Shown here one piece after another: positions 1 to 64,000 of a stretch of 64,000 nucleotides of DNA (its first letter is position 1; every line of letters begins with the position of its first letter). The stretch is from Sinorhizobium garamanticum (lineage in GTDB: Bacteria > Pseudomonadota > Alphaproteobacteria > Rhizobiales > Rhizobiaceae). The notes beneath the pieces were generated by a model. That model was not told where the DNA came from, did no database searches, and was given only the letters and a program-made list of their open reading frames with translations. The position numbers and the translations under genes are program-made. The stretch lies in the NCBI RefSeq assembly GCF_029892065.1, contig NZ_CP120373.1, forward strand, positions 4,037,001 to 4,101,000. The letters are read 5' to 3'.

Positions 1-512
1 TCGAATCGGGCGGTCTCTCGTTGTTCCCGATTTTCGGCACGCGGGCTGGCTTTACCGAATCGCAGGCAGCGCTGCTGCTGACGGTCATGGGAGTCGGGAA
101 CTTCATCTTCCAGATCCCGCTCGGGATGTTGTCCGACCGCGTGAAAGATCGCCGCACGCTCCTATCCGCGATGACGGTGATTGGCCTCATCGGCGCCCTC
201 TGTCTCCCAATGCTGGTCGAAAGCTGGGTCCTGATGGCCCTTGTGCTGTTGTTCTGGGGCGGATGCGTTTCCGGCCTCTACACAGTCGGGCTGAGCCACC
301 TGGGTTCTCGGCTTCAGGGCGCCGACCTCGCTGCGGCCAATGCGGCCTTTGTTTTCTCCTACGCCGTCGGCACCGTTGCGGGTCCGCAGGTGATCGGCGC
401 CGCAATGGACGTTACCGGCAACGACGGTTTCGCCTGGGCGATCGCAGCATTCTTCGGGCTTTATGTTGCGCTTTCGGTGGCTCGGATCGTTTTGAAACCA
501 AAACGGCCTTGA
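1..512 (+). CDS. MFS transporter, C-terminal part (cut by window edge)
   Basis: The frame is open to the left edge, so only about the last 170 residues are present. They contain several hydrophobic helices and the loop GMLSDRVKDRRT, which fits the conserved cytoplasmic motif A of the major facilitator superfamily (G-x-x-x-D-R-x-x-R-R). The substrate cannot be told from this fragment. The frame stops at a TGA, about 93 bases before rpmG. Membrane location is inferred from the hydrophobicity. Family assignment is good; any subfamily name would be a guess. Confidence 0.8.
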   Translation, partial: ESGGLSLFPIFGTRAGFTESQAALLLTVMGVGNFIFQIPLGMLSDRVKDRRTLLSAMTVIGLIGALCLPMLVESWVLMALVLLFWGGCVSGLYTVGLSHLGSRLQGADLAAANAAFVFSYAVGTVAGPQVIGAAMDVTGNDGFAWAIAAFFGLYVALSVARIVLKPKRP

Positions 513-605
513 CTTTTCGGTCGCGATTTGTAGTTTCGCGCCAACCTTGTCCGTGGCCCGCAACCGGTTGTCCACGGCTTTCATTTTTATAAAGGCAGGA
601 CGACC

Positions 606-773
606 ATGGCGAAAGCTACCACCATCAAGATCAAGCTGCTGTCGACAGCCGACACGGGTTTCTTTTACGTCACGACCAAGAACAGCCGTACGATGACGGA
701 AAAGATGACGAAGACCAAATACGACCCGGTCGCGAAGAAGCACGTCGAATTCAAGGAAACGAAGATCAAGTAA
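606..773 (+). CDS. rpmG: 50S ribosomal protein L33
   Basis: This is a 55-residue basic protein beginning [12 protein letters not shown], with the internal FYVTTKNSR stretch typical of L33 of the large ribosomal subunit. It has no cysteine, so it is the zinc-independent form that lacks the two CxxC pairs. The ATG is preceded by AGGACG. A strong intrinsic terminator follows 25 bases after the stop, so it is probably transcribed as a single gene. Confidence 0.97.
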
Positions 774-798
774 GATCAGAGTTCCAGTCTGTTTTAAG

Positions 799-826
799 GC
801 GCCGGACCGCGAGGTCCGGCGCTTTT
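799..826 (+). terminator. Intrinsic terminator of rpmG
   Basis: A perfect 10-bp GC-rich stem (GCGCCGGACC / GGTCCGGCGC) closes a GCGA tetraloop and is followed directly by TTTTTCTTTT. It lies 25 bases after the rpmG stop codon. Confidence 0.93.
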
Positions 827-904
827 TCTTTTGCCTTGTTGTCTTCGACGACGGCCCAATGGTGCGCTGTTCCCGACGCCGGACAGCTCTATCTAGCTGA
901 ACTG

Positions 905-940
905 GAACGAAAAACGCCGCCTCTTGCGAAGCGGCGTTTT
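905..940 (-). terminator. Terminator of the small RNA
   Basis: A perfect 10-bp stem (AAAACGCCGC / GCGGCGTTTT) with a 10-base loop is followed on the minus strand by GTTTTTCG. The hairpin is symmetric and could also work on the plus strand, but the T run is longer on the minus side. Confidence 0.8.
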
Positions 941-1055
941 GAATGGGGGTCGACTGGCTTCCGACTGCGGCACGAGGAATCCGCAAGCATCGAGAACCAG
1001 CCGACCGACCCCACGACCCAGGAGATGCGGCGGACCTGAGCATCATGGGGTAACC
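905..1055 (-). ncRNA. Structured small RNA between pleD and rpmG (candidate alpha-r9/Smr9C family)
   Basis: On the minus strand, a long imperfect stem pairs bases 995-1012 with 945-960 (GGGGTCGGTCGGCTGGTT with AAGCCAGTCGACCCC). It encloses an inner hairpin TGCGG / CCGCA. The structure is followed at once by an intrinsic terminator (911-940, then a T run on the minus strand). This is the layout of a trans-acting small RNA. From memory, the S. meliloti small RNA Smr9C (alpha-r9) maps beside pleD, but identity was not verified. The 5' end is a guess because no clear promoter was found. An open reading frame spans the region but has no family resemblance. Confidence 0.65.
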
Positions 1056-1325
1056 GATTGGTGATGGAAGTCACGCTTCCATGAGTATCAGCATTGCCTG
1101 AAAATAAAAAAAAATCAACGAATTCTTAATCGCCGGAGCAAGGTTGCTCGGCGTTTGGTTAATTCTGTCTCGTATTCGGACAATGCCGAATCTGCCGCTT
1201 ATGGAAATGCTTTGCCCCAGCACCAGCGACGCAGCGGAGAATACAACTTTAAAGAAACTTAACAAGAGCCTGAAAAGAGCATTCTAATCGCGGTCGAGTG
1301 ACCGCATTACTTGCTGCCCTCAAGG

Positions 1326-2693
1326 TTAGGCGGCCGCCGCCACCACCCTGTTGCGCCCGTTGTTTTTGGCTTGGTAGAGCGCCATGTCGGCGCGCTTCAA
1401 CAAGGCTTCCGGCGTATCACCCTCGGCTCTCAGGCTGGAGATGCCAAGGGAGGCCGTGACGACGTGAACCGTATCGGCCTGAGGAATAGCGAATGCTCGG
1501 CTCTCAACCATCAGACGAAGGCGTTCGGCGACGATTGCCGCCATTTCCGGGGTTGTGTCCGGCATGACGATCACGAATTCCTCGCCGCCAAACCGGCACG
1601 CGAGATCCGCACCCCGGACAGTCGCACGCACGCGGTCGGCAAATTCGCGCAGCACTTCGTCGCCCGCATCGTGGCCGTAGGTATCGTTGATGTGTTTGAA
1701 CCGGTCGATATCAGTGATGCAGATGGAAAGCGGCCGACCGCGAGCGGCGGCCCGGTCCATCAGCAGCTTGAGATGATTGTCCAGGTAACGCCGATTATGC
1801 AGGCCCGTGAGATCGTCTGTGATTGCCAGTTCGATCGTCTGCTGGACGCTCGCCCGCAGCCGGTCATTGCAATGTTTGCGGCGGATCTGCGTCAGCGAGC
1901 GAGCGACAAGCTCATTGGGATCAACGGGGCGCATGACATAGTCTGTGACGCCAAGTTCGAGCGCCCGAACGACCATCTCGTCACGCCCCTGCTCCGTGAC
2001 CAGCAGGATCGGTATGAAGCGTGTGCGCTCCAGCGAACGCAATTGCGAGCACAAGCGCAGCGGATCGTAGTCGTCAAAGTTGGCGTTGACGATGACGAGA
2101 TCAAAATTGCTTTCGGCTGCCTCGAACAAGGCCGCGTGAGGATCCGAAATGACCGAGACGTCGGCGATCGGTTTCAGCGCCCGCAGAAGCCGCTCCTGCG
2201 ACGAGGCGCGCGCGTCGACTAGGAGAATGTGACCCGGCTCATCCGGGCGATCTGGGCGCGCAAGGTCCTGCAGACCGATCGTATGTGCCGTTTGCGCGCG
2301 AAGGCGTAATTCATCGCTGACATTCTTCAGCCGTACCAGGCTTTTGACCCGCGACATCAGTTGCAGATCGTTGACCGGTTTGGTGAGGAAGTCGTCGGCA
2401 CCGGCCTTCAGTCCACGCACCCGATCGGACGGCTGGTCGAGCGCCGTTACCATTACCACTGGAATATGTGCGGTCCGGCCGTTCGCCTTCAGCCTCTCGC
2501 AAACCTCGAACCCATCCATGCCCGGCATCATGATATCGAGCAGCACCAGGTCTACGGGCGTCTTTTCGCAGATCGCCAAGGCAGATTGCCCGTCCCCTGC
2601 CGTCAGGACGTCGAAATATTCAGCCAGCAGCCGCGCCTCGAGGAGCTTCACGTTGGCTGGTACGTCATCGACGACGAGGATACGTGCTGTCAT
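1326..2693 (-). CDS. pleD: Response regulator PleD, diguanylate cyclase
   Basis: This 455-residue protein has a receiver domain (1-120) with phosphoacceptor D53, a second receiver (about 153-270) where the acceptor position reads VIVNANF (no Asp), and a GGDEF domain (about 290-455). The catalytic motif GGEEF is at 369-373 and the metal-binding Asp sits in TDIDRF. An RxxD inhibitory site (RGAD, 360-363) lies five residues before GGEEF, so both c-di-GMP synthesis and product inhibition look intact. The ATG at 2693 is chosen because MTARILVVDD is the normal receiver start; the frame is open a further 32 codons upstream. It lies 17 bases after divK, as in other alphaproteobacteria, where the pair links cell-cycle phosphorelay to c-di-GMP and cell-pole development. 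A hairpin (GCGGTC-GAGT-GACCGC, 1290-1305) follows the gene. Confidence 0.95.
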   Translation of the reverse strand: MTARILVVDDVPANVKLLEARLLAEYFDVLTAGDGQSALAICEKTPVDLVLLDIMMPGMDGFEVCERLKANGRTAHIPVVMVTALDQPSDRVRGLKAGADDFLTKPVNDLQLMSRVKSLVRLKNVSDELRLRAQTAHTIGLQDLARPDRPDEPGHILLVDARASSQERLLRALKPIADVSVISDPHAALFEAAESNFDLVIVNANFDDYDPLRLCSQLRSLERTRFIPILLVTEQGRDEMVVRALELGVTDYVMRPVDPNELVARSLTQIRRKHCNDRLRASVQQTIELAITDDLTGLHNRRYLDNHLKLLMDRAAARGRPLSICITDIDRFKHINDTYGHDAGDEVLREFADRVRATVRGADLACRFGGEEFVIVMPDTTPEMAAIVAERLRLMVESRAFAIPQADTVHVVTASLGISSLRAEGDTPEALLKRADMALYQAKNNGRNRVVAAAA

Positions 2694-2710
2694 CTCAAGT
2701 TTCCCGCCAC

Positions 2711-3082
2711 TCAGGCATCGCCAAGATAGGTCTTGATTGTTTCGATGAATTTCGGAACCGAAATCGGTTTGGAGACGTAGGCTTCGCAACCACCCTGGCG
2801 AATACGCTCCTCGTCGCCCTTCATGGCGAATGCGGTTACGGCAATGACCGGAATGACGTGCAGCTCATCGTCCTCCTTGAGCCACTTCGTGACTTCCAAG
2901 CCGGAAACCTCGGGCAATTGGATGTCCATCAGGATCAGATCGGGCCGGTGCTTGCGCGCAAGCTCGAGCGCCTCCATGCCGTTCCGCGTCTGGATCGTCT
3001 GATAGCCAGAAGCCTCAATCAGGTCGCGGAAGAGCTTCATATTCAGCTCGTTGTCCTCAACAATCATCACCTGTTTGGGCAT
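2711..3082 (-). CDS. divK: Single-domain response regulator DivK
   Basis: This is a stand-alone receiver of 123 residues: acidic pocket VEDNE near the N-terminus, phosphoacceptor D53 in LILMDIQLP, and the conserved Lys in VSKP near the C-terminus. There is no output domain. In alphaproteobacteria DivK is phosphorylated and dephosphorylated by the PleC/DivJ kinases and acts through DivL and CckA on the CtrA pathway controlling division. The ATG at 3082 opens the conserved [12 protein letters not shown] start; an upstream in-frame extension of 13 codons is not part of the family. The close spacing to pleD suggests one transcript. Confidence 0.95.
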
Positions 3083-3138
3083 GTCGATACCTTGCTGTCC
3101 GCCGCCGCCTTGCAAGTCCATGAGATCACGTTGTGATC

Positions 3139-3205
3139 GATTCTAATAAGTGAGAGCGGGATGCGAGCGGAAAACCGCAAACACTTTTCCTCATCCCGCT
3201 CTAGA
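3139..3205 (-). repeat. Intergenic mosaic repeat, family A, copy 1
   Basis: The core reads GCGGGATGCGAGCGGAAAAC, then CGCAAACACTTTTCCTCAT and CCCGCT. Its ends are inverted (AGCGGGATG / CATCCCGCT), so it folds into a long hairpin. It is preceded by TTCTAATAAGTGAG, also seen at copy 3 (12271). Related copies are at 7741, 12271 and 43131. It resembles rhizobial intergenic mosaic elements (RIME type). Strand is arbitrary. Confidence 0.8.
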
Positions 3206-3316
3206 CATATAAGTTGCACAATCAACGACTCGGCCCATTTCTTCAGTCGCGAGGCTAGCGCTATTTGGTTGAAAAATAGGTAATTCCGGGCGCAAGATGA
3301 CGAGAGATTCGACACC

Positions 3317-3589
3317 ATGAAGAGCGCTGACGAAACGGCAATCGCCATCCTCGCCTGGCTCGCAGACGAACCGGAGCTTCTGTCCCGTTTCCTCGCCCTG
3401 ACCGGCACCGACCCCGGTTCACTGCGCACGGCAATCGGCGAGCCGGGCTTTATGGGCGGCTTGGTCGCTTTCCTGATGGACCACGAACCGACGCTAATGG
3501 CTTTCTGCGCAGCGACGCAAACGCGGCCGGAAGAAGTGGTCCGGGCACACCAGCTTCTCTCCGGTGCGTCGGATCTCGAGGATAGCTGA
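3317..3589 (+). CDS. DUF3572 family protein
   Basis: This is a 90-residue, helix-rich, acidic protein beginning MKSADETAIAILAWLADEPE. It matches the small DUF3572 family found in rhizobia, whose function is unknown. It has no signal peptide or membrane segment, so it is probably cytoplasmic. The stop is 2 bases before the start of the next gene, which indicates a two-gene operon with the HAD-like protein. It faces away from divK. Confidence 0.8.
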   Translation: MKSADETAIAILAWLADEPELLSRFLALTGTDPGSLRTAIGEPGFMGGLVAFLMDHEPTLMAFCAATQTRPEEVVRAHQLLSGASDLEDS

Positions 3590-3591
3590 GC

Positions 3592-4248
3592 ATGGCCGCC
3601 GACCGACCCGACGACGTCGTTCGTCTGGGGCACAGACCCCTGATCGTCAGCGATATCGATGAAGTCGTCCTTGAATTCCTGACACCGTTCAAACTCTTCC
3701 TCGAAAGCCGTCAGCACAGGCTGTTGCCCAGTTCTTTCCGCCTGACCGGCAACATCGTCGATCTGGAAAACGGCGAAGCAGCGAGCGAGGCCACTGTGAG
3801 GGCGCTGCTCGACGCCTTTTACGATGCGCAGGAGCAGTGGCAGACGCCGGCCACGCTGGTGGTCAACACGCTTGCGGAACTCTCCGCCGAGGCGGATATC
3901 GTGTTTCTGACCGCGATGCCACCGCGGCACGCGGCCAAGCGGCGTGCACTGCTCGATGCCCTCGGCCTCCCCTACCCGCTGCTCGCCTCCGAGGAACCAA
4001 AGGGCCCGCTTGTAAAGCACCTGCACGGCGACCGGGAACTCCCTATCGTCTTCATCGACGACATCCTGCGCAATCTTCACTCGGTAAGGGATCACGCCCC
4101 TTCCTGCCTTCTCATAAACCTGATGGCGAACGCCGAATTTCGCGCTCTCGCCCCTGTACCAGACGCAAGCATCCATGCCGTTACGGATTGGGCGGAGGCT
4201 GCGCGGCTGGTCCGCTTTCATTTCGGACTTCCGACGGCGCAGAACTGA
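3592..4248 (+). CDS. HAD-like hydrolase, substrate unknown
   Basis: This 218-residue protein has a DxD motif near the N-terminus (LIVSDIDEVV, about residues 18-27), a mid-protein LTAMPPRHAAKRRALL segment resembling motif II/III, and a late FIDD motif (about 158-161). This order fits the haloacid dehalogenase fold. The first Asp would be the nucleophile. Position five after it is V rather than the usual T/V pair context, so phosphatase activity is not certain. It follows the DUF3572 gene by 2 bases. No specific substrate can be proposed. Confidence 0.6.
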   Translation: MAADRPDDVVRLGHRPLIVSDIDEVVLEFLTPFKLFLESRQHRLLPSSFRLTGNIVDLENGEAASEATVRALLDAFYDAQEQWQTPATLVVNTLAELSAEADIVFLTAMPPRHAAKRRALLDALGLPYPLLASEEPKGPLVKHLHGDRELPIVFIDDILRNLHSVRDHAPSCLLINLMANAEFRALAPVPDASIHAVTDWAEAARLVRFHFGLPTAQN

Positions 4249-4346
4249 CCTGGCGCAGCATCTCGATCGGTTCTGTCGGCGCGCCGCTCGTTCGCCGATC
4301 GCCACGATCGCCAAATTCAATGCGTAGGTGGTGCCAGTTATTGCAC

Positions 4347-4934
4347 TCATCGGCTCAGATCCAGTCGCATCAGCGGCCGGCCGTCCTTGCGCCGAGCGAC
4401 CATCTCGAAGCCCGCAGCATTGAAGATCGCCGTCGAACCGATACAGAGCGTTACCGACTTCGGCTGCTTGGTATGGTCGATTGGGCACGCATCGAGATAG
4501 CATGCACCTCCCTTTCGCGCGTGATCGATCGCGGCTGCAAGCATGTGGTGGCTCAACCCCTTGCCGCGCAGCGGCGACAACAGGAAGAAGCAACTGACCG
4601 CCCAGACGCTTGCGTCTTCCGCCTCACGCTCTTCGAGCGGCCGCGAACACGTCCGCGGCGAATTGAACTGCGGCACGTCATGACGCGGCCCGACCTGAAC
4701 CCAGGCTACCGGCTTTCCCTCTGAGTAGCCGAGGATACCCGGCGGCGGCCCTGCTTCGATTCGCGCGCGCATGAAGTCCTTTCGCTGGTCGATCGTCATG
4801 TTGCCGCGGATTGCATAAGGCAGGCGCAAGGCGACGCACCAGCAGCCGCAGAACGCTCCCTTCGGACCGAAGAGCGCCTCGAAATCCGGCCAGCGATTGG
4901 CCGTGACCGGCGCAAATTGCAGGGCGATATCCAA
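4347..4934 (-). CDS. GNAT family N-acetyltransferase
   Basis: This 195-residue protein has an acetyl-CoA binding motif A (LSPLRGKGLSHHML, about 118-131) and the C-terminal fold IFNAAGFEMVARR. An N-terminal CGCWC cluster (about 29-33) marks a small subgroup of GNAT proteins whose substrate is not established. It is probably cytoplasmic. Transcribed divergently from dinB; the two starts are 75 bases apart and the LexA box lies between them, so a regulatory link is possible but unproven. Confidence 0.8.
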   Translation of the reverse strand: MDIALQFAPVTANRWPDFEALFGPKGAFCGCWCVALRLPYAIRGNMTIDQRKDFMRARIEAGPPPGILGYSEGKPVAWVQVGPRHDVPQFNSPRTCSRPLEEREAEDASVWAVSCFFLLSPLRGKGLSHHMLAAAIDHARKGGACYLDACPIDHTKQPKSVTLCIGSTAIFNAAGFEMVARRKDGRPLMRLDLSR

Positions 4935-4989
4935 AGTAGCCTCCGAGTGCCGCCTTGAGACTCAGTAGCGTAGAGCGTAAAGTCGCCGC

Positions 4990-5004
4990 GTTCAACATTT
5001 GTTC
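4990..5004 (+). promoter_or_regulatory. LexA box at the dinB promoter
   Basis: GTTC-AACATTT-GTTC is an exact match to the alphaproteobacterial LexA site (GTTC-N7-GTTC, the same as GAAC-N7-GAAC on the other strand). A plausible promoter precedes it: TTGAGA at 4955-4960, 17 bases, TAAAGT at 4978-4983. That would put transcription start near 4990 and the operator in the first 15 transcribed bases, with the dinB ATG only 5 bases beyond the box. Confidence 0.85.
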
Positions 5005-5009
5005 CGGAT

Positions 5010-6302
5010 ATGCCCGACAGCGCTGCATCGATTCCTGGCTTCTGCCGAGACTGCTTCAGGGAACAAACCGTCGCGGTGCGGCGGTGCCTTTCCTGCGGCA
5101 GCCCGCGACTTCTTCGCCACCCCGAGCTCTTCAAGCTGACCTTGGCGCATATCGACTGCGATGCCTTCTACGCTTCGATCGAAAAGCGCGACGATCCGGA
5201 ACTCGCCGATAAGCCAGTGATCATCGGAGGCGGCAAACGCGGGGTCGTTTCAACCGCTTGTTATATCGCCCGCATTCACGGCGTGCGCTCCGCCATGCCG
5301 ATGTTCAAGGCGCTGGAAGCCTGTCCGCATGCGGTCGTGATCAAGCCGAACATGGAGAAATATTCCCGCGTCGGGCGCGAAGTACGATCGCTGATGCTGG
5401 AGTTGACGCCGCTTGTGCAGCCGCTTTCGATCGACGAAGCTTTTCTCGATCTCAGCGGCACCGAGCGGCTCCACCATGATCCCCCGGCCCGCACACTTGC
5501 CCGGTTTGCGGGGCGGGTAGAGCAGGAGATCGGCATCACCGTCTCGATCGGTCTGTCCTACTGCAAGTTCCTCGCCAAGGTTGCGTCCGACCTACAGAAG
5601 CCGCGCGGTTTCTCTGTTATCGGTCAGGCCGAGGCCGTGGACTTTCTGAAGGAGCGTCCGGTCACAATGATCTGGGGCGTCGGCAAGGCCTTTGCCGCGA
5701 CGCTCGAACGGGACGGCATCCGCACCATCGGCCAGTTGCAGATGATGGAGGAGGCCGACCTGATGCGCCGCTACGGCACGATGGGCCAAAGGCTCTACCG
5801 CCTCTCGCGCGGCCAGGACGAGCGGATCGTGGAGACCGACGGGGAAGCCAAGAGCGTGTCGTCAGAAACCACGTTCAACGACGACCTCTCGCGCCCGGAG
5901 GAACTGGTCCCGCATCTGCGGCGGCTCAGCGAACAGGTGGCGTTGCGGCTGCGCAAAGCAGAGCTTGCCGGACAAACCGTCGTCCTCAAGCTCAAGACCG
6001 CCGACTTCAAGATTCGCACGCGTAACAGGCGGCTCGACAGCCCGACACGTCTGGCAGATCGTATCTTCCGCACCGGCCTCCAGCTTCTGGAAAAGGAAGT
6101 CGACGGAACGCGATACAGGCTAATCGGCATCGGCGTCAGCGACCTGTCCGATCCCGGTTTCGCCGATCCGCCGGATCTGGTGGATCCGGCAGCGACGAGG
6201 CGCGCGGCTGCCGAGGACGCCATCAACAAGCTGCGCGACAAGTTCGGCAAGACGACCGTCGAGACCGGCTACACTTTCAGCCACCGGCGTCGCGATCAGT
6301 AA
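5010..6302 (+). CDS. dinB: DNA polymerase IV (Y family)
   Basis: This is a 430-residue translesion polymerase. The palm motif [11 protein letters not shown] has catalytic D49 and D51, and the second motif [12 protein letters not shown] supplies the other acidic pair. The little-finger domain fills the C-terminal third. Before the polymerase domain is an extension of about 45 residues with two CxxC pairs (C12/C15, C26/C29) spaced like a zinc ribbon, recalled from other rhizobial DinB proteins. ATG 5010 keeps this extension. The LexA box immediately upstream points to SOS induction. The protein copies damaged DNA with low fidelity. Confidence 0.95.
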
Positions 6303-6312
6303 TGCGGTCGCC

Positions 6313-6410
6313 TACTGCATGTTTCCGTAAGTCGGAGCCGATTCACAAACGCGCAGCAATTCAAATTCCTACAGCGATCTTGTGCGCCTGAAAGATGCAC
6401 GGCGCCGCTC
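6313..6410. repeat. Intergenic mosaic repeat, family B, diverged copy
   Basis: Contains GCATGTTTCCGTAAGTC, then GCAGCAATTCAAATTCCTAC, then AGCGATCTTGTGCGCC. These align with better copies at 16824 and 59727 (CATGTTTCCTTAAATCG, GCAGCANTTCAAAGTGCTAC, AGCGTCCTTTGCGC). It sits between dinB and the L,D-transpeptidase gene. Confidence 0.65.
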
Positions 6411-6478
6411 GCAGTGATCGAATTCCTTAAATATTGGCGGATACGCTCGTTCGACAGTTCTTGCGTTGGAATGAGAGT

Positions 6479-7711
6479 ATGGTTTTGCGTTTCACTCTCG
6501 GAGGCGGGTTCGCCCTCCTGCTGGCGTCGGCGTCGTCCGTCATTGCCGCCAGCGATGCACCGCTGCAGGTGATCGTCTCGACGCAGCAGCAATCGATCGT
6601 CGTCTATGACGGTAATACCGTCATCGCTACCTCGAAGGTATCGACCGGGAAAGCCGGCCATTCGACGCCCACGGGGATCTTCTCGATCCTCGAAAAGCGC
6701 CGCCACCACAAGTCCAACATCTATTCGAACGCGCCGATGCCGTTCATGCAGCGACTGACTTGGTCCGGAATTGCGCTCCATGGCTCGGGCCACGTACCGA
6801 AATACCCGGCCTCGCACGGTTGCGTGCGGTTGCCCAGCAAATTTGCGGCGAAACTGTTCAAGATGACCAGGCACGGAATGCACGTTCTGATATCTGATCG
6901 ACAGGTGGTTCCTGCCGAGATTTCAAGCGACTCGCTTTTCCAACCGAACCAAACACTTGAGGAAAAGCCGGCTCCGCTTTCGGACGTTCCCCTGCGTCCG
7001 GCGCTCAGCCAGAAGGAGAACAATCCACTCGAAGTGGCAATGATCAAGACGGCCTCCGTGCCGACCGCTTCCGCCCAATCGCCGGCACCGATCCGCATCT
7101 TGATCACGCGGCGCAGCACCCGCGACACCGTCCGCGAGTTGCAGATGCTGCTAAACAGCCTCGGCTTTGATGCCGGCGTCCCGGATGGCTGGACCGGTCC
7201 CGCCACGTCTGACGCCGTGCGCGCCTTCCAGTCTGCCGAAGGTCTTCCACCCGACGGCAAAATAACGCCGGAACTGATCGACAAGGTGTTCCGCAAGGCC
7301 GGCCGCGAAAAGCCGTCGAACGGCATCTTGCTCGTGCGTCAACGGTTCCAACCGCTCTTCTCGGCCGACGTCGACATCGAGCAGCCGGAAGCCGCATTGG
7401 GAACGCATTTCCTGCAGTTCCAGGATCACGATCCCGCAAGCGGCACCGGCAAGTGGTTTGGCGTTTCCCTGGAAAACCACTTGTCCGCGTCGATGAAAAA
7501 ACGTCTCGGCGTTTCCGTCGATGCCGATCCTTCGGCGTCCAATGCGCTTCAGGCAACGCTGGACCGGATCATCGTCTCCGCCGATGTGCGGGCCCGGATC
7601 GTAGGCCTTCTCGTCAATGGATCGTCGCTATCGATCTCTGATTCGGAGAGCGGGCAGGAAACCGGCGAGGGAACGGATTTCATCACCATCACACGCTCGC
7701 TGCCGCACTGA
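6479..7711 (+). CDS. Exported L,D-transpeptidase (YkuD) with peptidoglycan-binding domain
   Basis: This 410-residue protein begins with a signal peptide (about 1-24, cleaved near VIAAS). A YkuD domain follows with the catalytic set H101-G-S-G-H, then SHGC (H113, C115), then VRLP. About residues 195-265 form a peptidoglycan-binding repeat (RELQMLLNSLGFDAG ... IDKVFRKAG). The last 140 residues match nothing I recognise. It probably makes 3-3 cross-links or anchors proteins in the periplasm. ATG 6479 is preferred over an upstream TTG at 6434 because it begins directly at the signal peptide. Confidence 0.88.
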   Translation: MVLRFTLGGGFALLLASASSVIAASDAPLQVIVSTQQQSIVVYDGNTVIATSKVSTGKAGHSTPTGIFSILEKRRHHKSNIYSNAPMPFMQRLTWSGIALHGSGHVPKYPASHGCVRLPSKFAAKLFKMTRHGMHVLISDRQVVPAEISSDSLFQPNQTLEEKPAPLSDVPLRPALSQKENNPLEVAMIKTASVPTASAQSPAPIRILITRRSTRDTVRELQMLLNSLGFDAGVPDGWTGPATSDAVRAFQSAEGLPPDGKITPELIDKVFRKAGREKPSNGILLVRQRFQPLFSADVDIEQPEAALGTHFLQFQDHDPASGTGKWFGVSLENHLSASMKKRLGVSVDADPSASNALQATLDRIIVSADVRARIVGLLVNGSSLSISDSESGQETGEGTDFITITRSLPH

Positions 7712-7740
7712 CAGCGCCCCGCCGCACGCCTTTAATACTG

Positions 7741-7794
7741 CTAATACTGCGCAATTCCGGGCGGAAAACCGCGCACGCTTTTCCTCATCCCGCT

Positions 7795-7797
<3 letters not shown>
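7741..7797. repeat. Intergenic mosaic repeat, family A, copy 2
   Basis: Contains TTCCGGGCGGAAAACCGCGC, then ACGCTTTTCCTCATCCCGCT, closely matching copies at 3139 and 12271. Its last bases include the complement of the dnaE1 stop codon (7795-7797). Confidence 0.75.
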
Positions 7798-11289
<3,492 letters not shown>

Positions 11290-11447
11290 CGTTACACTCC
11301 GATTCCCGTTCGGAGCAGAGGATATCCCGTTTCCGGTCCTTGATGTCCAGCGCAACGACCGGGACCGCCGTCTTTTTCAACATTGCATCCGAGGTAGCAC
11401 AGATCCGACGCCGCCGCGCCATGCGAAGCCGCGCCGGCGCAGAAGGA

Positions 11448-11534
11448 TCACAATCCGAGCGCAATCACCGAAATGCTGGCGATGAACAGGCTCATGGAGG
11501 CGAAGGCGGCGAGATCACGAACGAAATCAGTCAT
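11448..11534 (-). CDS. 28-residue membrane peptide behind a LexA box (candidate SOS peptide)
   Basis: Too short for ordinary gene calling, but well supported. Minus-strand AAGGAG lies 7 bases before the ATG at 11534, and an open frame of 28 codons ends in TGA. The peptide starts MTDFVRDLAAFASM and continues SLFIASISVIALGL: a short charged N-terminus and one hydrophobic helix of about 18-20 residues. The promoter upstream contains an exact LexA box between a TTGACT -35 and the start codon. Caulobacter SidA, a 29-residue LexA-controlled membrane peptide that blocks division through FtsW, is a similar case in size and control. Homology to SidA is not claimed. It lies 158 bases upstream of dnaE1 on the same strand. 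Confidence 0.72.
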   Translation of the reverse strand: MTDFVRDLAAFASMSLFIASISVIALGL

Positions 11535-11567
11535 TAGATGGCTCCTTTCCGCTATTGTTTTTCTTTT

Positions 11568-11592
11568 GTTCTTTTTTTGTTCCATAGTCAAG
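11568..11592 (-). promoter_or_regulatory. LexA box and -35 of the small-peptide promoter
   Basis: On the minus strand GAAC-AAAAAAA-GAAC (11582-11568) is an exact GAAC-N7-GAAC LexA site. A -35-like CTTGACT (11592-11586) lies just upstream, so LexA would cover the spacer between -35 and -10. The -10 is weak and A-rich. The box ends 33 bases before the ATG at 11534. Confidence 0.82.
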
Positions 11593-11688
11593 TAAGCCTG
11601 CATAAAAGATCCCGCAATTCAAAGGTGATGGTTAACGCGCCTGTGGCTGGGCGCCGTCAGGGTTCGGAGGCCTGGTGCATCGACGTTT

Positions 11689-11703
11689 GTTCCCTTTTTG
11701 TTC
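11689..11703 (+). promoter_or_regulatory. LexA box upstream of the DUF5680 gene
   Basis: GTTC-CCTTTTT-GTTC is an exact match to GTTC-N7-GTTC. It lies 54 bases before the ATG at 11758 and 106 bases from the divergent LexA box at 11568-11582. No convincing -35/-10 pair was assigned. Confidence 0.8.
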
Positions 11704-11757
11704 TTTACAAGCTGGCGATGTTACGGCATCCTCGCTCACGAAAATGGGAGCACGCTC

Positions 11758-12225
11758 ATGTTCAGCATCAAGGAACTCACCGACTTCATCGTCGAGGCAA
11801 AATCGAGGACATATGTCGGCGACGGCGCGGCCCTGCCCGCCTGCAGGCTCGGCTCGCGCGATATCGGTCACCAGCGCGGCGCGTGGCGCTATCTCGACAG
11901 CTATTTTGGCGGAACGGATTTTGCCGGCCAGGAAGCAGTCTGGCATGATGGCAAACCGCGCTGGGCGATGAACTACTTCGGTCGCATTATCCGTCGGGAC
12001 TTGATCGATGCGGAACGAGCCGGCACCGTTATTAAAGCTGCACTACAGACCATGTATCGCGACAAGCGCCATTTCCTCGGCGGCACGGAATATCAGCACG
12101 CCTACGGTTGTTACGTCGACAGCAGCCGCGGCGCGACCGATCATTTTTCCGGACGCGAGGTCATTTTCGTCGATGGCGAAGAGGCCTACGAGCTCGATTA
12201 TCGAGGCGGGCTCATCGTTCCGTGA
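11758..12225 (+). CDS. DUF5680 domain protein, probably SOS-regulated
   Basis: This 155-residue soluble protein starts MFSIKELTDFIVEAK. It carries the conserved segments YLDSYFGGTDFAGQEAVW (about 43-60), WAMNYFGRI and, at the C-terminus, FSGREVIFVDGEEAYELDY, which I recognise as the DUF5680 domain. No catalytic function is known to me for this family. GGGAG lies 7 bases before the ATG at 11758; an upstream start would run into the promoter region. An exact LexA box 54 bases upstream suggests induction by DNA damage, shared with the divergent small-peptide gene. Confidence 0.8.
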   Translation: MFSIKELTDFIVEAKSRTYVGDGAALPACRLGSRDIGHQRGAWRYLDSYFGGTDFAGQEAVWHDGKPRWAMNYFGRIIRRDLIDAERAGTVIKAALQTMYRDKRHFLGGTEYQHAYGCYVDSSRGATDHFSGREVIFVDGEEAYELDYRGGLIVP

Positions 12226-12270
12226 CGAGATCACGGTGATTTTGGGTCGAATCGGCCGAAATTCATCGTG

Positions 12271-12343
12271 ATTGACTCTAATAAGTTGAGACGCGGATGT
12301 GGGCAGAAAACCGCGCGCACTTTTCCCGCATCCCGCTCGATAG
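12271..12343. repeat. Intergenic mosaic repeat, family A, copy 3
   Basis: Begins GACTCTAATAAGTTGAG and continues GCGGATGTGGGCAGAAAACC, then GCGCGCACTTTTCCCGCATC, then CCGCTC. This matches copy 1 at 3139 over almost its full length. It lies between the DUF5680 stop and the lolD stop, which converge here. Confidence 0.8.
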
Positions 12344-12353
12344 CGCCTTAAGC

Positions 12354-13040
12354 CTACTTCAGTTCAACGACCTTCCCATCCTCGATCGTCACACGGCGAT
12401 CCATCAGGGAGGCGAGTTCATGGTTGTGCGTCGCAATCAGTGCGGCAAGGCCCGACTGGCGTGCCAGGGCCTCCATCGCCTCGAAAACATAGCCAGCGGT
12501 CTCGGGATCGAGATTGCCGGTCGGCTCATCAGCCAGGAGAACGAGAGGCGCATTGGCCACGGCGCGGGCGATCGCAACGCGCTGCTGCTCGCCGCCGGAG
12601 AGTTCGCCCGGTCGATGGCTGGCACGGTGGCCGATGCGCATATAATCGAGCAAAGCGGCGGCTCTCTCCGCTGCTTCCGCCTTCGGCAGGCCGGCGATTA
12701 GTTGCGGCATCATGATGTTTTCCAGCGCGGAAAATTCCGGCAGCAGGTGATGGAACTGATAGACGAAGCCGATCTCCTTGCGCCGGATCGCGGTGCGCCG
12801 ATCATCGCTGAGCCCGTTGCAAGCCAAACCGTTCACGACGACTTCGCCCGCGTCCGGATGTTCGAGCAGGCCTGCGACATGCAAGAGCGTCGACTTGCCG
12901 GTTCCCGAAGGCGCCACGAGCGCGACGGTCTCGCCGCTTCGCAGTGTGAAATCGACACCTTTGAGGATCGGCAGGTAGGTTTCACCCTCTCCGTAGTGCC
13001 GCTCGATGCCGGAGAGCTGCAGTGCCACACGCGCATTCAT
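12354..13040 (-). CDS. lolD: Lipoprotein-releasing ABC transporter ATPase
   Basis: This 228-residue ABC ATPase has Walker [10 protein letters not shown] (43-51), signature LSGGEQQR (about 144-151) and Walker [13 protein letters not shown]. LolD powers the LolCDE complex, which extracts mature outer-membrane lipoproteins from the inner membrane and hands them to LolA. It is the last gene of proS-lolCE-lolD, 18 bases after the permease gene. The family and context make it LolD rather than a MacB- or FtsE-type ATPase. Confidence 0.92.
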
Positions 13041-13058
13041 TTTGCGTTCTTGTCCTTG

Positions 13059-14369
13059 TTATTCGTACCGCAGGGCCTGCACCGGATCGAGGCGCGAGGC
13101 GCGCCAGGCTGGAAAGATCGTGGCAAGGAAGGAAAGGGCAAGCGCCATGATGACGACTGCGACCGTTTCGTCGGCATTCATATCCGCAGGAAGCTGACTC
13201 AGGAAATAAAGTTCCGGGTTGAAGAGCGTCGTCCCCGAGACCCAGGAGAAGAACTGGCGGATCGACTCGACGTTGAGGCAGACGACGACACCAAGGAGCA
13301 CGCCGGCGATCGTGCCGGCGACGCCGATGGCGGCGCCGGTCATGAAGAAGATTCGCATTACCGATCCGGACGTCGCGCCCATCGTTCTCAGGATCGCGAT
13401 GTCGCTGCCCTTGTCCTTCACCAGCATGATGAGGCCGGAAATGATGTTCAACGCCGCCACCAGCACGATCAGCGTCAGGATCATGAACATCACGTTGCGC
13501 TCGACCTCGAGCGCGGAGAAGAAGGTTTTGTTGCGGTCGCGCCAGTCGGTGATGAAGATCTGCCGGCCGGCGGCATCTTCAATGGGCTTGCGCAAGGAAT
13601 CGACCGCGTCCGGACGCTCGGCGAAAATTTCGATTGATTGGACGAGGCCCTCAGCATTGAAGTAAAGCTGCGCCTCCTCGAGGGGCATGAAGACGATCGT
13701 TGCGTCATATTCCGACATGCCGATTTCGAAGATCGCCGAGACGGTATAGGCCTTGACGCGCGGATTCATGCCCATCGGCGTCACATCGCCATTCGGCGAA
13801 GTCAGCGTGATCGTGCCACCGACACGGATGCCCAGTTGTTCGGCCATACGCGAACCGATGGCGACGCCGCTGCCCGACGCGAAGCCGACAAGATCGCCCT
13901 GCTGAATGTGCTCCGAGATGGATTTCATCTTCGAGAGGTCGTCGGCACGGACACCGCGAACGAGGGCTCCTGTTGACGCGTCACCCAGCCCTTGGGCGAG
14001 AACCTGCCCTTCGACCATTGGGATCGCCATGGTGACGCCGGGGACCGCGGAAAACTTGGTGGCGAGATCGGCATAGTTGGTGAGCGGTCCATCGAGCGGC
14101 TGAACGATGATATGGCCGTTCATGCCGAGGATGCGCGAAATAAGCTCGGTACGGAATCCGTTCATCACCGCCATGACGATGATCAGCGTCCCCACGCCCA
14201 GCATGATGCCGATGAAGGAAAAGCCGGCGATGACCGAGATGAAGGCTTCCTTCCGTCGCGAGCGCAGATAGCGCCAGGCCACCATGCGCTCGAACGCGCA
14301 AAAGGGACGGCTGGAAGGCACACCAGACTGAGCGGCAGCCTGCACCTGGTCTTCCGTCGCCGCGGTCAT
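13059..14369 (-). CDS. lolC: Lipoprotein-releasing system permease (LolC/LolE)
   Basis: This 436-residue inner-membrane protein has an N-terminal transmembrane segment after the cytoplasmic start RMVAWRYLRSRRKEAF, a periplasmic domain of about 220 residues, and three C-terminal helices (about 290-430). The end, FPAWRASRLDPVQALRYE, is typical of LolC/LolE. Only one permease gene is present, so the complex is probably a homodimer with LolD, as in many alphaproteobacteria. It lies between proS and lolD on the same strand. Confidence 0.92.
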   Translation of the reverse strand: MTAATEDQVQAAAQSGVPSSRPFCAFERMVAWRYLRSRRKEAFISVIAGFSFIGIMLGVGTLIIVMAVMNGFRTELISRILGMNGHIIVQPLDGPLTNYADLATKFSAVPGVTMAIPMVEGQVLAQGLGDASTGALVRGVRADDLSKMKSISEHIQQGDLVGFASGSGVAIGSRMAEQLGIRVGGTITLTSPNGDVTPMGMNPRVKAYTVSAIFEIGMSEYDATIVFMPLEEAQLYFNAEGLVQSIEIFAERPDAVDSLRKPIEDAAGRQIFITDWRDRNKTFFSALEVERNVMFMILTLIVLVAALNIISGLIMLVKDKGSDIAILRTMGATSGSVMRIFFMTGAAIGVAGTIAGVLLGVVVCLNVESIRQFFSWVSGTTLFNPELYFLSQLPADMNADETVAVVIMALALSFLATIFPAWRASRLDPVQALRYE

Positions 14370-14387
14370 CTTCGCTTCCTTCGTCCT

Positions 14388-15716
14388 TTATCTCGTCGCA
14401 ACCAGCTTGTTGATCGCGGCTTCGATCGTCATCGTCTCGCGCTCGCCGGTCTTGCGCTCTTTGACCTCGACTTCGCCGTTCGCAACCGAACGCGGTCCGG
14501 CGATGATCTGAACCGGAACACCAATAAGGTCGGCGGTCGCAAACTTCGCGCCGGCGCGATCATCGGTATCGTCCAGAAGCACGTCGAATCCAGCCTTCCC
14601 GAGTCGAGAGTAGAGCGTGCCGCTGGCCGCATCGCAAGCGGCATCACCCGCTTTCATGTTGATGACGACGACATCGAACGGGGCGACCGACTTCGGCCAG
14701 ATGATGCCGTTTTCGTCGTGCGAGGCCTCGATGATCGCCGGCACGAGGCGGGTCGGACCGATGCCATAGGAACCCATGTGCACGGTGTGCTCCTTGCCGT
14801 CCGGCCCGAGCACCTTCGCGCCCATCGCTTCGGAATATTTTGTGCCGAAGTAGAAGATGTGGCCGACCTCGATGCCGCGCGCCGACAGGCGTTCGCCCTC
14901 GGGAACAGCGTTGAACGCCGCCTCGTCATGCATTTCCGAGGTTGCCGCATAACGCGACGTCCACTTCTCGAAAATCGCCTTCAGGCCGGCGACATCGTCG
15001 AAATTCGTATCCTCTCCCGGAATGTCGAAACCAAGGAAGTCCTTGTGGCAGAAGACTTCGGACTCACCGGTATCGGCAAGGATGATGAACTCGTGACTGA
15101 GATTGCCACCGATCGGACCGGTATCGGCGCGCATCGGGATGGCACGCAGGCCCATGCGCGCAAAGGTGCGCAGATAGGCGGCAAACATCCGGTTATAGGC
15201 GTGCTCCGCCCCTTCGCGATCAAGATCGAAGGAATAGGCGTCCTTCATCAGGAACTCGCGCGAGCGCATCGTGCCGAAGCGCGGACGGATCTCATCGCGG
15301 AACTTCAACTGAATATGATAGAGATTGAGCGGCAGGTCACGATAGGACTTCACGTAGGAGCGGAACACATCCGTGATCATCTCCTCGTTCGTCGGGCCAT
15401 AGAGCATCGGCCGGTCCTGCCGGTCCTTGATGCGCAGCATTTCCTTGCCATAGGCATCGTAGCGTCCGCTCTCCTGCCACAGCTCCGCCGACTGCAGCGT
15501 CGGCATCAGGAGCTCGATCGCGCCGGAGCGGTTCTGCTCTTCGCGAATGATCGCGTTGACCTTGTCAAGCACGCGCTTGCCAAGCGGCAGCCAGGTATAG
15601 ATGCCGGCAGATTGCTGGCGGATCATGCCCGTCCGCAACATGAGGCGGTGGGAAACGATTTCCGCTTCCTTCGGGTTTTCCTTCAAGATGGGCATGAAAA
15701 AGCGGGACAGGCGCAT
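14388..15716 (-). CDS. proS: Prolyl-tRNA synthetase
   Basis: This 442-residue class II aminoacyl-tRNA synthetase includes the opening [24 protein letters not shown], the motif 2 region [21 protein letters not shown], and motif 3 around [11 protein letters not shown]. It is shorter than the E. coli enzyme (about 570) because it lacks the editing insertion between motifs 2 and 3, the usual alphaproteobacterial form. It charges tRNA-Pro. It is first in the run proS-lolC-lolD, 18 bases before the permease gene. Confidence 0.96.
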
Positions 15717-16229
15717 GACGGGTTCCGGAACTTGGTGGACTTCGCACTATCGACGGATTCGGGCGAAATGACGTTGTGCTTCGGCCGCCGTCTTCGCCTG
15801 AGCAAGGAGAAGCGGCTTTGCCTTATTGCGATCGTACTCTTGAGTTTCTCCTCCGACACGGCCGGCGGAAAGCATTTCGAGCTCAGCGTTCATAACCGCT
15901 TCGCGCGCAGATGAAAACCCTGCCGCAGCGGGAAGAAAACCACATAACAGATGGCATTTGACAGGAAATGCGCAGACTTAGCCTGCGTCAAAAGAGCACG
16001 GTAGTAACAGGACGGGGGCGGCTCCTGTCAACGGAAAAAAATTGCCAGACTGTAGCAAAAATGCAAAAAAAGCAGATGACAGCGCCCAATGTTTGAGCTA
16101 ATTTCGGCTCACAAAACAGGCAAGAAGACCAAATTCTTGCCGAAATTCGCGGTCAAGTCTTGGGAGGATAAGATCTTAGGCGCGCTCGTTCGCTGCCGCC
16201 GGAAACGGATTAAAGATCACGCGAAACTT

Positions 16230-16258
16230 AAAAAACAAGGCTTTACGCCTTGTTTTTT
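16230..16258. terminator. Bidirectional intrinsic terminator
   Basis: A 12-bp stem (AAAAAACAAGGC / GCCTTGTTTTTT) closes a TTTAC loop, with T runs on both strands. On the minus strand it could end the DUF1467 transcript 265 bases after its stop. On the plus strand no gene precedes it, so an untranslated RNA is possible. Confidence 0.8.
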
Positions 16259-16454
16259 TTTGCTTTTCGCGATTTTCGCTTCACCGAAGCACCTTTGGAA
16301 TATGTCAATTCTCTGGCTGTCAAGGCGAGGAGCATTCTCTTACGGCCGATGTCCCGGCCTGAATGCCGCCTGCACGTCCCGGAATCGCGAGAAGGCAATT
16401 ATTCGGCTGCAAATTCGGCGGCGGGCTTTTGCCCGGTGGCACGATTTTTGCCCA

Positions 16455-16510
16455 TCAGCAAATCGAAGTGCCGCAGCGTCCTTTACACATCCTGCGAGCT
16501 GCGCTGTGGG
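16455..16510. repeat. Intergenic mosaic repeat, family B, diverged copy
   Basis: CAGCAAATCGAAGTGCCGC, then AGCGTCCTTTACACATC and the closing GCTGTGG align with the core of family B at 59770 (CAGCAGTTCAAAGTGCTAC, AGCGTCCTTTGCGCGTC). It lies just after the DUF1467 gene. Confidence 0.6.
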
Positions 16511-16523
16511 ACGTGGCAGCCGT

Positions 16524-16793
16524 TCAGTAAAATTTGGGTGCGAACCGCGGGATGGAATCGATCCCGTATCCCAGTTTGACCGAAACGATGTACCAACCGA
16601 GATGAATGGCAGCAGCAATGGTGGTCGTCAGCAGCACGACGCGCAGAGCGCGAAACCGCGCCGGAGCGCTTTCGACACTGCCGGGCACGACATCGTTTTC
16701 CTCCGCTTGCGTGCGCACTCCCAGCGGCAGAATGGCAAACAGCGTCAGCCACCAGATGATGAAGTAGATGGCAAGGGTCGAAAAAACGGACAT
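16524..16793 (-). CDS. DUF1467 family small membrane protein
   Basis: This 89-residue protein has two transmembrane helices (about 5-25, FSTLAIYFIIWWLTLFAI, and about 53-75, ending HLGWYIVSVKLG) joined by a hydrophilic loop. The sequence fits DUF1467, a family of unknown function commonly found next to proS and mce in rhizobia. ATG 16793 is used; a TTG four codons earlier is less likely. It shares strand with mce and the rnj-nuo cluster upstream. Confidence 0.85.
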   Translation of the reverse strand: MSVFSTLAIYFIIWWLTLFAILPLGVRTQAEENDVVPGSVESAPARFRALRVVLLTTTIAAAIHLGWYIVSVKLGYGIDSIPRFAPKFY

Positions 16794-16823
16794 TGCGGGT
16801 CTCAATTCTTATCGCTGGATGGC

Positions 16824-16931
16824 CCTACAGCGCCGCGCCTCTGATCAGATGCGCAAAGGACGCTGTAGCACTTTGAATTGCTGCATGTTTTTATCCTTAA
16901 ATCGAGTACGATTTAAGGAAACATGCAGTAG
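16824..16931. repeat. Intergenic mosaic repeat, family B, full copy
   Basis: Two hairpins in tandem. The first is CTACAGCGCCGCGCC ... AAAGGACGCTGTAG. The second is CATGTTTTTATCCTTAAATC with GATTTAAGGAAACATG. The unit is the reverse complement of the copy at 59727. It lies between mce and DUF1467. Confidence 0.8.
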
Positions 16932-17021
16932 CGCCGGCACGCCGAATTACCGCAAGGCCATCGCGTCCGCCTTATAACGCCACTCGGCCCGACCGGCAAA
17001 TAAGTCGGCCGCGCCCGACTG

Positions 17022-17426
17022 TCACACCTCTTCCAGTTCGATCAAGGTGCCCTGAAAGTCCTTGGGGTGCAGGAACAGGACCGGTTTGCCATGGGCGCCG
17101 ATCTTCGGCGTTCCATCGCCCAGCACCCGTGCGCCCGCCTCCTTCAACCGGTCGCGAGCCGCTATGATGTCCGCCACCTCATAGCAGATGTGATGCATGC
17201 CGCCTGCGGGGTTTTTCGCAAGGAAGGCAGCAATCGGGGATGCTTCGCCCAGCGGTTCCAGCAGTTCCACCTTCGTGTTGGGGAGTGTTACGAACACGAC
17301 CGTGACACCGTGTTCGGGAAGCGCCTGCGGCTCGGTGACGTTCGCACCGAGCATCGAACGATAGCTTTCAGCCGCCGCGGCCAAATCCGGCACGGCGATC
17401 GCCACGTGATTTACCCTTCCCAACAT
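17022..17426 (-). CDS. mce: Methylmalonyl-CoA epimerase
   Basis: This 134-residue protein has two glyoxalase-type half-domains. Likely metal ligands are H7 in VNHVAIAV, E in KVELLEPLG, H in GGMHHICYEV and E in GTLIELEEV, the usual set for this family. It interconverts (2S)- and (2R)-methylmalonyl-CoA in propionate breakdown. It lies 67 bases downstream of rnj on the same strand. Confidence 0.93.
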   Translation of the reverse strand: MLGRVNHVAIAVPDLAAAAESYRSMLGANVTEPQALPEHGVTVVFVTLPNTKVELLEPLGEASPIAAFLAKNPAGGMHHICYEVADIIAARDRLKEAGARVLGDGTPKIGAHGKPVLFLHPKDFQGTLIELEEV

Positions 17427-17493
17427 CGAATGCTCCCTTCCCTCGAAGGCCGAGGCTCCGCAGTGGTTTACGTCGCGTCCTCAGACGAGAAAA

Positions 17494-19161
17494 TCAGACT
17501 TTGGTAACAAAGACCGTGACGACCGGCTTCTTGCCCCAGACCTGATTGGCGGTGCTGCGCACGGCGCGGCGAACCGCTTCCTGCAGCATCGCAAGATCCT
17601 TCCGCTTTGCCCGAGGAATGCTTTCCACTGCGCCGAGCACCGCGTCGTAGAGCGTGTCATTCATGTCCTCGCCTTCGTCATCGAACTCCGGAAGTCCGAT
17701 CGGCACGACAACCGGATCACCGAGGAAATCATACCGGTTGTCGAGCACGACGTTGACGGAGACGTGACCGGCGAAGGAAAGCTTGCGCCGCTCGCCGATG
17801 CCCATCTCATCGAAATCGCCGATCAGCGTTCCATCCTTGTAGATGCGACCGTGCGGCGCTTCGTCGATCACCTCCGCCGGGCCGGGCGCCAGGCGAAGGA
17901 TTTTACCATTGCGCAGCCGTGGCACACTGGGGATCCCGGAGTGCAGCGCCAGTTCTGCATGCGCCGTCAGGTGGGCTGCCTCGCCGTGGACGGGCACGAC
18001 AACCTGCGGCTTGACCCACTGATACATCTGCTGCAGCTCGTTGCGCCGGGGATGGCCGGAAACATGCACCAGCGCCTCGCTGTCGGTAATGATGTGAATG
18101 CCCTGCTCGATCAGACCATTCTTGATATCGTTGATCGCCTTCTCGTTTCCCGGAATGGTGCGCGACGAGAACACGATCGTGTCACCGGCGGAAAACGCCA
18201 CGTTGCGCATCTCATCCCGGGCAATCTTGGCAAGTGCTGCCCGCGGCTCCCCTTGGCTGCCGGTCAGGATCACGACGACCTTATCGCGCGGAATATAGCC
18301 GAATTCGTCCTCTGCCAGGAACGGCTTCAGCCCTTCCATCAGACCGAGGTCCCTCGCCACGTCGACGACGCGCTTCATCGAGCTGCCGAGCAGCAGCACC
18401 TCCCGGCCCGCTGCCTCCGCCGCTTCGGCGACAGAGCGAATGCGGCCGACGTTCGAGGAGAACGTAGTGATGCCGACACGACCTTCAGCATTGCCGATGA
18501 TCTTGGCCAGACTTTCGGAAACCTGCTGTTCGGAAGGCGAAACCCCATCGCGAAGCGCGTTGGTGGAGTCGCAGACGAGCGCCAACACGCCTTCTTCGCC
18601 AACCTGGCGGAAGCGCGCCTCGTTCGTGATCGGGCCGAGCGACGGTTCGAGATCGATCTTCCAGTCACCCGTGTGGACAACGGTGCCGAGGGGCGTGCGG
18701 ATGACGAGCGACATCGGTTCCGGGATCGAGTGATTGACGCCAATTGCCTCGATGCTGAAGGGACCGACATTGATCCGGTCACCCTGCTTGAAGATCGTGA
18801 TCGGAATTTCGCCGCGGCTCTTTTCGAAATCGCGCTTCGCCTCAAGCATGCCGGCGGTGAAGGGCGAGGCATAGACCGGAACGTTGAGCCCCGGCCAAAG
18901 GTCGTTCAAAGCACCATAGTGGTCCTCATGCGCATGGGTGATAATGATCGCCTTCAGATTGCGGCGCTCTTCAGCGAGGAAGGCGATGTCCGGCAGGACC
19001 AGTTCGACGCCGGGCAGTTCCGGGCCGGGAAAGGTCACACCACAATCAACCATGATCCACTGGCGGTTGCCCGGCCGGCCATAGCCATAAAGGCCGAGAT
19101 TCATGCCGATTTCGCCGACGCCGCCAAGCGGCAAGAACACCAGTTCTTCTTCTTGCGCCAT
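17494..19161 (-). CDS. rnj: Ribonuclease J
   Basis: This 555-residue metallo-beta-lactamase/beta-CASP nuclease carries the metal motif HAHEDH at 76-81, a later GDWKIDLEP region, and the beta-CASP LTGSQGEPRAAL and VSGHPRRNEL motifs. RNase J has 5'-3' exonuclease and endonuclease activity and matures rRNA and mRNA. Rhizobia use it alongside RNase E. It lies 25 bases after birA, in the run that begins with nuo. Confidence 0.96.
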   Translation of the reverse strand: MAQEEELVFLPLGGVGEIGMNLGLYGYGRPGNRQWIMVDCGVTFPGPELPGVELVLPDIAFLAEERRNLKAIIITHAHEDHYGALNDLWPGLNVPVYASPFTAGMLEAKRDFEKSRGEIPITIFKQGDRINVGPFSIEAIGVNHSIPEPMSLVIRTPLGTVVHTGDWKIDLEPSLGPITNEARFRQVGEEGVLALVCDSTNALRDGVSPSEQQVSESLAKIIGNAEGRVGITTFSSNVGRIRSVAEAAEAAGREVLLLGSSMKRVVDVARDLGLMEGLKPFLAEDEFGYIPRDKVVVILTGSQGEPRAALAKIARDEMRNVAFSAGDTIVFSSRTIPGNEKAINDIKNGLIEQGIHIITDSEALVHVSGHPRRNELQQMYQWVKPQVVVPVHGEAAHLTAHAELALHSGIPSVPRLRNGKILRLAPGPAEVIDEAPHGRIYKDGTLIGDFDEMGIGERRKLSFAGHVSVNVVLDNRYDFLGDPVVVPIGLPEFDDEGEDMNDTLYDAVLGAVESIPRAKRKDLAMLQEAVRRAVRSTANQVWGKKPVVTVFVTKV

Positions 19162-19186
19162 ATCTTTGCGCGCCCCTATTCTTCAA

Positions 19187-19954
19187 TCATCCAAAAAATA
19201 CATCACCGGCGGCAATCGCCTGCTGCGTGCCGGAGCCAGTGTCGAGCAACAACCTGCCGTCGTGATCAATACCGACAAAGCGGCCCGAAAGCGACCGATC
19301 CGGCAGGTTCACGGTGATCACCTCGCCGATCCCGCGCGCCGCTGCACGCCAGAGCTCGATGACCTTGGCGATGCCCGCGCCGCGATACCAGAGCGAGAGC
19401 ATCTCGGCCACGGCGAGAAACAGGTGGGCAAACAGCTCTTCCGGCGACGCCGACGCTCCTTCACGACGAAGAGACGTCGCAGGATAGAGCGCCCCTTCCG
19501 GCGCGATACCGACATTCACTCCGAATCCGATAACCAGCGCCCGGCGGCCATCGGCAAGCTCCTCTCCTTCGAGGAGAATGCCGCAGACCTTCTTGCCATC
19601 GACGAGGATGTCGTTCGGCCACTTGATCTCAACCGGCGCCGCGGCCGGCGGCATTACGGTCCGGATCGCCCGGTGCGCTGCCACGGCGACGGCAAGCGGC
19701 AGTGAATGCAAGCGCGCGATCGGCGCCGGATCGATGAGAAGCAGCGATGCGTAGAGGTTGCCGGGTTCGGAAACCCATGCCCGGCCACGGCGGCCGCGAC
19801 CACCCGTCTGGCGCCCGGCAGTGATCCAGAGATTGCCCGGATCACCCTCGCGCGCCTTCTCCAGGCACTCGCTGTTGGTCGAGACGGTCTCGGCGAGCGC
19901 GACGTGCCGGAAGTCGTCAGGCGAAATCCGGCCGCCGCCCCTCCCGCCGGTCAA
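19187..19954 (-). CDS. birA: Biotin--[acetyl-CoA-carboxylase] ligase
   Basis: This 255-residue protein has the biotinyl-AMP loop GRGRRGRAW (about 53-61), [18 protein letters not shown] and a C-terminal domain ending [19 protein letters not shown]. It lacks the N-terminal DNA-binding domain of E. coli BirA, so it is a ligase only and not a repressor. The start is a TTG whose last two bases plus A form the nuoN stop (TTGA overlap), so translation is likely coupled to nuoN. No in-frame ATG fits the fold better. Confidence 0.92.
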
Positions 19955-21396
19955 AAGAAGGTCCGGGCCGCAACTTCCGCGGCGCTTCCAAGCGGTCCGC
20001 CGATCAGCACGTACCCGAGAACGAACAGACCGGAGAGGCCGAAGACAAGGCGCAGCTCGCCGGCAGTGCGCGCGAATTCACCCTTGGCTTCATCGAACCA
20101 CATGACCTTGATGACGCGCAGGTAATAATAGGCACCGACGACAGACGCGAGTACGCCGATGATCGCGAGCGCGTAGAGATGCGCCTCGATTGCGGCGACG
20201 AACACGAAATACTTCGCGAAGAAGCCTGCGAGCGGCGGGATGCCTGCTAGCGAGAACATCAGGATCGTCAGAGCCGTTGCCATAAACGGATTGGTCTGCG
20301 AGAGGCCAGCAAGGTCGTCGATATTCTCGACGTGCTCACCTTCCTTGCGGCGCATGGCGAGAATGCAGGCGAAGGTGCCGAGCGTCATGATCATGTAGAT
20401 CAGCATATAGAGGATCACGCCGCGCACGCCGGCCATCGAACCGGCCGCAAGACCGACCAGCGCATAGCCCATGTGACCGATCGAGGAGTAGGCCATCAGC
20501 CGCTTGATGTTCCTCTGACCGATTGCCGCGAAAGCGCCGAGCAGCATGGAAGCGATCGAGATGAAGACGATGATCTGCTGCCAATCGGCGACCACCGGTT
20601 CGAAGGCGTTGATGACGATGCGAACGAGGATCGACATCGCCGCGACCTTCGGTGCGGCCGCGAAGAAGGCGGTGACCGGGGTCGGTGCACCCTCATAGAC
20701 GTCCGGCGTCCACATGTGGAACGGAACTGCGGAAATCTTGAAGGCAAGGCCCGCGAGGATGAAGACCAGGCCGAAAACGAGGCCCAGCGAGCGACCTTCC
20801 GTCGTCAGTGCCACAGCGATCTCGTCGAAACCGGTATGACCGGTGAAGCCGTAGACGAGCGACATGCCGTAGAGCAGCATGCCCGACGACAGGGCACCGA
20901 GAACGAAGTATTTCAAGCCGGCTTCGGTCGAACGGATACTATCACGATTGATCGCCGCCACGACATAGAGCGCCAGCGACTGCAGTTCCAGCGACAGGTA
21001 GAGCGAGATGAGATCGTTGGCGGAGATCATCAGCAGCATGCCGAGTGTCGCCAGCACCAACAGCACCGGAAACTCGAAGCGGTCGATCTGGGTCGAACGG
21101 GCATGGCCGACGGTCATCACCATTGCCGTAATCGAGCCGATCAACGCCAGGACCTTCATGAACTTGGCGAAAGGATCGGAAAGGAAGGCGCCGCCATAGG
21201 CCTCACCCTCGCCCGTATTCAGGACGAGCCACAGGCCGGCAATGATTAGCAGTGCGACGGCAAGTCCGGTTACGGTTGGTGTGGACGACCTTTCGCTCGA
21301 AAAGACGCCGATCATCAACAGCACCATCGCGCCGGCCGCGAGGATCAGCTCGGGAACCGAGAGTTGCAGGCTTGCAAAGAGGGTTTCAGCAGTCAT
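19951..21396 (-). CDS. nuoN: NADH-quinone oxidoreductase subunit N
   Basis: A 481-residue, strongly hydrophobic, antiporter-like membrane subunit of complex I. It has about 14 helices, with the conserved Lys/His region [22 protein letters not shown] and [16 protein letters not shown]. It is one of the three proton-pumping paralogues with NuoM and NuoL. It is last of the 14 nuo genes here and its stop overlaps birA. Confidence 0.97.
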
Positions 21397-21415
21397 GTCC
21401 AGTCACGTCCTGTGG

Positions 21416-22927
21416 TCATTGCACCGAAAGCGCAACGTCTTGCGCTGCCTGCAGGGCTGCGGAGTAGTTGTTGACGAGCAGATCCACGGAGGCCGCTGTC
21501 GCATCGAATACCGGTGCCGGATAGATACCGAAGAAGATCGTCAGGATCACCAGCGGATAGAGGATAAGCTTCTCACGTGCCGACAGATCGAGGAGCGCCT
21601 TCAGGCTTTCCTTCTCGAGCGCACCGAAAATCACCCGGCGATATAGCCAGAGCGCATAGGCGGCCGAGAGGATGACGCCGCTGGTCGCAAACATGGCGAC
21701 CCAGGTATTGGCGCGGAAGGCACCCACCAGCGTCAGCACTTCGCCGACGAAGCCCGAGGTGCCGGGAAGGCCGACGTTCGCCATGGTGAAGACCATGAAG
21801 GCGACCGCGTATTTCGGCATGTTGTTGACGAGGCCGCCATAGGCGGCAATCTCGCGGGTGTGCAGGCGGTCATAGACGACGCCGACGCAGAGGAAGAGAG
21901 CGCCCGAGACGACGCCGTGCGACAGCATCTGGAAGATGGCGCCCTGTACGCCCTGCGTATTCGCGGCAAACGTGCCCATGGTCACATAGCCCATGTGCGC
22001 CACCGAGGAATAGGCGATCAGCTTCTTGATATCGGTCTGCATCATCGCCACCAGCGAGGTGTAGATGATCGCGATGATCGACAGCGTGAAGACGAACGGC
22101 GCGAAATAATCCGAAGCGAGCGGGAACATCGGCAGCGAGAAGCGCAGGAAGCCGTAGCCGCCGAGCTTCAAGAGGATGCCGGCCAGAATGACCGAGCCGG
22201 CGGTCGGGGCCTGAACGTGCGCGTCCGGAAGCCAGGTGTGAACCGGCCACATCGGCATCTTCACCGCGAAGGAGGCGAAGAAGGCGAGCCACAACCAGGT
22301 CTGCATCTCGCGCGGGAACTTGTAGGTGAGCAGTTCGGTCATGTCGGTCGTGCCGGCCTGCCAGTACATCGCCATGATGGCGAGCAGCATCAGCACCGAG
22401 CCTAACAGCGTGTAGAGGAAGAACTTATAGCTCGCATAGACGCGATCCCTGCCGCCCCAGACGCCGATGATGATGAACATCGGAATGAGGCCCGCTTCGA
22501 AGAACACGTAGAAGAGCACGATGTCGAGCGAGACGAAGACGCCGAGCATCAGCGTTTCCAGGATCAGAAACGCAATCATGTATTCCTTCAGGCGCTTCTC
22601 GATCGTCAGCCAGCTCGCCAGCACGCAGAACGGCATCAAGAGCGCGGTCAGCGGAACGAACAGGACGGAGATGCCATCGATGCCCAGGTGATAGGAGATG
22701 CCGGAGCCAAGCCACTCGCGCTTCTCGATCATCTGGAAGCCCGGGTTCGAGGCGTCGAACTGATACCAGATGTAGAGCGACACGGCGAAGGTGAAGATCG
22801 TCGTCAGCAGCGATACGTTCAGGATGTTGCGGCGTCCGTAGACGCTGTCTTCCCTTGTCAGCAAGAGAAGCAGAACGCCGACGAGCGGCATGAAGGTGAC
22901 CGCGGAAAGTACGGGCCAATCGGTCAT
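21416..22927 (-). CDS. nuoM: NADH-quinone oxidoreductase subunit M
   Basis: A 503-residue antiporter-like proton-pumping subunit. Signature segments are [20 protein letters not shown] and [16 protein letters not shown], with a conserved Glu in the N-terminal third. ATG 22927 overlaps the nuoL stop (TGATG), indicating coupled translation; the nine codons before it in frame are nuoL's end and are not part of the family. Confidence 0.97.
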
Positions 22928-24942
22928 CAGAAGGAACTCCCGAGCATCATCCATGTAACGAGCGCAGCGATGCCGATCAGCATGGCGAACGCGTAGTGAT
23001 AAAGGTAACCGGTCTGCAGCCGCACGACGCGATCGGTCACATCGAGAACACGCGCCGCAACACCATTCGGTCCGAAGCCGTCGATCACCCGGCCGTCACC
23101 CTCCTTCCAGAGGAAGGTTCCGAGACGCTTGGCGGTACGGACGAAAAGGAAATCGTAGAGTTCGTCGAAATACCACTTGTTGAGCAGGAACTGGTAGAGG
23201 CCACGGTGCTGCTCCGCGAGGTACTTCGGCGTCTCCGGCGAGCGGATGTACATGTACCAGGCGGTGTAGAGACCAAGCGCCATGGCCACGAACGGGCTCC
23301 ACCGCACCCACAGCGGAACGTGGTGGTATTCCTCGAGAATTTCATTTTCCGGCAGCGTGAAGAGAGAGCCCCTCCAGAACTCGACATAGTAATGGCCGAA
23401 GAAATAATCGTGGAACAGGAATCCCGCGAAGAGCGCGCCGGCGGCCAGGATATAGAGCGGTACCAGCATCACCTGCGGCGATTCATGGACGTGATGCATG
23501 ACGTCCGAAGAAGCCCGCGGCTTGCCGTGGAAGGTCATGAAAGTCAGACGCCACGAATAGAAGCTCGTGAACAGAGCGGCGATTACCAGAAGGATAAAGG
23601 CGAAGCCGGAGACAGCGCCATGCGAGGCAAAGGTGGACTCGATGATCGCATCTTTCGAGAAGAAGCCGGCCGTGCCGATGGCGGTTCCCGGAATACCGAC
23701 GCCGGTCAGCGCGATCGTGCCGACGAACATCATCCAGTAGGTGACGGGGATGTGCGTGCGCAACCCGCCCATGTAGCGCATGTCCTGCTCGCCATCGACG
23801 GCGTGGATCACCGAACCGGCGCCAAGGAACAGGAGCGCCTTGAAGAAGGCGTGCGTGAAGAGGTGGAAGATGGCAGCGCCATAGGCGCCGACGCCGAGTG
23901 CCACGAACATGTAGCCGAGCTGCGAGCAGGTCGAATACGCGATGACGCGCTTGATGTCGTTCTGCACGAGGCCGACCGTCGCGGCGAAGAAGGCGGTGAT
24001 CGCACCGATCAGGGTGACGACGGTCAGCGCATCCGGCGACAGCTCGAAGAGCGGCGACATGCGGGCGACGAGGAAGACACCGGCGGTGACCATGGTTGCG
24101 GCATGGATGAGGGCCGACACCGGTGTCGGGCCTTCCATGGCGTCCGGTAGCCAGGTGTGCAGCAGGAACTGCGCCGACTTGCCCATCGCGCCCATGAAGA
24201 GCAGCAGGCAGGTGGCTGTCAGGGCATGCGCCTTGTCGAGCTGCATGCCGAAGAGGTTGATGACCGCCTCTCCTGCGCCTGCCCCGGCAGCCGCTGCCTC
24301 GGCACCTTCAGCCGGCAGATAGCTCTGCGCGGCAGCAAAGACGGTCTCGAGGTTGATCGAGCCGAAAAGGACAAAGACCAAGAAGATGCCGAGCGAGAAG
24401 CCGAAGTCGCCGACACGGTTGACGATAAAGGCCTTGATCGCCGCAGCGTTGGCCGAAGGCTTCTTGTACCAGAATCCGATCAGCAGATACGACGCCAGAC
24501 CGACGCCCTCCCAGCCGAAGAACATCTGCAAGAGGTTGTCGGCCGTTACCAGCATCAACATCGCGAAGGTGAAGAGCGACAGATAGGCGAAGAAGCGCGG
24601 ACGGTTCGGATCGTGGTGCATGTATCCGATCGAATAGACGTGCACCAGCGACGAAACCGTATTCACGACGACGAACATGACCGCCGTCAGCGTGTCGACG
24701 CGGAAAGCCCATTCGACATCGAAGCCACCGGACTGGATCCAGCGCAACACCGAGACCTTGATCATTTCCTCTTCGCCAAGCGCGACGTTGAAGAAAACGA
24801 GCCAGGACAGCGCGAGCGCGATGAGCATCAGACCACTGGTCACGTATTCGGATGCCTTGGCGCCGATCTGCGTGCCGAGGAGGCCGGCGATCAGGAAGCC
24901 GATCAGAGGCAGAAAGACGATAGCCTTGATGATGGTGTCCAT
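22927..24942 (-). CDS. nuoL: NADH-quinone oxidoreductase subunit L
   Basis: A 671-residue subunit, the distal proton pump of complex I. Segments [40 protein letters not shown] and [16 protein letters not shown] are diagnostic. The long C-terminal part holds the lateral amphipathic helix that runs along the membrane arm. It follows nuoK by 7 bases. Confidence 0.97.
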
Positions 24943-24949
24943 AGCCCTG

Positions 24950-25258
24950 TCAGCCCTTCATCGTGTTGATGTCTTCGACGTCGATCGAGCCGCGGTTGCG
25001 ATAGAAGACGACGAGAATTGCAAGTCCGATGGCCGCTTCGGCGGCCGCCACCGTCAGAATGAACAGCGCGAAGACCTGGCCGGTGATGTCGTTCAGGAAG
25101 GCCGAGAACGCCACCATGTTGATATTGACCGCAAGCAGGATGAGCTCGACCGACATCAGGATGATGATGACGTTCTTCCGATTGAGAAAGATGCCGAAGA
25201 CGCCGAACGTGAATAGAATGGCGCTAACGGTCAGATAGTGGGAAATTCCGATTTCCAT
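24950..25258 (-). CDS. nuoK: NADH-quinone oxidoreductase subunit K
   Basis: A 102-residue protein with three transmembrane helices. It carries the two intramembrane Glu residues of the family ([12 protein letters not shown] and [13 protein letters not shown]), part of the proton path next to the Q-site arm. It lies 7 bases before nuoL. Confidence 0.96.
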
Positions 25259-25285
25259 GCGTGTAGTCCTCGACCTAGCGTCCGA

Positions 25286-25900
25286 TTAGATGCCCTGTCC
25301 CGGCTTGACCGTGATCACTTCGACGGCTGTCTCGGGTGCGCGGGCAACCTGCCGCGGAATGCTTTGGCGCTTGATGTTCTCGCGGTGGCGCAGCGTCAGC
25401 ACGATGGCGCCGATCATGGCGACGAACAGCACGAGCCCCGCGATTTGGAAGAAGTAGATGTAATGCGTGTAGAGAACGTCGCCGAGGGCGGCTGTATTGG
25501 TGCGTTCGTTTACCGGCGGGATCGGCATCGCGATACCCTTGGCGATTTCCGGCGAGAACGTCGTGCCGCCCACGACGATGATGAGTTCGGCCGCAAGGAT
25601 CAATCCGATCAGCGCGCCGATCGGCGCATATTCAAGCACACCTGCGCGCAACTCTGCGAAATCGATGTCGAGCATCATGACGACGAACAGGAACAGAACC
25701 GCCACCGCGCCGACATAGACGACGAGCAGGATCATTGCCAGGAACTCGGCCCCCGTCAGCAGGAAGAGCCCCGCCGCGTTGAAGAAGGTCAGGATCAGGA
25801 ACAGAACCGAATAAACCGGGTTCTTCGATGCAATGACCATGAATGCCGATGCCACCGCAATGAAGGCAAAGAGATAGAAAAAAAGAACCTGCAGACCCAT
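25286..25900 (-). CDS. nuoJ: NADH-quinone oxidoreductase subunit J
   Basis: A 204-residue membrane subunit with about five helices. The segment FLILTFFNAAGLFLL, then the conserved Tyr/Gly run LLVVYVGAVAVLFLFVVMM, is typical. ATG 25900 (MGLQVLFFYLFAF) is chosen because the 33 in-frame codons upstream are hydrophilic and atypical, and AAGG sits before this ATG. The 144 bases between nuoI and nuoJ are longer than most spacers here. Confidence 0.94.
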   Translation of the reverse strand: MGLQVLFFYLFAFIAVASAFMVIASKNPVYSVLFLILTFFNAAGLFLLTGAEFLAMILLVVYVGAVAVLFLFVVMMLDIDFAELRAGVLEYAPIGALIGLILAAELIIVVGGTTFSPEIAKGIAMPIPPVNERTNTAALGDVLYTHYIYFFQIAGLVLFVAMIGAIVLTLRHRENIKRQSIPRQVARAPETAVEVITVKPGQGI

Positions 25901-26044
25901 GATCGGTGCCTTTTTCGTCTTGCTCGGCGTGAAGGCGCCTGCCCCCACTCCACGGGCAAAGCCGGACATGGTCCGGCCAGAGCCCAATACCTGTTTCACA
26001 TGCGCCCCTCTTAAGCGGCGCGATACAGCGTCACGCAGATAGCC

Positions 26045-26536
26045 TCAGCGGTAGGGCGAGTCCATCGCGATGTTGCGCGCGATTTCCCGTTCCCACCGGT
26101 CGCCGTTGGCGAGGAGCTTTTCCTTGTCGTAGTAAAGCTCTTCGCGCGTTTCGGTGGCGAATTCGAAGTTCGGTCCTTCGACGATGGCGTCGACCGGACA
26201 AGCTTCCTGGCAGAACCCGCAATAAATGCACTTCACCATGTCGATGTCGTAGCGCACCGTGCGGCGCGTGCCGTCATTGCGGCGCGGGCCGGCCTCAATG
26301 GTGATTGCCTGGGCAGGACAGATCGCCTCGCACAGCTTGCAGGCGATGCAGCGCTCTTCCCCGTTCGGATAACGGCGAAGCGCATGCTCGCCGCGGAAAC
26401 GCGGGCTGACCGGTCCTTTTTCGAAGGGATAGTTCAGCGTCGCCTTTGGCCTGAAGAAATAGCGCATGGACAAAAAGAACGCGCCGACGAATTCCTTGAG
26501 GAACAGCGAGCTGACGGCTTGCGAAAGACCGGCCAT
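26045..26536 (-). CDS. nuoI: NADH-quinone oxidoreductase subunit I
   Basis: A 163-residue ferredoxin-like subunit with two 4Fe-4S motifs, [12 protein letters not shown] and [12 protein letters not shown], carrying clusters N6a and N6b in the peripheral arm. An amphipathic N-terminus sits against the membrane. Two ATGs are adjacent (26539 and 26536); GGAGG lies 6 bases before the second and only 3 before the first, so the second is preferred. Confidence 0.96.
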
Positions 26537-26600
26537 CATTTACCTCCAAACTTGCCGGCTTCAGAGACGCCAGCGGTATGCAGCGAAGCTCGTGCGGACA

Positions 26601-27644
26601 TCAAGCCCACCCCATCAGCTTCAAAACGAATGCGACTATGACGACCATGCCGAGTGAGAGCGGAAGGAAGACCTTCCAGCCGAGACGCATCAACTGGTCG
26701 TAGCGGTAACGCGGCACGAAAGCCTTGACCATCGCGAACATGAAGAACACGAACGAGGCCTTCAGTACGAACCAGACGATGCCCGGGACCCAGTTCAGGA
26801 ACCACACGTCGAGCGGGGGAAGCCAGCCGCCGAGGAACAGGATCGTCGTCAGCGCGCACATCAGGCAGATCGCCGCGTATTCGCCGAGCATGAACATCAT
26901 ATACGGAGTCGAGCCGTATTCGACCATGAAGCCGGCGACGAGTTCGGATTCGGCTTCGGGCAGATCGAAGGGCGGACGGTTCGTCTCGGCAAGAGCCGAG
27001 ATGAAGAACACGATAAACATCGGGAAGAGTGACAGCCAATGCCAGTCGAGGAACGACGCCGGCAGGCCGATCATCGTTCCGGGGCCGTCGGTCTGCGCAG
27101 TGACGATATCCGTCAGGTTGAGCGAGCCGACGCAAAGCAGAACCGTCACGATGACGAAGCCGATCGAGACTTCGTAGGACACCATCTGCGCGGCGGAGCG
27201 CAAGGCGCCGAGGAAGGGATACTTCGAGTTAGACGCCCAGCCGCCCATGATGATGCCATAAACTTCGAGAGAAGATATGGCGAAGACGAAGAGGATGCCG
27301 ACGTTGATGTTCGCGATCACCCAGTTCGCGTTGAGCGGAATGACCGCCCAGGCAGCAAGCGCAAGCGTGACCGAGACCAGTGGCGCAAGAAGGAAGATCG
27401 TCTTGTTCGCACCAGCCGGAATGACCGGCTCCTTGAACACGAACTTCAGGAGGTCGGCGAAGGACTGGAACAATCCCCAAGGACCGACCACATTCGGGCC
27501 GCGGCGCATTTGCACGGCAGCCCAGATCTTGCGGTCGGCGAGCAGAATGTAAGCGATGAAGACCAGCAGCGCGACCAGAAGCAGCAACGACTGGGCGATC
27601 ATGATGATCGCAGGCCAGAGATAGGTCGAAACGAAAGCGTCCAT
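26601..27644 (-). CDS. nuoH: NADH-quinone oxidoreductase subunit H
   Basis: A 347-residue subunit with about eight transmembrane helices that forms the quinone-entry channel with NuoB and NuoD. Diagnostic segments are [22 protein letters not shown] (given in part), [20 protein letters not shown] and the following GFMVEYGS. It lies 20 bases after nuoG. Confidence 0.97.
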
Positions 27645-27664
27645 GATACTCTATTCCCTCGCGC

Positions 27665-29746
27665 TCATTCCGCCGCAGCTTTGAAATTGTTGCGTGCCAA
27701 AGCCGAGCATTCGGCCATAACGGCGGAAGCGCGCGCTATCGGGTTCGTCAAATAGAAGTCTTTGACCGGAGACGCAAACGCGGATTTCGCCATCTCACCT
27801 GCTTTTTGCGCGAGTGCGGCAATTTCATCGCTGTTGCCGGCTGCGATTGCATCGATCTCGGCGAAATGCGGATGCGCCGCGTAGAGTTTCGCACGCAATT
27901 CACCAAGCGAATCAAAGGGCAACTTCCGGCCGAGCACATCGGAGAGCGCACGGATGATGGCCCAGTCCTCACGCGCATCGCCCGGGGCGAAGCCCGCGCG
28001 GCTGCCAATCTGTACCCGGCCTTCGGTGTTCACCCAGGTCCCAGACTTTTCGGTATAGGTCGCGCCCGGCAGAATGACATCGGCTGCATGTGCGCCGTTG
28101 TCGCCATGCGAACCAATATAGACGGTGAGGCCGGTTTTGCGCGTCGAAAGGTCGATCTCATCCGCGCCGAGCAGGAACAGCACGTCGGCGCCGGCGACCA
28201 TCTCCGCGGCCGACTTGCCGCCCTTGCCTGGGACGAAGCCAAGATCGAGACCGCCGACGCGCGAGGCGGCGGTATGAAGTACGGCAAAGCCGTTCCAGTC
28301 CGCGTTAACCGCGCCAACCGCAACCGCGAGCTTTGCCGCGTTGGCGAGGACAGCGGCGCCGCCCTCTCCTGCCAGCGCGCCCTGGCCGACGATGATCAGC
28401 GGCCGTTCAGCCTTCTTCAAGGTCGCGAAGAACTTGGCCTTGCCGGAAACGAGTTCGGCAAGCGTTTCGCTTCCCGCGCCGAGATATTCGTATTCGTAGC
28501 GCAGCTCGCTCTGTTCGCCGATCACGGCGATCGGGAAATTACCCATGCGGTAGCGCTTGCGGATACGCGCATTGAGCACGGACCCTTCGAAGCGCGGATT
28601 GGAGCCGATGATAAGCAGCGCATCGGCGCTTTCGATGCCCTGGATCGTCGGGTTGAAAATGTAGCTGGCGCGGCCGAGCGACGGGTCGAGCGCGGCACCA
28701 TCCTGTCGGCAGTCGATATTCTCAGAGCCGAGCGACGCGACGAGCTCCTTCAGAGCGTACATCTCCTCGACGGAAGCGAGGTCGCCGGCGACCGCACCGA
28801 TCTTGTCGCCCGAGGTGTTTGCCACGGCAGCCTTGATCGCCTGGAACGCATCGCTCCAGCTTGCGGGCTGTAGACGGCCATCCTTCTTGACGTAGGGACG
28901 GTCGAGACGCTGTGTCTTCAAACCATCCCAGATGAAGCGCGTCTTGTCGGAGATCCACTCCTCGTTGATGTCCTCGTTGACGCGCGGCATGATGCGCATC
29001 ACTTCGCGGCCGCGCGTGTCGACGCGGATCGCCGAGCCAAGTGCGTCCATGACGTCGACCGACTCGGTCTTGTTCAGCTCCCAAGGACGGGCCGTGAAGG
29101 CGAAGGGCTTCGAGGTCAGGGCGCCGACCGGGCAGAGGTCGACGACGTTGCCCTGCAGTTCGGAGGTCATCGCCTGCTCGAGATAGGTGGTGATCTCGGC
29201 GTCCTCGCCGCGACCGATGAGGCCGAGCTCGGCAATGCCCGCGACTTCCGTCGTAAAGCGGACGCAGCGCGTGCAGTGGATGCAGCGGTTCATCACCGTC
29301 TTGACCAACGGGCCGATGTACTTGTCCTCGACCGCGCGCTTGTTTTCCTGGTAGCGCGAGCTGTCGATGCCGAAGGCCATGGCCTGGTCCTGCAAGTCGC
29401 ACTCGCCGCCCTGGTCGCAGATCGGGCAGTCGAGGGGATGGTTGATCAGCAGGAACTCCATCACGCCTTCGCGCGCCTTCTTGACCATCGGCGTGGTCGT
29501 GAAGACTTCCGGCACCTCGCCGTTCGGGCCGGGACGCAGATCGCGCACGCCCATGGCGCAGGAGGCTGCCGGCTTCGGCGGTCCGCCCTTCACTTCGATC
29601 AGACACATGCGGCAGTTGCCGGCCACCGAAAGCCGCTCATGGAAACAGAAGCGCGGAACCTCGGCGCCGGCCTCTTCACACGCCTGAAGCAGGGTGAAAT
29701 GATCCGGGACCTCGATCTCTTTTCCGTCGACTTTCAGCTTTGCCAT
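27665..29746 (-). CDS. nuoG: NADH-quinone oxidoreductase subunit G
   Basis: A 693-residue iron-sulfur subunit. It has an N-terminal 2Fe-2S ferredoxin domain (C-x10-C-x2-C type, FCFHERLSVAGNCRMC), the His-Cys3 cluster region HPLDCPICDQGGECDLQD, a 4Fe-4S motif CIHCTRCVRF, and a C-terminal molybdopterin-oxidoreductase-like domain without the cofactor. It carries several clusters of the electron wire. ATG 29746 is preferred over a TTG four codons upstream. Confidence 0.96.
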   Translation of the reverse strand: MAKLKVDGKEIEVPDHFTLLQACEEAGAEVPRFCFHERLSVAGNCRMCLIEVKGGPPKPAASCAMGVRDLRPGPNGEVPEVFTTTPMVKKAREGVMEFLLINHPLDCPICDQGGECDLQDQAMAFGIDSSRYQENKRAVEDKYIGPLVKTVMNRCIHCTRCVRFTTEVAGIAELGLIGRGEDAEITTYLEQAMTSELQGNVVDLCPVGALTSKPFAFTARPWELNKTESVDVMDALGSAIRVDTRGREVMRIMPRVNEDINEEWISDKTRFIWDGLKTQRLDRPYVKKDGRLQPASWSDAFQAIKAAVANTSGDKIGAVAGDLASVEEMYALKELVASLGSENIDCRQDGAALDPSLGRASYIFNPTIQGIESADALLIIGSNPRFEGSVLNARIRKRYRMGNFPIAVIGEQSELRYEYEYLGAGSETLAELVSGKAKFFATLKKAERPLIIVGQGALAGEGGAAVLANAAKLAVAVGAVNADWNGFAVLHTAASRVGGLDLGFVPGKGGKSAAEMVAGADVLFLLGADEIDLSTRKTGLTVYIGSHGDNGAHAADVILPGATYTEKSGTWVNTEGRVQIGSRAGFAPGDAREDWAIIRALSDVLGRKLPFDSLGELRAKLYAAHPHFAEIDAIAAGNSDEIAALAQKAGEMAKSAFASPVKDFYLTNPIARASAVMAECSALARNNFKAAAE

Positions 29747-29860
29747 CTTCGCACTCAATCCTGTCTTCCGTCCGCCTGCCTCTCGGCGGCAGACAATTCC
29801 TTTACAGCCACGCCGCTTGCTGGCGATGGCCGCCGAGGGTCATCGCCTCTTAATCCTTCA

Positions 29861-30496
29861 TCACGCGCCCTTGAGCGCCTTCGCCTGCCCCACCCAATCG
29901 TCGCGCAGGATGCGGCCATCGAAGCCGAGTTCCTTATCCAGCCGTGCCACTTCCGCCTCGTTCCAGGCGGCGATGTCGGCAAAGCGGCGAATGCCCCTGG
30001 CGTTCAAGAGCTGCTCAAGCTTCGGACCGATGCCGGAAATCCGCTTGAGGTCATCGGCACCGACCAGCTTTTCTGCCTTGGCCGGCGCCTTCGCCTTCGG
30101 CTTGGACGCCTTGGAAGACCGCGCCGCAACGGGAGCCGGCGAGGCTTCCGGAGCTTGCTGTACCACCCGCTTAGCCGGTGCAGGCGTTGGCTTCGGCGAT
30201 GTGGCCTGTGGCTGTTGCGGAACCGAGGTGCCCTTCTGCATCGCACCGACAGCGCCCTGCATGGCGCCGAACATGATACCGGCGATGTGGCTCGAGAGGC
30301 CAAAACCAAGTGCCGTTGCGGCGGCGACAGCTGCCGTCGGATGCGCCATCAGCGGGTGCAGCGGAAGGTTCGGCATGTTTTTCATCCATTCGGCCATGCC
30401 GAACGGATCGGCCGGGTCGACGCCGAGGGATCGCGCAAATGGAACGACTACGTCGGCCTTTTCCATGCTCTGTCCATCCTTACGTGTCCCGGCCAT
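29861..30496 (-). CDS. Nuo-operon protein with hydrophobic segment and C-terminal helix-hairpin-helix domain
   Basis: This 211-residue protein is not a standard complex I subunit. Residues 50-80 are moderately hydrophobic and Gly/Ala rich (HPTAAVAAATALGFGLSSHI). A Pro/Ala/Lys-rich linker (about 90-140) follows, then a 70-residue C-terminal domain with the helix-hairpin-helix-like LKRISGIGPKLEQLL. That domain is closely similar to the C-terminal extension of NuoE in the same operon. It lies between nuoF (6-base gap) and nuoG. An internal ATG at 30466 is an alternative start. A role in complex I assembly or stability is plausible from context only. Confidence 0.75.
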   Translation of the reverse strand: MAGTRKDGQSMEKADVVVPFARSLGVDPADPFGMAEWMKNMPNLPLHPLMAHPTAAVAAATALGFGLSSHIAGIMFGAMQGAVGAMQKGTSVPQQPQATSPKPTPAPAKRVVQQAPEASPAPVAARSSKASKPKAKAPAKAEKLVGADDLKRISGIGPKLEQLLNARGIRRFADIAAWNEAEVARLDKELGFDGRILRDDWVGQAKALKGA

Positions 30497-30502
30497 CGGT
30501 CG

Positions 30503-31807
30503 TTACTCCGCTGCTTCGAGCACCGCGCCGTGTGACGTGGCGTTGCGTGTGTATTCGTCGATGCGCTTTTCGATCTCCGGACGGAAGTTGCGGATGAGGC
30601 CCTGGACCGGCCAGGCGGCCGCATCGCCAAGCGCACAGATGGTGTGGCCCTCGATCTGCTTCGTCACATCGAAAAGCATGTCGATCTCGCGCTTCTGAGC
30701 GCGACCTTGCACCATGCGTTCCATCACGCGCCACATCCAGCCGGTACCCTCGCGGCACGGAGTGCATTGGCCGCAGCTCTCATGCTTGAAGAATGCCGAG
30801 ATGCGGGCGATCGCCTTGATGATGTCGGTGGACCTGTCCATGACGATCGCGGCGGCGGTACCGAACGACGACTTGACCTCGCGCAGGCCGTCGAAGTCCA
30901 TCGGGCAGTCGATGATGTCTTCAGCCTTGACGACCGGGCACGATGCACCGCCCGGAATGACGGCCAAGAGGTTGTCCCATCCGCCGCGGATGCCGCCCGC
31001 ATGCTTTTCGATCAGCTCGCGGAACGTGATGCCCATCGCCTCTTCGACGGTGCACGGCTTGTTGACGTGACCGGAGATCATGAACAGCTTCGTGCCGACA
31101 TTGTTCGGGCGGCCGATGGAGGAGAACCAGCTGGCGCCGCGACGCAGGATGGTCGGCGCTACCGCGATCGATTCGACATTGTTGACGGTGGTCGGGCAGC
31201 CGTAGAGACCCATATTTGCCGGGAACGGCGGCTTCAGGCGCGGCTGCCCCTTCTTGCCCTCGAGGCTTTCGAGCAATGCGGTTTCTTCACCACAGATATA
31301 GGCGCCGGCGCCGTGGTGGACGTAGATGTCCATGTCCCAGCCGTGCTTGTTGTTCTTGCCGAGCAGACCCGCGTCATAGCATTCGTCGATCGCCGCCTGC
31401 AGCGCCTCGCGCTCGCGGATATATTCGCCGCGCACGTAGATGTAGGCGGTGTTGGCGCCCATGGCGAAGCTCGCGACCAGACAGCCTTCGATCAGCGTAT
31501 GCGGATCGTGGCGCATGATGTCGCGATCCTTGCAGGTGCCGGGCTCCGACTCGTCGGCGTTGACCACCAGATAATGCGGCCGTCCGTCGCTTTCCTTTGG
31601 CATGAACGACCACTTCAGCCCGGTCGGGAAGCCGGCGCCACCGCGCCCGCGAAGGCCGGAAGCCTTCATTTCGTTGATGATCCAGTCGCGGCCCTTTTCC
31701 AGGATTTGCTTGGTGCCATCCCAGTGTCCGCGCGCCATCGCGCCCTTCAGGGACTTGTCCTTGAGGCCGTAGAGATTGGTAAAGATGCGGTCTTCATCTC
31801 TTAGCAT
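30503..31807 (-). CDS. nuoF: NADH-quinone oxidoreductase subunit F
   Basis: A 434-residue NADH-oxidising subunit. It has the FMN/NADH glycine-rich site [15 protein letters not shown] (about 54-68), the Glu-rich [10 protein letters not shown] segment, and the N3 4Fe-4S motif [15 protein letters not shown]. It takes hydride from NADH to FMN and passes electrons to the cluster chain. It lies 11 bases after nuoE. Confidence 0.97.
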
Positions 31808-31818
31808 GGTTCACCTCT

Positions 31819-32958
31819 TTACCGCGGCTTCTTGCCGAAAACCTTGATGTATTCGGCTTCGCCGCCCTTGGCGAGCGCCTTGGCCTGCTTGACCCAGTCA
31901 TCGCGCTCTATGCGGCCCTTGAAATTCAGATATCCGTCGACCCATTCGCGCTCGGCCTTCTTCCAGGAGGCAATCTGCACAAAGGTGTAGATGCCGAGTT
32001 CGTGCAGGGTGCCTTCGATCTTGGGGCCGACGCCCGAGAGCAGTTTGAGATCGTCGACCGTCGCCGGCTTCTCGATACCGGCCGGGCGGTTCTTGTCCTC
32101 GAGAGACGGCCGGCCCGTTACCGCAGGCTTGGCCGGCTTGGACTTGTCGACGGTCTCACCTTCGATCTTGGCGATGGCGGCCGCCTCTTTCCTCGCGGTC
32201 ACCGGCGTCTTCAATGTCGGATTGGTAACGGCGCTTGCGGTCTTCGCCCGCGCAGCATTCGCCGGCGGTATGCTGACGGCCGGCTCGCTCGAGGCCTTCT
32301 TCCGCCGACCAGGGTTAGCCTGTGCGGGGCTATTTGTAGTCGCCGAATCCAGCGCCAACAATGTCGTCGGACCGCCAATGGGCGCGGAATAGACGCGATC
32401 GATCTGCGGGCCTGGCGTGACCTCTGCCCCCTTACCTGCTTCGAAAGTGTCGATGATCTGTTCCAAGCGCTCAGGCGTCAGGTCTTCGAACGTGTCCTTG
32501 AAGATCATCACCATCGGTGCGTTGACGCAGGCACCCTGACATTCGACCTCTTCCCACGAGAGAGTGCCGCTTTCGTTCAGAGTGAAGGGCTCCGAAGCGA
32601 TCTTCCTCTTGCAGACCTTGATCAGGTCCTCGGCGCCGCGCAGCATGCACGGCGTCGTTCCGCAAACCTGCACGTGCGCGCGCGTGCCGACCGGCTTCAG
32701 CTGGAACTGCGTGTAGAAAGTCGCAACTTCGAGAACGCGGATATAGGGCATGCCAAGCATGTCTGCGATCGACTCGATCGCCGCCTTCGTTACCCAGCCG
32801 TCTTGCTCTTGAGCGCGCATCAGCAAGGGAATGACCGCCGACTGCTCGCGGCCCTTCGGATATTTCTTGATCGTTGCCTTGGCCCAGGCAGCATTCTCTT
32901 TGTTGAACGCAAAGCTCGCTGGCTGGACAGTGTCTTCGGCTAGTCGACGAACGGACAT
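31819..32958 (-). CDS. nuoE: NADH-quinone oxidoreductase subunit E with long C-terminal extension
   Basis: Residues 1-180 are a normal NuoE: thioredoxin-like fold with 2Fe-2S ligands C99, C104, C140 and C144. The protein runs on to 379 residues, about twice the usual length. A Pro/Ala/Lys-rich linker (about 200-295) leads to a terminal domain of about 80 residues with [19 protein letters not shown], a helix-hairpin-helix-like motif. A close relative of this domain ends the separate protein at 29861-30496. ATG 32958 is used; a GTG lies four codons earlier. Confidence 0.95.
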
Positions 32959-32974
32959 TCTAGTGGACACCTTA

Positions 32975-33229
32975 TCAGTTAATCGAACCGCACCGCGACT
33001 TCGCTACCGAGACGAATTCGCAGGCATAGGCTGACTGGTCTTTCTGCAAAAATACGATGTAGCGCGTGCCGTTGGCGACCGCGGCCTTGATCTCATAGCC
33101 CCTCGACAGGAGCGCGGATATGGAGCCGCCGCGCAAAGCCTCGGACGACGCACTGGTCACGTTCTCCTGGGCCAGGGCTGCAGAAGTGAACGCAAGAAGC
33201 CCGAGAACGGCAAGCGGCGCCAGACGCAT
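32975..33229 (-). CDS. Small exported protein between nuoD and nuoE
   Basis: An 84-residue protein with a clear signal peptide ([20 protein letters not shown], cleaved before QENVT). The mature part of about 64 residues contains two cysteines (YACEF and SRCGS) that could form a disulfide. The start ATG overlaps the nuoD stop (TAATG) and the stop is 16 bases before nuoE, so it is translated as part of the nuo operon. I do not recognise the family. The predicted location is periplasmic, unlike the neighbouring soluble arm subunits. Confidence 0.82.
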
Positions 33230-34419
33230 TAGCGGTCTACCTCGCCAAAAACGATATCCAGGGAGCCCAGCACGGCCGAGACGTCGGCGAGCTGGTGTCC
33301 GCGACAGATGAAGTCCATGGCCTGCAGATGCGCGTAGCCCGGGGCGCGAATCTTGCACCGGTAAGGCTTGTTCGAACCATCGGAGACTAGATAGACGCCG
33401 AACTCCCCCTTGGGCGCTTCGACCGCGGCGTAGACTTCGCCGGCCGGCACGTGGTAGCCCTCGGTGTAGAGCTTGAAGTGATGGATCAATGCTTCCATCG
33501 AGCGCTTCATCTCGCCGCGCTTCGGCGGCACGATCTTGCCATCCATCGAAGAGACCGGCCCGACCTTAGCGTCGCCGAGCAGACGGTTCACGCATTGGCG
33601 CATGATCCTCGCCGACTGGCGCATCTCGATCATACGGATCAGGTAGCGGTCGTAGCAGTCGCCGTTCTTGCCGATCGGGATATCGAACTCGAGATCGGAA
33701 TAGCATTCATATGGCTGTGCGCGACGCAGGTCCCAGGCGGCACCCGAGCCGCGCACCATGACGCCGGAGAAGCCCCAGGCCCAGCAATCCTCCAGCTTGA
33801 CGACGCCGATATCGACGTTGCGCTGCTTGAAGATGCGGTTTCCAGTGAGGAGTTCGTCGATATCGTCGACGGTCTTCAGGAACGGATCAATCCACTTGCC
33901 GATATCCTCGACGAGCTGATGCGGCAGATCCTGGTGCACGCCGCCCGGCCGAATATAGGCCGAGTGCATGCGGGCGCCGCAGGCGCGCTCGTAGAAGACC
34001 ATCAGCTTCTCGCGCTCTTCGAAACCCCAGAGCGGCGGCGTCAGCGCACCGACGTCCATCGCCTGCGTTGTCACGTTGAGGAGATGCGAAAGGATGCGGC
34101 CGATTTCCGAGTAAAGAACACGGATAAGCTGGCCGCGGATCGGCACTTCCGTCCCCGTGAGCCGCTCCACTGCAAGCGCGAAGGCATGCTCTTGGTTCAT
34201 CGGCGCGACGTAGTCGAGCCGGTCGAAATAGGGTATGGCCTGCAGATAGGTCTTGGCCTCGATCAGCTTCTCGGTGCCGCGATGCAGAAGGCCGATATGC
34301 GGATCGACGCGCTCGACGATTTCACCGTCGAGCTCAAGCACGAGACGCAGAACGCCGTGCGCCGCCGGATGCTGCGGACCAAAGTTGATGTTGAAGTTGC
34401 GGACGTTATGTTCGGTCAT
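33229..34419 (-). CDS. nuoD: NADH-quinone oxidoreductase subunit D
   Basis: A 396-residue 49-kDa-type subunit that forms the quinone pocket with NuoB. Typical segments are [34 protein letters not shown] and the end [20 protein letters not shown]. It is a separate gene from nuoC, not a fused nuoCD. The start is 56 bases after nuoC; the stop overlaps the next ATG. Confidence 0.97.
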
Positions 34420-34475
34420 ACCGATTGCTCCAGGCCGGATGGCGTCCTCGCTGGACCGCCACGGGCCGACTTAAA

Positions 34476-35081
34476 TCACCGTGACTTCGCCTTCTCGTCG
34501 CCGGGCAGGACGTATTCCGTCCCCTCCCACGGCGAAAGAAAATCGAAGTTGCGGAATTCCTGCTTCAGCTCGACGGGCTCGTAGACGACCCGCTTGGCCT
34601 CGTCGTCGTAGCGCACCTCGACGAAACCGGTCAGCGGGAAGTCCTTGCGCAGCGGATGACCTTCGAAACCGTAGTCCGTCAGGATGCGGCGCAGATCCGG
34701 ATGCCCGGTGAAGAGGATGCCGTACATGTCATAGGCTTCCCGCTCGAACCAATCCGCACCCGGATAGACCGAAGTGGCAGAAGGTACGGGGTCGCCGTCG
34801 GCGGTCGCGACCTTGACACGAACACGCAGGTTCTGGCGCGGCGAAAGCAGATGATAGACGACGTCGAAACGATCCGGCCGTTGCGGGTAGTCGACACCGC
34901 AGACATCGATCAGGCTGACAAAACCGCACTGCACGTCGTCGCGCAGGAAACTCAAGAGCGCAATGAGGTGCTCGGCCTTCACCGTCAGGGTCAACTCGCC
35001 GTACTTGATCGCCGAATCGGCGATCAGCGCACCCCGCATCTCGCGCAGATAGGAGGCAAGCTCGTTCAGGGCTTCACTCAT
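34476..35081 (-). CDS. nuoC: NADH-quinone oxidoreductase subunit C
   Basis: A 201-residue 30-kDa-type subunit of the peripheral arm. The signature [19 protein letters not shown] and [12 protein letters not shown] are present. ATG 35081 ([12 protein letters not shown]) is the family start; an upstream extension of the frame overlaps nuoB in another frame and is not coding. Confidence 0.96.
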
Positions 35082-35097
35082 CTTAAGACTCCTGCCC

Positions 35098-35676
35098 TTA
35101 GCGCTCGATCGTGCCGGTGCGGCGGATCTTCTTCTGCAGCAGAAGCACGCCGTAGAGCAGCGCTTCTGCCGTGGGAGGACAGCCTGGCACGTAGATGTCG
35201 ACGGGTACGACGCGGTCGCAACCGCGCACGACCGAATAGGAATAGTGATAGTAGCCGCCGCCGTTGGCACAGGAGCCCATCGAGATGACATAGCGCGGCT
35301 CCGGCATCTGGTCGTAGACCTTGCGAAGCGCGGGCGCCATCTTGTTGGTGAGCGTGCCGGCGACGATCATGACGTCGGACTGGCGCGGCGAGGCGCGCGG
35401 CGCGAAGCCGAAACGTTCGGCGTCATAGCGCGGCATCGACATCTGCATCATTTCGACGGCGCAACAGGCAAGACCGAAGGTCATCCACATCAGCGATCCG
35501 GTGCGGGCCCAGTTGATCAGCTCGTCGGTCGAGGTAACGAGAAAGCCCTTGTCGGCGAGCTCGTTGTTGATCTCGCCGAAGAAAGCGTCATTGCTGCCGA
35601 TCGGCTTGCCGGTCGAGGGATCGATGATCCCCTTCGGCTGCGGCGCAACGAGCGCGGTGCCGGATGTTAGTTCCAT
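35098..35676 (-). CDS. nuoB: NADH-quinone oxidoreductase subunit B
   Basis: A 192-residue subunit carrying the N2 4Fe-4S cluster next to quinone. The ligands are the adjacent pair in GLACCAVEM, the Cys in [10 protein letters not shown] and the Cys in [14 protein letters not shown] 35676 lies inside the last codons of nuoA (10-base overlap), so the two are probably coupled. Another ATG seven codons upstream is further inside nuoA and less likely. Confidence 0.97.
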
Positions 35677-36032
35677 TCCAGCGCTCCCTTCTTCCATTCA
35701 TAGATAAAGCCGACCGTCAGCACCAGGAGGAAGACCATCATCGACCAGAAGCCGAACCAGCCCATTTCCCGGAACGAGACAGCCCAGGGGAAGAGGAACG
35801 CCACTTCCAGGTCGAAGATGATGAAGAGGATCGACACGAGATAGAAACGGACGTCGAACTTCATGCGGGCGTCGTCAAACGCGTTGAAGCCGCATTCGTA
35901 GGCCGACAGCTTTTCCGAATCGGGCGCCTTGAAGGCGACAGCAAAGGGGGCGACCAAGAGTGCGAGGCCGATCACAAGCGCGATTCCAATGAAAATCGCG
36001 ATCGGAACATAGGAACCGAGAAGTTCAGTCAT
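35667..36032 (-). CDS. nuoA: NADH-quinone oxidoreductase subunit A
   Basis: A 121-residue membrane subunit with three helices. The conserved loop [21 protein letters not shown] contains the Cys between helices 1 and 2 (shown across a break: SAYECGF, then [10 protein letters not shown]). It is the first gene of the nuo operon. ATG 36032 is the family start; the in-frame extension upstream has no support. Confidence 0.96.
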
Positions 36033-36341
36033 TGTTATCCGTCCCTGCCTGCGGGAAAGCGCCGGAGAAGAAGCGCTAAAACAACAAATCTCGCAGGCCG
36101 AAAAATATGTTGCAACGCCAGAGTGGTTAGCGCAGCCCGCGCCCGCGCGCAAGCCTTCAAGGGGCATTTAAACCGGTTGGCGGCACAGGATGGAGCGGCA
36201 TTATTCGGCGTAGTAGCGACAAAGCGCGCATTTGCGCGAATGCACGAGCTTTGCCACGGACGATCGCGCACCGAGACAGATTGCCGCAATGCGAAAACAC
36301 CCAAATCCGCACCACCAGATCGCATCGAAAGACAGGAGAAA
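36033..36341. other. Upstream region of the nuo operon
   Basis: About 300 bases between nuoA and the first tRNA-Asp. It should hold the nuo promoter (minus strand), but no clear -35/-10 pair, operator or hairpin was identified. The tRNA-Asp genes upstream run in the same direction, so read-through from them into nuo cannot be excluded. Confidence 0.4.
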
Positions 36342-36418
36342 TGGCGCGAGTGACGGGGCTCGAACCCGCGACCTCCGGCGTGACAGGCCGGCACTCTAAC
36401 CGACTGAGCTACACCCGC
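36342..36418 (-). tRNA. tRNA-Asp (GTC)
   Basis: A 77-base cloverleaf with acceptor stem GCGGGTG / CACTCGC, D-arm GCTCAGTCGGTTAGAGT, anticodon loop CTGTCAC (GTC, Asp), T-arm GCGGGTTCGAGCCCCGT and encoded CCA. It is identical in sequence to the copy at 36491. Confidence 0.97.
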
Positions 36419-36490
36419 GCATCATGGCCATGCGGCCATTATTACATCATCGGCACATTTTGAGAATGCCGCTGCTTTGCCTTTCAAGAG

Positions 36491-36567
36491 TGGCGCGAGT
36501 GACGGGGCTCGAACCCGCGACCTCCGGCGTGACAGGCCGGCACTCTAACCGACTGAGCTACACCCGC
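36491..36567 (-). tRNA. tRNA-Asp (GTC), second copy
   Basis: Same 77 bases as the copy at 36342, including the encoded CCA, separated from it by 72 bases. The two are probably co-transcribed on the minus strand, this one first. Confidence 0.97.
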
Positions 36568-37012
36568 ATCATCTTGCTTGGCTGGAGCGACTTTCGTTCG
36601 CCCCGCATCAAAGCGGCCCTGCCGTTCGATGAGCGGCTAACTAAGCGGTTCGCATTTGGGTGTCAAGCGTGTTTGAAGACAAATCCGTGACGGAGCGGAT
36701 TTTGATCCACAGCCCGCTTGGCGACACGGAATCAGGCACCAGCCGAGACGGCATCGGGCAACCCGCACCCGCCGGACATCATTGCGTGCTTTCTTTGCGT
36801 GATGACGACGCACACGGAAGCCATGCCCCTGGCTTAAGTCAACCGCCCATCCCGCGCGAAGTTGTCCACAAGCGATAGCAACACGGCTCCGGTGCGAAAC
36901 CCGCGTTCACAAAAAAATCGAAAAAAACCTTGCAAATGCTCTTGCGGTTTTTCCCGGTTGCGCATAGATCACGCCCACCGACGCGGCGGACACGCTTGTT
37001 CGAAACGCGAGA
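36568..37012. other. Intergenic region between divergent tRNA genes
   Basis: 445 bases with no open frame I can support. It must contain promoters for tRNA-Asp (minus) and tRNA-Val (plus). An A-rich to T-rich inverted segment (AAAAACC near 36926 with GGTTTTT near 36948) could form a hairpin. Confidence 0.45.
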
Positions 37013-37088
37013 GGGCGATTAGCTCAGTTGGTAGAGCGCCTCGTTTACACCGAGGATGTCGGGAGTTCGAGTCTCTCATCGCCCACCA
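37013..37088 (+). tRNA. tRNA-Val (TAC)
   Basis: A 76-base cloverleaf with acceptor stem GGGCGAT / ATCGCCC, D-arm GCTCAGTTGGTAGAGC, anticodon stem CCTCG / CGAGG, loop TTTACAC (anticodon TAC, Val), T-arm GGGAGTTCGAGTCTCTC and CCA encoded. Confidence 0.97.
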
Positions 37089-37141
37089 TTTTCTCAAAGA
37101 GCTACCTTAATTTCTTGCGCGACACTGTCTGCGTCGCCTCC

Positions 37142-37541
37142 TCACGCTCCGCTATACTGCTCGACCGTAACGTGTTCGAGCCAGTCAACCACTTTGCCGT
37201 CGAGCGCTTCCTGGATCGCGATATGGGTCATCGCCGTGTCCGGCGCGGCACCGTGCCAGTGTTTTTCGCCCGGCGGAAACCAGACGACGTCGCCCGCGCG
37301 AATCTCGCGTAGCGTCCCGCCCCAGCTTTGCGCCAATCCGCGGCCAGCCGTCACGATGAGGGGTCTGGCCAAGCGGATGCGTGTGCCAGGCCGTACGTGC
37401 GCCAGGCTCGAAAGTCACCGTGACGACGCGAACGCGCGCTGGCTGAGGTGCCTCCAGCACCGGGTCCTGCCGCACCGATCCGGTGAAATACTCTGTTGGG
37501 CCCCGCACCGAAGGCCGCGATCCACATTCCATGATTTCCAT
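37142..37541 (-). pseudogene. Cupin-domain protein, frameshifted
   Basis: Two overlapping minus-strand frames together make one cupin of about 130 residues. The first (start MEIMECGSRPSV at 37541) runs through [16 protein letters not shown] with metal-binding His. The second continues [15 protein letters not shown] to [11 protein letters not shown] and ends [10 protein letters not shown]. The join falls at a run of four G on the plus strand (37360-37363), where one fewer base would restore [11 protein letters not shown]. It resembles small single-domain cupins of the mandelonitrile-lyase/carboxymuconolactone-linked type. It is either a recent pseudogene or a sequencing error in a homopolymer. 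Confidence 0.8.
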
Positions 37542-37599
37542 CCGGGGGTCCTCCGTGTTGTAGTTCCAAGGTCCAAGACAGCGTGAACCCGGCGCTTCG

Positions 37600-40500
37600 C
37601 TACAGCCTGTGAATGGTCACCGACGGACAAGCGTCACGCGCGACGTCGCAAAGGTGTTCATGGTGGGTAAGATAGATCACCTGTCCGACGCGTGCCATGT
37701 CCGCCATCAATTCGAAGGCACGACCGGCGCGATCGTCGTCGAACGTTTCCATGATGTCGTCGGCGATAAACGGCAGCGCCTCCCGGGCGGCGGCAACCTC
37801 GTGGTAGCCGGCGATTCTTAGAGCGAGATAGAGCTGGAACCGCGTACCCTTCGAAAGATCGCCGGCGAGCTTCGACCCGCCCGAGGCGACATTGGCGATC
37901 AGAAATTCCTGCCCCTTGTCCGCATGGGTGGAGAGGCCGGAATATTCGCCGCCGCTGATCTGCATGAACATCCGGGATGCCCGTTGCATCATGGCGCTGC
38001 GGTGGCGCTCGCGGAATAGGCGTAGCGCCTGCTCCGCCGCAATCACCCCTGCCCTCAATCGCAGATAGCCGATCGCCTTGTTCTCGATGTCGAGAAGCAG
38101 CGTTCGGCGCCGCTGCTCCAATTCGGCGACTCTGTCCCCGCCTTCGACATTCGCAAGCGCCTTTTCCCGAGTCCGAACCTCCGCATGCAATTCGCTGACA
38201 TCGCGATCAGCAGCCTCAATCGCCTCCTCCAACCTGGCGAGTTCGTGCCGCAGCACCGTCTCGTCGACCGCTGCCAGCGTCGCCTCGGCCTCATCACATG
38301 TGGCAACGCCAAGCCGCGCGACAAGATCGTCCTCAAGTTCCGCGAGCCTTTGCCGCAACCTCTCCTGCTCGCGCACTGCGTCAAGGCATGCGCCGGCTTC
38401 ATCGAGCGTGGTGCAGCCGAAGAAGTCGAGCATGGCCTGCCTCGCGCAAATATGGAGCCGCTCTTCCGCGTGCAGCCGTAGCAGGTCCTCGTCCATTCGC
38501 TCGATGCTGGCAGTGGCCGCCCTGCGGCGCTCCTGCTGCTGATGAGCGCTACCGATCCGGTCGCGCAAGGCGGCAAAGAGCACCAAGGGGTCATCGGCGC
38601 CATCTCGCAACCTGAACGCTTCGGCCAAGTTCGAAACCGCCTCGCCGAACGCGATCTGGTCCTTGAGCATGCCTGAGATTCGGTGATCGAGATCGGCCTT
38701 GCGCTGCATCAGCTTGTCGAAGTCCTGCAGGACCGCAAGCATCGGCCCGATCTCTTGTGGATTTGGCTGTTCGATCTCACCGGCGAGCCAGGTCCCTGCG
38801 AGCGCTTCGTGCCATTCACGCTGCCAGGCGGCCATTTCGGCCTCCGCGATTCCGAGCGTGATCTCCCGGTTTTCCAGCGATTCTGAGGCCCGGCGATGCT
38901 GCTCAACAGCAGCACGATGGGCGGCGGCGGCCGTCTGCGCCTCGGAGACGACACGCTCCGCGGTGGCCAGCAGGCCGTCGAGACGCAATGGCAAATTTCC
39001 GGTCACTCCAATGCGCGCAAGCTCGTCCTGCAGTGCGCGAACCGTTGTCGCTTCTTCGCTGGCCGCCCGCTCGTGCTGCAGATGCGTCGCTCGCAAAGCC
39101 GCCCGTGTTTCGAGCGCGGCGGCACGTGCCGCCAGCCAGGCTTCCAGTTGCGGCAACAGCGTGACGTTAGGTAAACCGCAGGCGCTCGCGGCGCGTCCCA
39201 CCACCGCGTCCAATTCCCCGCGTACGCTGACCGCCACGCGTCTTTGCTCTTCAAGCTCGCCCAGGCGGGCGCGTCGTTCGGTGATCGCACAGGTCAGGCC
39301 GCGCAACTCCGCTACCCGTTCCGCCTGCCCCAACCGGGACGCGATCGCCCTGTCGTCCTCTTTCAGCAGCGTCTCGAAGGTGCTCGCCGTGACGTCATCC
39401 AGCCGAAGCCGATGCTCCTGCCAGGCAAGATCGCGCCGCATGCGCAGCTCGCTCGCGGCCGGCTCGTCCACGGCGCCGCCGAAGGAGTTGAGCGCCGCAA
39501 GACGCGCTTCGTCTCCGGCCTGGCGTTCGCTCTCGTCTGCAATCCTGGCATCGAGACGCAGCCGCCGCTCCGCCTGCAATGCTGCTTCCGCCCGCCAGGC
39601 CTCCACCACACCAGGCGCCGGGACGCAGATCGCCGCAAGCTCGTCGGCGCTTCCCTCGAACGGCCGCAAGTCGTCGAGCTTGTCGGAAAGCTCCGCCTCC
39701 AGCCGATCGATCTCCCGGCTTGCCGCCTCCTGCCGAAGCAGGCAGTCGCTCTGTCGCGCCAGCCGCAGGCGCTCCGTGAGATGGCAGAGATCTCTCCCGT
39801 TTCCGTCGAGCCGTGCGAGGTCCCGGTCAGCCTCCTGCCACAGCCGCCTTGCTTTCCCGGCCTCCTCGCGCGCGGACGAAAGCCGCTCGGCGAGCGTCGC
39901 GTGGCGCCGCACGAGGTCCTGCAGCCGGGCGCCGGCTGCCGCAGGCAGGAGAAGGGCGACAGGATCGGGATGGTCCTTCTGGCCGAGGCGGACGAGACAG
40001 GCATCAATACCGGCTGACGTAACGGCAAGCTCCTCGATGCGAGACGGCATGTCGCGCGCTGCCGTCAGATAGCGGGCGTCGAGCGCGGTTTCGCGGAGCA
40101 TGTCGAATCGCTCGGCGAACGTCAGCGCCAGCTCGTCCAGAGGCAGGCCCTCCAGTTCCTCGCGTCGGTGGCGCAGTTCCTCGTTCAGTTGCGAAAACCG
40201 GGCAGCGATTTCCGTTTCCGTTTTGCGGAGCGCCGCAAGGTCGCTCCACCATTGCGAAGGCGGCAGCGGTAGAGCGTCTTGTCGGGCGAGTTCTTCCCGC
40301 ACGCTGCGAAGACGACCGAGAAGCGGCATGCAGTCGAGCTGCGCGCGCGTCCGGTCCCGGGCAACGCGCAGTTCCGCGCGCCGTGCCGACGCGCTGTCAT
40401 GGCGCTCACGGGCACTTGCCAGGGTCTTGCGAAGCGACGCGTATTCGCGGGCGTTGATATCGATCGCGCTACGCTCGGCCTTCAGCGCTTCCAGCGCTCC

Positions 40501-41064
40501 CCTCAGCTCGGCAAGTTCGTGCTTGCGTCCTTGCGGCTTGTAGAAGGCATCTGCCTCGGCCCGCAGCGTCGCCAATGCGGCGCTGCTGTCCGGCAGGCCG
40601 GAACTCGCGGAAAACAGCAGTGAGCCAAGCTCGCCCTCGCTCTTCAGAATGCTTTCACCACCCTGTTCGATGCTGTCATCGTCCAGCGAAAACATCATGC
40701 GGTAGGTTGTGCGATCGATAGAACCGAGGGCGGCCGAAAAGATATTGTCCGGCAACGGCTGCTCGTCAGGGCCGATCAAGCTGTTTGCGTTGCGCTTGAT
40801 ACGATAGGCGTGATGATGCCGGCCGCCGGTTTCCACGATGCCTCCGACACGCATCGTCTGATAGGGGTGCAGAAAACCATAGGGGCTGAGGCGCTCAATC
40901 CCGAAAAGCAGATCGAGGAAGCCGGAAAACAGGGTCGACTTGCCGGCCTCGTTCGGACCGTAAACCAGATGAAAGTCCGGCTGCCCGGGTTTGGCATTGC
41001 CGAAATCGAGACTGCGCGCGGTGAATTTTCCGTAGCGCACAAGATTGAGTTGCTGAAGCCGCAT
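37600..41064 (-). CDS. Large SMC/Rad50-like ATPase (YhaN-like)
   Basis: This 1154-residue protein has an N-terminal half-ATPase with Walker A YGPNEAGKST (35-44). About 800 residues of mostly helical, coiled-coil sequence rich in Arg, Glu and Ala follow. The C-terminal half-ATPase has a signature-like LSKGTRFQLYLALR and Walker B LPFIADDIMETFDDDRA. No zinc hook CxxC is seen at the middle, unlike SbcC/Rad50. This matches the YhaN AAA family. The start overlaps the phosphoesterase stop (TAATG), so the two likely form a complex acting on DNA ends, by analogy with SbcCD and B. subtilis YhaO/YhaN. Confidence 0.85.
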   Translation of the reverse strand: MRLQQLNLVRYGKFTARSLDFGNAKPGQPDFHLVYGPNEAGKSTLFSGFLDLLFGIERLSPYGFLHPYQTMRVGGIVETGGRHHHAYRIKRNANSLIGPDEQPLPDNIFSAALGSIDRTTYRMMFSLDDDSIEQGGESILKSEGELGSLLFSASSGLPDSSAALATLRAEADAFYKPQGRKHELAELRGALEALKAERSAIDINAREYASLRKTLASARERHDSASARRAELRVARDRTRAQLDCMPLLGRLRSVREELARQDALPLPPSQWWSDLAALRKTETEIAARFSQLNEELRHRREELEGLPLDELALTFAERFDMLRETALDARYLTAARDMPSRIEELAVTSAGIDACLVRLGQKDHPDPVALLLPAAAGARLQDLVRRHATLAERLSSAREEAGKARRLWQEADRDLARLDGNGRDLCHLTERLRLARQSDCLLRQEAASREIDRLEAELSDKLDDLRPFEGSADELAAICVPAPGVVEAWRAEAALQAERRLRLDARIADESERQAGDEARLAALNSFGGAVDEPAASELRMRRDLAWQEHRLRLDDVTASTFETLLKEDDRAIASRLGQAERVAELRGLTCAITERRARLGELEEQRRVAVSVRGELDAVVGRAASACGLPNVTLLPQLEAWLAARAAALETRAALRATHLQHERAASEEATTVRALQDELARIGVTGNLPLRLDGLLATAERVVSEAQTAAAAHRAAVEQHRRASESLENREITLGIAEAEMAAWQREWHEALAGTWLAGEIEQPNPQEIGPMLAVLQDFDKLMQRKADLDHRISGMLKDQIAFGEAVSNLAEAFRLRDGADDPLVLFAALRDRIGSAHQQQERRRAATASIERMDEDLLRLHAEERLHICARQAMLDFFGCTTLDEAGACLDAVREQERLRQRLAELEDDLVARLGVATCDEAEATLAAVDETVLRHELARLEEAIEAADRDVSELHAEVRTREKALANVEGGDRVAELEQRRRTLLLDIENKAIGYLRLRAGVIAAEQALRLFRERHRSAMMQRASRMFMQISGGEYSGLSTHADKGQEFLIANVASGGSKLAGDLSKGTRFQLYLALRIAGYHEVAAAREALPFIADDIMETFDDDRAGRAFELMADMARVGQVIYLTHHEHLCDVARDACPSVTIHRL

Positions 41065-42344
41065 TAGTCGCCACCACCCTTGGCGGCGGCACCGTGGAGA
41101 TGCGCCAGCACGTCAGCACTCCCCATCAGGCCGACATTCATCGCCAGTTCTTCAAGCGCATCTTCATCGGGCGCCAGCGCCTGTCGCAACTCAGGCGGGA
41201 GATGCTGCAAGAGTTCTTCTGTGACAGCTCTTATTTCCGTGCGAAAGCCGAAGGCCGGCAGGACTTCGTTTTCGACAAGGGAGGCAAGTTCCTCCACCGG
41301 CTCCCGGGACGGTCGATCGGCCTGCGCTCGCGGTTCCCGGCAGAGAAGGTCGATTTTCTCCACCCAGCATCCGCTGAGCCCGGCAGAAATGTTTGTGACC
41401 TCGGTTTGCAAAAGATCCGCGTCCCTTCTCAGGCGCCAGGTAAGCGCAGAGGTGCCCGTCAGAGATAAGCGCAGGATGAGATTTTCCGCCGAGATCGCGT
41501 GCCGAAGGCGAATAAGCGCACGGGTCGCCAGTTCCAGTACATCGCGCCACTCCACCGCGCCCGTGATATCCACGGAGAGCCGCTCGAACACGGCCACGCC
41601 GATCGGCCGCTCCTCTATTTCCACACGGCCGTCATCGTCGATCGTGACGACGGTCACGCCTTTGGCGCCCGCTTCGTTGATCTCGCGGCCCTGCGGCATG
41701 CCCGGCATGACGATGAAGGGCTGTTCGCTGTGTACCTGGCGCTGGTGGACATGGCCGAGCGCCCAATAGTCGAAACCGTGCCGTTGGAGGTCGGCGACGC
41801 TGCAGGGGGCGTAGCGATCATGCCCCGGCGAGCCGGAAAGGCTCGTGTGCAGCATGCCGATGTTGATCGCGTCGGCGATCGGCGGGTGAAATGACGGCAG
41901 CAGGCTCTCCGGAGCATGCGGATTGGCGAAGCTCACCCCGTGAATATGAACCGTCCTGCCGCTTGCCAAGGTCTTGGCGAGCATGGGCTTGCTTTGCCCT
42001 TGGAAAACGTGAACCGACGGTGGCAACGTCAACTCGCGCGTTACCTGGGACTGGGCGTCATGGTTGCCGCGAATGAGGAACGTCCGGATGCCGGCCTCGT
42101 CCAGGCGACGCAGTTCGCCGGCGAGGAAAAGCGCAGTATTCATGGAGGTCTGGCTACCGTCATAGAGGTCGCCGGCGATCAACAGCGCGTCGACGCTTTC
42201 GGCGATACATAGGTCGACGATGCTTGTCAGTGCGCCACGGGTGGCTCCGCGCACGAGGTCGGCGAGCTCCGCATTTCTGAGAGCCAGGCTGCGAAAGGGT
42301 GAATCGAGATGGAGGTCTGCGGTGTGGACGAAGCGGAAGGGCAT
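41064..42344 (-). CDS. Metallophosphoesterase, SbcD/YhaO-like nuclease partner
   Basis: This 426-residue calcineurin-type phosphoesterase carries FVHTADLHLD (H7, D10, H12), IAGDLYDG, RGNHDA, MLHTS and ALGHVHQRQV, the full metal set. It resembles YhaO/SbcD exonucleases. The C-terminal 170 residues would contact the ATPase. ATG 42344 (MPFRFVHTADLH) is the family start; the frame is open upstream but lacks support. It overlaps the downstream YhaN-like gene. Role in repair or end processing is inferred. Confidence 0.85.
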   Translation of the reverse strand: MPFRFVHTADLHLDSPFRSLALRNAELADLVRGATRGALTSIVDLCIAESVDALLIAGDLYDGSQTSMNTALFLAGELRRLDEAGIRTFLIRGNHDAQSQVTRELTLPPSVHVFQGQSKPMLAKTLASGRTVHIHGVSFANPHAPESLLPSFHPPIADAINIGMLHTSLSGSPGHDRYAPCSVADLQRHGFDYWALGHVHQRQVHSEQPFIVMPGMPQGREINEAGAKGVTVVTIDDDGRVEIEERPIGVAVFERLSVDITGAVEWRDVLELATRALIRLRHAISAENLILRLSLTGTSALTWRLRRDADLLQTEVTNISAGLSGCWVEKIDLLCREPRAQADRPSREPVEELASLVENEVLPAFGFRTEIRAVTEELLQHLPPELRQALAPDEDALEELAMNVGLMGSADVLAHLHGAAAKGGGD

Positions 42345-42584
42345 GGCCGACCATGACCCGGCGCCGCCTCGCCCGTCAATGGCGCTCAACCGGTCGACCA
42401 CAGGTGATCACACTGCCAATATCGTCGGCGTCATCCGCGATAATCACCTCCCTCTGGACGGACTGCTGCAAGCCTTCACGATCCGGGTGGCAGTTGCCCA
42501 GCTGAGCATACAAACGCCCTCGACAACGGGACCGTTTCCTATTGCTGAACAAGGACGCCGTAAGAATTAGGAGGTTTTTGTCGA

Positions 42585-42613
42585 CAAATGTGCCATTTGT
42601 AACTATCAATAGT
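42585..42613. promoter_or_regulatory. Two palindromes before the MarR gene (candidate operator)
   Basis: CAAATG-TGC-CATTTG (42585-42599) and ACTAT-CA-ATAGT (42602-42613) are perfect inverted repeats side by side, ending 37 bases before the MarR start at 42651. MarR regulators usually bind such palindromes in their own promoter. The divergent phosphoesterase start is about 240 bases away. Confidence 0.5.
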
Positions 42614-42650
42614 GTTACTGCCATTTGACATGGCACCTCAACATATACCT

Positions 42651-43133
42651 ATGAAGGTCATGAAGAAGACATTCGAAGTTTCCGACAAGCTGTTCGAACT
42701 TTATCATCGCGTTCATCGCCTGGTGAACGAGTCGATGACGGAGGAAGGCGTATCGCTTGCCCGAAGCAAGTTCCTGTTCTTTCTGAGCAAGCTGGGGCCT
42801 TGCCGATCCACGGATATCGCCTGTGCGCTCAACTTCGCGCCGAGGACCGTCACCGAGGCGATTGACGGACTTGAGCGCGACCGTCTGGTGATGAGGAAGC
42901 CTGACCCCGAGGACCGCCGCGCGAAAATCGTCTCGATCACAGAGACCGGCCGGATCGTGCTCGAAGCGGCCGAACATCCGCGCAAGCAACTCATCGAGGA
43001 AATCTTCTCGGCGCTCGATGACGAGCAACTCGACCAGCTTTACGACATCGTCAGCAAGCTCGTGGAAAAGACCGACGAAATCCGCAAACGCAAGGAAGAG
43101 GCCGAAGAGGCAGAGGTGGCCGTCGCGCGCTAG
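42651..43133 (+). CDS. MarR family transcriptional regulator
   Basis: A 160-residue winged-helix protein. The helix-turn-helix is around STDIACALNFAPRTVTEAID, and the wing PDPEDRRAKIVSITETG is typical of MarR. A C-terminal charged helix (EIRKRKEEAEEAEVAV) follows. The start is uncertain: ATG 42651 and 42660 are both reasonable (GAAGG lies just before the second). It is divergent from the YhaO/YhaN pair. The ligand is unknown. The stop codon is the first base triplet of a family A repeat. Confidence 0.88.
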   Translation: MKVMKKTFEVSDKLFELYHRVHRLVNESMTEEGVSLARSKFLFFLSKLGPCRSTDIACALNFAPRTVTEAIDGLERDRLVMRKPDPEDRRAKIVSITETGRIVLEAAEHPRKQLIEEIFSALDDEQLDQLYDIVSKLVEKTDEIRKRKEEAEEAEVAVAR

Positions 43134-43184
43134 AGTGGGATCCGGGCGAAAAGCCGCGCACACTTTTCCTCATCCAGCCCTAGA
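43131..43184. repeat. Intergenic mosaic repeat, family A, copy 4
   Basis: GAGTGGGATCCGGGCGAAAA, then GCCGCGCACACTTTTCCTCA, then TCCAGCCCTAG. It is a slightly diverged copy of the element at 3139, 7741 and 12271, and begins at the MarR stop codon. Confidence 0.75.
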
Positions 43185-43275
43185 CTCGGCGGCAAGCGAC
43201 ACTGAAAAGCTTGAAGAATCAGAAGGGGCCGGGACGTCATGTCCTGGCCCCTTGCGTTTCTCCAGGCGTTTGCGC

Positions 43276-45471
43276 TTACATTGCGTTGATCGCGCCGATG
43301 GAGAAGAACAGGGTCTCGCCGGAGGAGTCGTCGACGCCATCGTTGTCCGTGACGACATAACCGTTTCCAGCCGCGTCAACCGTGAAGCCCTCGACCTTGT
43401 CGACGACGTAGCCGTTCAGCGCCTTGAGTTCCGGAATGAGATCACGCACCTCTTCCTTCTTGACGACCGGCAGTTCGCCGCCGAGTGCAGCCGGCTTCAG
43501 GTCGGCAAGCGCAATGCGGTAGAGCTTCTTCAGCTTGGCCGCTTGCCCGATCAGGTTGTCGCGCTCGATGACATAGACATAGTCGCCATGGACGGTGATT
43601 TCCGAAAGACCGACCCAACCTTCTTCCGCCTTGTCGAGCGGATAGCGCACGGCGCCCCACTCCTTGCTCGCCGGCTTGTAGGAGACGAGTTTGACGAAAC
43701 CTTTCTCGTCATCCTTCCATTCACGCTGGACTGCCATCCAAAGGACTTGGTTATCGCCCTCGCCGACCGCCGCAATGCCTTCGAAGCCATAGCGAATCTC
43801 GTTCGCGCGCAGTTCTTCCGGCAGCGCGATCTCTTCCTTGATCTCGCCCTTCTTGTTCACGTGGAAGATCGCGTGGCTGTAAAGCTTGTCCGAGTTGCCT
43901 TCGGAGGCGAGCCAGAAGCCGCCTTCGCCGTCATTAGCGATGCCTTCGATGTCGAGCTTCTGGGCCGACGAACCGTCACGGGTGATCGGCAGTGCTTCGG
44001 TGATCACGGCCGGTTTCTGCGAGGCGTCGATCGTGTAGATCGTCGGCCGGGAGGCAAAGACCGAGTCGTTGACCGCACGCAGGAAACCGGGCTTGTCTTC
44101 GACCGCAGCGAGCCCTGAGAGCGCGCCGAAGCCGATGGGCAGCCCATCCTTCTGAGCGGAGCGGATCTGCGGATAGACGGCGTCGCCGTCCGCCCGTTCA
44201 TAGATCATGACATGGGCGCGCGCACCACCGTCCTCGACGAGATCGACTTCGTTCGCCGTCGCGAACAGGTTACGACCCGGAATCGCGACTGCGCCTTCGG
44301 GAGATACGCCGGACGGGAGAAGCTGGAGCGGCTCGGGTTCCGTGCCGGTGTCCTTGTAGACGCCAACGATCGAGGCGCGTTCCGAGAGCACGAAGAAGAG
44401 ATTGTCGTCACCGAAGCGTGCCGCTTCGAGGCCTTCCGGCTCGACGCCTTTCGCAGACGATCTTTTGTCCGGATAGTGGCCGATCGCCGCGATCGCATGT
44501 TCGAAGGCTGCACCGGATTCGAACAGTACCTTGCCCGTCGTATCGAAGATCGTGAAGCCGCGCGCGCCGCCCTCGTAGTCGCCCTCGTTGGCGACGACCA
44601 GACGGTTATCGTCGAGCCATTTCACTGCATCCGGTTCACGCTTGCGGCCGGCCTGCTCGCCGGTAAACGAGATTGCACCGTCGCGCTTGACATCTATGTT
44701 CTTGAGATCGACCGTGCCGGCCGAGAAATGCGTCTTCACGGCACCGGATTTGCCGTCGATGATGACGATGTGGTTATTTTCCTGCAGCGTCAGCGCAATT
44801 TCGTCCTTGCCGTTGAAGGCGACGAATTCCGGCTCCGGGTCTTCCCCGGCTATCTCGGCGAGACCAGTCAGCGCCACGCGCTTGATGCTCGAGCAATCGG
44901 CGACACCATCCTTCAACGAGAGGATCACCAGATCGCCGGCCGGCATTTGCGGAATCTGCCCGTCGTTCACCTCCTCGTCACGCTCGTTTTCGATCGCGAT
45001 CGTGGCGAGCGTCTTGTCCTTGTTGATCGCAATCGAGTCCGGCTGGCCGCCAAGGTCGCAAGTCGCGTCAATCTTTTTCGTCGCGAGATCGACCACAGCA
45101 ACGAGACCGGAGGGCTTGGCAAAGCTTTCGCGCGTGTTGACAGCAACAAGCGCCTTCGCGCCAGCAACTGCAACCGAAGTCGGCTCACCATCGAAAGACA
45201 CAATGCCGCCCGCCTTCGGTGCTTTGGCATCGGTGATGTCGACGAAGCCGACGCGCTTTCCGGGGCTGTCGGAATAGATGAGCGTGTTGCCATCTTCGCT
45301 TGCCGTTATGATTTCGGCCGAGGTCGCGGCCTTGCGATCTGCGCCTTCCGGCAGATTGTCCATGACGGCAAAGGATGCGACGCGGTTGAAAACCTGTTCT
45401 GCATGCACGGCTGATGCCGTCGATGCGGCGAGCGCTGCCGCCAATGCTGTGGTGATTGAAAATGTCTTCAT
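43276..45471 (-). CDS. Exported esterase/phytase-like beta-propeller protein
   Basis: This 731-residue protein has a signal peptide (MKTFSITTALAAALAAS, cleaved after VHA near residue 24). The N-terminal half resembles choice-of-anchor or NHL/YVTN-type propeller repeats (SVAVAGAKALVAVNTRE, IAINKDKTLATIAIENERD). The C-terminal half (about 360-731) fits the esterase-like phytase family, with KLDIEGIANDGEGGFW, YGFEGIAAVGEG and KVEGFTVDAAGNGYVV. It is probably periplasmic, acting on phosphate esters or similar substrates. GGAGGGACAC precedes the ATG at 45471. A Pho-box-like repeat lies 114 bases upstream. Confidence 0.85.
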   Translation of the reverse strand: MKTFSITTALAAALAASTASAVHAEQVFNRVASFAVMDNLPEGADRKAATSAEIITASEDGNTLIYSDSPGKRVGFVDITDAKAPKAGGIVSFDGEPTSVAVAGAKALVAVNTRESFAKPSGLVAVVDLATKKIDATCDLGGQPDSIAINKDKTLATIAIENERDEEVNDGQIPQMPAGDLVILSLKDGVADCSSIKRVALTGLAEIAGEDPEPEFVAFNGKDEIALTLQENNHIVIIDGKSGAVKTHFSAGTVDLKNIDVKRDGAISFTGEQAGRKREPDAVKWLDDNRLVVANEGDYEGGARGFTIFDTTGKVLFESGAAFEHAIAAIGHYPDKRSSAKGVEPEGLEAARFGDDNLFFVLSERASIVGVYKDTGTEPEPLQLLPSGVSPEGAVAIPGRNLFATANEVDLVEDGGARAHVMIYERADGDAVYPQIRSAQKDGLPIGFGALSGLAAVEDKPGFLRAVNDSVFASRPTIYTIDASQKPAVITEALPITRDGSSAQKLDIEGIANDGEGGFWLASEGNSDKLYSHAIFHVNKKGEIKEEIALPEELRANEIRYGFEGIAAVGEGDNQVLWMAVQREWKDDEKGFVKLVSYKPASKEWGAVRYPLDKAEEGWVGLSEITVHGDYVYVIERDNLIGQAAKLKKLYRIALADLKPAALGGELPVVKKEEVRDLIPELKALNGYVVDKVEGFTVDAAGNGYVVTDNDGVDDSSGETLFFSIGAINAM

Positions 45472-45584
45472 GTGTCCCTCCGTGTCGCGACACATGGCAA
45501 ATAGCCCCTGCGCTGTGCCGCTGTTGGCATCCGGAATCGCTGGATCGTTTCACGCGCCGGATGGGAGGCTTTTGCAACCGTCGT

Positions 45585-45602
45585 GTAACAGCTCAATGAC
45601 AC
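45585..45602 (-). promoter_or_regulatory. Pho-box-like sequence upstream of the phytase-like gene
   Basis: On the minus strand GTGTCAT-TGAG-CTGTTAC is a direct repeat with 4-base spacing. It matches the rhizobial PhoB consensus CTGTCAT-N4-CTGTCAT at 11 of 14 defined positions. It ends 113 bases before the ATG at 45471 and lies on the same strand as the gene. Confidence 0.6.
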
Positions 45603-45614
45603 GGCGATAGAAAC

Positions 45615-45642
45615 GAAAAGAGGCCCGGACGGACCGGGCCTC
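45615..45642 (-). terminator. Terminator downstream of hupB
   Basis: A perfect 9-bp stem (GAGGCCCGG / CCGGGCCTC) with a 5-base loop is followed on the minus strand by TTTTCG. It lies about 150 bases past the hupB stop and just before the Pho-box-like site of the next gene. Confidence 0.7.
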
Positions 45643-45790
45643 AATTGATCTGCTTGCTTGCTTCCGCCATCAAGCGGCGCCGCGGCAGATGAAACATGAA
45701 CCTCTCTGCTGCCTATGTTCTCACAAGGGGAACGGCAAGACAGGGTGCAATGCGATGTTCGCTCGGGTTCTGGAACCCGCAAACACCTGA

Positions 45791-46063
45791 TTAGTTGACA
45801 GCGTCCTTGAGGCCCTTGCCGGCCGTGAACTTCGGCACGTTGCGGGCCGGGATATCAACTTCCGCGCCCGTGGACGGGTTGCGGCCCTTCGAGGCTTCGC
45901 GGCGGGTCACGGAGAAGTTGCCGAAACCGACGAGGCGGATGTCGCCACCGTTCTTCAGTTCAGCCTGGATGGTCTCGAAAACTGCATCAACTGCAGAAGA
46001 CGCATCGGTCTTGGAAAGTCCGGCCTTCTCAGCAACGGCAGACACGAGCTCATTTTTGTTCAT
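45791..46063 (-). CDS. hupB: DNA-binding protein HU
   Basis: A 90-residue HU/IHF-fold nucleoid protein starting MNKNELVSAVAEKAGLSK. The DNA-binding arm RREASKGRNPSTGAEVDIPA contains the conserved RNP that bends DNA. GGGGTGG lies before the ATG. It sits downstream of lon, separated by lon's own terminator, so it likely has its own promoter. Confidence 0.97.
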   Translation of the reverse strand: MNKNELVSAVAEKAGLSKTDASSAVDAVFETIQAELKNGGDIRLVGFGNFSVTRREASKGRNPSTGAEVDIPARNVPKFTAGKGLKDAVN

Positions 46064-46196
46064 GTTTCCACCCCTTTCAATTGGTTCGAAACGACTGTCT
46101 TGTTAAGCCGGGGCGGCTTGCGCATCGCCCACGTCTTGCCATTCCCAATTGCGCCTAATCCCTTGGAATGCAAGGCTTGCGGAGAGTTTTTACAAC

Positions 46197-46223
46197 AAAA
46201 AAGACCGGCAAAGTGCCGGTCTT
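46197..46223 (-). terminator. Terminator of lon
   Basis: A 10-bp stem (AAGACCGGCA / TGCCGGTCTT) with a 3-base loop is followed on the minus strand by TTTTTTG. It lies about 60 bases after the lon stop. Confidence 0.9.
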
Positions 46224-46284
46224 CCTTGTTTTTCTGGCGAGGGGCGCAAGCGGGACACAGTCCCGCGCCCCTTCCGGGACTTGA

Positions 46285-48705
<2,421 letters not shown>

Positions 48706-48785
48706 ATCATTTCCTTTCCGTCCCGAATTCGGGCCCGTTCCCGAGAGCCTCTAAGGCACTCCCGGCTGTCATTTTTTCTTCATGA

Positions 48786-48814
48786 AGGTGGAGTGCAAGA
48801 GCGGCCTTTTCAAG
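48786..48814 (-). promoter_or_regulatory. Heat-shock-type promoter of lon
   Basis: On the minus strand CTTGAA (48814-48809), 17 bases, CCACCT (48791-48786) resembles the alphaproteobacterial RpoH (sigma-32) consensus CTTGAA-N17-CCANAT at 11 of 12 specified positions. It lies about 80 bases before the lon ATG. Confidence 0.5.
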
Positions 48815-49030
48815 GTACGGCGCAGCCTCCCCCTTCACGGATAGTTCCCGATCCCTATGCCCGGACGCTGTTGCGTACCTTGCGCGGGGACGCTGAAACA
48901 TCAACGACAGGCAGCAAACGAGCCTTCACTGAATCGTCGCATCATCGCGTTGTTGCCGCGGTTTAGCAACAAGCGTTTCATTAAATCGAGCGGGCAGCCG
49001 CCTCATCTCAACAGCTATGTGCACGATACG

Positions 49031-49057
49031 GAAAAGCCCGCGCGCGGCGGGCTTTTC
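49031..49057 (-). terminator. Terminator of clpX
   Basis: A 10-bp stem (GAAAAGCCCG / CGGGCTTTTC) with a 7-base loop lies 57 bases after the clpX stop. The rest of the 408-base gap (48706-49113) holds the lon promoter and no supported gene. Confidence 0.75.
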
Positions 49058-49113
49058 AAACAATCGTGAAAGAGAGCGACTACACCGCCGCGCGTCTTAA
49101 TCAGATGTGCAGA

Positions 49114-50391
49114 CTAGGCCGAAACGTTGGTCTTCTCTTCGGACCGTTCCGAGTAGATGTAGAGCGGCCGTGCGGTGCCCTTGACCACCTCGTCCGATAT
49201 TACAACCTCGCGAACGCCTTCGAGCGTCGGCAGTTCGAACATCGTGTCGAGCAGGATCTTTTCCATGATCGAGCGCAGACCGCGAGCACCGGTCTTGCGC
49301 ACGATGGCGCGTTTAGCGATTTCGCGCAGAGCGTCCTCGTGGAAGGTCAACTCGACGTCCTCCATTTCGAACAGACGCTGATACTGCTTGACCAAGGCGT
49401 TCTTCGGCTCCGAAAGAATCTGGATCAATGCATCCTCATCGAGATCTTCGAGCGTCGCCAGAACCGGCAGACGGCCGATGAACTCGGGGATCAGGCCAAA
49501 CTTGACGAGATCTTCCGGCTCAAGCTCCCGCAATACCTCGCCGACGCGGCGATCTTCCGGAGCGCGGACGGTGGCGCCGAAGCCGATCGACGTCTTTTCA
49601 CCACGGGCCGAAATGATCTTGTCGAGGCCCGCGAACGCCCCACCGCAGATAAAGAGGATGTTCGTCGTGTCCACCTGCAGGAATTCCTGCTGCGGATGCT
49701 TGCGGCCGCCTTGCGGCGGAACAGACGCCACGGTGCCTTCCATGATCTTCAGGAGGGCCTGCTGCACGCCTTCGCCCGAAACGTCGCGGGTGATCGAAGG
49801 ATTGTCCGACTTGCGCGAAATCTTGTCGACCTCGTCGATATAGACGATGCCGCGCTGGGCGCGCTCGACGTTGTAGTCTGCCGCCTGCAGCAGCTTCAGA
49901 ATGATGTTCTCGACGTCCTCCCCGACGTAGCCCGCTTCCGTCAACGTCGTTGCGTCGGCCATGGTGAAGGGAACGTCGATGATCCGGGCGAGAGTCTGCG
50001 CCAGGTAGGTTTTGCCGCAGCCGGTCGGTCCGACGAGCATGATGTTCGATTTCGCCAGTTCCACGTCGCTGCTCTTCGCGGCATGCGCGAGGCGCTTGTA
50101 GTGGTTGTGCACGGCGACCGACAGGATACGCTTGGCCTGCTGCTGGCCGATGACATATTCGTCGAGAACCTTGATGATTTCCTGTGGGGTGGGAACGCCA
50201 TCGCGCGACTTGACCATCGAGGTCTTGTTCTCTTCGCGGATGATGTCCATGCACAGTTCCACGCATTCATCGCAGATGAACACGGTCGGCCCTGCGATCA
50301 GCTTGCGAACCTCATGCTGGCTCTTGCCGCAAAACGAACAATAGAGGGTATTTTTCGAGTCACCGCCGTTGCTACCGCTGACCTTGCTCAT
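49114..50391 (-). CDS. clpX: ATP-dependent Clp protease ATPase subunit ClpX
   Basis: A 425-residue protein with an N-terminal zinc finger (C18, C21, C40, C43), Walker [12 protein letters not shown], pore loop GYVGED, and Walker [11 protein letters not shown]. It unfolds tagged substrates, including CtrA in alphaproteobacteria, and feeds them to ClpP. ATG 50391 ([10 protein letters not shown]) is the family start. clpP lies upstream 290 bases away, far enough for a separate promoter. Confidence 0.97.
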
Positions 50392-50680
50392 GTCCACTTC
50401 CTTCCAGCACGCCGGACACCTTCGGAAAGATATACCGGACCACTCAATCCGCCTTGCGCAAAAGCTTGCCACCCATCGCAAGGTTCTTGGGAGTACTCAC
50501 CGTAACAGGCAATCGCCTGAATTTCGGCCGCAACGACTCTCCCGCCGAAACCCGAGCACCGTGTTTCCAAACTCCGACACAGCACTTTGGTTCATATTAA
50601 CGGCTTTAACTTAGCGATAAAGCCCCTTAGCCATTACAAATGTGTCACAATTACATCGGTGGTGACACAAAAGCTTGATA

Positions 50681-51313
50681 TCAAGCCTGTTCAGCGCCTT
50701 CGGCTGCCTCACGCGACGTGATGACCTTATCGATTAGCCCCCAGTCCAGAGCCTCGTCAGAGCTCATGAAATGGTCGCGATCGAGCGTCTGTTCGACCTC
50801 TTCATAGGTCCGTCCGCAATGCTTGACATAGACCTCGTTCAGCCGGCGTTTCATCTTCAGAATGTCTCTCGCGTGCCGCTCGATGTCGGATGCCTGCCCC
50901 TGGAACCCGCCGGAAGGCTGATGCACCATGATGCGGGAATTCGGCGTCGCGAAACGCATGTCCTTGTGACCCGCCGCCAGCAACAGTGAACCCATGGATG
51001 CCGCCTGTCCGATGCAGAGCGTCGAGACAGCCGGTTTGATGAACTGCATCGTATCGTAGATCGCCATGCCGGCCGTCACGACGCCGCCCGGCGAATTGAT
51101 GTACAGCGCGATTTCCTTCTTCGGGTTTTCAGCCTCGAGGAAAAGCAGCTGGGCGCAGACAAGCGTTGCCATCTGATCTTCGACCGGGCCTGTCAGGAAG
51201 ATGATCCGCTCCTTGAGCAGACGCGAAAAGATATCGTAGGAACGTTCGCCGCGGTTGGTCTGCTCAACAACCATCGGCACCAGCGCCATGGCCGTATCAA
51301 CTGGATTTCTCAT
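50681..51313 (-). CDS. clpP: ATP-dependent Clp protease proteolytic subunit
   Basis: A 210-residue serine protease with the catalytic S106 in [12 protein letters not shown]131 in MVHQPSGG and a downstream Asp. The N-terminal axial loop region [16 protein letters not shown] is present. It forms a double heptamer with ClpX or ClpA. A compound promoter lies 70-100 bases upstream. Confidence 0.96.
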
Positions 51314-51381
51314 ATCGAACCTTCATCAATCGGGGCCGCAATCCCTCGCGGACCGGAATCATCGGATTAGCCTCAGTCCTT

Positions 51382-51411
51382 ACATAGAGTGTCAATGCCC
51401 TTCACTTCAAG
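51382..51411 (-). promoter_or_regulatory. Promoter region of clpP with heat-shock-like and housekeeping-like boxes
   Basis: On the minus strand CTTGAA (51411-51406), 17 bases, TCTATGT forms a sigma-32-like pair. TTGACA (51395-51390), a perfect housekeeping -35, overlaps the same spacer, with a weaker downstream -10. Dual control by RpoD and RpoH is inferred. Confidence 0.5.
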
Positions 51412-51595
51412 TCGCGAACATTCGATAGGCTCAATGGTCGCGGCCACATTACGCAAAGCCCAAATGCTTGCCGACCGATTGCCGGTAGAACATTTTTCCG
51501 GCGCTACCGCCCGGTGTGCGCCGCATTGCTCACAGGCATTGCGGATGCGGCGGTAAACGATCGGTAAACCTCGCTTCGCGTGAAACGTCCGCGCT

Positions 51596-53155
51596 TCACA
51601 GTTGGGACTCCAGCGGCAAGAAGCGGATTGCGCCGGCGATCAGCCGCCGAAGAATGCCAGCATCCGGCTCGCGCCGCAGCCATCTTTCCGTTCCGTTCGT
51701 GCGATCGCGCCAGACCGGCCTGCCATTCTCCAAGGCCAGCCTATAACTCATTTCCGGCGATGTCTCGTCGTCGAATATCGATTGAAGTTCTTTGGCTAGA
51801 GCTTCATCCGAAAACACGACCCCCATCTCGGTGTTGAGCGACGCGGAACGCGGATCGAAATTCATCGAGCCGACATATCCGATCATCCCGTCGATGACGA
51901 AGGCCTTGGTATGCAAGCTTGCATTGCGGGCGCCGAACAGAGACATGCGGTGACGGTCGATGAAATCCCCGCGCTCCTTAAGCTCGAACAGATCCACTCC
52001 GCCGCGCAGCAGCCCTTTGCGATATTTCACATAGCCGCCATGGACGGCCGCGACGTCCGTCGCTGCCAGCGAATTCGTCAGCACGGCCACCTTCGCCCCC
52101 TTCTTGGCAAGCGTCGTCAGTTCGCGCGTTCCTTCGGCGCCCGGGATGAAATAGGGGGAAATGATGCGCAGATCGCGCTTGGCGGCGTTGATCAGCGGAA
52201 AGAGCTCACGCAGCAGCCAGTTCTGGCGCTTCTGCATCAGCGCCTTTTCGGGCGGATCGAAGGCAATGCGTACATCGGCGCTCCGGTGAAGCGGGCGACT
52301 GCCCCAAAAGCAACCCTTCTCAGCGACCGCCTTGCCGACCTGTTCCAGGTAGAACCGCGCGGCGGGCGTGCGGGCAAGCACATCGAGCGTTTCACGCAGC
52401 GCCGGCAGAAATTGCCTGCGCGGCGTGCGCAGCGCTGCGATCGGCAGGACGGAGGCGCTGTTCCAATAGCGATCGAACATCTCCGTCGCCTGATCGACGA
52501 CCGGCCCAATCATCCAGACATCCAGATCGCGAAAGTTCGAGAGTTCGGCAGCGTCGAAATAGGCATCGCCAATATTGCGTCCGCCGGTAATAGCCAACCG
52601 GCCGTCCGCTATCCATAATTTGTTGTGCATGCGGCGGGTTGCGCTGAAGGCGCGGATGGCCATTTCGAAACCGCGGCGAAGGCGGTCTGTGCGCGCCCGG
52701 CTCGGATTGAACAGGCGCACGTCGATATTCGAATGCGCATCAAGCGAGATGCACAGGCGGTCATGAATCCCCGCATTGATATCGTCGAGCAGCAATCGAA
52801 CACGCACGCCACGGTCGGCGGCCATGACGAGTTCGCGCGTCAGCAGAAACCCAGTCAGATCGTCCTTCCAGTAATAATATTGCAGGTCGAGGCTACGTCC
52901 GGCTCGCCGCGCGGAGTGCACCCTCGCGACAAAGGCCTCGATGCTGTCGGATATTAATGCCACGCCGCTTTGATGAGGATGATCGAGCAGAAGCAGACCG
53001 ATATCCAGATCGATCTCGGTCTCGTTCTCGGCGACGGGCAGCGCATAGGAAGGCGGCGCCTGGGGACGACGCCCAAACCGCCCGTAGATGTAAAGGATCG
53101 CCGCACCGGCGAGGGCGATCACAACGGCAAGAAATACCGTAACCCAAGAAAACAT
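51596..53155 (-). CDS. Phospholipase D family protein (two HKD motifs)
   Basis: This 519-residue protein has one N-terminal membrane helix (about 1-28). It carries two phospholipase D motifs, HNKLWIADGRLAITGGRN and HTKAFVIDGMIGYVGSMNFD, each with the H-x-K-x4-D catalytic set. This fits cardiolipin-synthase-like or other transphosphatidylase enzymes facing the periplasm or membrane. It lies 20 bases after the endonuclease/exonuclease/phosphatase gene on the same strand. Confidence 0.85.
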   Translation of the reverse strand: MFSWVTVFLAVVIALAGAAILYIYGRFGRRPQAPPSYALPVAENETEIDLDIGLLLLDHPHQSGVALISDSIEAFVARVHSARRAGRSLDLQYYYWKDDLTGFLLTRELVMAADRGVRVRLLLDDINAGIHDRLCISLDAHSNIDVRLFNPSRARTDRLRRGFEMAIRAFSATRRMHNKLWIADGRLAITGGRNIGDAYFDAAELSNFRDLDVWMIGPVVDQATEMFDRYWNSASVLPIAALRTPRRQFLPALRETLDVLARTPAARFYLEQVGKAVAEKGCFWGSRPLHRSADVRIAFDPPEKALMQKRQNWLLRELFPLINAAKRDLRIISPYFIPGAEGTRELTTLAKKGAKVAVLTNSLAATDVAAVHGGYVKYRKGLLRGGVDLFELKERGDFIDRHRMSLFGARNASLHTKAFVIDGMIGYVGSMNFDPRSASLNTEMGVVFSDEALAKELQSIFDDETSPEMSYRLALENGRPVWRDRTNGTERWLRREPDAGILRRLIAGAIRFLPLESQL

Positions 53156-53175
53156 CGCACGCCGCCTCAGCCTGC

Positions 53176-54033
53176 TTAAGCCGAATCCGTCTCGATCAGC
53201 TCGGCGCGACCTGGATCGTTGTCGCTTTTTTGAACGGCCTTCAGGTCAATTGATGCCTTTACCGGCAAATGGTCTGAAGCAATACGCGCGAGCGGCGAGT
53301 CATGCACAGCCACGGACGTGACCAGATGATGCGGATTGCCAAGCACCCGATCGAGCGGCAGTAGCGGAAAACGCGAGGGAAAACTAGCGACCGTCGCGTG
53401 CGAGGGATCGAAGGTCGGGCTCAGAAACTTGAGCGATGAACGCTTGCCCATGCGCCATTCGTTGAGGTCGCCGATAAGCAGGGTCGGTCGGCCGACCCCA
53501 TCGGCGGCGGCGCGCAGAAGGGCCTCGGCTTGCTGGGCTCGCGAGTGACGCAACAGTCCGAGGTGGGCGGCGATCACCCGCAGCGGACCGGCCTTGAGGT
53601 CGAGATCGACGACCAACGCGCCCCGCGGCTCGACACCAGGCAGCTTCAACTGGCGGATGTCGGAAACCGCCCCTTCTCGTAGCAAGAGGACATTGCCGTG
53701 CCAGCCGTGCCCTTTGGCTGAAAAGGGTGAGATCGGCACCGAAACCAGATGCGCCTCGCGCCGCAGGTGTTCGAGATCGAGAAGACCGGCCCGTTCGCCG
53801 AAGCGCTGATCCGCTTCCTGCAGGGCAACGATATCCGCGCCGATCTCGCTGATAACCTGGGCTGTGCGCGCCGGGTCAAACCGGCCGTCGGTGCCGACGC
53901 ATTTATGGATATTGTAGGAGGCGATGACGATGTCTCCGCGCTCCACTGCCGCCTCGCGCCCCACGACCGTGGGCCGTCGCTTGCGGATCGCCGCCAGAAT
54001 GCCCGCGGATAAACTGTTCTGTACTTTTGCCAT
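53176..54033 (-). CDS. Endonuclease/exonuclease/phosphatase family protein
   Basis: This 285-residue protein has the fold's motifs: IASYNIHKCVG (Asn), IVALQEADQRFG (Glu), IAAHLGLLRHSR (His), LLIGDLNEWR (Asp, Asn) and the final ASDHLPVKASI (Asp-His). It is a Mg-dependent phosphodiesterase of unknown substrate, with no signal peptide. GGGAG precedes the ATG at 54033. It probably forms an operon with the downstream phospholipase D gene. The pairing hints at phospholipid or nucleic-acid phosphodiester hydrolysis. Confidence 0.82.
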   Translation of the reverse strand: MAKVQNSLSAGILAAIRKRRPTVVGREAAVERGDIVIASYNIHKCVGTDGRFDPARTAQVISEIGADIVALQEADQRFGERAGLLDLEHLRREAHLVSVPISPFSAKGHGWHGNVLLLREGAVSDIRQLKLPGVEPRGALVVDLDLKAGPLRVIAAHLGLLRHSRAQQAEALLRAAADGVGRPTLLIGDLNEWRMGKRSSLKFLSPTFDPSHATVASFPSRFPLLPLDRVLGNPHHLVTSVAVHDSPLARIASDHLPVKASIDLKAVQKSDNDPGRAELIETDSA

Positions 54034-54248
54034 GCCGCTCCCTGCTTGCTGCCGCATCATGCTCAAATAGGTCCGCTCGTGCCACCGAAAAAGTCCGGGC
54101 CACGCATCTTGTTTCTTACGGAAGATCGGGCTCACATCGAGAGCCTGCACCCTACACGCGCCGACCGATTACGCTTGCGGCAGCCGCGCCCGGCGCAATA
54201 GAGATGCAGATGAAGCAGCGAGTCTACCCATACGTGAAGAGTTGAGTC

Positions 54249-55496
54249 ATGCCCGTAGTCCCCGGTATTTCGATCGACGGTTCGAGCCGCCGCGTTTCTC
54301 TCGACGTTCGCGATCCGGACTTCTTCCGCAATCCGCTTCCCGCCTATGCAGCTCTCCATGCGCAATGTCCGGCCTTCTTCTGGGAGGAACGGCAGCAATG
54401 GTATTTTGCGGGCTATGATCAGGTAAACGGCCTGCTGCGCGATCGCCGCTTCGGTCGCCAGATTCTGCATGTCGCGACGCGCGACGAACTCGGCATGCCC
54501 GAGCCGAAACCGCATCTGAAGGATTTCGATGCGCTGGAGGCGCACTCGCTGCTGGAACTGGAGCCGCCGGCGCACACGCGGCTGAGGACGCTCGTCAACC
54601 GCGCTTTCGTTTCGCGGCAGATCGAACAACTAAAGCCGGAGATCGAGACGCTTTCGCACGCCGTCATCGAAAGCTTCGAGAAAAACGGCGAGGTGGAATT
54701 GCTGAAGGCCTATGCCGAGACGATCCCGGTGACCATCATCGCGCGCATGCTGGGAATCCCCGTGGAGGCGGCCCCTCGCCTTCTCGACTGGTCGCATCGA
54801 ATGGTCCGGATGTACGTCTTCAATCCGAGCTTCGAAACGGAGCTCGACGCCAATCAAGCGTCCGCCGAATTCGCCGCGTATCTCCGCGACGTCATCGCCG
54901 AAAAACGCGCCAATCCGGGCGACGATCTGCTGACGCACATGATCACTTCGGAGAAAGATGGGGAGCGACTGTCGGACGCCGAGCTGATCTCGACAACCGT
55001 TCTGCTGCTGAATGCGGGCCACGAGGCAACGGTCCATCAGATCGGCAATGCGGTGCGGACGATCCTGCAATCGGTTCTTTTCCCGAGCGAACTCTTTGCG
55101 ACCGAGGAATCGACGGAACGGGCCATCGAGGAATGCCTGCGCTTCGCGGCACCGCTGCATATCTTCCAGCGCTATGCGCTGACAGATATCGAGCTCGAGG
55201 ACGGCATCGCCCTCAAGAAGGGCGACAAGGTCGGGCTGATGCTTGGCGCGGCCAATGTCGATCCGCGAAAGTTCTCGGCACCCGGCACATTCAAACCGGA
55301 TCGGGACGAAGGCCCCAATGTCTCGTTTGGTGCCGGCCTGCACTTTTGCATCGGCGCGCCGCTCGCGCGGCTCGAGCTTAAGCTTTCCCTTCCGATCCTT
55401 TTCCGACGCCTGCCAGGCATGCGGCTCAAGCACGAGCCGCATGTCAAGGACAGCTTCCATTTCCACGGGCTGGAGCGTCTGGATCTCGTCTGGTAG
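54249..55496 (+). CDS. Cytochrome P450
   Basis: A 415-residue soluble bacterial P450. The heme-binding loop FGAGLHFCIGAPLARLE has its thiolate ligand at C367. The I-helix segment NAGHEATVHQIG lacks the usual Thr pair order but keeps an acidic-His-Glu-Ala-Thr oxygen-activation site. The K-helix has ECLR (ExxR). The substrate is unknown and no redox partner gene is nearby. It is divergent from the endonuclease-like gene. Confidence 0.93.
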   Translation: MPVVPGISIDGSSRRVSLDVRDPDFFRNPLPAYAALHAQCPAFFWEERQQWYFAGYDQVNGLLRDRRFGRQILHVATRDELGMPEPKPHLKDFDALEAHSLLELEPPAHTRLRTLVNRAFVSRQIEQLKPEIETLSHAVIESFEKNGEVELLKAYAETIPVTIIARMLGIPVEAAPRLLDWSHRMVRMYVFNPSFETELDANQASAEFAAYLRDVIAEKRANPGDDLLTHMITSEKDGERLSDAELISTTVLLLNAGHEATVHQIGNAVRTILQSVLFPSELFATEESTERAIEECLRFAAPLHIFQRYALTDIELEDGIALKKGDKVGLMLGAANVDPRKFSAPGTFKPDRDEGPNVSFGAGLHFCIGAPLARLELKLSLPILFRRLPGMRLKHEPHVKDSFHFHGLERLDLVW

Positions 55497-55577
55497 TCAG
55501 CTGCAGACCTTCGCTCAGACGCGGCGCGCCGTAGCGTTCCGCCGGTCGGTCGGAGCATTGATCGCGGCGGAGCGATG

Positions 55578-55922
55578 TTACAGGCGGATGACATAATCCT
55601 TGCGAGTCGTTTCAACGACTTCCCAGGTTCCCTTGAAGCCGGGTCTGAGGATCATGCTGTCGCCGGCTCTCAGGTGAATGGGCTCCCGCCCCTCCTCCGT
55701 TACGATCGAATGGCCGGACAGGATGTGGAAATATTCCCATTCGTCGTAAATGATCCGCCACTTTCCGGGCGTCGCTTCCCAGACGCCCGCATAGAGGCTG
55801 CCTCCCGCCTCTTCCAAGTTCCAGGTGCGAAACTCGGGGGTTCCGGAAATCAGCCGGTCGGGCGCCGGCGCTCCAACCTCTGCTTCGACGGAAGAGGGAT
55901 CGAACTTCAAGAGATTGCTCAT
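55578..55922 (-). CDS. Small cupin-domain protein
   Basis: A 114-residue single-domain cupin, beginning MSNLLKFDPSSVEAE. Motif 1 is around YDEWEYFHILSGHSIV and the second strand set around LRAGDSMILRPGFKGTWEV. It fits the cupin_3 type (DUF861). It starts 41 bases after the O-acetylhomoserine sulfhydrylase gene and is probably in its operon. Function unknown. Confidence 0.82.
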   Translation of the reverse strand: MSNLLKFDPSSVEAEVGAPAPDRLISGTPEFRTWNLEEAGGSLYAGVWEATPGKWRIIYDEWEYFHILSGHSIVTEEGREPIHLRAGDSMILRPGFKGTWEVVETTRKDYVIRL

Positions 55923-55963
55923 GGGACACCTATCTGGCAGGGGTCGAAAGGCCACATCGCGTT

Positions 55964-57247
<1,284 letters not shown>

Positions 57248-57371
57248 TCGTTCCTCCCTGCGCCCACTCCAGTGCCGCGAGTCGTAATCAGACCCGCAAA
57301 GTCACTGAAGTACTTTGCATTGTTGCATGATTTGTCGGTAGAGCGTCTGCGATTAAGGCATCATCCAGCGG

Positions 57372-57800
57372 TCAGCCTATCAGGCGCGGATACTCGATCG
57401 CGGGGCAGCGGTCCATGACGACCTTGATCCCGGCGGTCTCGGCCTTGGCCGCAGCCTTGTCGTCCCGCACGGATAGTTGTCCCCATATCACCTTCGGCAA
57501 GGATGGGAGCTCGAGGATTTCGTCGACGAGCGCGGGCAGCGCATGGGCGGCGCGGAAGACGTCGACCATGTCGATAGGCTCCTTGATGTCCGCGAGCCTC
57601 GCCACGACTGGCTGGTCATGGATCGTCCTCCCGGCCTGACCCGGATTGACAGGAATAACGCGATATCCCTTGCGCAACAGAAAAGCCATCACGCGATGAC
57701 TCGGCCGCTCGGCCTTTGGCGAAGCGCCGACCAGGGCGATCGTCTTCGTCGTGCGCAGAATGTCGGTGAGATAGTAGTCCGGGTAGGCATCATGATTCAT
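57372..57800 (-). CDS. CoA-binding domain protein
   Basis: A 142-residue Rossmann-fold protein, starting MNHDAYPDYYLT, with TIALVGASPKAERPSHRVMAFL at the nucleotide/CoA site. It matches the YccU-type CoA-binding family (CoA_binding_2). The partner enzyme is not known. ATG 57800 is preferred over a GTG at 57821. The 124 bases to the downstream sulfhydrylase gene hold only weak traces of a family B repeat. Confidence 0.87.
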   Translation of the reverse strand: MNHDAYPDYYLTDILRTTKTIALVGASPKAERPSHRVMAFLLRKGYRVIPVNPGQAGRTIHDQPVVARLADIKEPIDMVDVFRAAHALPALVDEILELPSLPKVIWGQLSVRDDKAAAKAETAGIKVVMDRCPAIEYPRLIG

Positions 57801-57998
57801 GCTGGCATATCCAAGGATCACTTACACGTCTGGATACTTGGCCTCGCATGTCCACAAGTCAACCGAAGCGGGCAGGATCATTCGCCATTTCAACAACCGT
57901 CCGGAGATTTCCCGTTCGCCTGACCGAATCCGGTTGCTTTTCGCCCGGCACCGCTCCACAAACCCGGAGCGCTCCACATCGTCCCGCCGAGGTTCATT

Positions 57999-58835
57999 TT
58001 GCCGCTTGACGTTATCGTGCTTGTCCTCTTCGGGGCGCTTCTGCACGCAACCTGGAACGCACTCGTCAAGGCCGGTTCGGAAAAGTCGCTGGATGCGGCC
58101 ATGGTTGCGCTCGGCGCGGCCACCGTGGCCGTGCCTTTCCTGCCGTTCCTGCCGCTCCCGAAATCCGAAGCGTGGCCCTTCGTCCTGGTTTCGGCAATCT
58201 TCCAGTTCGTCTATTTTCAGCTGGTGGCGGCATCCTATCGCGCCGGTGACATCGGCCTCGTCTATCCGCTGATGCGTGGCGTCGCACCGCTTATCGTCGC
58301 CTCAACGAGCAGCCTCGTTGTCGGTGAGGAACTGAGCCGCGGCGCCGTCGCCGGCATCATGACGATTTGCGCCGGTGTGCTCACGCTCGCCTTCGAAGCC
58401 CGCAAGGGCGGCAAGCATGCGATCCTGCTGGCGCTTGCCAATGCCTTCGTGATCGCGTGCTACACCTATGTCGACGGCGTCGGGGCGCGGCTCTCCGGGA
58501 ACCCGATTTCCTACACGCTGTGGATGGCGCTGCTGCCACCCGTGCTTCTCTTCGCCTGGGCGTTCGTTCACCGCGGCGTCAAGCCCGTGCTGCGCCATGT
58601 CCATCAGCACTGGCGGCGCGGACTGATCGGTGGCGCCGGGTCGATTGGCGCCTACGGGCTCGCGCTTTGGGCGATGACCAAGGCGCCGGTCGCAACGGTC
58701 GCGGCGCTTCGCGAAACATCGATCCTCTTCGCGGTCGTGATCTCCGTTGTCTTCCTCAAGGAGCGGGTCAGCATCTGGCGCATCGCCGCCGCATCAGTCA
58801 TCGCGCTCGGCGCATTGCTCCTCAAGCTTGCCTGA
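57999..58835 (+). CDS. EamA/DMT family transporter
   Basis: A 278-residue protein with about ten hydrophobic helices in two EamA repeats (VLVLFGALLHATWNALVKAG at the start and AAASVIALGALLLKL at the end). It is an inner-membrane drug/metabolite transporter of unknown substrate. The start is a TTG with GAGG eight bases upstream; no ATG fits. The stop is 3 bases from the end of the convergent enoyl-CoA hydratase gene. Confidence 0.88.
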   Translation: MPLDVIVLVLFGALLHATWNALVKAGSEKSLDAAMVALGAATVAVPFLPFLPLPKSEAWPFVLVSAIFQFVYFQLVAASYRAGDIGLVYPLMRGVAPLIVASTSSLVVGEELSRGAVAGIMTICAGVLTLAFEARKGGKHAILLALANAFVIACYTYVDGVGARLSGNPISYTLWMALLPPVLLFAWAFVHRGVKPVLRHVHQHWRRGLIGGAGSIGAYGLALWAMTKAPVATVAALRETSILFAVVISVVFLKERVSIWRIAAASVIALGALLLKLA

Positions 58836-58838
58836 CGG

Positions 58839-59660
58839 TCAGTCTTCTTTCCACTCCGGCATGCGCTTGCCGAGAAAGGCGCCGATACCTTCTTCCGCAT
58901 CGCGGGCGAGCATGTTCTCGACCATCACGTCGACCGCGTAGTCATAGGCGTCCGCCAACGGCAGGTCTGCTTGCCGATAGAAGGCTTCCTTGCCGATTTT
59001 CAGTGCCTGCGGCGACTTCGAAGCGATGACGGCGGCGTATTTGTCCACCACCTGGCGCAGATACTGCTGCGGCACGATGCGATTGACGAGGCCGAAATCC
59101 TTGGCCGTGGAGGCGTCGATCGTCTCGCCGGTCAATAGCATCTCCATCGCCTGCTTGCGGTGAGCGGCGCGCGAGAGCGCAACCATCGGCGTCGAACAGA
59201 AGAGGCCGATGTTCACGCCCGGCGTGCAGAAGGTCGAACTGTCGGTGCAGATTGCCAGATCACAACTTGCCACCAACTGGCAGCCGGCGGCCGTCGCGAG
59301 ACCATCGATCTCGGCGATCACCGCCTGAGGCAACCGGGTGATCTTCAGCATCAGGTCTGCGGCAAGCCGGATCGTGCGCTCAAAAAAGGCCTGGCCACGA
59401 TCTTCGTCGGCGCGATGCAGGGTCATTTCCTTGAGATCGTGACCGGCGGAGAAGAGCTTGCCCGCAGCGGCTATCACGATCACCTTGATGTCCTTCGAGC
59501 CGGCGGCCGCATCAAACTCGGCCAGAAGCGCCTCCATCAAGGCAATCGAAAGGACATTCGCTGGCTGGTTGTTGAGCGTCAGCCGCAGGACCGGGCCGTT
59601 TACCTCGCGGAGCAGCAAGCCGTTCGGCTCTTCCTTCCTGAATGAAACGACGTCCGCCAT
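58839..59660 (-). CDS. Enoyl-CoA hydratase/isomerase family protein
   Basis: A 273-residue crotonase-fold protein. It has the oxyanion-hole segment KLFSAGHDLKEM (about 67-78) and the second site IDGLATAAGCQLVASCDLAI. The usual catalytic Glu pair is only partly matched, so it may be a hydratase, isomerase or other crotonase member. It is probably involved in fatty-acid or aromatic-acid breakdown. It ends 3 bases from the convergent EamA gene. Confidence 0.85.
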   Translation of the reverse strand: MADVVSFRKEEPNGLLLREVNGPVLRLTLNNQPANVLSIALMEALLAEFDAAAGSKDIKVIVIAAAGKLFSAGHDLKEMTLHRADEDRGQAFFERTIRLAADLMLKITRLPQAVIAEIDGLATAAGCQLVASCDLAICTDSSTFCTPGVNIGLFCSTPMVALSRAAHRKQAMEMLLTGETIDASTAKDFGLVNRIVPQQYLRQVVDKYAAVIASKSPQALKIGKEAFYRQADLPLADAYDYAVDVMVENMLARDAEEGIGAFLGKRMPEWKED

Positions 59661-59726
59661 GACCTTCTCCGAATGATTGCCGTTGGCGACGCGTGGTACG
59701 CCGCTAAAACCGCTCTTTCAAGCCCG

Positions 59727-59826
59727 CTGCCTGTTTCCTTAAATCGTTGCCATTTAAGGAAACAGGCAGCAGTTCAAAGTGCTACAGCGTCCTTTGCGCG
59801 TCTGACAAGACGCGCGGCGCTGTAAG
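59727..59826. repeat. Intergenic mosaic repeat, family B, full copy
   Basis: Two hairpins: CCTGTTTCCTTAAATCG...ATTTAAGGAAACAGG, then GCTACAGCGTCCTTTGCGCG...CGCGCGGCGCTGTA. The joining segment GCAGCAGTTCAAAGT is shared with the inverted copy at 16824. It lies between the enoyl-CoA hydratase gene and the thioesterase gene. Confidence 0.82.
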
Positions 59827-59894
59827 ACCATTTTCCAGCTTGCGCGATCGCCGCGGACATCCTGTAACGAGTGCAAGAAAAGAGGAGGAAAGCG

Positions 59895-60326
59895 ATGAAG
59901 CTGCAGCCGATCATGACCGTCGACGAGTTGAACAGCTTCCTCGATACTGACTTTCCGCAGGTCCACACGGACGGCAAGGTCTTCGCCGTGACCGGCACCG
60001 GGCCGGGCTTTGCAACGATGCGGCTCGATCCGAACGAACGACATATTCGCCCTGGCGGCACCGTCTCGGGGCCGACGCTGTTCGCGCTCGCCGACGTATC
60101 CGCCTATATCGCGCTGATTGCGCATATCGGCCCGATAGCCCTTGCCGTCACCACCAGCCTCAACATCAACTTCCTGCGAAAGCCTGAGCCGGAGCCGCTC
60201 GAATGCACCTGCCGGATCCTGAAACTCGGGAAGCGACTCGCGGTTCTCGACGCTTCGATAAGACCTGTTGGTGCGGACGATCTCGTTGCTCATGCCACGG
60301 CGACATACTCGATTCCGTCGCGTTAA
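59895..60326 (+). CDS. PaaI-type hotdog-fold thioesterase
   Basis: A 143-residue hotdog protein. The region RPGGTVSGPTLFALADVSAY, then NINFLRKPEPEPLECTC, fits the PaaI/YigI thioesterase family, with the Asp in the helix as the likely catalytic residue. GAGGAGG lies before the ATG at 59895. It hydrolyses acyl-CoA thioesters of unknown chain type. Confidence 0.86.
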   Translation: MKLQPIMTVDELNSFLDTDFPQVHTDGKVFAVTGTGPGFATMRLDPNERHIRPGGTVSGPTLFALADVSAYIALIAHIGPIALAVTTSLNINFLRKPEPEPLECTCRILKLGKRLAVLDASIRPVGADDLVAHATATYSIPSR

Positions 60327-60403
60327 TTTGTGGTATGTCCACACCACATTGCTAACTTACTGATTTTAAACATCATTCTTTTACGAAGCGCAAAAATCCG
60401 CCC

Positions 60404-60549
60404 TTGACGGCATTTTCGCACTTCCGTATAAGCTGCCGCAGATCGCGGTCCCTTTCGGGCCGCCTTCTTTTTTGACCCGCCTGCGGGTCAAACCAAGCAA
60501 CAAGAAAAGCCCGGCGCTATGCTTCCGGGTCCAACGAAAGAGTTTAGAT
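60404..60549 (+). promoter_or_regulatory. Promoter and structured leader of rplM-rpsI
   Basis: The promoter is TTGACG (60404-60409), 17 bases, TATAAG (60427-60432), giving a predicted start near 60439. A terminator-like hairpin follows almost at once (GCGG-T-CCC / GGG-CCGC, 60445-60463) with TTCTTTTTT. A second hairpin, GACCCGC-CT-GCGGGTC, is at 60474-60489, and a third possible stem is further on (CCCGG...CCGGG, about 60512-60532). This suggests attenuation or L13 feedback; a specific mechanism is not shown. Confidence 0.6.
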
Positions 60550-61014
60550 ATGGCAACCTTCGTTCAGAAGCCTGCAGAGGTGGAGAAGAAGTGGATCGTC
60601 ATCGACGCCGAAGGCCTCGTTGTCGGTCGCCTCGCTTCCATCATCGCAAACCGCCTTCGCGGCAAGCATAAAGCCACCTTCACGCCGCATGTTGACGATG
60701 GCGACAACGTCATCGTGATCAACGCCGAGAAGGCCGTCCTCACCGGCAAGAAGTACACCGACAAGAAGTACTACTGGCACACCGGCTACCCGGGCGGCAT
60801 CAAGGAGCGCACCGCGCGCCAGATCATCGAAGGCCGCTTCCCGGAGCGCGTCATCGAGAAGGCTGTAGAGCGCATGGTTCCGCGGGGCCCGCTCGGCCGT
60901 CGCCAGATGAAGAACCTGCGTGTTTACGCCGGCTCCAATCACCCGCATGAAGCACAGCAGCCGACCGTCCTCGACGTCGCCAAGCTGAACAGCAAGAACA
61001 CAAGGAGCGCCTGA
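60550..61014 (+). CDS. rplM: 50S ribosomal protein L13
   Basis: A 154-residue ribosomal protein starting [15 protein letters not shown], with [20 protein letters not shown] and [21 protein letters not shown]. It is an early-assembly protein of the large subunit. ATG 60550 is the family start. The stop is 2 bases before rpsI, the usual two-gene operon. Confidence 0.98.
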
Positions 61015-61016
61015 TA

Positions 61017-61484
61017 ATGGCTGACCTTTCCGCTCTCAAGGATATCGCCACGACCGCGGAACCGGCTGCTCCGGTTCACGTCAAGAAGGTCGACACGCAG
61101 GGCCGTTCCTACGCGACCGGCAAGCGTAAGGACGCTGTCGCCCGTGTTTGGGTCAAGCCCGGCTCCGGCAAGATCACGATCAACGGCAAGCCCTATGCGG
61201 CTTACTTCGCTCGCCCGGTTCTGCAGATGATCCTGCAGCAGCCGATCGTCGCTGCTGCCCGTGACGGCCAGTTCGACATCGACGCGACCGTTGCCGGTGG
61301 CGGTCTCTCCGGCCAGGCCGGTGCCGTTCGTCACGGCATTGCCAAGGCTCTCACCTACTTCGAACCGGGCCTGCGCTCCGTTCTGAAGCGCGGTGGCTTC
61401 CTCACCCGCGACAGCCGCGTGGTCGAGCGCAAGAAGTACGGCCGTGCAAAGGCACGCCGTTCGTTCCAGTTCTCCAAGCGTTAA
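61017..61484 (+). CDS. rpsI: 30S ribosomal protein S9
   Basis: A 155-residue protein with an N-terminal extension (about 25 residues, [19 protein letters not shown]) common in alphaproteobacteria. The conserved S9 core begins [19 protein letters not shown]. It ends in the basic tail [11 protein letters not shown], which reaches the tRNA in the P site. It is cotranscribed with rplM and followed by a strong terminator. Confidence 0.98.
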
Positions 61485-61507
61485 TCGCTGGCAGTTACTG
61501 CACTTCC

Positions 61508-61534
61508 AAGGCCGGGCATGTCCCGGCCTTTTTT
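61508..61534 (+). terminator. Terminator of rplM-rpsI
   Basis: A 9-bp stem (AAGGCCGGG / CCCGGCCTT) with a CATGT loop is followed by TTTTTT. It lies 23 bases after the rpsI stop. Confidence 0.93.
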
Positions 61535-61550
61535 CGTTGATTTCCAAGAG

Positions 61551-62024
61551 TCAGATCGGCAGTTCCGTGGTCGACTTGAGCTCCCTCAGCACGAAGCTCG
61601 ACACCACCGTCCGTACATGCGGATTGCGCATCAGGTAGCGCGTCATGAACGCGTCATAGCTTTCCACATCCGCCGCCCGGATCTTCAGCATATAGTCGAA
61701 CGTGCCGGAGAGCGCGTAACATTCCATGATTTCCGGTCTGTCCCTGACCACAGCCGAAAACGATGCGATCGCCTCGTCATGATGGTCCTCGAGCGTCACA
61801 TGGGCGATGATGCAGAGCTTCAGATCCAGCTTTGCCGGATCGAGCAGCGCCACGCGCTTGCGGATCACGCCATCGGCCTCGAGTTCCTGCAGCCGACGCC
61901 AGGCCGAGCTTTGCGACATGCCGGCCTTCTCCGCCAGCTCCGCGAGCGACTGGCCGCCGTCGGCCTGGATCAGGCGAAGCAATCGGCGCAACGGTTGGAA
62001 CGATTCCTTCAAATCTGACGGCAT
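61551..62024 (-). CDS. Lrp/AsnC family transcriptional regulator
   Basis: A 157-residue regulator with an N-terminal helix-turn-helix (QSLAELAEKAGMSQSSAWRR) and a C-terminal ligand-binding RAM domain (YALSGTFDYMLKIRA). It is divergent from the phenylalanine hydroxylase gene, which makes it a likely regulator of aromatic amino-acid breakdown. ATG 62024 (MPSDLKESFQ) is used; the frame is open 13 codons upstream. Confidence 0.9.
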   Translation of the reverse strand: MPSDLKESFQPLRRLLRLIQADGGQSLAELAEKAGMSQSSAWRRLQELEADGVIRKRVALLDPAKLDLKLCIIAHVTLEDHHDEAIASFSAVVRDRPEIMECYALSGTFDYMLKIRAADVESYDAFMTRYLMRNPHVRTVVSSFVLRELKSTTELPI

Positions 62025-62097
62025 TTCGAAATTTCCTCCCGCCAGGAAGCCGCTGACCGGCAACTGTGAAACAAATACTCAGCCCGTTGGGGATACA

Positions 62098-62111
62098 ATT
62101 GCAACAGCAAT
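62098..62111. promoter_or_regulatory. Palindrome between lrp-like gene and phhA (candidate operator)
   Basis: ATTGC-AACA-GCAAT is a perfect inverted repeat in the 112-base divergent gap, 25 bases before the phhA ATG. It is a plausible site for the adjacent Lrp/AsnC protein. Confidence 0.45.
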
Positions 62112-62136
62112 CTGTTCTGACGAATGAGGAGACGTC

Positions 62137-62928
62137 ATGACCAAACAAAGCACCTACACCGCGAAACTGCCGGAACCGGACGGCACCTATCTCTACACAC
62201 CGGAGGAGGATGCGGTCTGGGGCGAACTCTATCTGCGGCAGATGAAGCTGCTTGCCGACAAGGCATGCGACGAATATCTCGAAGGCGTGCGGACCCTCGG
62301 CCTCAATCCGGACCATGTCCCGCAGCTCAAGGACGTCAACCGCAGGCTCGCCGAAACCACGGGCTTCGGCGTCGAGGGCGTGCCGGCGCTTATCCCGCCT
62401 TCGCGCTTCTACGAACTCCTTTCACAAGGCAAGTTCCCACTCGCGACCTTCATGCGCCGCCGGGAGCACATCGACTATATCGAGGAACCCGACCTCTTCC
62501 ACGAGGTCTTCGGCCATTGCCCGCTGCTGACCAACCAGAGCTACGCCAACTTCGTCCGCCGCTTCGGCCAGAAGGCGGTCAAGCTCGGCAAGGACTATTC
62601 GTGGCATCTGTTCCGCTTCTTCTGGTTCACGGTCGAGTTCGGCCTTATCAACACACCGAAGGGCCGGCGCTGCTACGGCGCGGGGGTCGTTTCGTCAACG
62701 AGCGAGACGCGCCATGCCATGGAGACGATGGACTGCGAATTCCGCCCCTTCGATCTGATGAGCGTTCTGCGGACGCCCTACCGCATCGATATCGTCCAGC
62801 CGATCTACTATGTCATCGACAGCTTCGCCCAGCTCGAGACGATTATCGAGGAGGACATCCCTGCACGGATCAATGAAGCCAAGAGGCTTGGTGATTTTGC
62901 GCCGACCTTCGAGGCCAAGGCGTCCTAA
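62137..62928 (+). CDS. phhA: Phenylalanine-4-hydroxylase
   Basis: A 263-residue non-heme iron, pterin-dependent hydroxylase. Iron ligands are H122 and H127 in LFHEVFGHCPLL, with E167 in FWFTVEFGLI. It converts phenylalanine to tyrosine. The length and single catalytic domain fit the bacterial form. GAGGAG lies before the ATG. The divergent Lrp-type regulator is probably its control gene. Confidence 0.96.
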   Translation: MTKQSTYTAKLPEPDGTYLYTPEEDAVWGELYLRQMKLLADKACDEYLEGVRTLGLNPDHVPQLKDVNRRLAETTGFGVEGVPALIPPSRFYELLSQGKFPLATFMRRREHIDYIEEPDLFHEVFGHCPLLTNQSYANFVRRFGQKAVKLGKDYSWHLFRFFWFTVEFGLINTPKGRRCYGAGVVSSTSETRHAMETMDCEFRPFDLMSVLRTPYRIDIVQPIYYVIDSFAQLETIIEEDIPARINEAKRLGDFAPTFEAKAS

Positions 62929-63023
62929 GGTTGTCCCCTTGGAATGCACATGATTTTGCCGGCAAGCTCTTGCCTTGCCGGCATCGTTTGTCCAACGTCC
63001 CGTCAAACTGACGGGAGACGGGC

Positions 63024-63980
63024 ATGGCAAACAAGACGATCGACCACGCGATCACGGCAAGATCACTGACTGCGGCGGCGTCCGATCCCACCCACGCCGG
63101 CATCCTTTCCTTCATGCGGCGGAAATACACCAAGCAATTGAAGGGCGTGGACACCGTCGTCTGGGGCATTCCCTTCGACGCAGCGACCTCCAACCGCCCC
63201 GGCGCCCGTTTCGGACCGCAGGCGATCCGCCGCGCCTCCGCCATCTTCGACAACGATCCGCAATATCCGTTCGAGCGCGATCTCTTTGCCGACATGGCGA
63301 CGATCGACTATGGCGACTGCCTGCTCGACTACGGCAATCACACCAAGACGCCCGCGACGATCGAGCGTGAGGCGGCGAGGATCCTGAAATCCGGCGCCTA
63401 TCTGCTGACGCTCGGTGGCGACCATTTCGTCACCTATCCCGTACTCAAGGCTCACGCCGCCTTGCATGGCCCCCTCGCCCTCGTTCAGTTCGACGCCCAT
63501 CAGGATACCTGGCCGGACGAGAGGGGCCGCATCGACCATGGCTCCTTTGTCGGTCGCGCCGCACGCGAGGGGTTGATCGACGTTGAGCGTTCGATCCAGA
63601 TCGGCATCAGGACGCACGCGCCCGAGGATTGCGGCATCCGGATCGTCTATGGCTACGAGGTCGAGGAGATGCGCGCCGAGGAGATCGCCGACACGATCGT
63701 CCGGCATGTCGGCAGCCCGCCCGCCTATCTGACCTTCGATATCGACTGCCTCGATCCAGCCTATGCGCCTGGCACCGGCACGCCCGTGGCCGGCGGACCG
63801 TCGAGCGCGAAAATCCTTTCGGTGCTGCGCAAGCTTGGTGCTCTCCACATCGCCGGGAGCGACGTCGTCGAGGTGGCGCCGGCTTACGACCATGCCGACA
63901 TGACCGCCATTGCTGGCTCGACGATCGCCATGTATATGCTGGGCCTGCGGGCCGAATGGCTCGCGGAAAGGCGCGGCTAA
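63024..63980 (+). CDS. speB: Agmatinase-family ureohydrolase
   Basis: A 318-residue arginase-fold enzyme with manganese ligands in TLGGDHFVTYP (H134), QFDAHQDTW (D157, H159, D161) and FDIDCLDPAYAPGTGTP. It is most like agmatinases, which release urea from agmatine to give putrescine. A guanidinobutyrase or related activity is possible. GGGAGACGGGC precedes the ATG. The window ends 20 bases later. Confidence 0.85.
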   Translation: MANKTIDHAITARSLTAAASDPTHAGILSFMRRKYTKQLKGVDTVVWGIPFDAATSNRPGARFGPQAIRRASAIFDNDPQYPFERDLFADMATIDYGDCLLDYGNHTKTPATIEREAARILKSGAYLLTLGGDHFVTYPVLKAHAALHGPLALVQFDAHQDTWPDERGRIDHGSFVGRAAREGLIDVERSIQIGIRTHAPEDCGIRIVYGYEVEEMRAEEIADTIVRHVGSPPAYLTFDIDCLDPAYAPGTGTPVAGGPSSAKILSVLRKLGALHIAGSDVVEVAPAYDHADMTAIAGSTIAMYMLGLRAEWLAERRG

Positions 63981-64000
63981 TTCGCAGCGACCGCTACAGC

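Follow-up and report, generated by a model that had tools for sequence, protein, structure and literature searches.

The closest comparison for the locus described here is offered by Caulobacter crescentus, in which sidA (CCNA_02004; PMC10769358) encodes a 29-amino-acid, SOS-induced inhibitor that is located in the inner membrane and acts on FtsW, FtsI and FtsN (PMC4211646). DidA of the same species is likewise a small, single-helix and damage-induced division inhibitor, and it is directed at the same complex (PMC4211646). SOS- or damage-induced small membrane inhibitors were also reported from other bacteria, namely YneA from Bacillus subtilis, SosA from Staphylococcus aureus and ChiZ from Mycobacterium tuberculosis; for the helix of YneA a contact with TM7 of FtsW is supported, and the SidA-FtsW contact comes from an AlphaFold 3 model alone, the confidence of which is not high (PMC13396833). 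For rhizobia, a limited literature search showed no named SOS division inhibitor, and no paper on a rhizobial sidA was found in a limited search that did not pair sidA with Sinorhizobium.

Here, we describe a mostly unannotated gene in front of dnaE1 of Sinorhizobium garamanticum. The genus is reflected by two segments on another replicon of this genome, which show 92-93% identity to replicons of S. terangae, S. chiapasense and S. mexicanum. We regard it as likely that this gene is the rhizobial counterpart of sidA, i.e. a probable divergent orthologue, and that its product represents a LexA-switched brake on FtsW/FtsI/FtsN, as is deduced from the situation in Caulobacter.

The locus and its parts

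The window, i.e. the whole stretch of 64,000 nucleotides that was analysed, carries on its minus strand an ORF of 28 codons (11448..11534), which begins with an ATG at 11534, ends with its stop codon at 11448 and encodes the SidA-like peptide MTDFVRDLAAFASMSLFIASISVIALGL with a single helix. Seven bases 5' of the ATG lies the Shine-Dalgarno sequence AAGGAG (11542..11547), which looks similar in the genus loci inspected. Further upstream on the same strand, it is followed by a LexA box of the form GAAC-N7-GAAC (GAACAAAAAAAGAAC, 11568..11582) and by a -35-like TTGAC that adjoins this box (11587..11591). The arrangement, including the 7-base gap, is exactly the one that the first-pass annotation had read from the sequence. 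A simple scan of positions 11200-11900 found no consensus sigma-70 promoter, and the TTGAC element gave no match in it.

The gene downstream is dnaE1 for the alpha subunit of DNA polymerase III (7795..11289, minus strand), for which the ATG of MANDQS was picked as the start by eye from homology. The claim that the peptide adjoins dnaE1 could be confirmed, since 158 nt separate the peptide stop from this likely ATG at 11289 on the same strand. The peptide is placed between the LexA promoter and dnaE1, and the scan of 11200-11900 found no terminator-like site between the two; therefore, dnaE1 is probably fed by the same transcript as the peptide. On the upstream side, a lolD-like ABC ATPase gene (12354..13040, minus strand) was recognized by eye as the conserved neighbour, and this order matches the annotation of S. 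meliloti Ak57.

The divergent DUF5680 gene (11758..12225, plus strand) is apparently also LexA-controlled. A second LexA box (GTTCCCTTTTTGTTC, 11689..11703, plus strand) is directed toward it and lies 69 nt upstream of its start. GTTC-N7-GTTC occurs 60-70 nt before the DUF5680 gene in 28 of the 29 loci with a matched start, the only exception being L027, in which the gene appears broken. Judging from this conservation, DUF5680 seems to belong to the LexA regulon of rhizobia.

A longer in-frame ORF, of 51 amino acids and starting from 11603, is also present in the window. Since this frame is open for just 34-41 amino acids in 16 of the 32 genus matches, the start that gives 28 residues is the likely one. 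When the 51-amino-acid ORF was compared with a protein database, 9 proteins were obtained, of which the named ones are all hypothetical. The window peptide itself matched nothing in Pfam at E<=0.1, and the peptide of S. meliloti showed a weak DUF5345 match (E 0.021) that is under the cut-off. The best 19-residue hydropathy amounts to 2.23 for the window peptide and to 2.08 for the peptide of C. vibrioides.

Conservation of the reading frame

The peptide is present in 39 of 60 relatives. Within the genus, it was found in 32 of 33 genomes, the own genome included, always with one match per genome; the exception is a genome that is 85% complete. At the level of the family, 160 of 297 genomes gave a match at a permissive E<=5, where the weakest matches may be due to chance. 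We examined 123 loci in detail (L001-L030 and L061-L153), which represent 122 distinct places, because L063 is the same as L075. Both denominators retain L065, which is a fragment of a longer frame and no relative, as well as L134-L136, which hold a different ORF of 48 amino acids.

The frame consists of exactly M plus 27 residues plus stop in 106 of the 123 loci. Among the 27 distinct sequences from the genus, pN/pS is 0.127; the value for all 100 distinct 28-codon sequences is 0.42, where synonymous changes are close to saturated. At the first, second and third codon positions, the genus mismatch amounts to 0.08, 0.03 and 0.30, respectively. It is 0.09-0.18 within the frame and 0.08 at the stop codon, and reaches 0.63-0.68 directly after it, i.e. 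conservation ends at the stop. This mismatch pattern and the pN/pS value are those of a protein-coding gene with the given start and stop, hence the 28-residue peptide is a real gene. The conservation of reading frame and start codon on which the first-pass annotation had made its proposal depend was found in the genus as well as in the family loci, and the Ka/Ks-type check turned out in its favour, too.

The LexA box

The box alone was rejected as proof, because its counts are little above chance in both the window and the genome. The window contains five matches to GAAC-N7-GAAC compared to 2.3 expected, and 9 of 100 shuffles reach five; genome-wide, 42 matches to GAACN7GAACA compare to 28 for the reversed pattern. 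The picture given by the peptide loci is a different one. The LexA-type operator that had been claimed for the peptide promoter is conserved, with an exact box at most 120 nt upstream of the peptide in 105 of 123 loci, corresponding to 104 of the 122 distinct places. The controls, the reversed motif and a box in the 120 nt downstream, each gave 0/123. The box is commonly situated at -47 to -53, two boxes exist in 32 loci, and TTGAC directly precedes the first box in all 32 genus loci. The 18 loci without an exact box fall into nine dnaE-linked peptides and nine other or prophage-type ORFs. A box with one mismatch is present in all nine of the former (L066, L096, L097, L103, L104, L109, L127, L128, L137) and in none of the latter (L065, L121, L122, L132, L134-L136, L145, L150), and boxes with at most one mismatch were counted in 5 of 123 downstream control stretches.

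In the same genome, the 15-mer box of the peptide recurs identically between ssb and uvrA. Other matches precede lexA, a YifB/ComM-type gene, a radical SAM gene of the PA0069 family and an ImuA-like gene, the latter being itself under the cut-off of its model (loci with LexA-type boxes in the window genome: L050, L051, L037, L038, L033). Given this association with ssb/uvrA, lexA and the other genes listed, we regard GAAC-N7-GAAC as the LexA motif of this genome. The combination of box, frame and position goes far beyond what chance would produce.

sORF25 of Sinorhizobium meliloti

In a Ribo-seq study on S. meliloti 2011, sORF25 is among the translated sORFs and is placed 'in the 5'-UTR of dnaE1'; uORF-type roles are proposed there for at least some of the sORFs in 5'-UTRs (PMC10117765). 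The gene table of S. meliloti Ak57 has no entry for the peptide, which lies between an ABC ATPase gene and dnaE. By eye, the SidA-like frame is the sole small ORF with a Shine-Dalgarno sequence after the boxes in this strain, which makes it very likely, by position, that sORF25 as a translated sORF in the dnaE1 5'-UTR (PMC10117765) is the SidA-like peptide. Hence, the ribosome footprint that the first-pass annotation had named as a test has very likely already been reported (PMC10117765). Nor is the peptide entirely without precedent, as Caulobacter has the known SidA and sORF25 had been catalogued in S. meliloti (PMC10117765). The terms SidA, LexA and SOS do not occur in the main text of this study (PMC10117765), and we saw no text linking SidA with sORF25 in the literature searched. 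If sORF25 is this peptide, it was translated in cultures that are not described there as DNA-damaged, which is a point against the reading as an SOS-induced SidA counterpart (PMC10117765).

One observation concerns the Ak57 sequences. CP090106.1 (L460), labelled as plasmid pSymB of S. meliloti Ak57, has a size of 3.72 Mb and carries genes for proline--tRNA ligase, a lipoprotein-releasing transporter and dnaE; hence, the label is probably wrong and the record represents the chromosome.

Position next to dnaE

A dnaE match was found downstream of the peptide in 107 of the 123 loci or 106 of the 122 distinct places, a count that includes L065. The 16 loci without such a match comprise eight with peptide and box (L125, L133, L143, L144, L146, L148, L152, L153), for which a downstream stretch of roughly 1.5 kb was checked, five that lack the box as well (L121, L122, L132, L145, L150) and the three with the different ORF (L134-L136). 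In several of the eight loci the peptide still follows a LolD-like gene, as judged by eye, which suggests a rearrangement between the peptide and dnaE1.

These data bear on the possibility that the ORF is a regulatory uORF, in which case the translation of a short ORF in the leader would control dnaE1 and the peptide itself would be inert. The lack of a detected terminator-like site between peptide and dnaE1 would fit such a role, as would the location in the dnaE1 5'-UTR of S. meliloti if sORF25 is the peptide (PMC10117765). Nevertheless, we consider a pure uORF improbable, because the residues are conserved while third codon positions drift, the spacing from peptide to dnaE varies widely among the loci, eight loci hold peptide and box although dnaE was not matched within the downstream sequence retrieved, and Rfam gave no match in 11250-11800. 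The function of a leader peptide should be tied to dnaE in cis, and such a tie was not found. As peptide and box persist without dnaE, we rather argue that the peptide acts by itself.

Copies without LexA box

The peptides from the five loci that lack both box and dnaE follow the same pattern and are 29-30 residues long. Family matches of the L121 neighbours are to Erf-like annealing proteins and to exonucleases, and those of the L150 neighbours are to exonucleases. One neighbour of L145 matches a family of unknown function, and the single neighbour tested for L132 had no family match. Relatives, likewise without LexA box and dnaE, also exist on the IMG/VR viral contigs L457-L459, with Erf-like neighbours seen by eye in L457 and L459. 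In searches against named phage records, the L145 peptide had no match, and the sole match of the L121 peptide, to Lu11 with an E of about 3, was judged to be chance. The box-less peptides may be phage-borne division blockers. Furthermore, genome G332 contains three copies (L134, L135, L136) of the short ORF ..MIRDLAALASIGLFLASFYGVSALGSDAVRTARL.. and variants of it, without box or dnaE, which has the same N-terminal pattern as the SidA-like peptide.

Distribution among Alphaproteobacteria

Profile A1 has 34 rows, of which the family of the window supplies 31; the remaining 3 belong to other families within its order, and one of these 3 (L067) is trimmed to an internal ATG. Compared with 385 genomes of the class, it gave a match at E<=1 in 133. 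Four of these loci were read (L154, L163, L164, L182) and the first three were kept; the remaining matches were judged from the table to be noise, with partial cover and many of them within long frames. We also performed a class-wide survey by position from dnaE among genomes outside the family of the window. Besides the window's own genome, 160 class genomes have a dnaE match, of which 109 were taken by score with larger ones preferred; L247, at a contig end, was left out, and 108 dnaE upstream regions remained. They include L228 and L229 from the family f36 and the Caulobacteraceae locus L311, and therefore overlap with the counts for these two families given below.

Within 700 nt upstream of dnaE, a sense box was found in 18 of the 108 regions, compared to 1/108 in each of two reversed-motif controls; the other 90 lack an exact sense box, and exact matches only were counted. 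An opposite-strand box was observed in 9 of the 108 regions. A micro-ORF with one helix follows the sense box in 17 of the 18 loci, against a background of 21/450 at random positions in other loci and of 81/360 in the same loci, the latter being inflated by the peptides themselves. The eighteenth locus, L311, encodes MARWVREMLSLASCGGFVWMAWQAALLAY, which is under the hydropathy threshold. In its family, the Caulobacteraceae, 101 of 119 genomes gave a match at E<=5, and dnaE was matched in all of the 48 distinct loci with full flank, 37 of which contain an exact box (raw counts 49, 49 and 38; L343 is the same as L372, and one locus with a cut flank was dropped). The family f36 shows a match in 37 of 40 genomes, with the box in 25 and a dnaE match in 24 of the 26 full-flank loci after four short-flank loci had been dropped. 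The layout of box, peptide and dnaE recurs in other alphaproteobacterial families. Hence, the view of an exclusively rhizobial peptide has to be abandoned, because f36, Caulobacteraceae and other class genomes share this layout.

Relationship to Caulobacter SidA

When the peptides of the L311 family were compared with named genomes, 80 of 150 relatives were kept, among them Caulobacter, Phenylobacterium and Brevundimonas. In C. vibrioides DSM 9893 the peptide has 29 residues, 35 nt separate its stop codon from the downstream ATG that likely starts dnaE, and it is SidA according to the NCBIfam model NF033228 (72.4 bits at a cut-off of 35). All 15 Caulobacteraceae peptides of alignment A2 match this model at E<=1; among 14 control genomes nine match at all, including C. 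vibrioides, and one is over the cut-off. The locus tags of Caulobacter are in agreement. There, lexA is CC1902 and dnaE is CC1926 (PMC1839093); as lexA is also known as CCNA_01979 (PMC11535069), the offset is 77 and dnaE should be CCNA_02003, next to sidA. From the place of the C. vibrioides SidA at dnaE and from these tags, it follows that the rhizobial peptide occupies the sidA place.

The profiles A1 (34 rows), f36 (16 rows) and A2 (15 rows) were aligned by hhalign, which resulted in gapless alignments with E values of 3.6e-5 for A1-A2, 6.6e-8 for A1-f36 and 5.2e-6 for A2-f36. Column shuffles were as good as the real alignment in 0/300 cases for each profile pair; the best A1-A2 shuffle scored 17.7 compared to 20.0 for the real one. 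The hhalign probability of the direct Rhizobiaceae-Caulobacteraceae pair is 66-72%, its alignment is gapless over columns 1-20, and f36 bridges the two. SidA of C. vibrioides and the window peptide have in register M1, R6, an acidic residue at 7, A10, F/L at 11, S13, a hydrophobic residue at 14 and F17. Taken together with the position, we regard the rhizobial peptide as probably a divergent orthologue of SidA.

NF033228 gave no match at E<=1 with the window and S. meliloti peptides, matched one of the 34 A1 rows (E 0.038) and was over its cut-off in 0/60 relatives. Since the rhizobial peptide thus falls outside NF033228, we name it SidA-like and not SidA. Among four further Caulobacteraceae peptides from the same place, two are also under the cut-off (20.5 bits; the others have 50.1 and 37.5), hence the cut-off marks the sampled branch and not the family. 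In other words, the standard SidA model sees just part of the family. By sequence, no solved structure matched the C. vibrioides peptide.

The first-pass annotation had likened the architecture to both SidA and TisB. The first half of this comparison stands, given the same neighbourhood, the box and the gapless profile homology, whereas TisB is the poorer comparison. TisB of E. coli is a LexA-controlled short membrane peptide and a type I toxin under antisense RNA control. An SOS membrane toxin of this kind would depolarise the membrane and favour persistence without specific division inhibition, and its anatomy, with LexA box, fewer than 30 residues and one helix, is common to the rhizobial peptide. 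However, we give little credence to such a toxin in view of the homology to SidA, which targets FtsW/I/N, and of the position common to both, of the single match per genome in the genus and of the lack of a known RNA family in 11250-11800. Still more doubtful is the possibility that the peptide serves some other membrane complex as a small accessory subunit and merely sits within the SOS regulon, because, although many one-helix proteins of less than 50 residues work in this way, the relationship to SidA and the steady coupling to the LexA box speak against it.

Proposed function and implications

The reading as a SidA counterpart, which we prefer, implies a checkpoint that would work as has been proposed for SidA in Caulobacter (PMC4211646). 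LexA on GAAC-N7-GAAC would keep the promoter off. Upon DNA damage, activated RecA would lead to the cleavage of LexA and the peptide would be made. Its single helix (about residues 8-28) is predicted to insert it into the inner membrane, where it would keep the FtsW/FtsI/FtsN complex inactive, and septation would be delayed until repair. A wider scenario, on which we are evenly divided, sees in SidA no speciality of Caulobacter but the branch studied best so far of a checkpoint peptide that is ancient in Alphaproteobacteria. Its LexA switch would have been wired early to the Pol III gene, one SOS transcript would serve both, and the copies that temperate phages would have acquired beside their recombination genes would be LexA-free and act as division blockers.

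A checkpoint that has so far been known from one group may hence be common to many Alphaproteobacteria, and sORF25 gains a likely function. With a conserved candidate in front of dnaE1, the question of an SOS division inhibitor becomes testable in S. meliloti. Moreover, the wide natural alignment of SidA-type peptides can be used for mapping the contact with FtsW. During bacteroid development, division stops and DNA replication goes on. It is a matter of speculation, but the SidA-like peptide is a candidate in this process.

Comparison with known systems

With TisB of E. coli, the rhizobial peptide has in common the LexA control and the nature of a short membrane peptide, the latter being predicted for the rhizobial one; the antisense RNA control is a feature of TisB itself. 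YneA, SosA and ChiZ resemble it as small membrane inhibitors induced by SOS or damage, and YneA and ChiZ additionally bear LysM domains (PMC13396833). DidA is a different gene, since it has 71 residues, is induced by DriD and is SOS-independent (PMC4211646), whereas the rhizobial peptide has 28 residues and a LexA box. SidA of C. crescentus is the nearest system. The rhizobial peptide differs from it in the C-terminal half, where W19 and Cys22 are missing and little is common after position 18. What unites both is the LexA box, a length of 28-29 residues, one helix and the location on the same strand upstream of dnaE.
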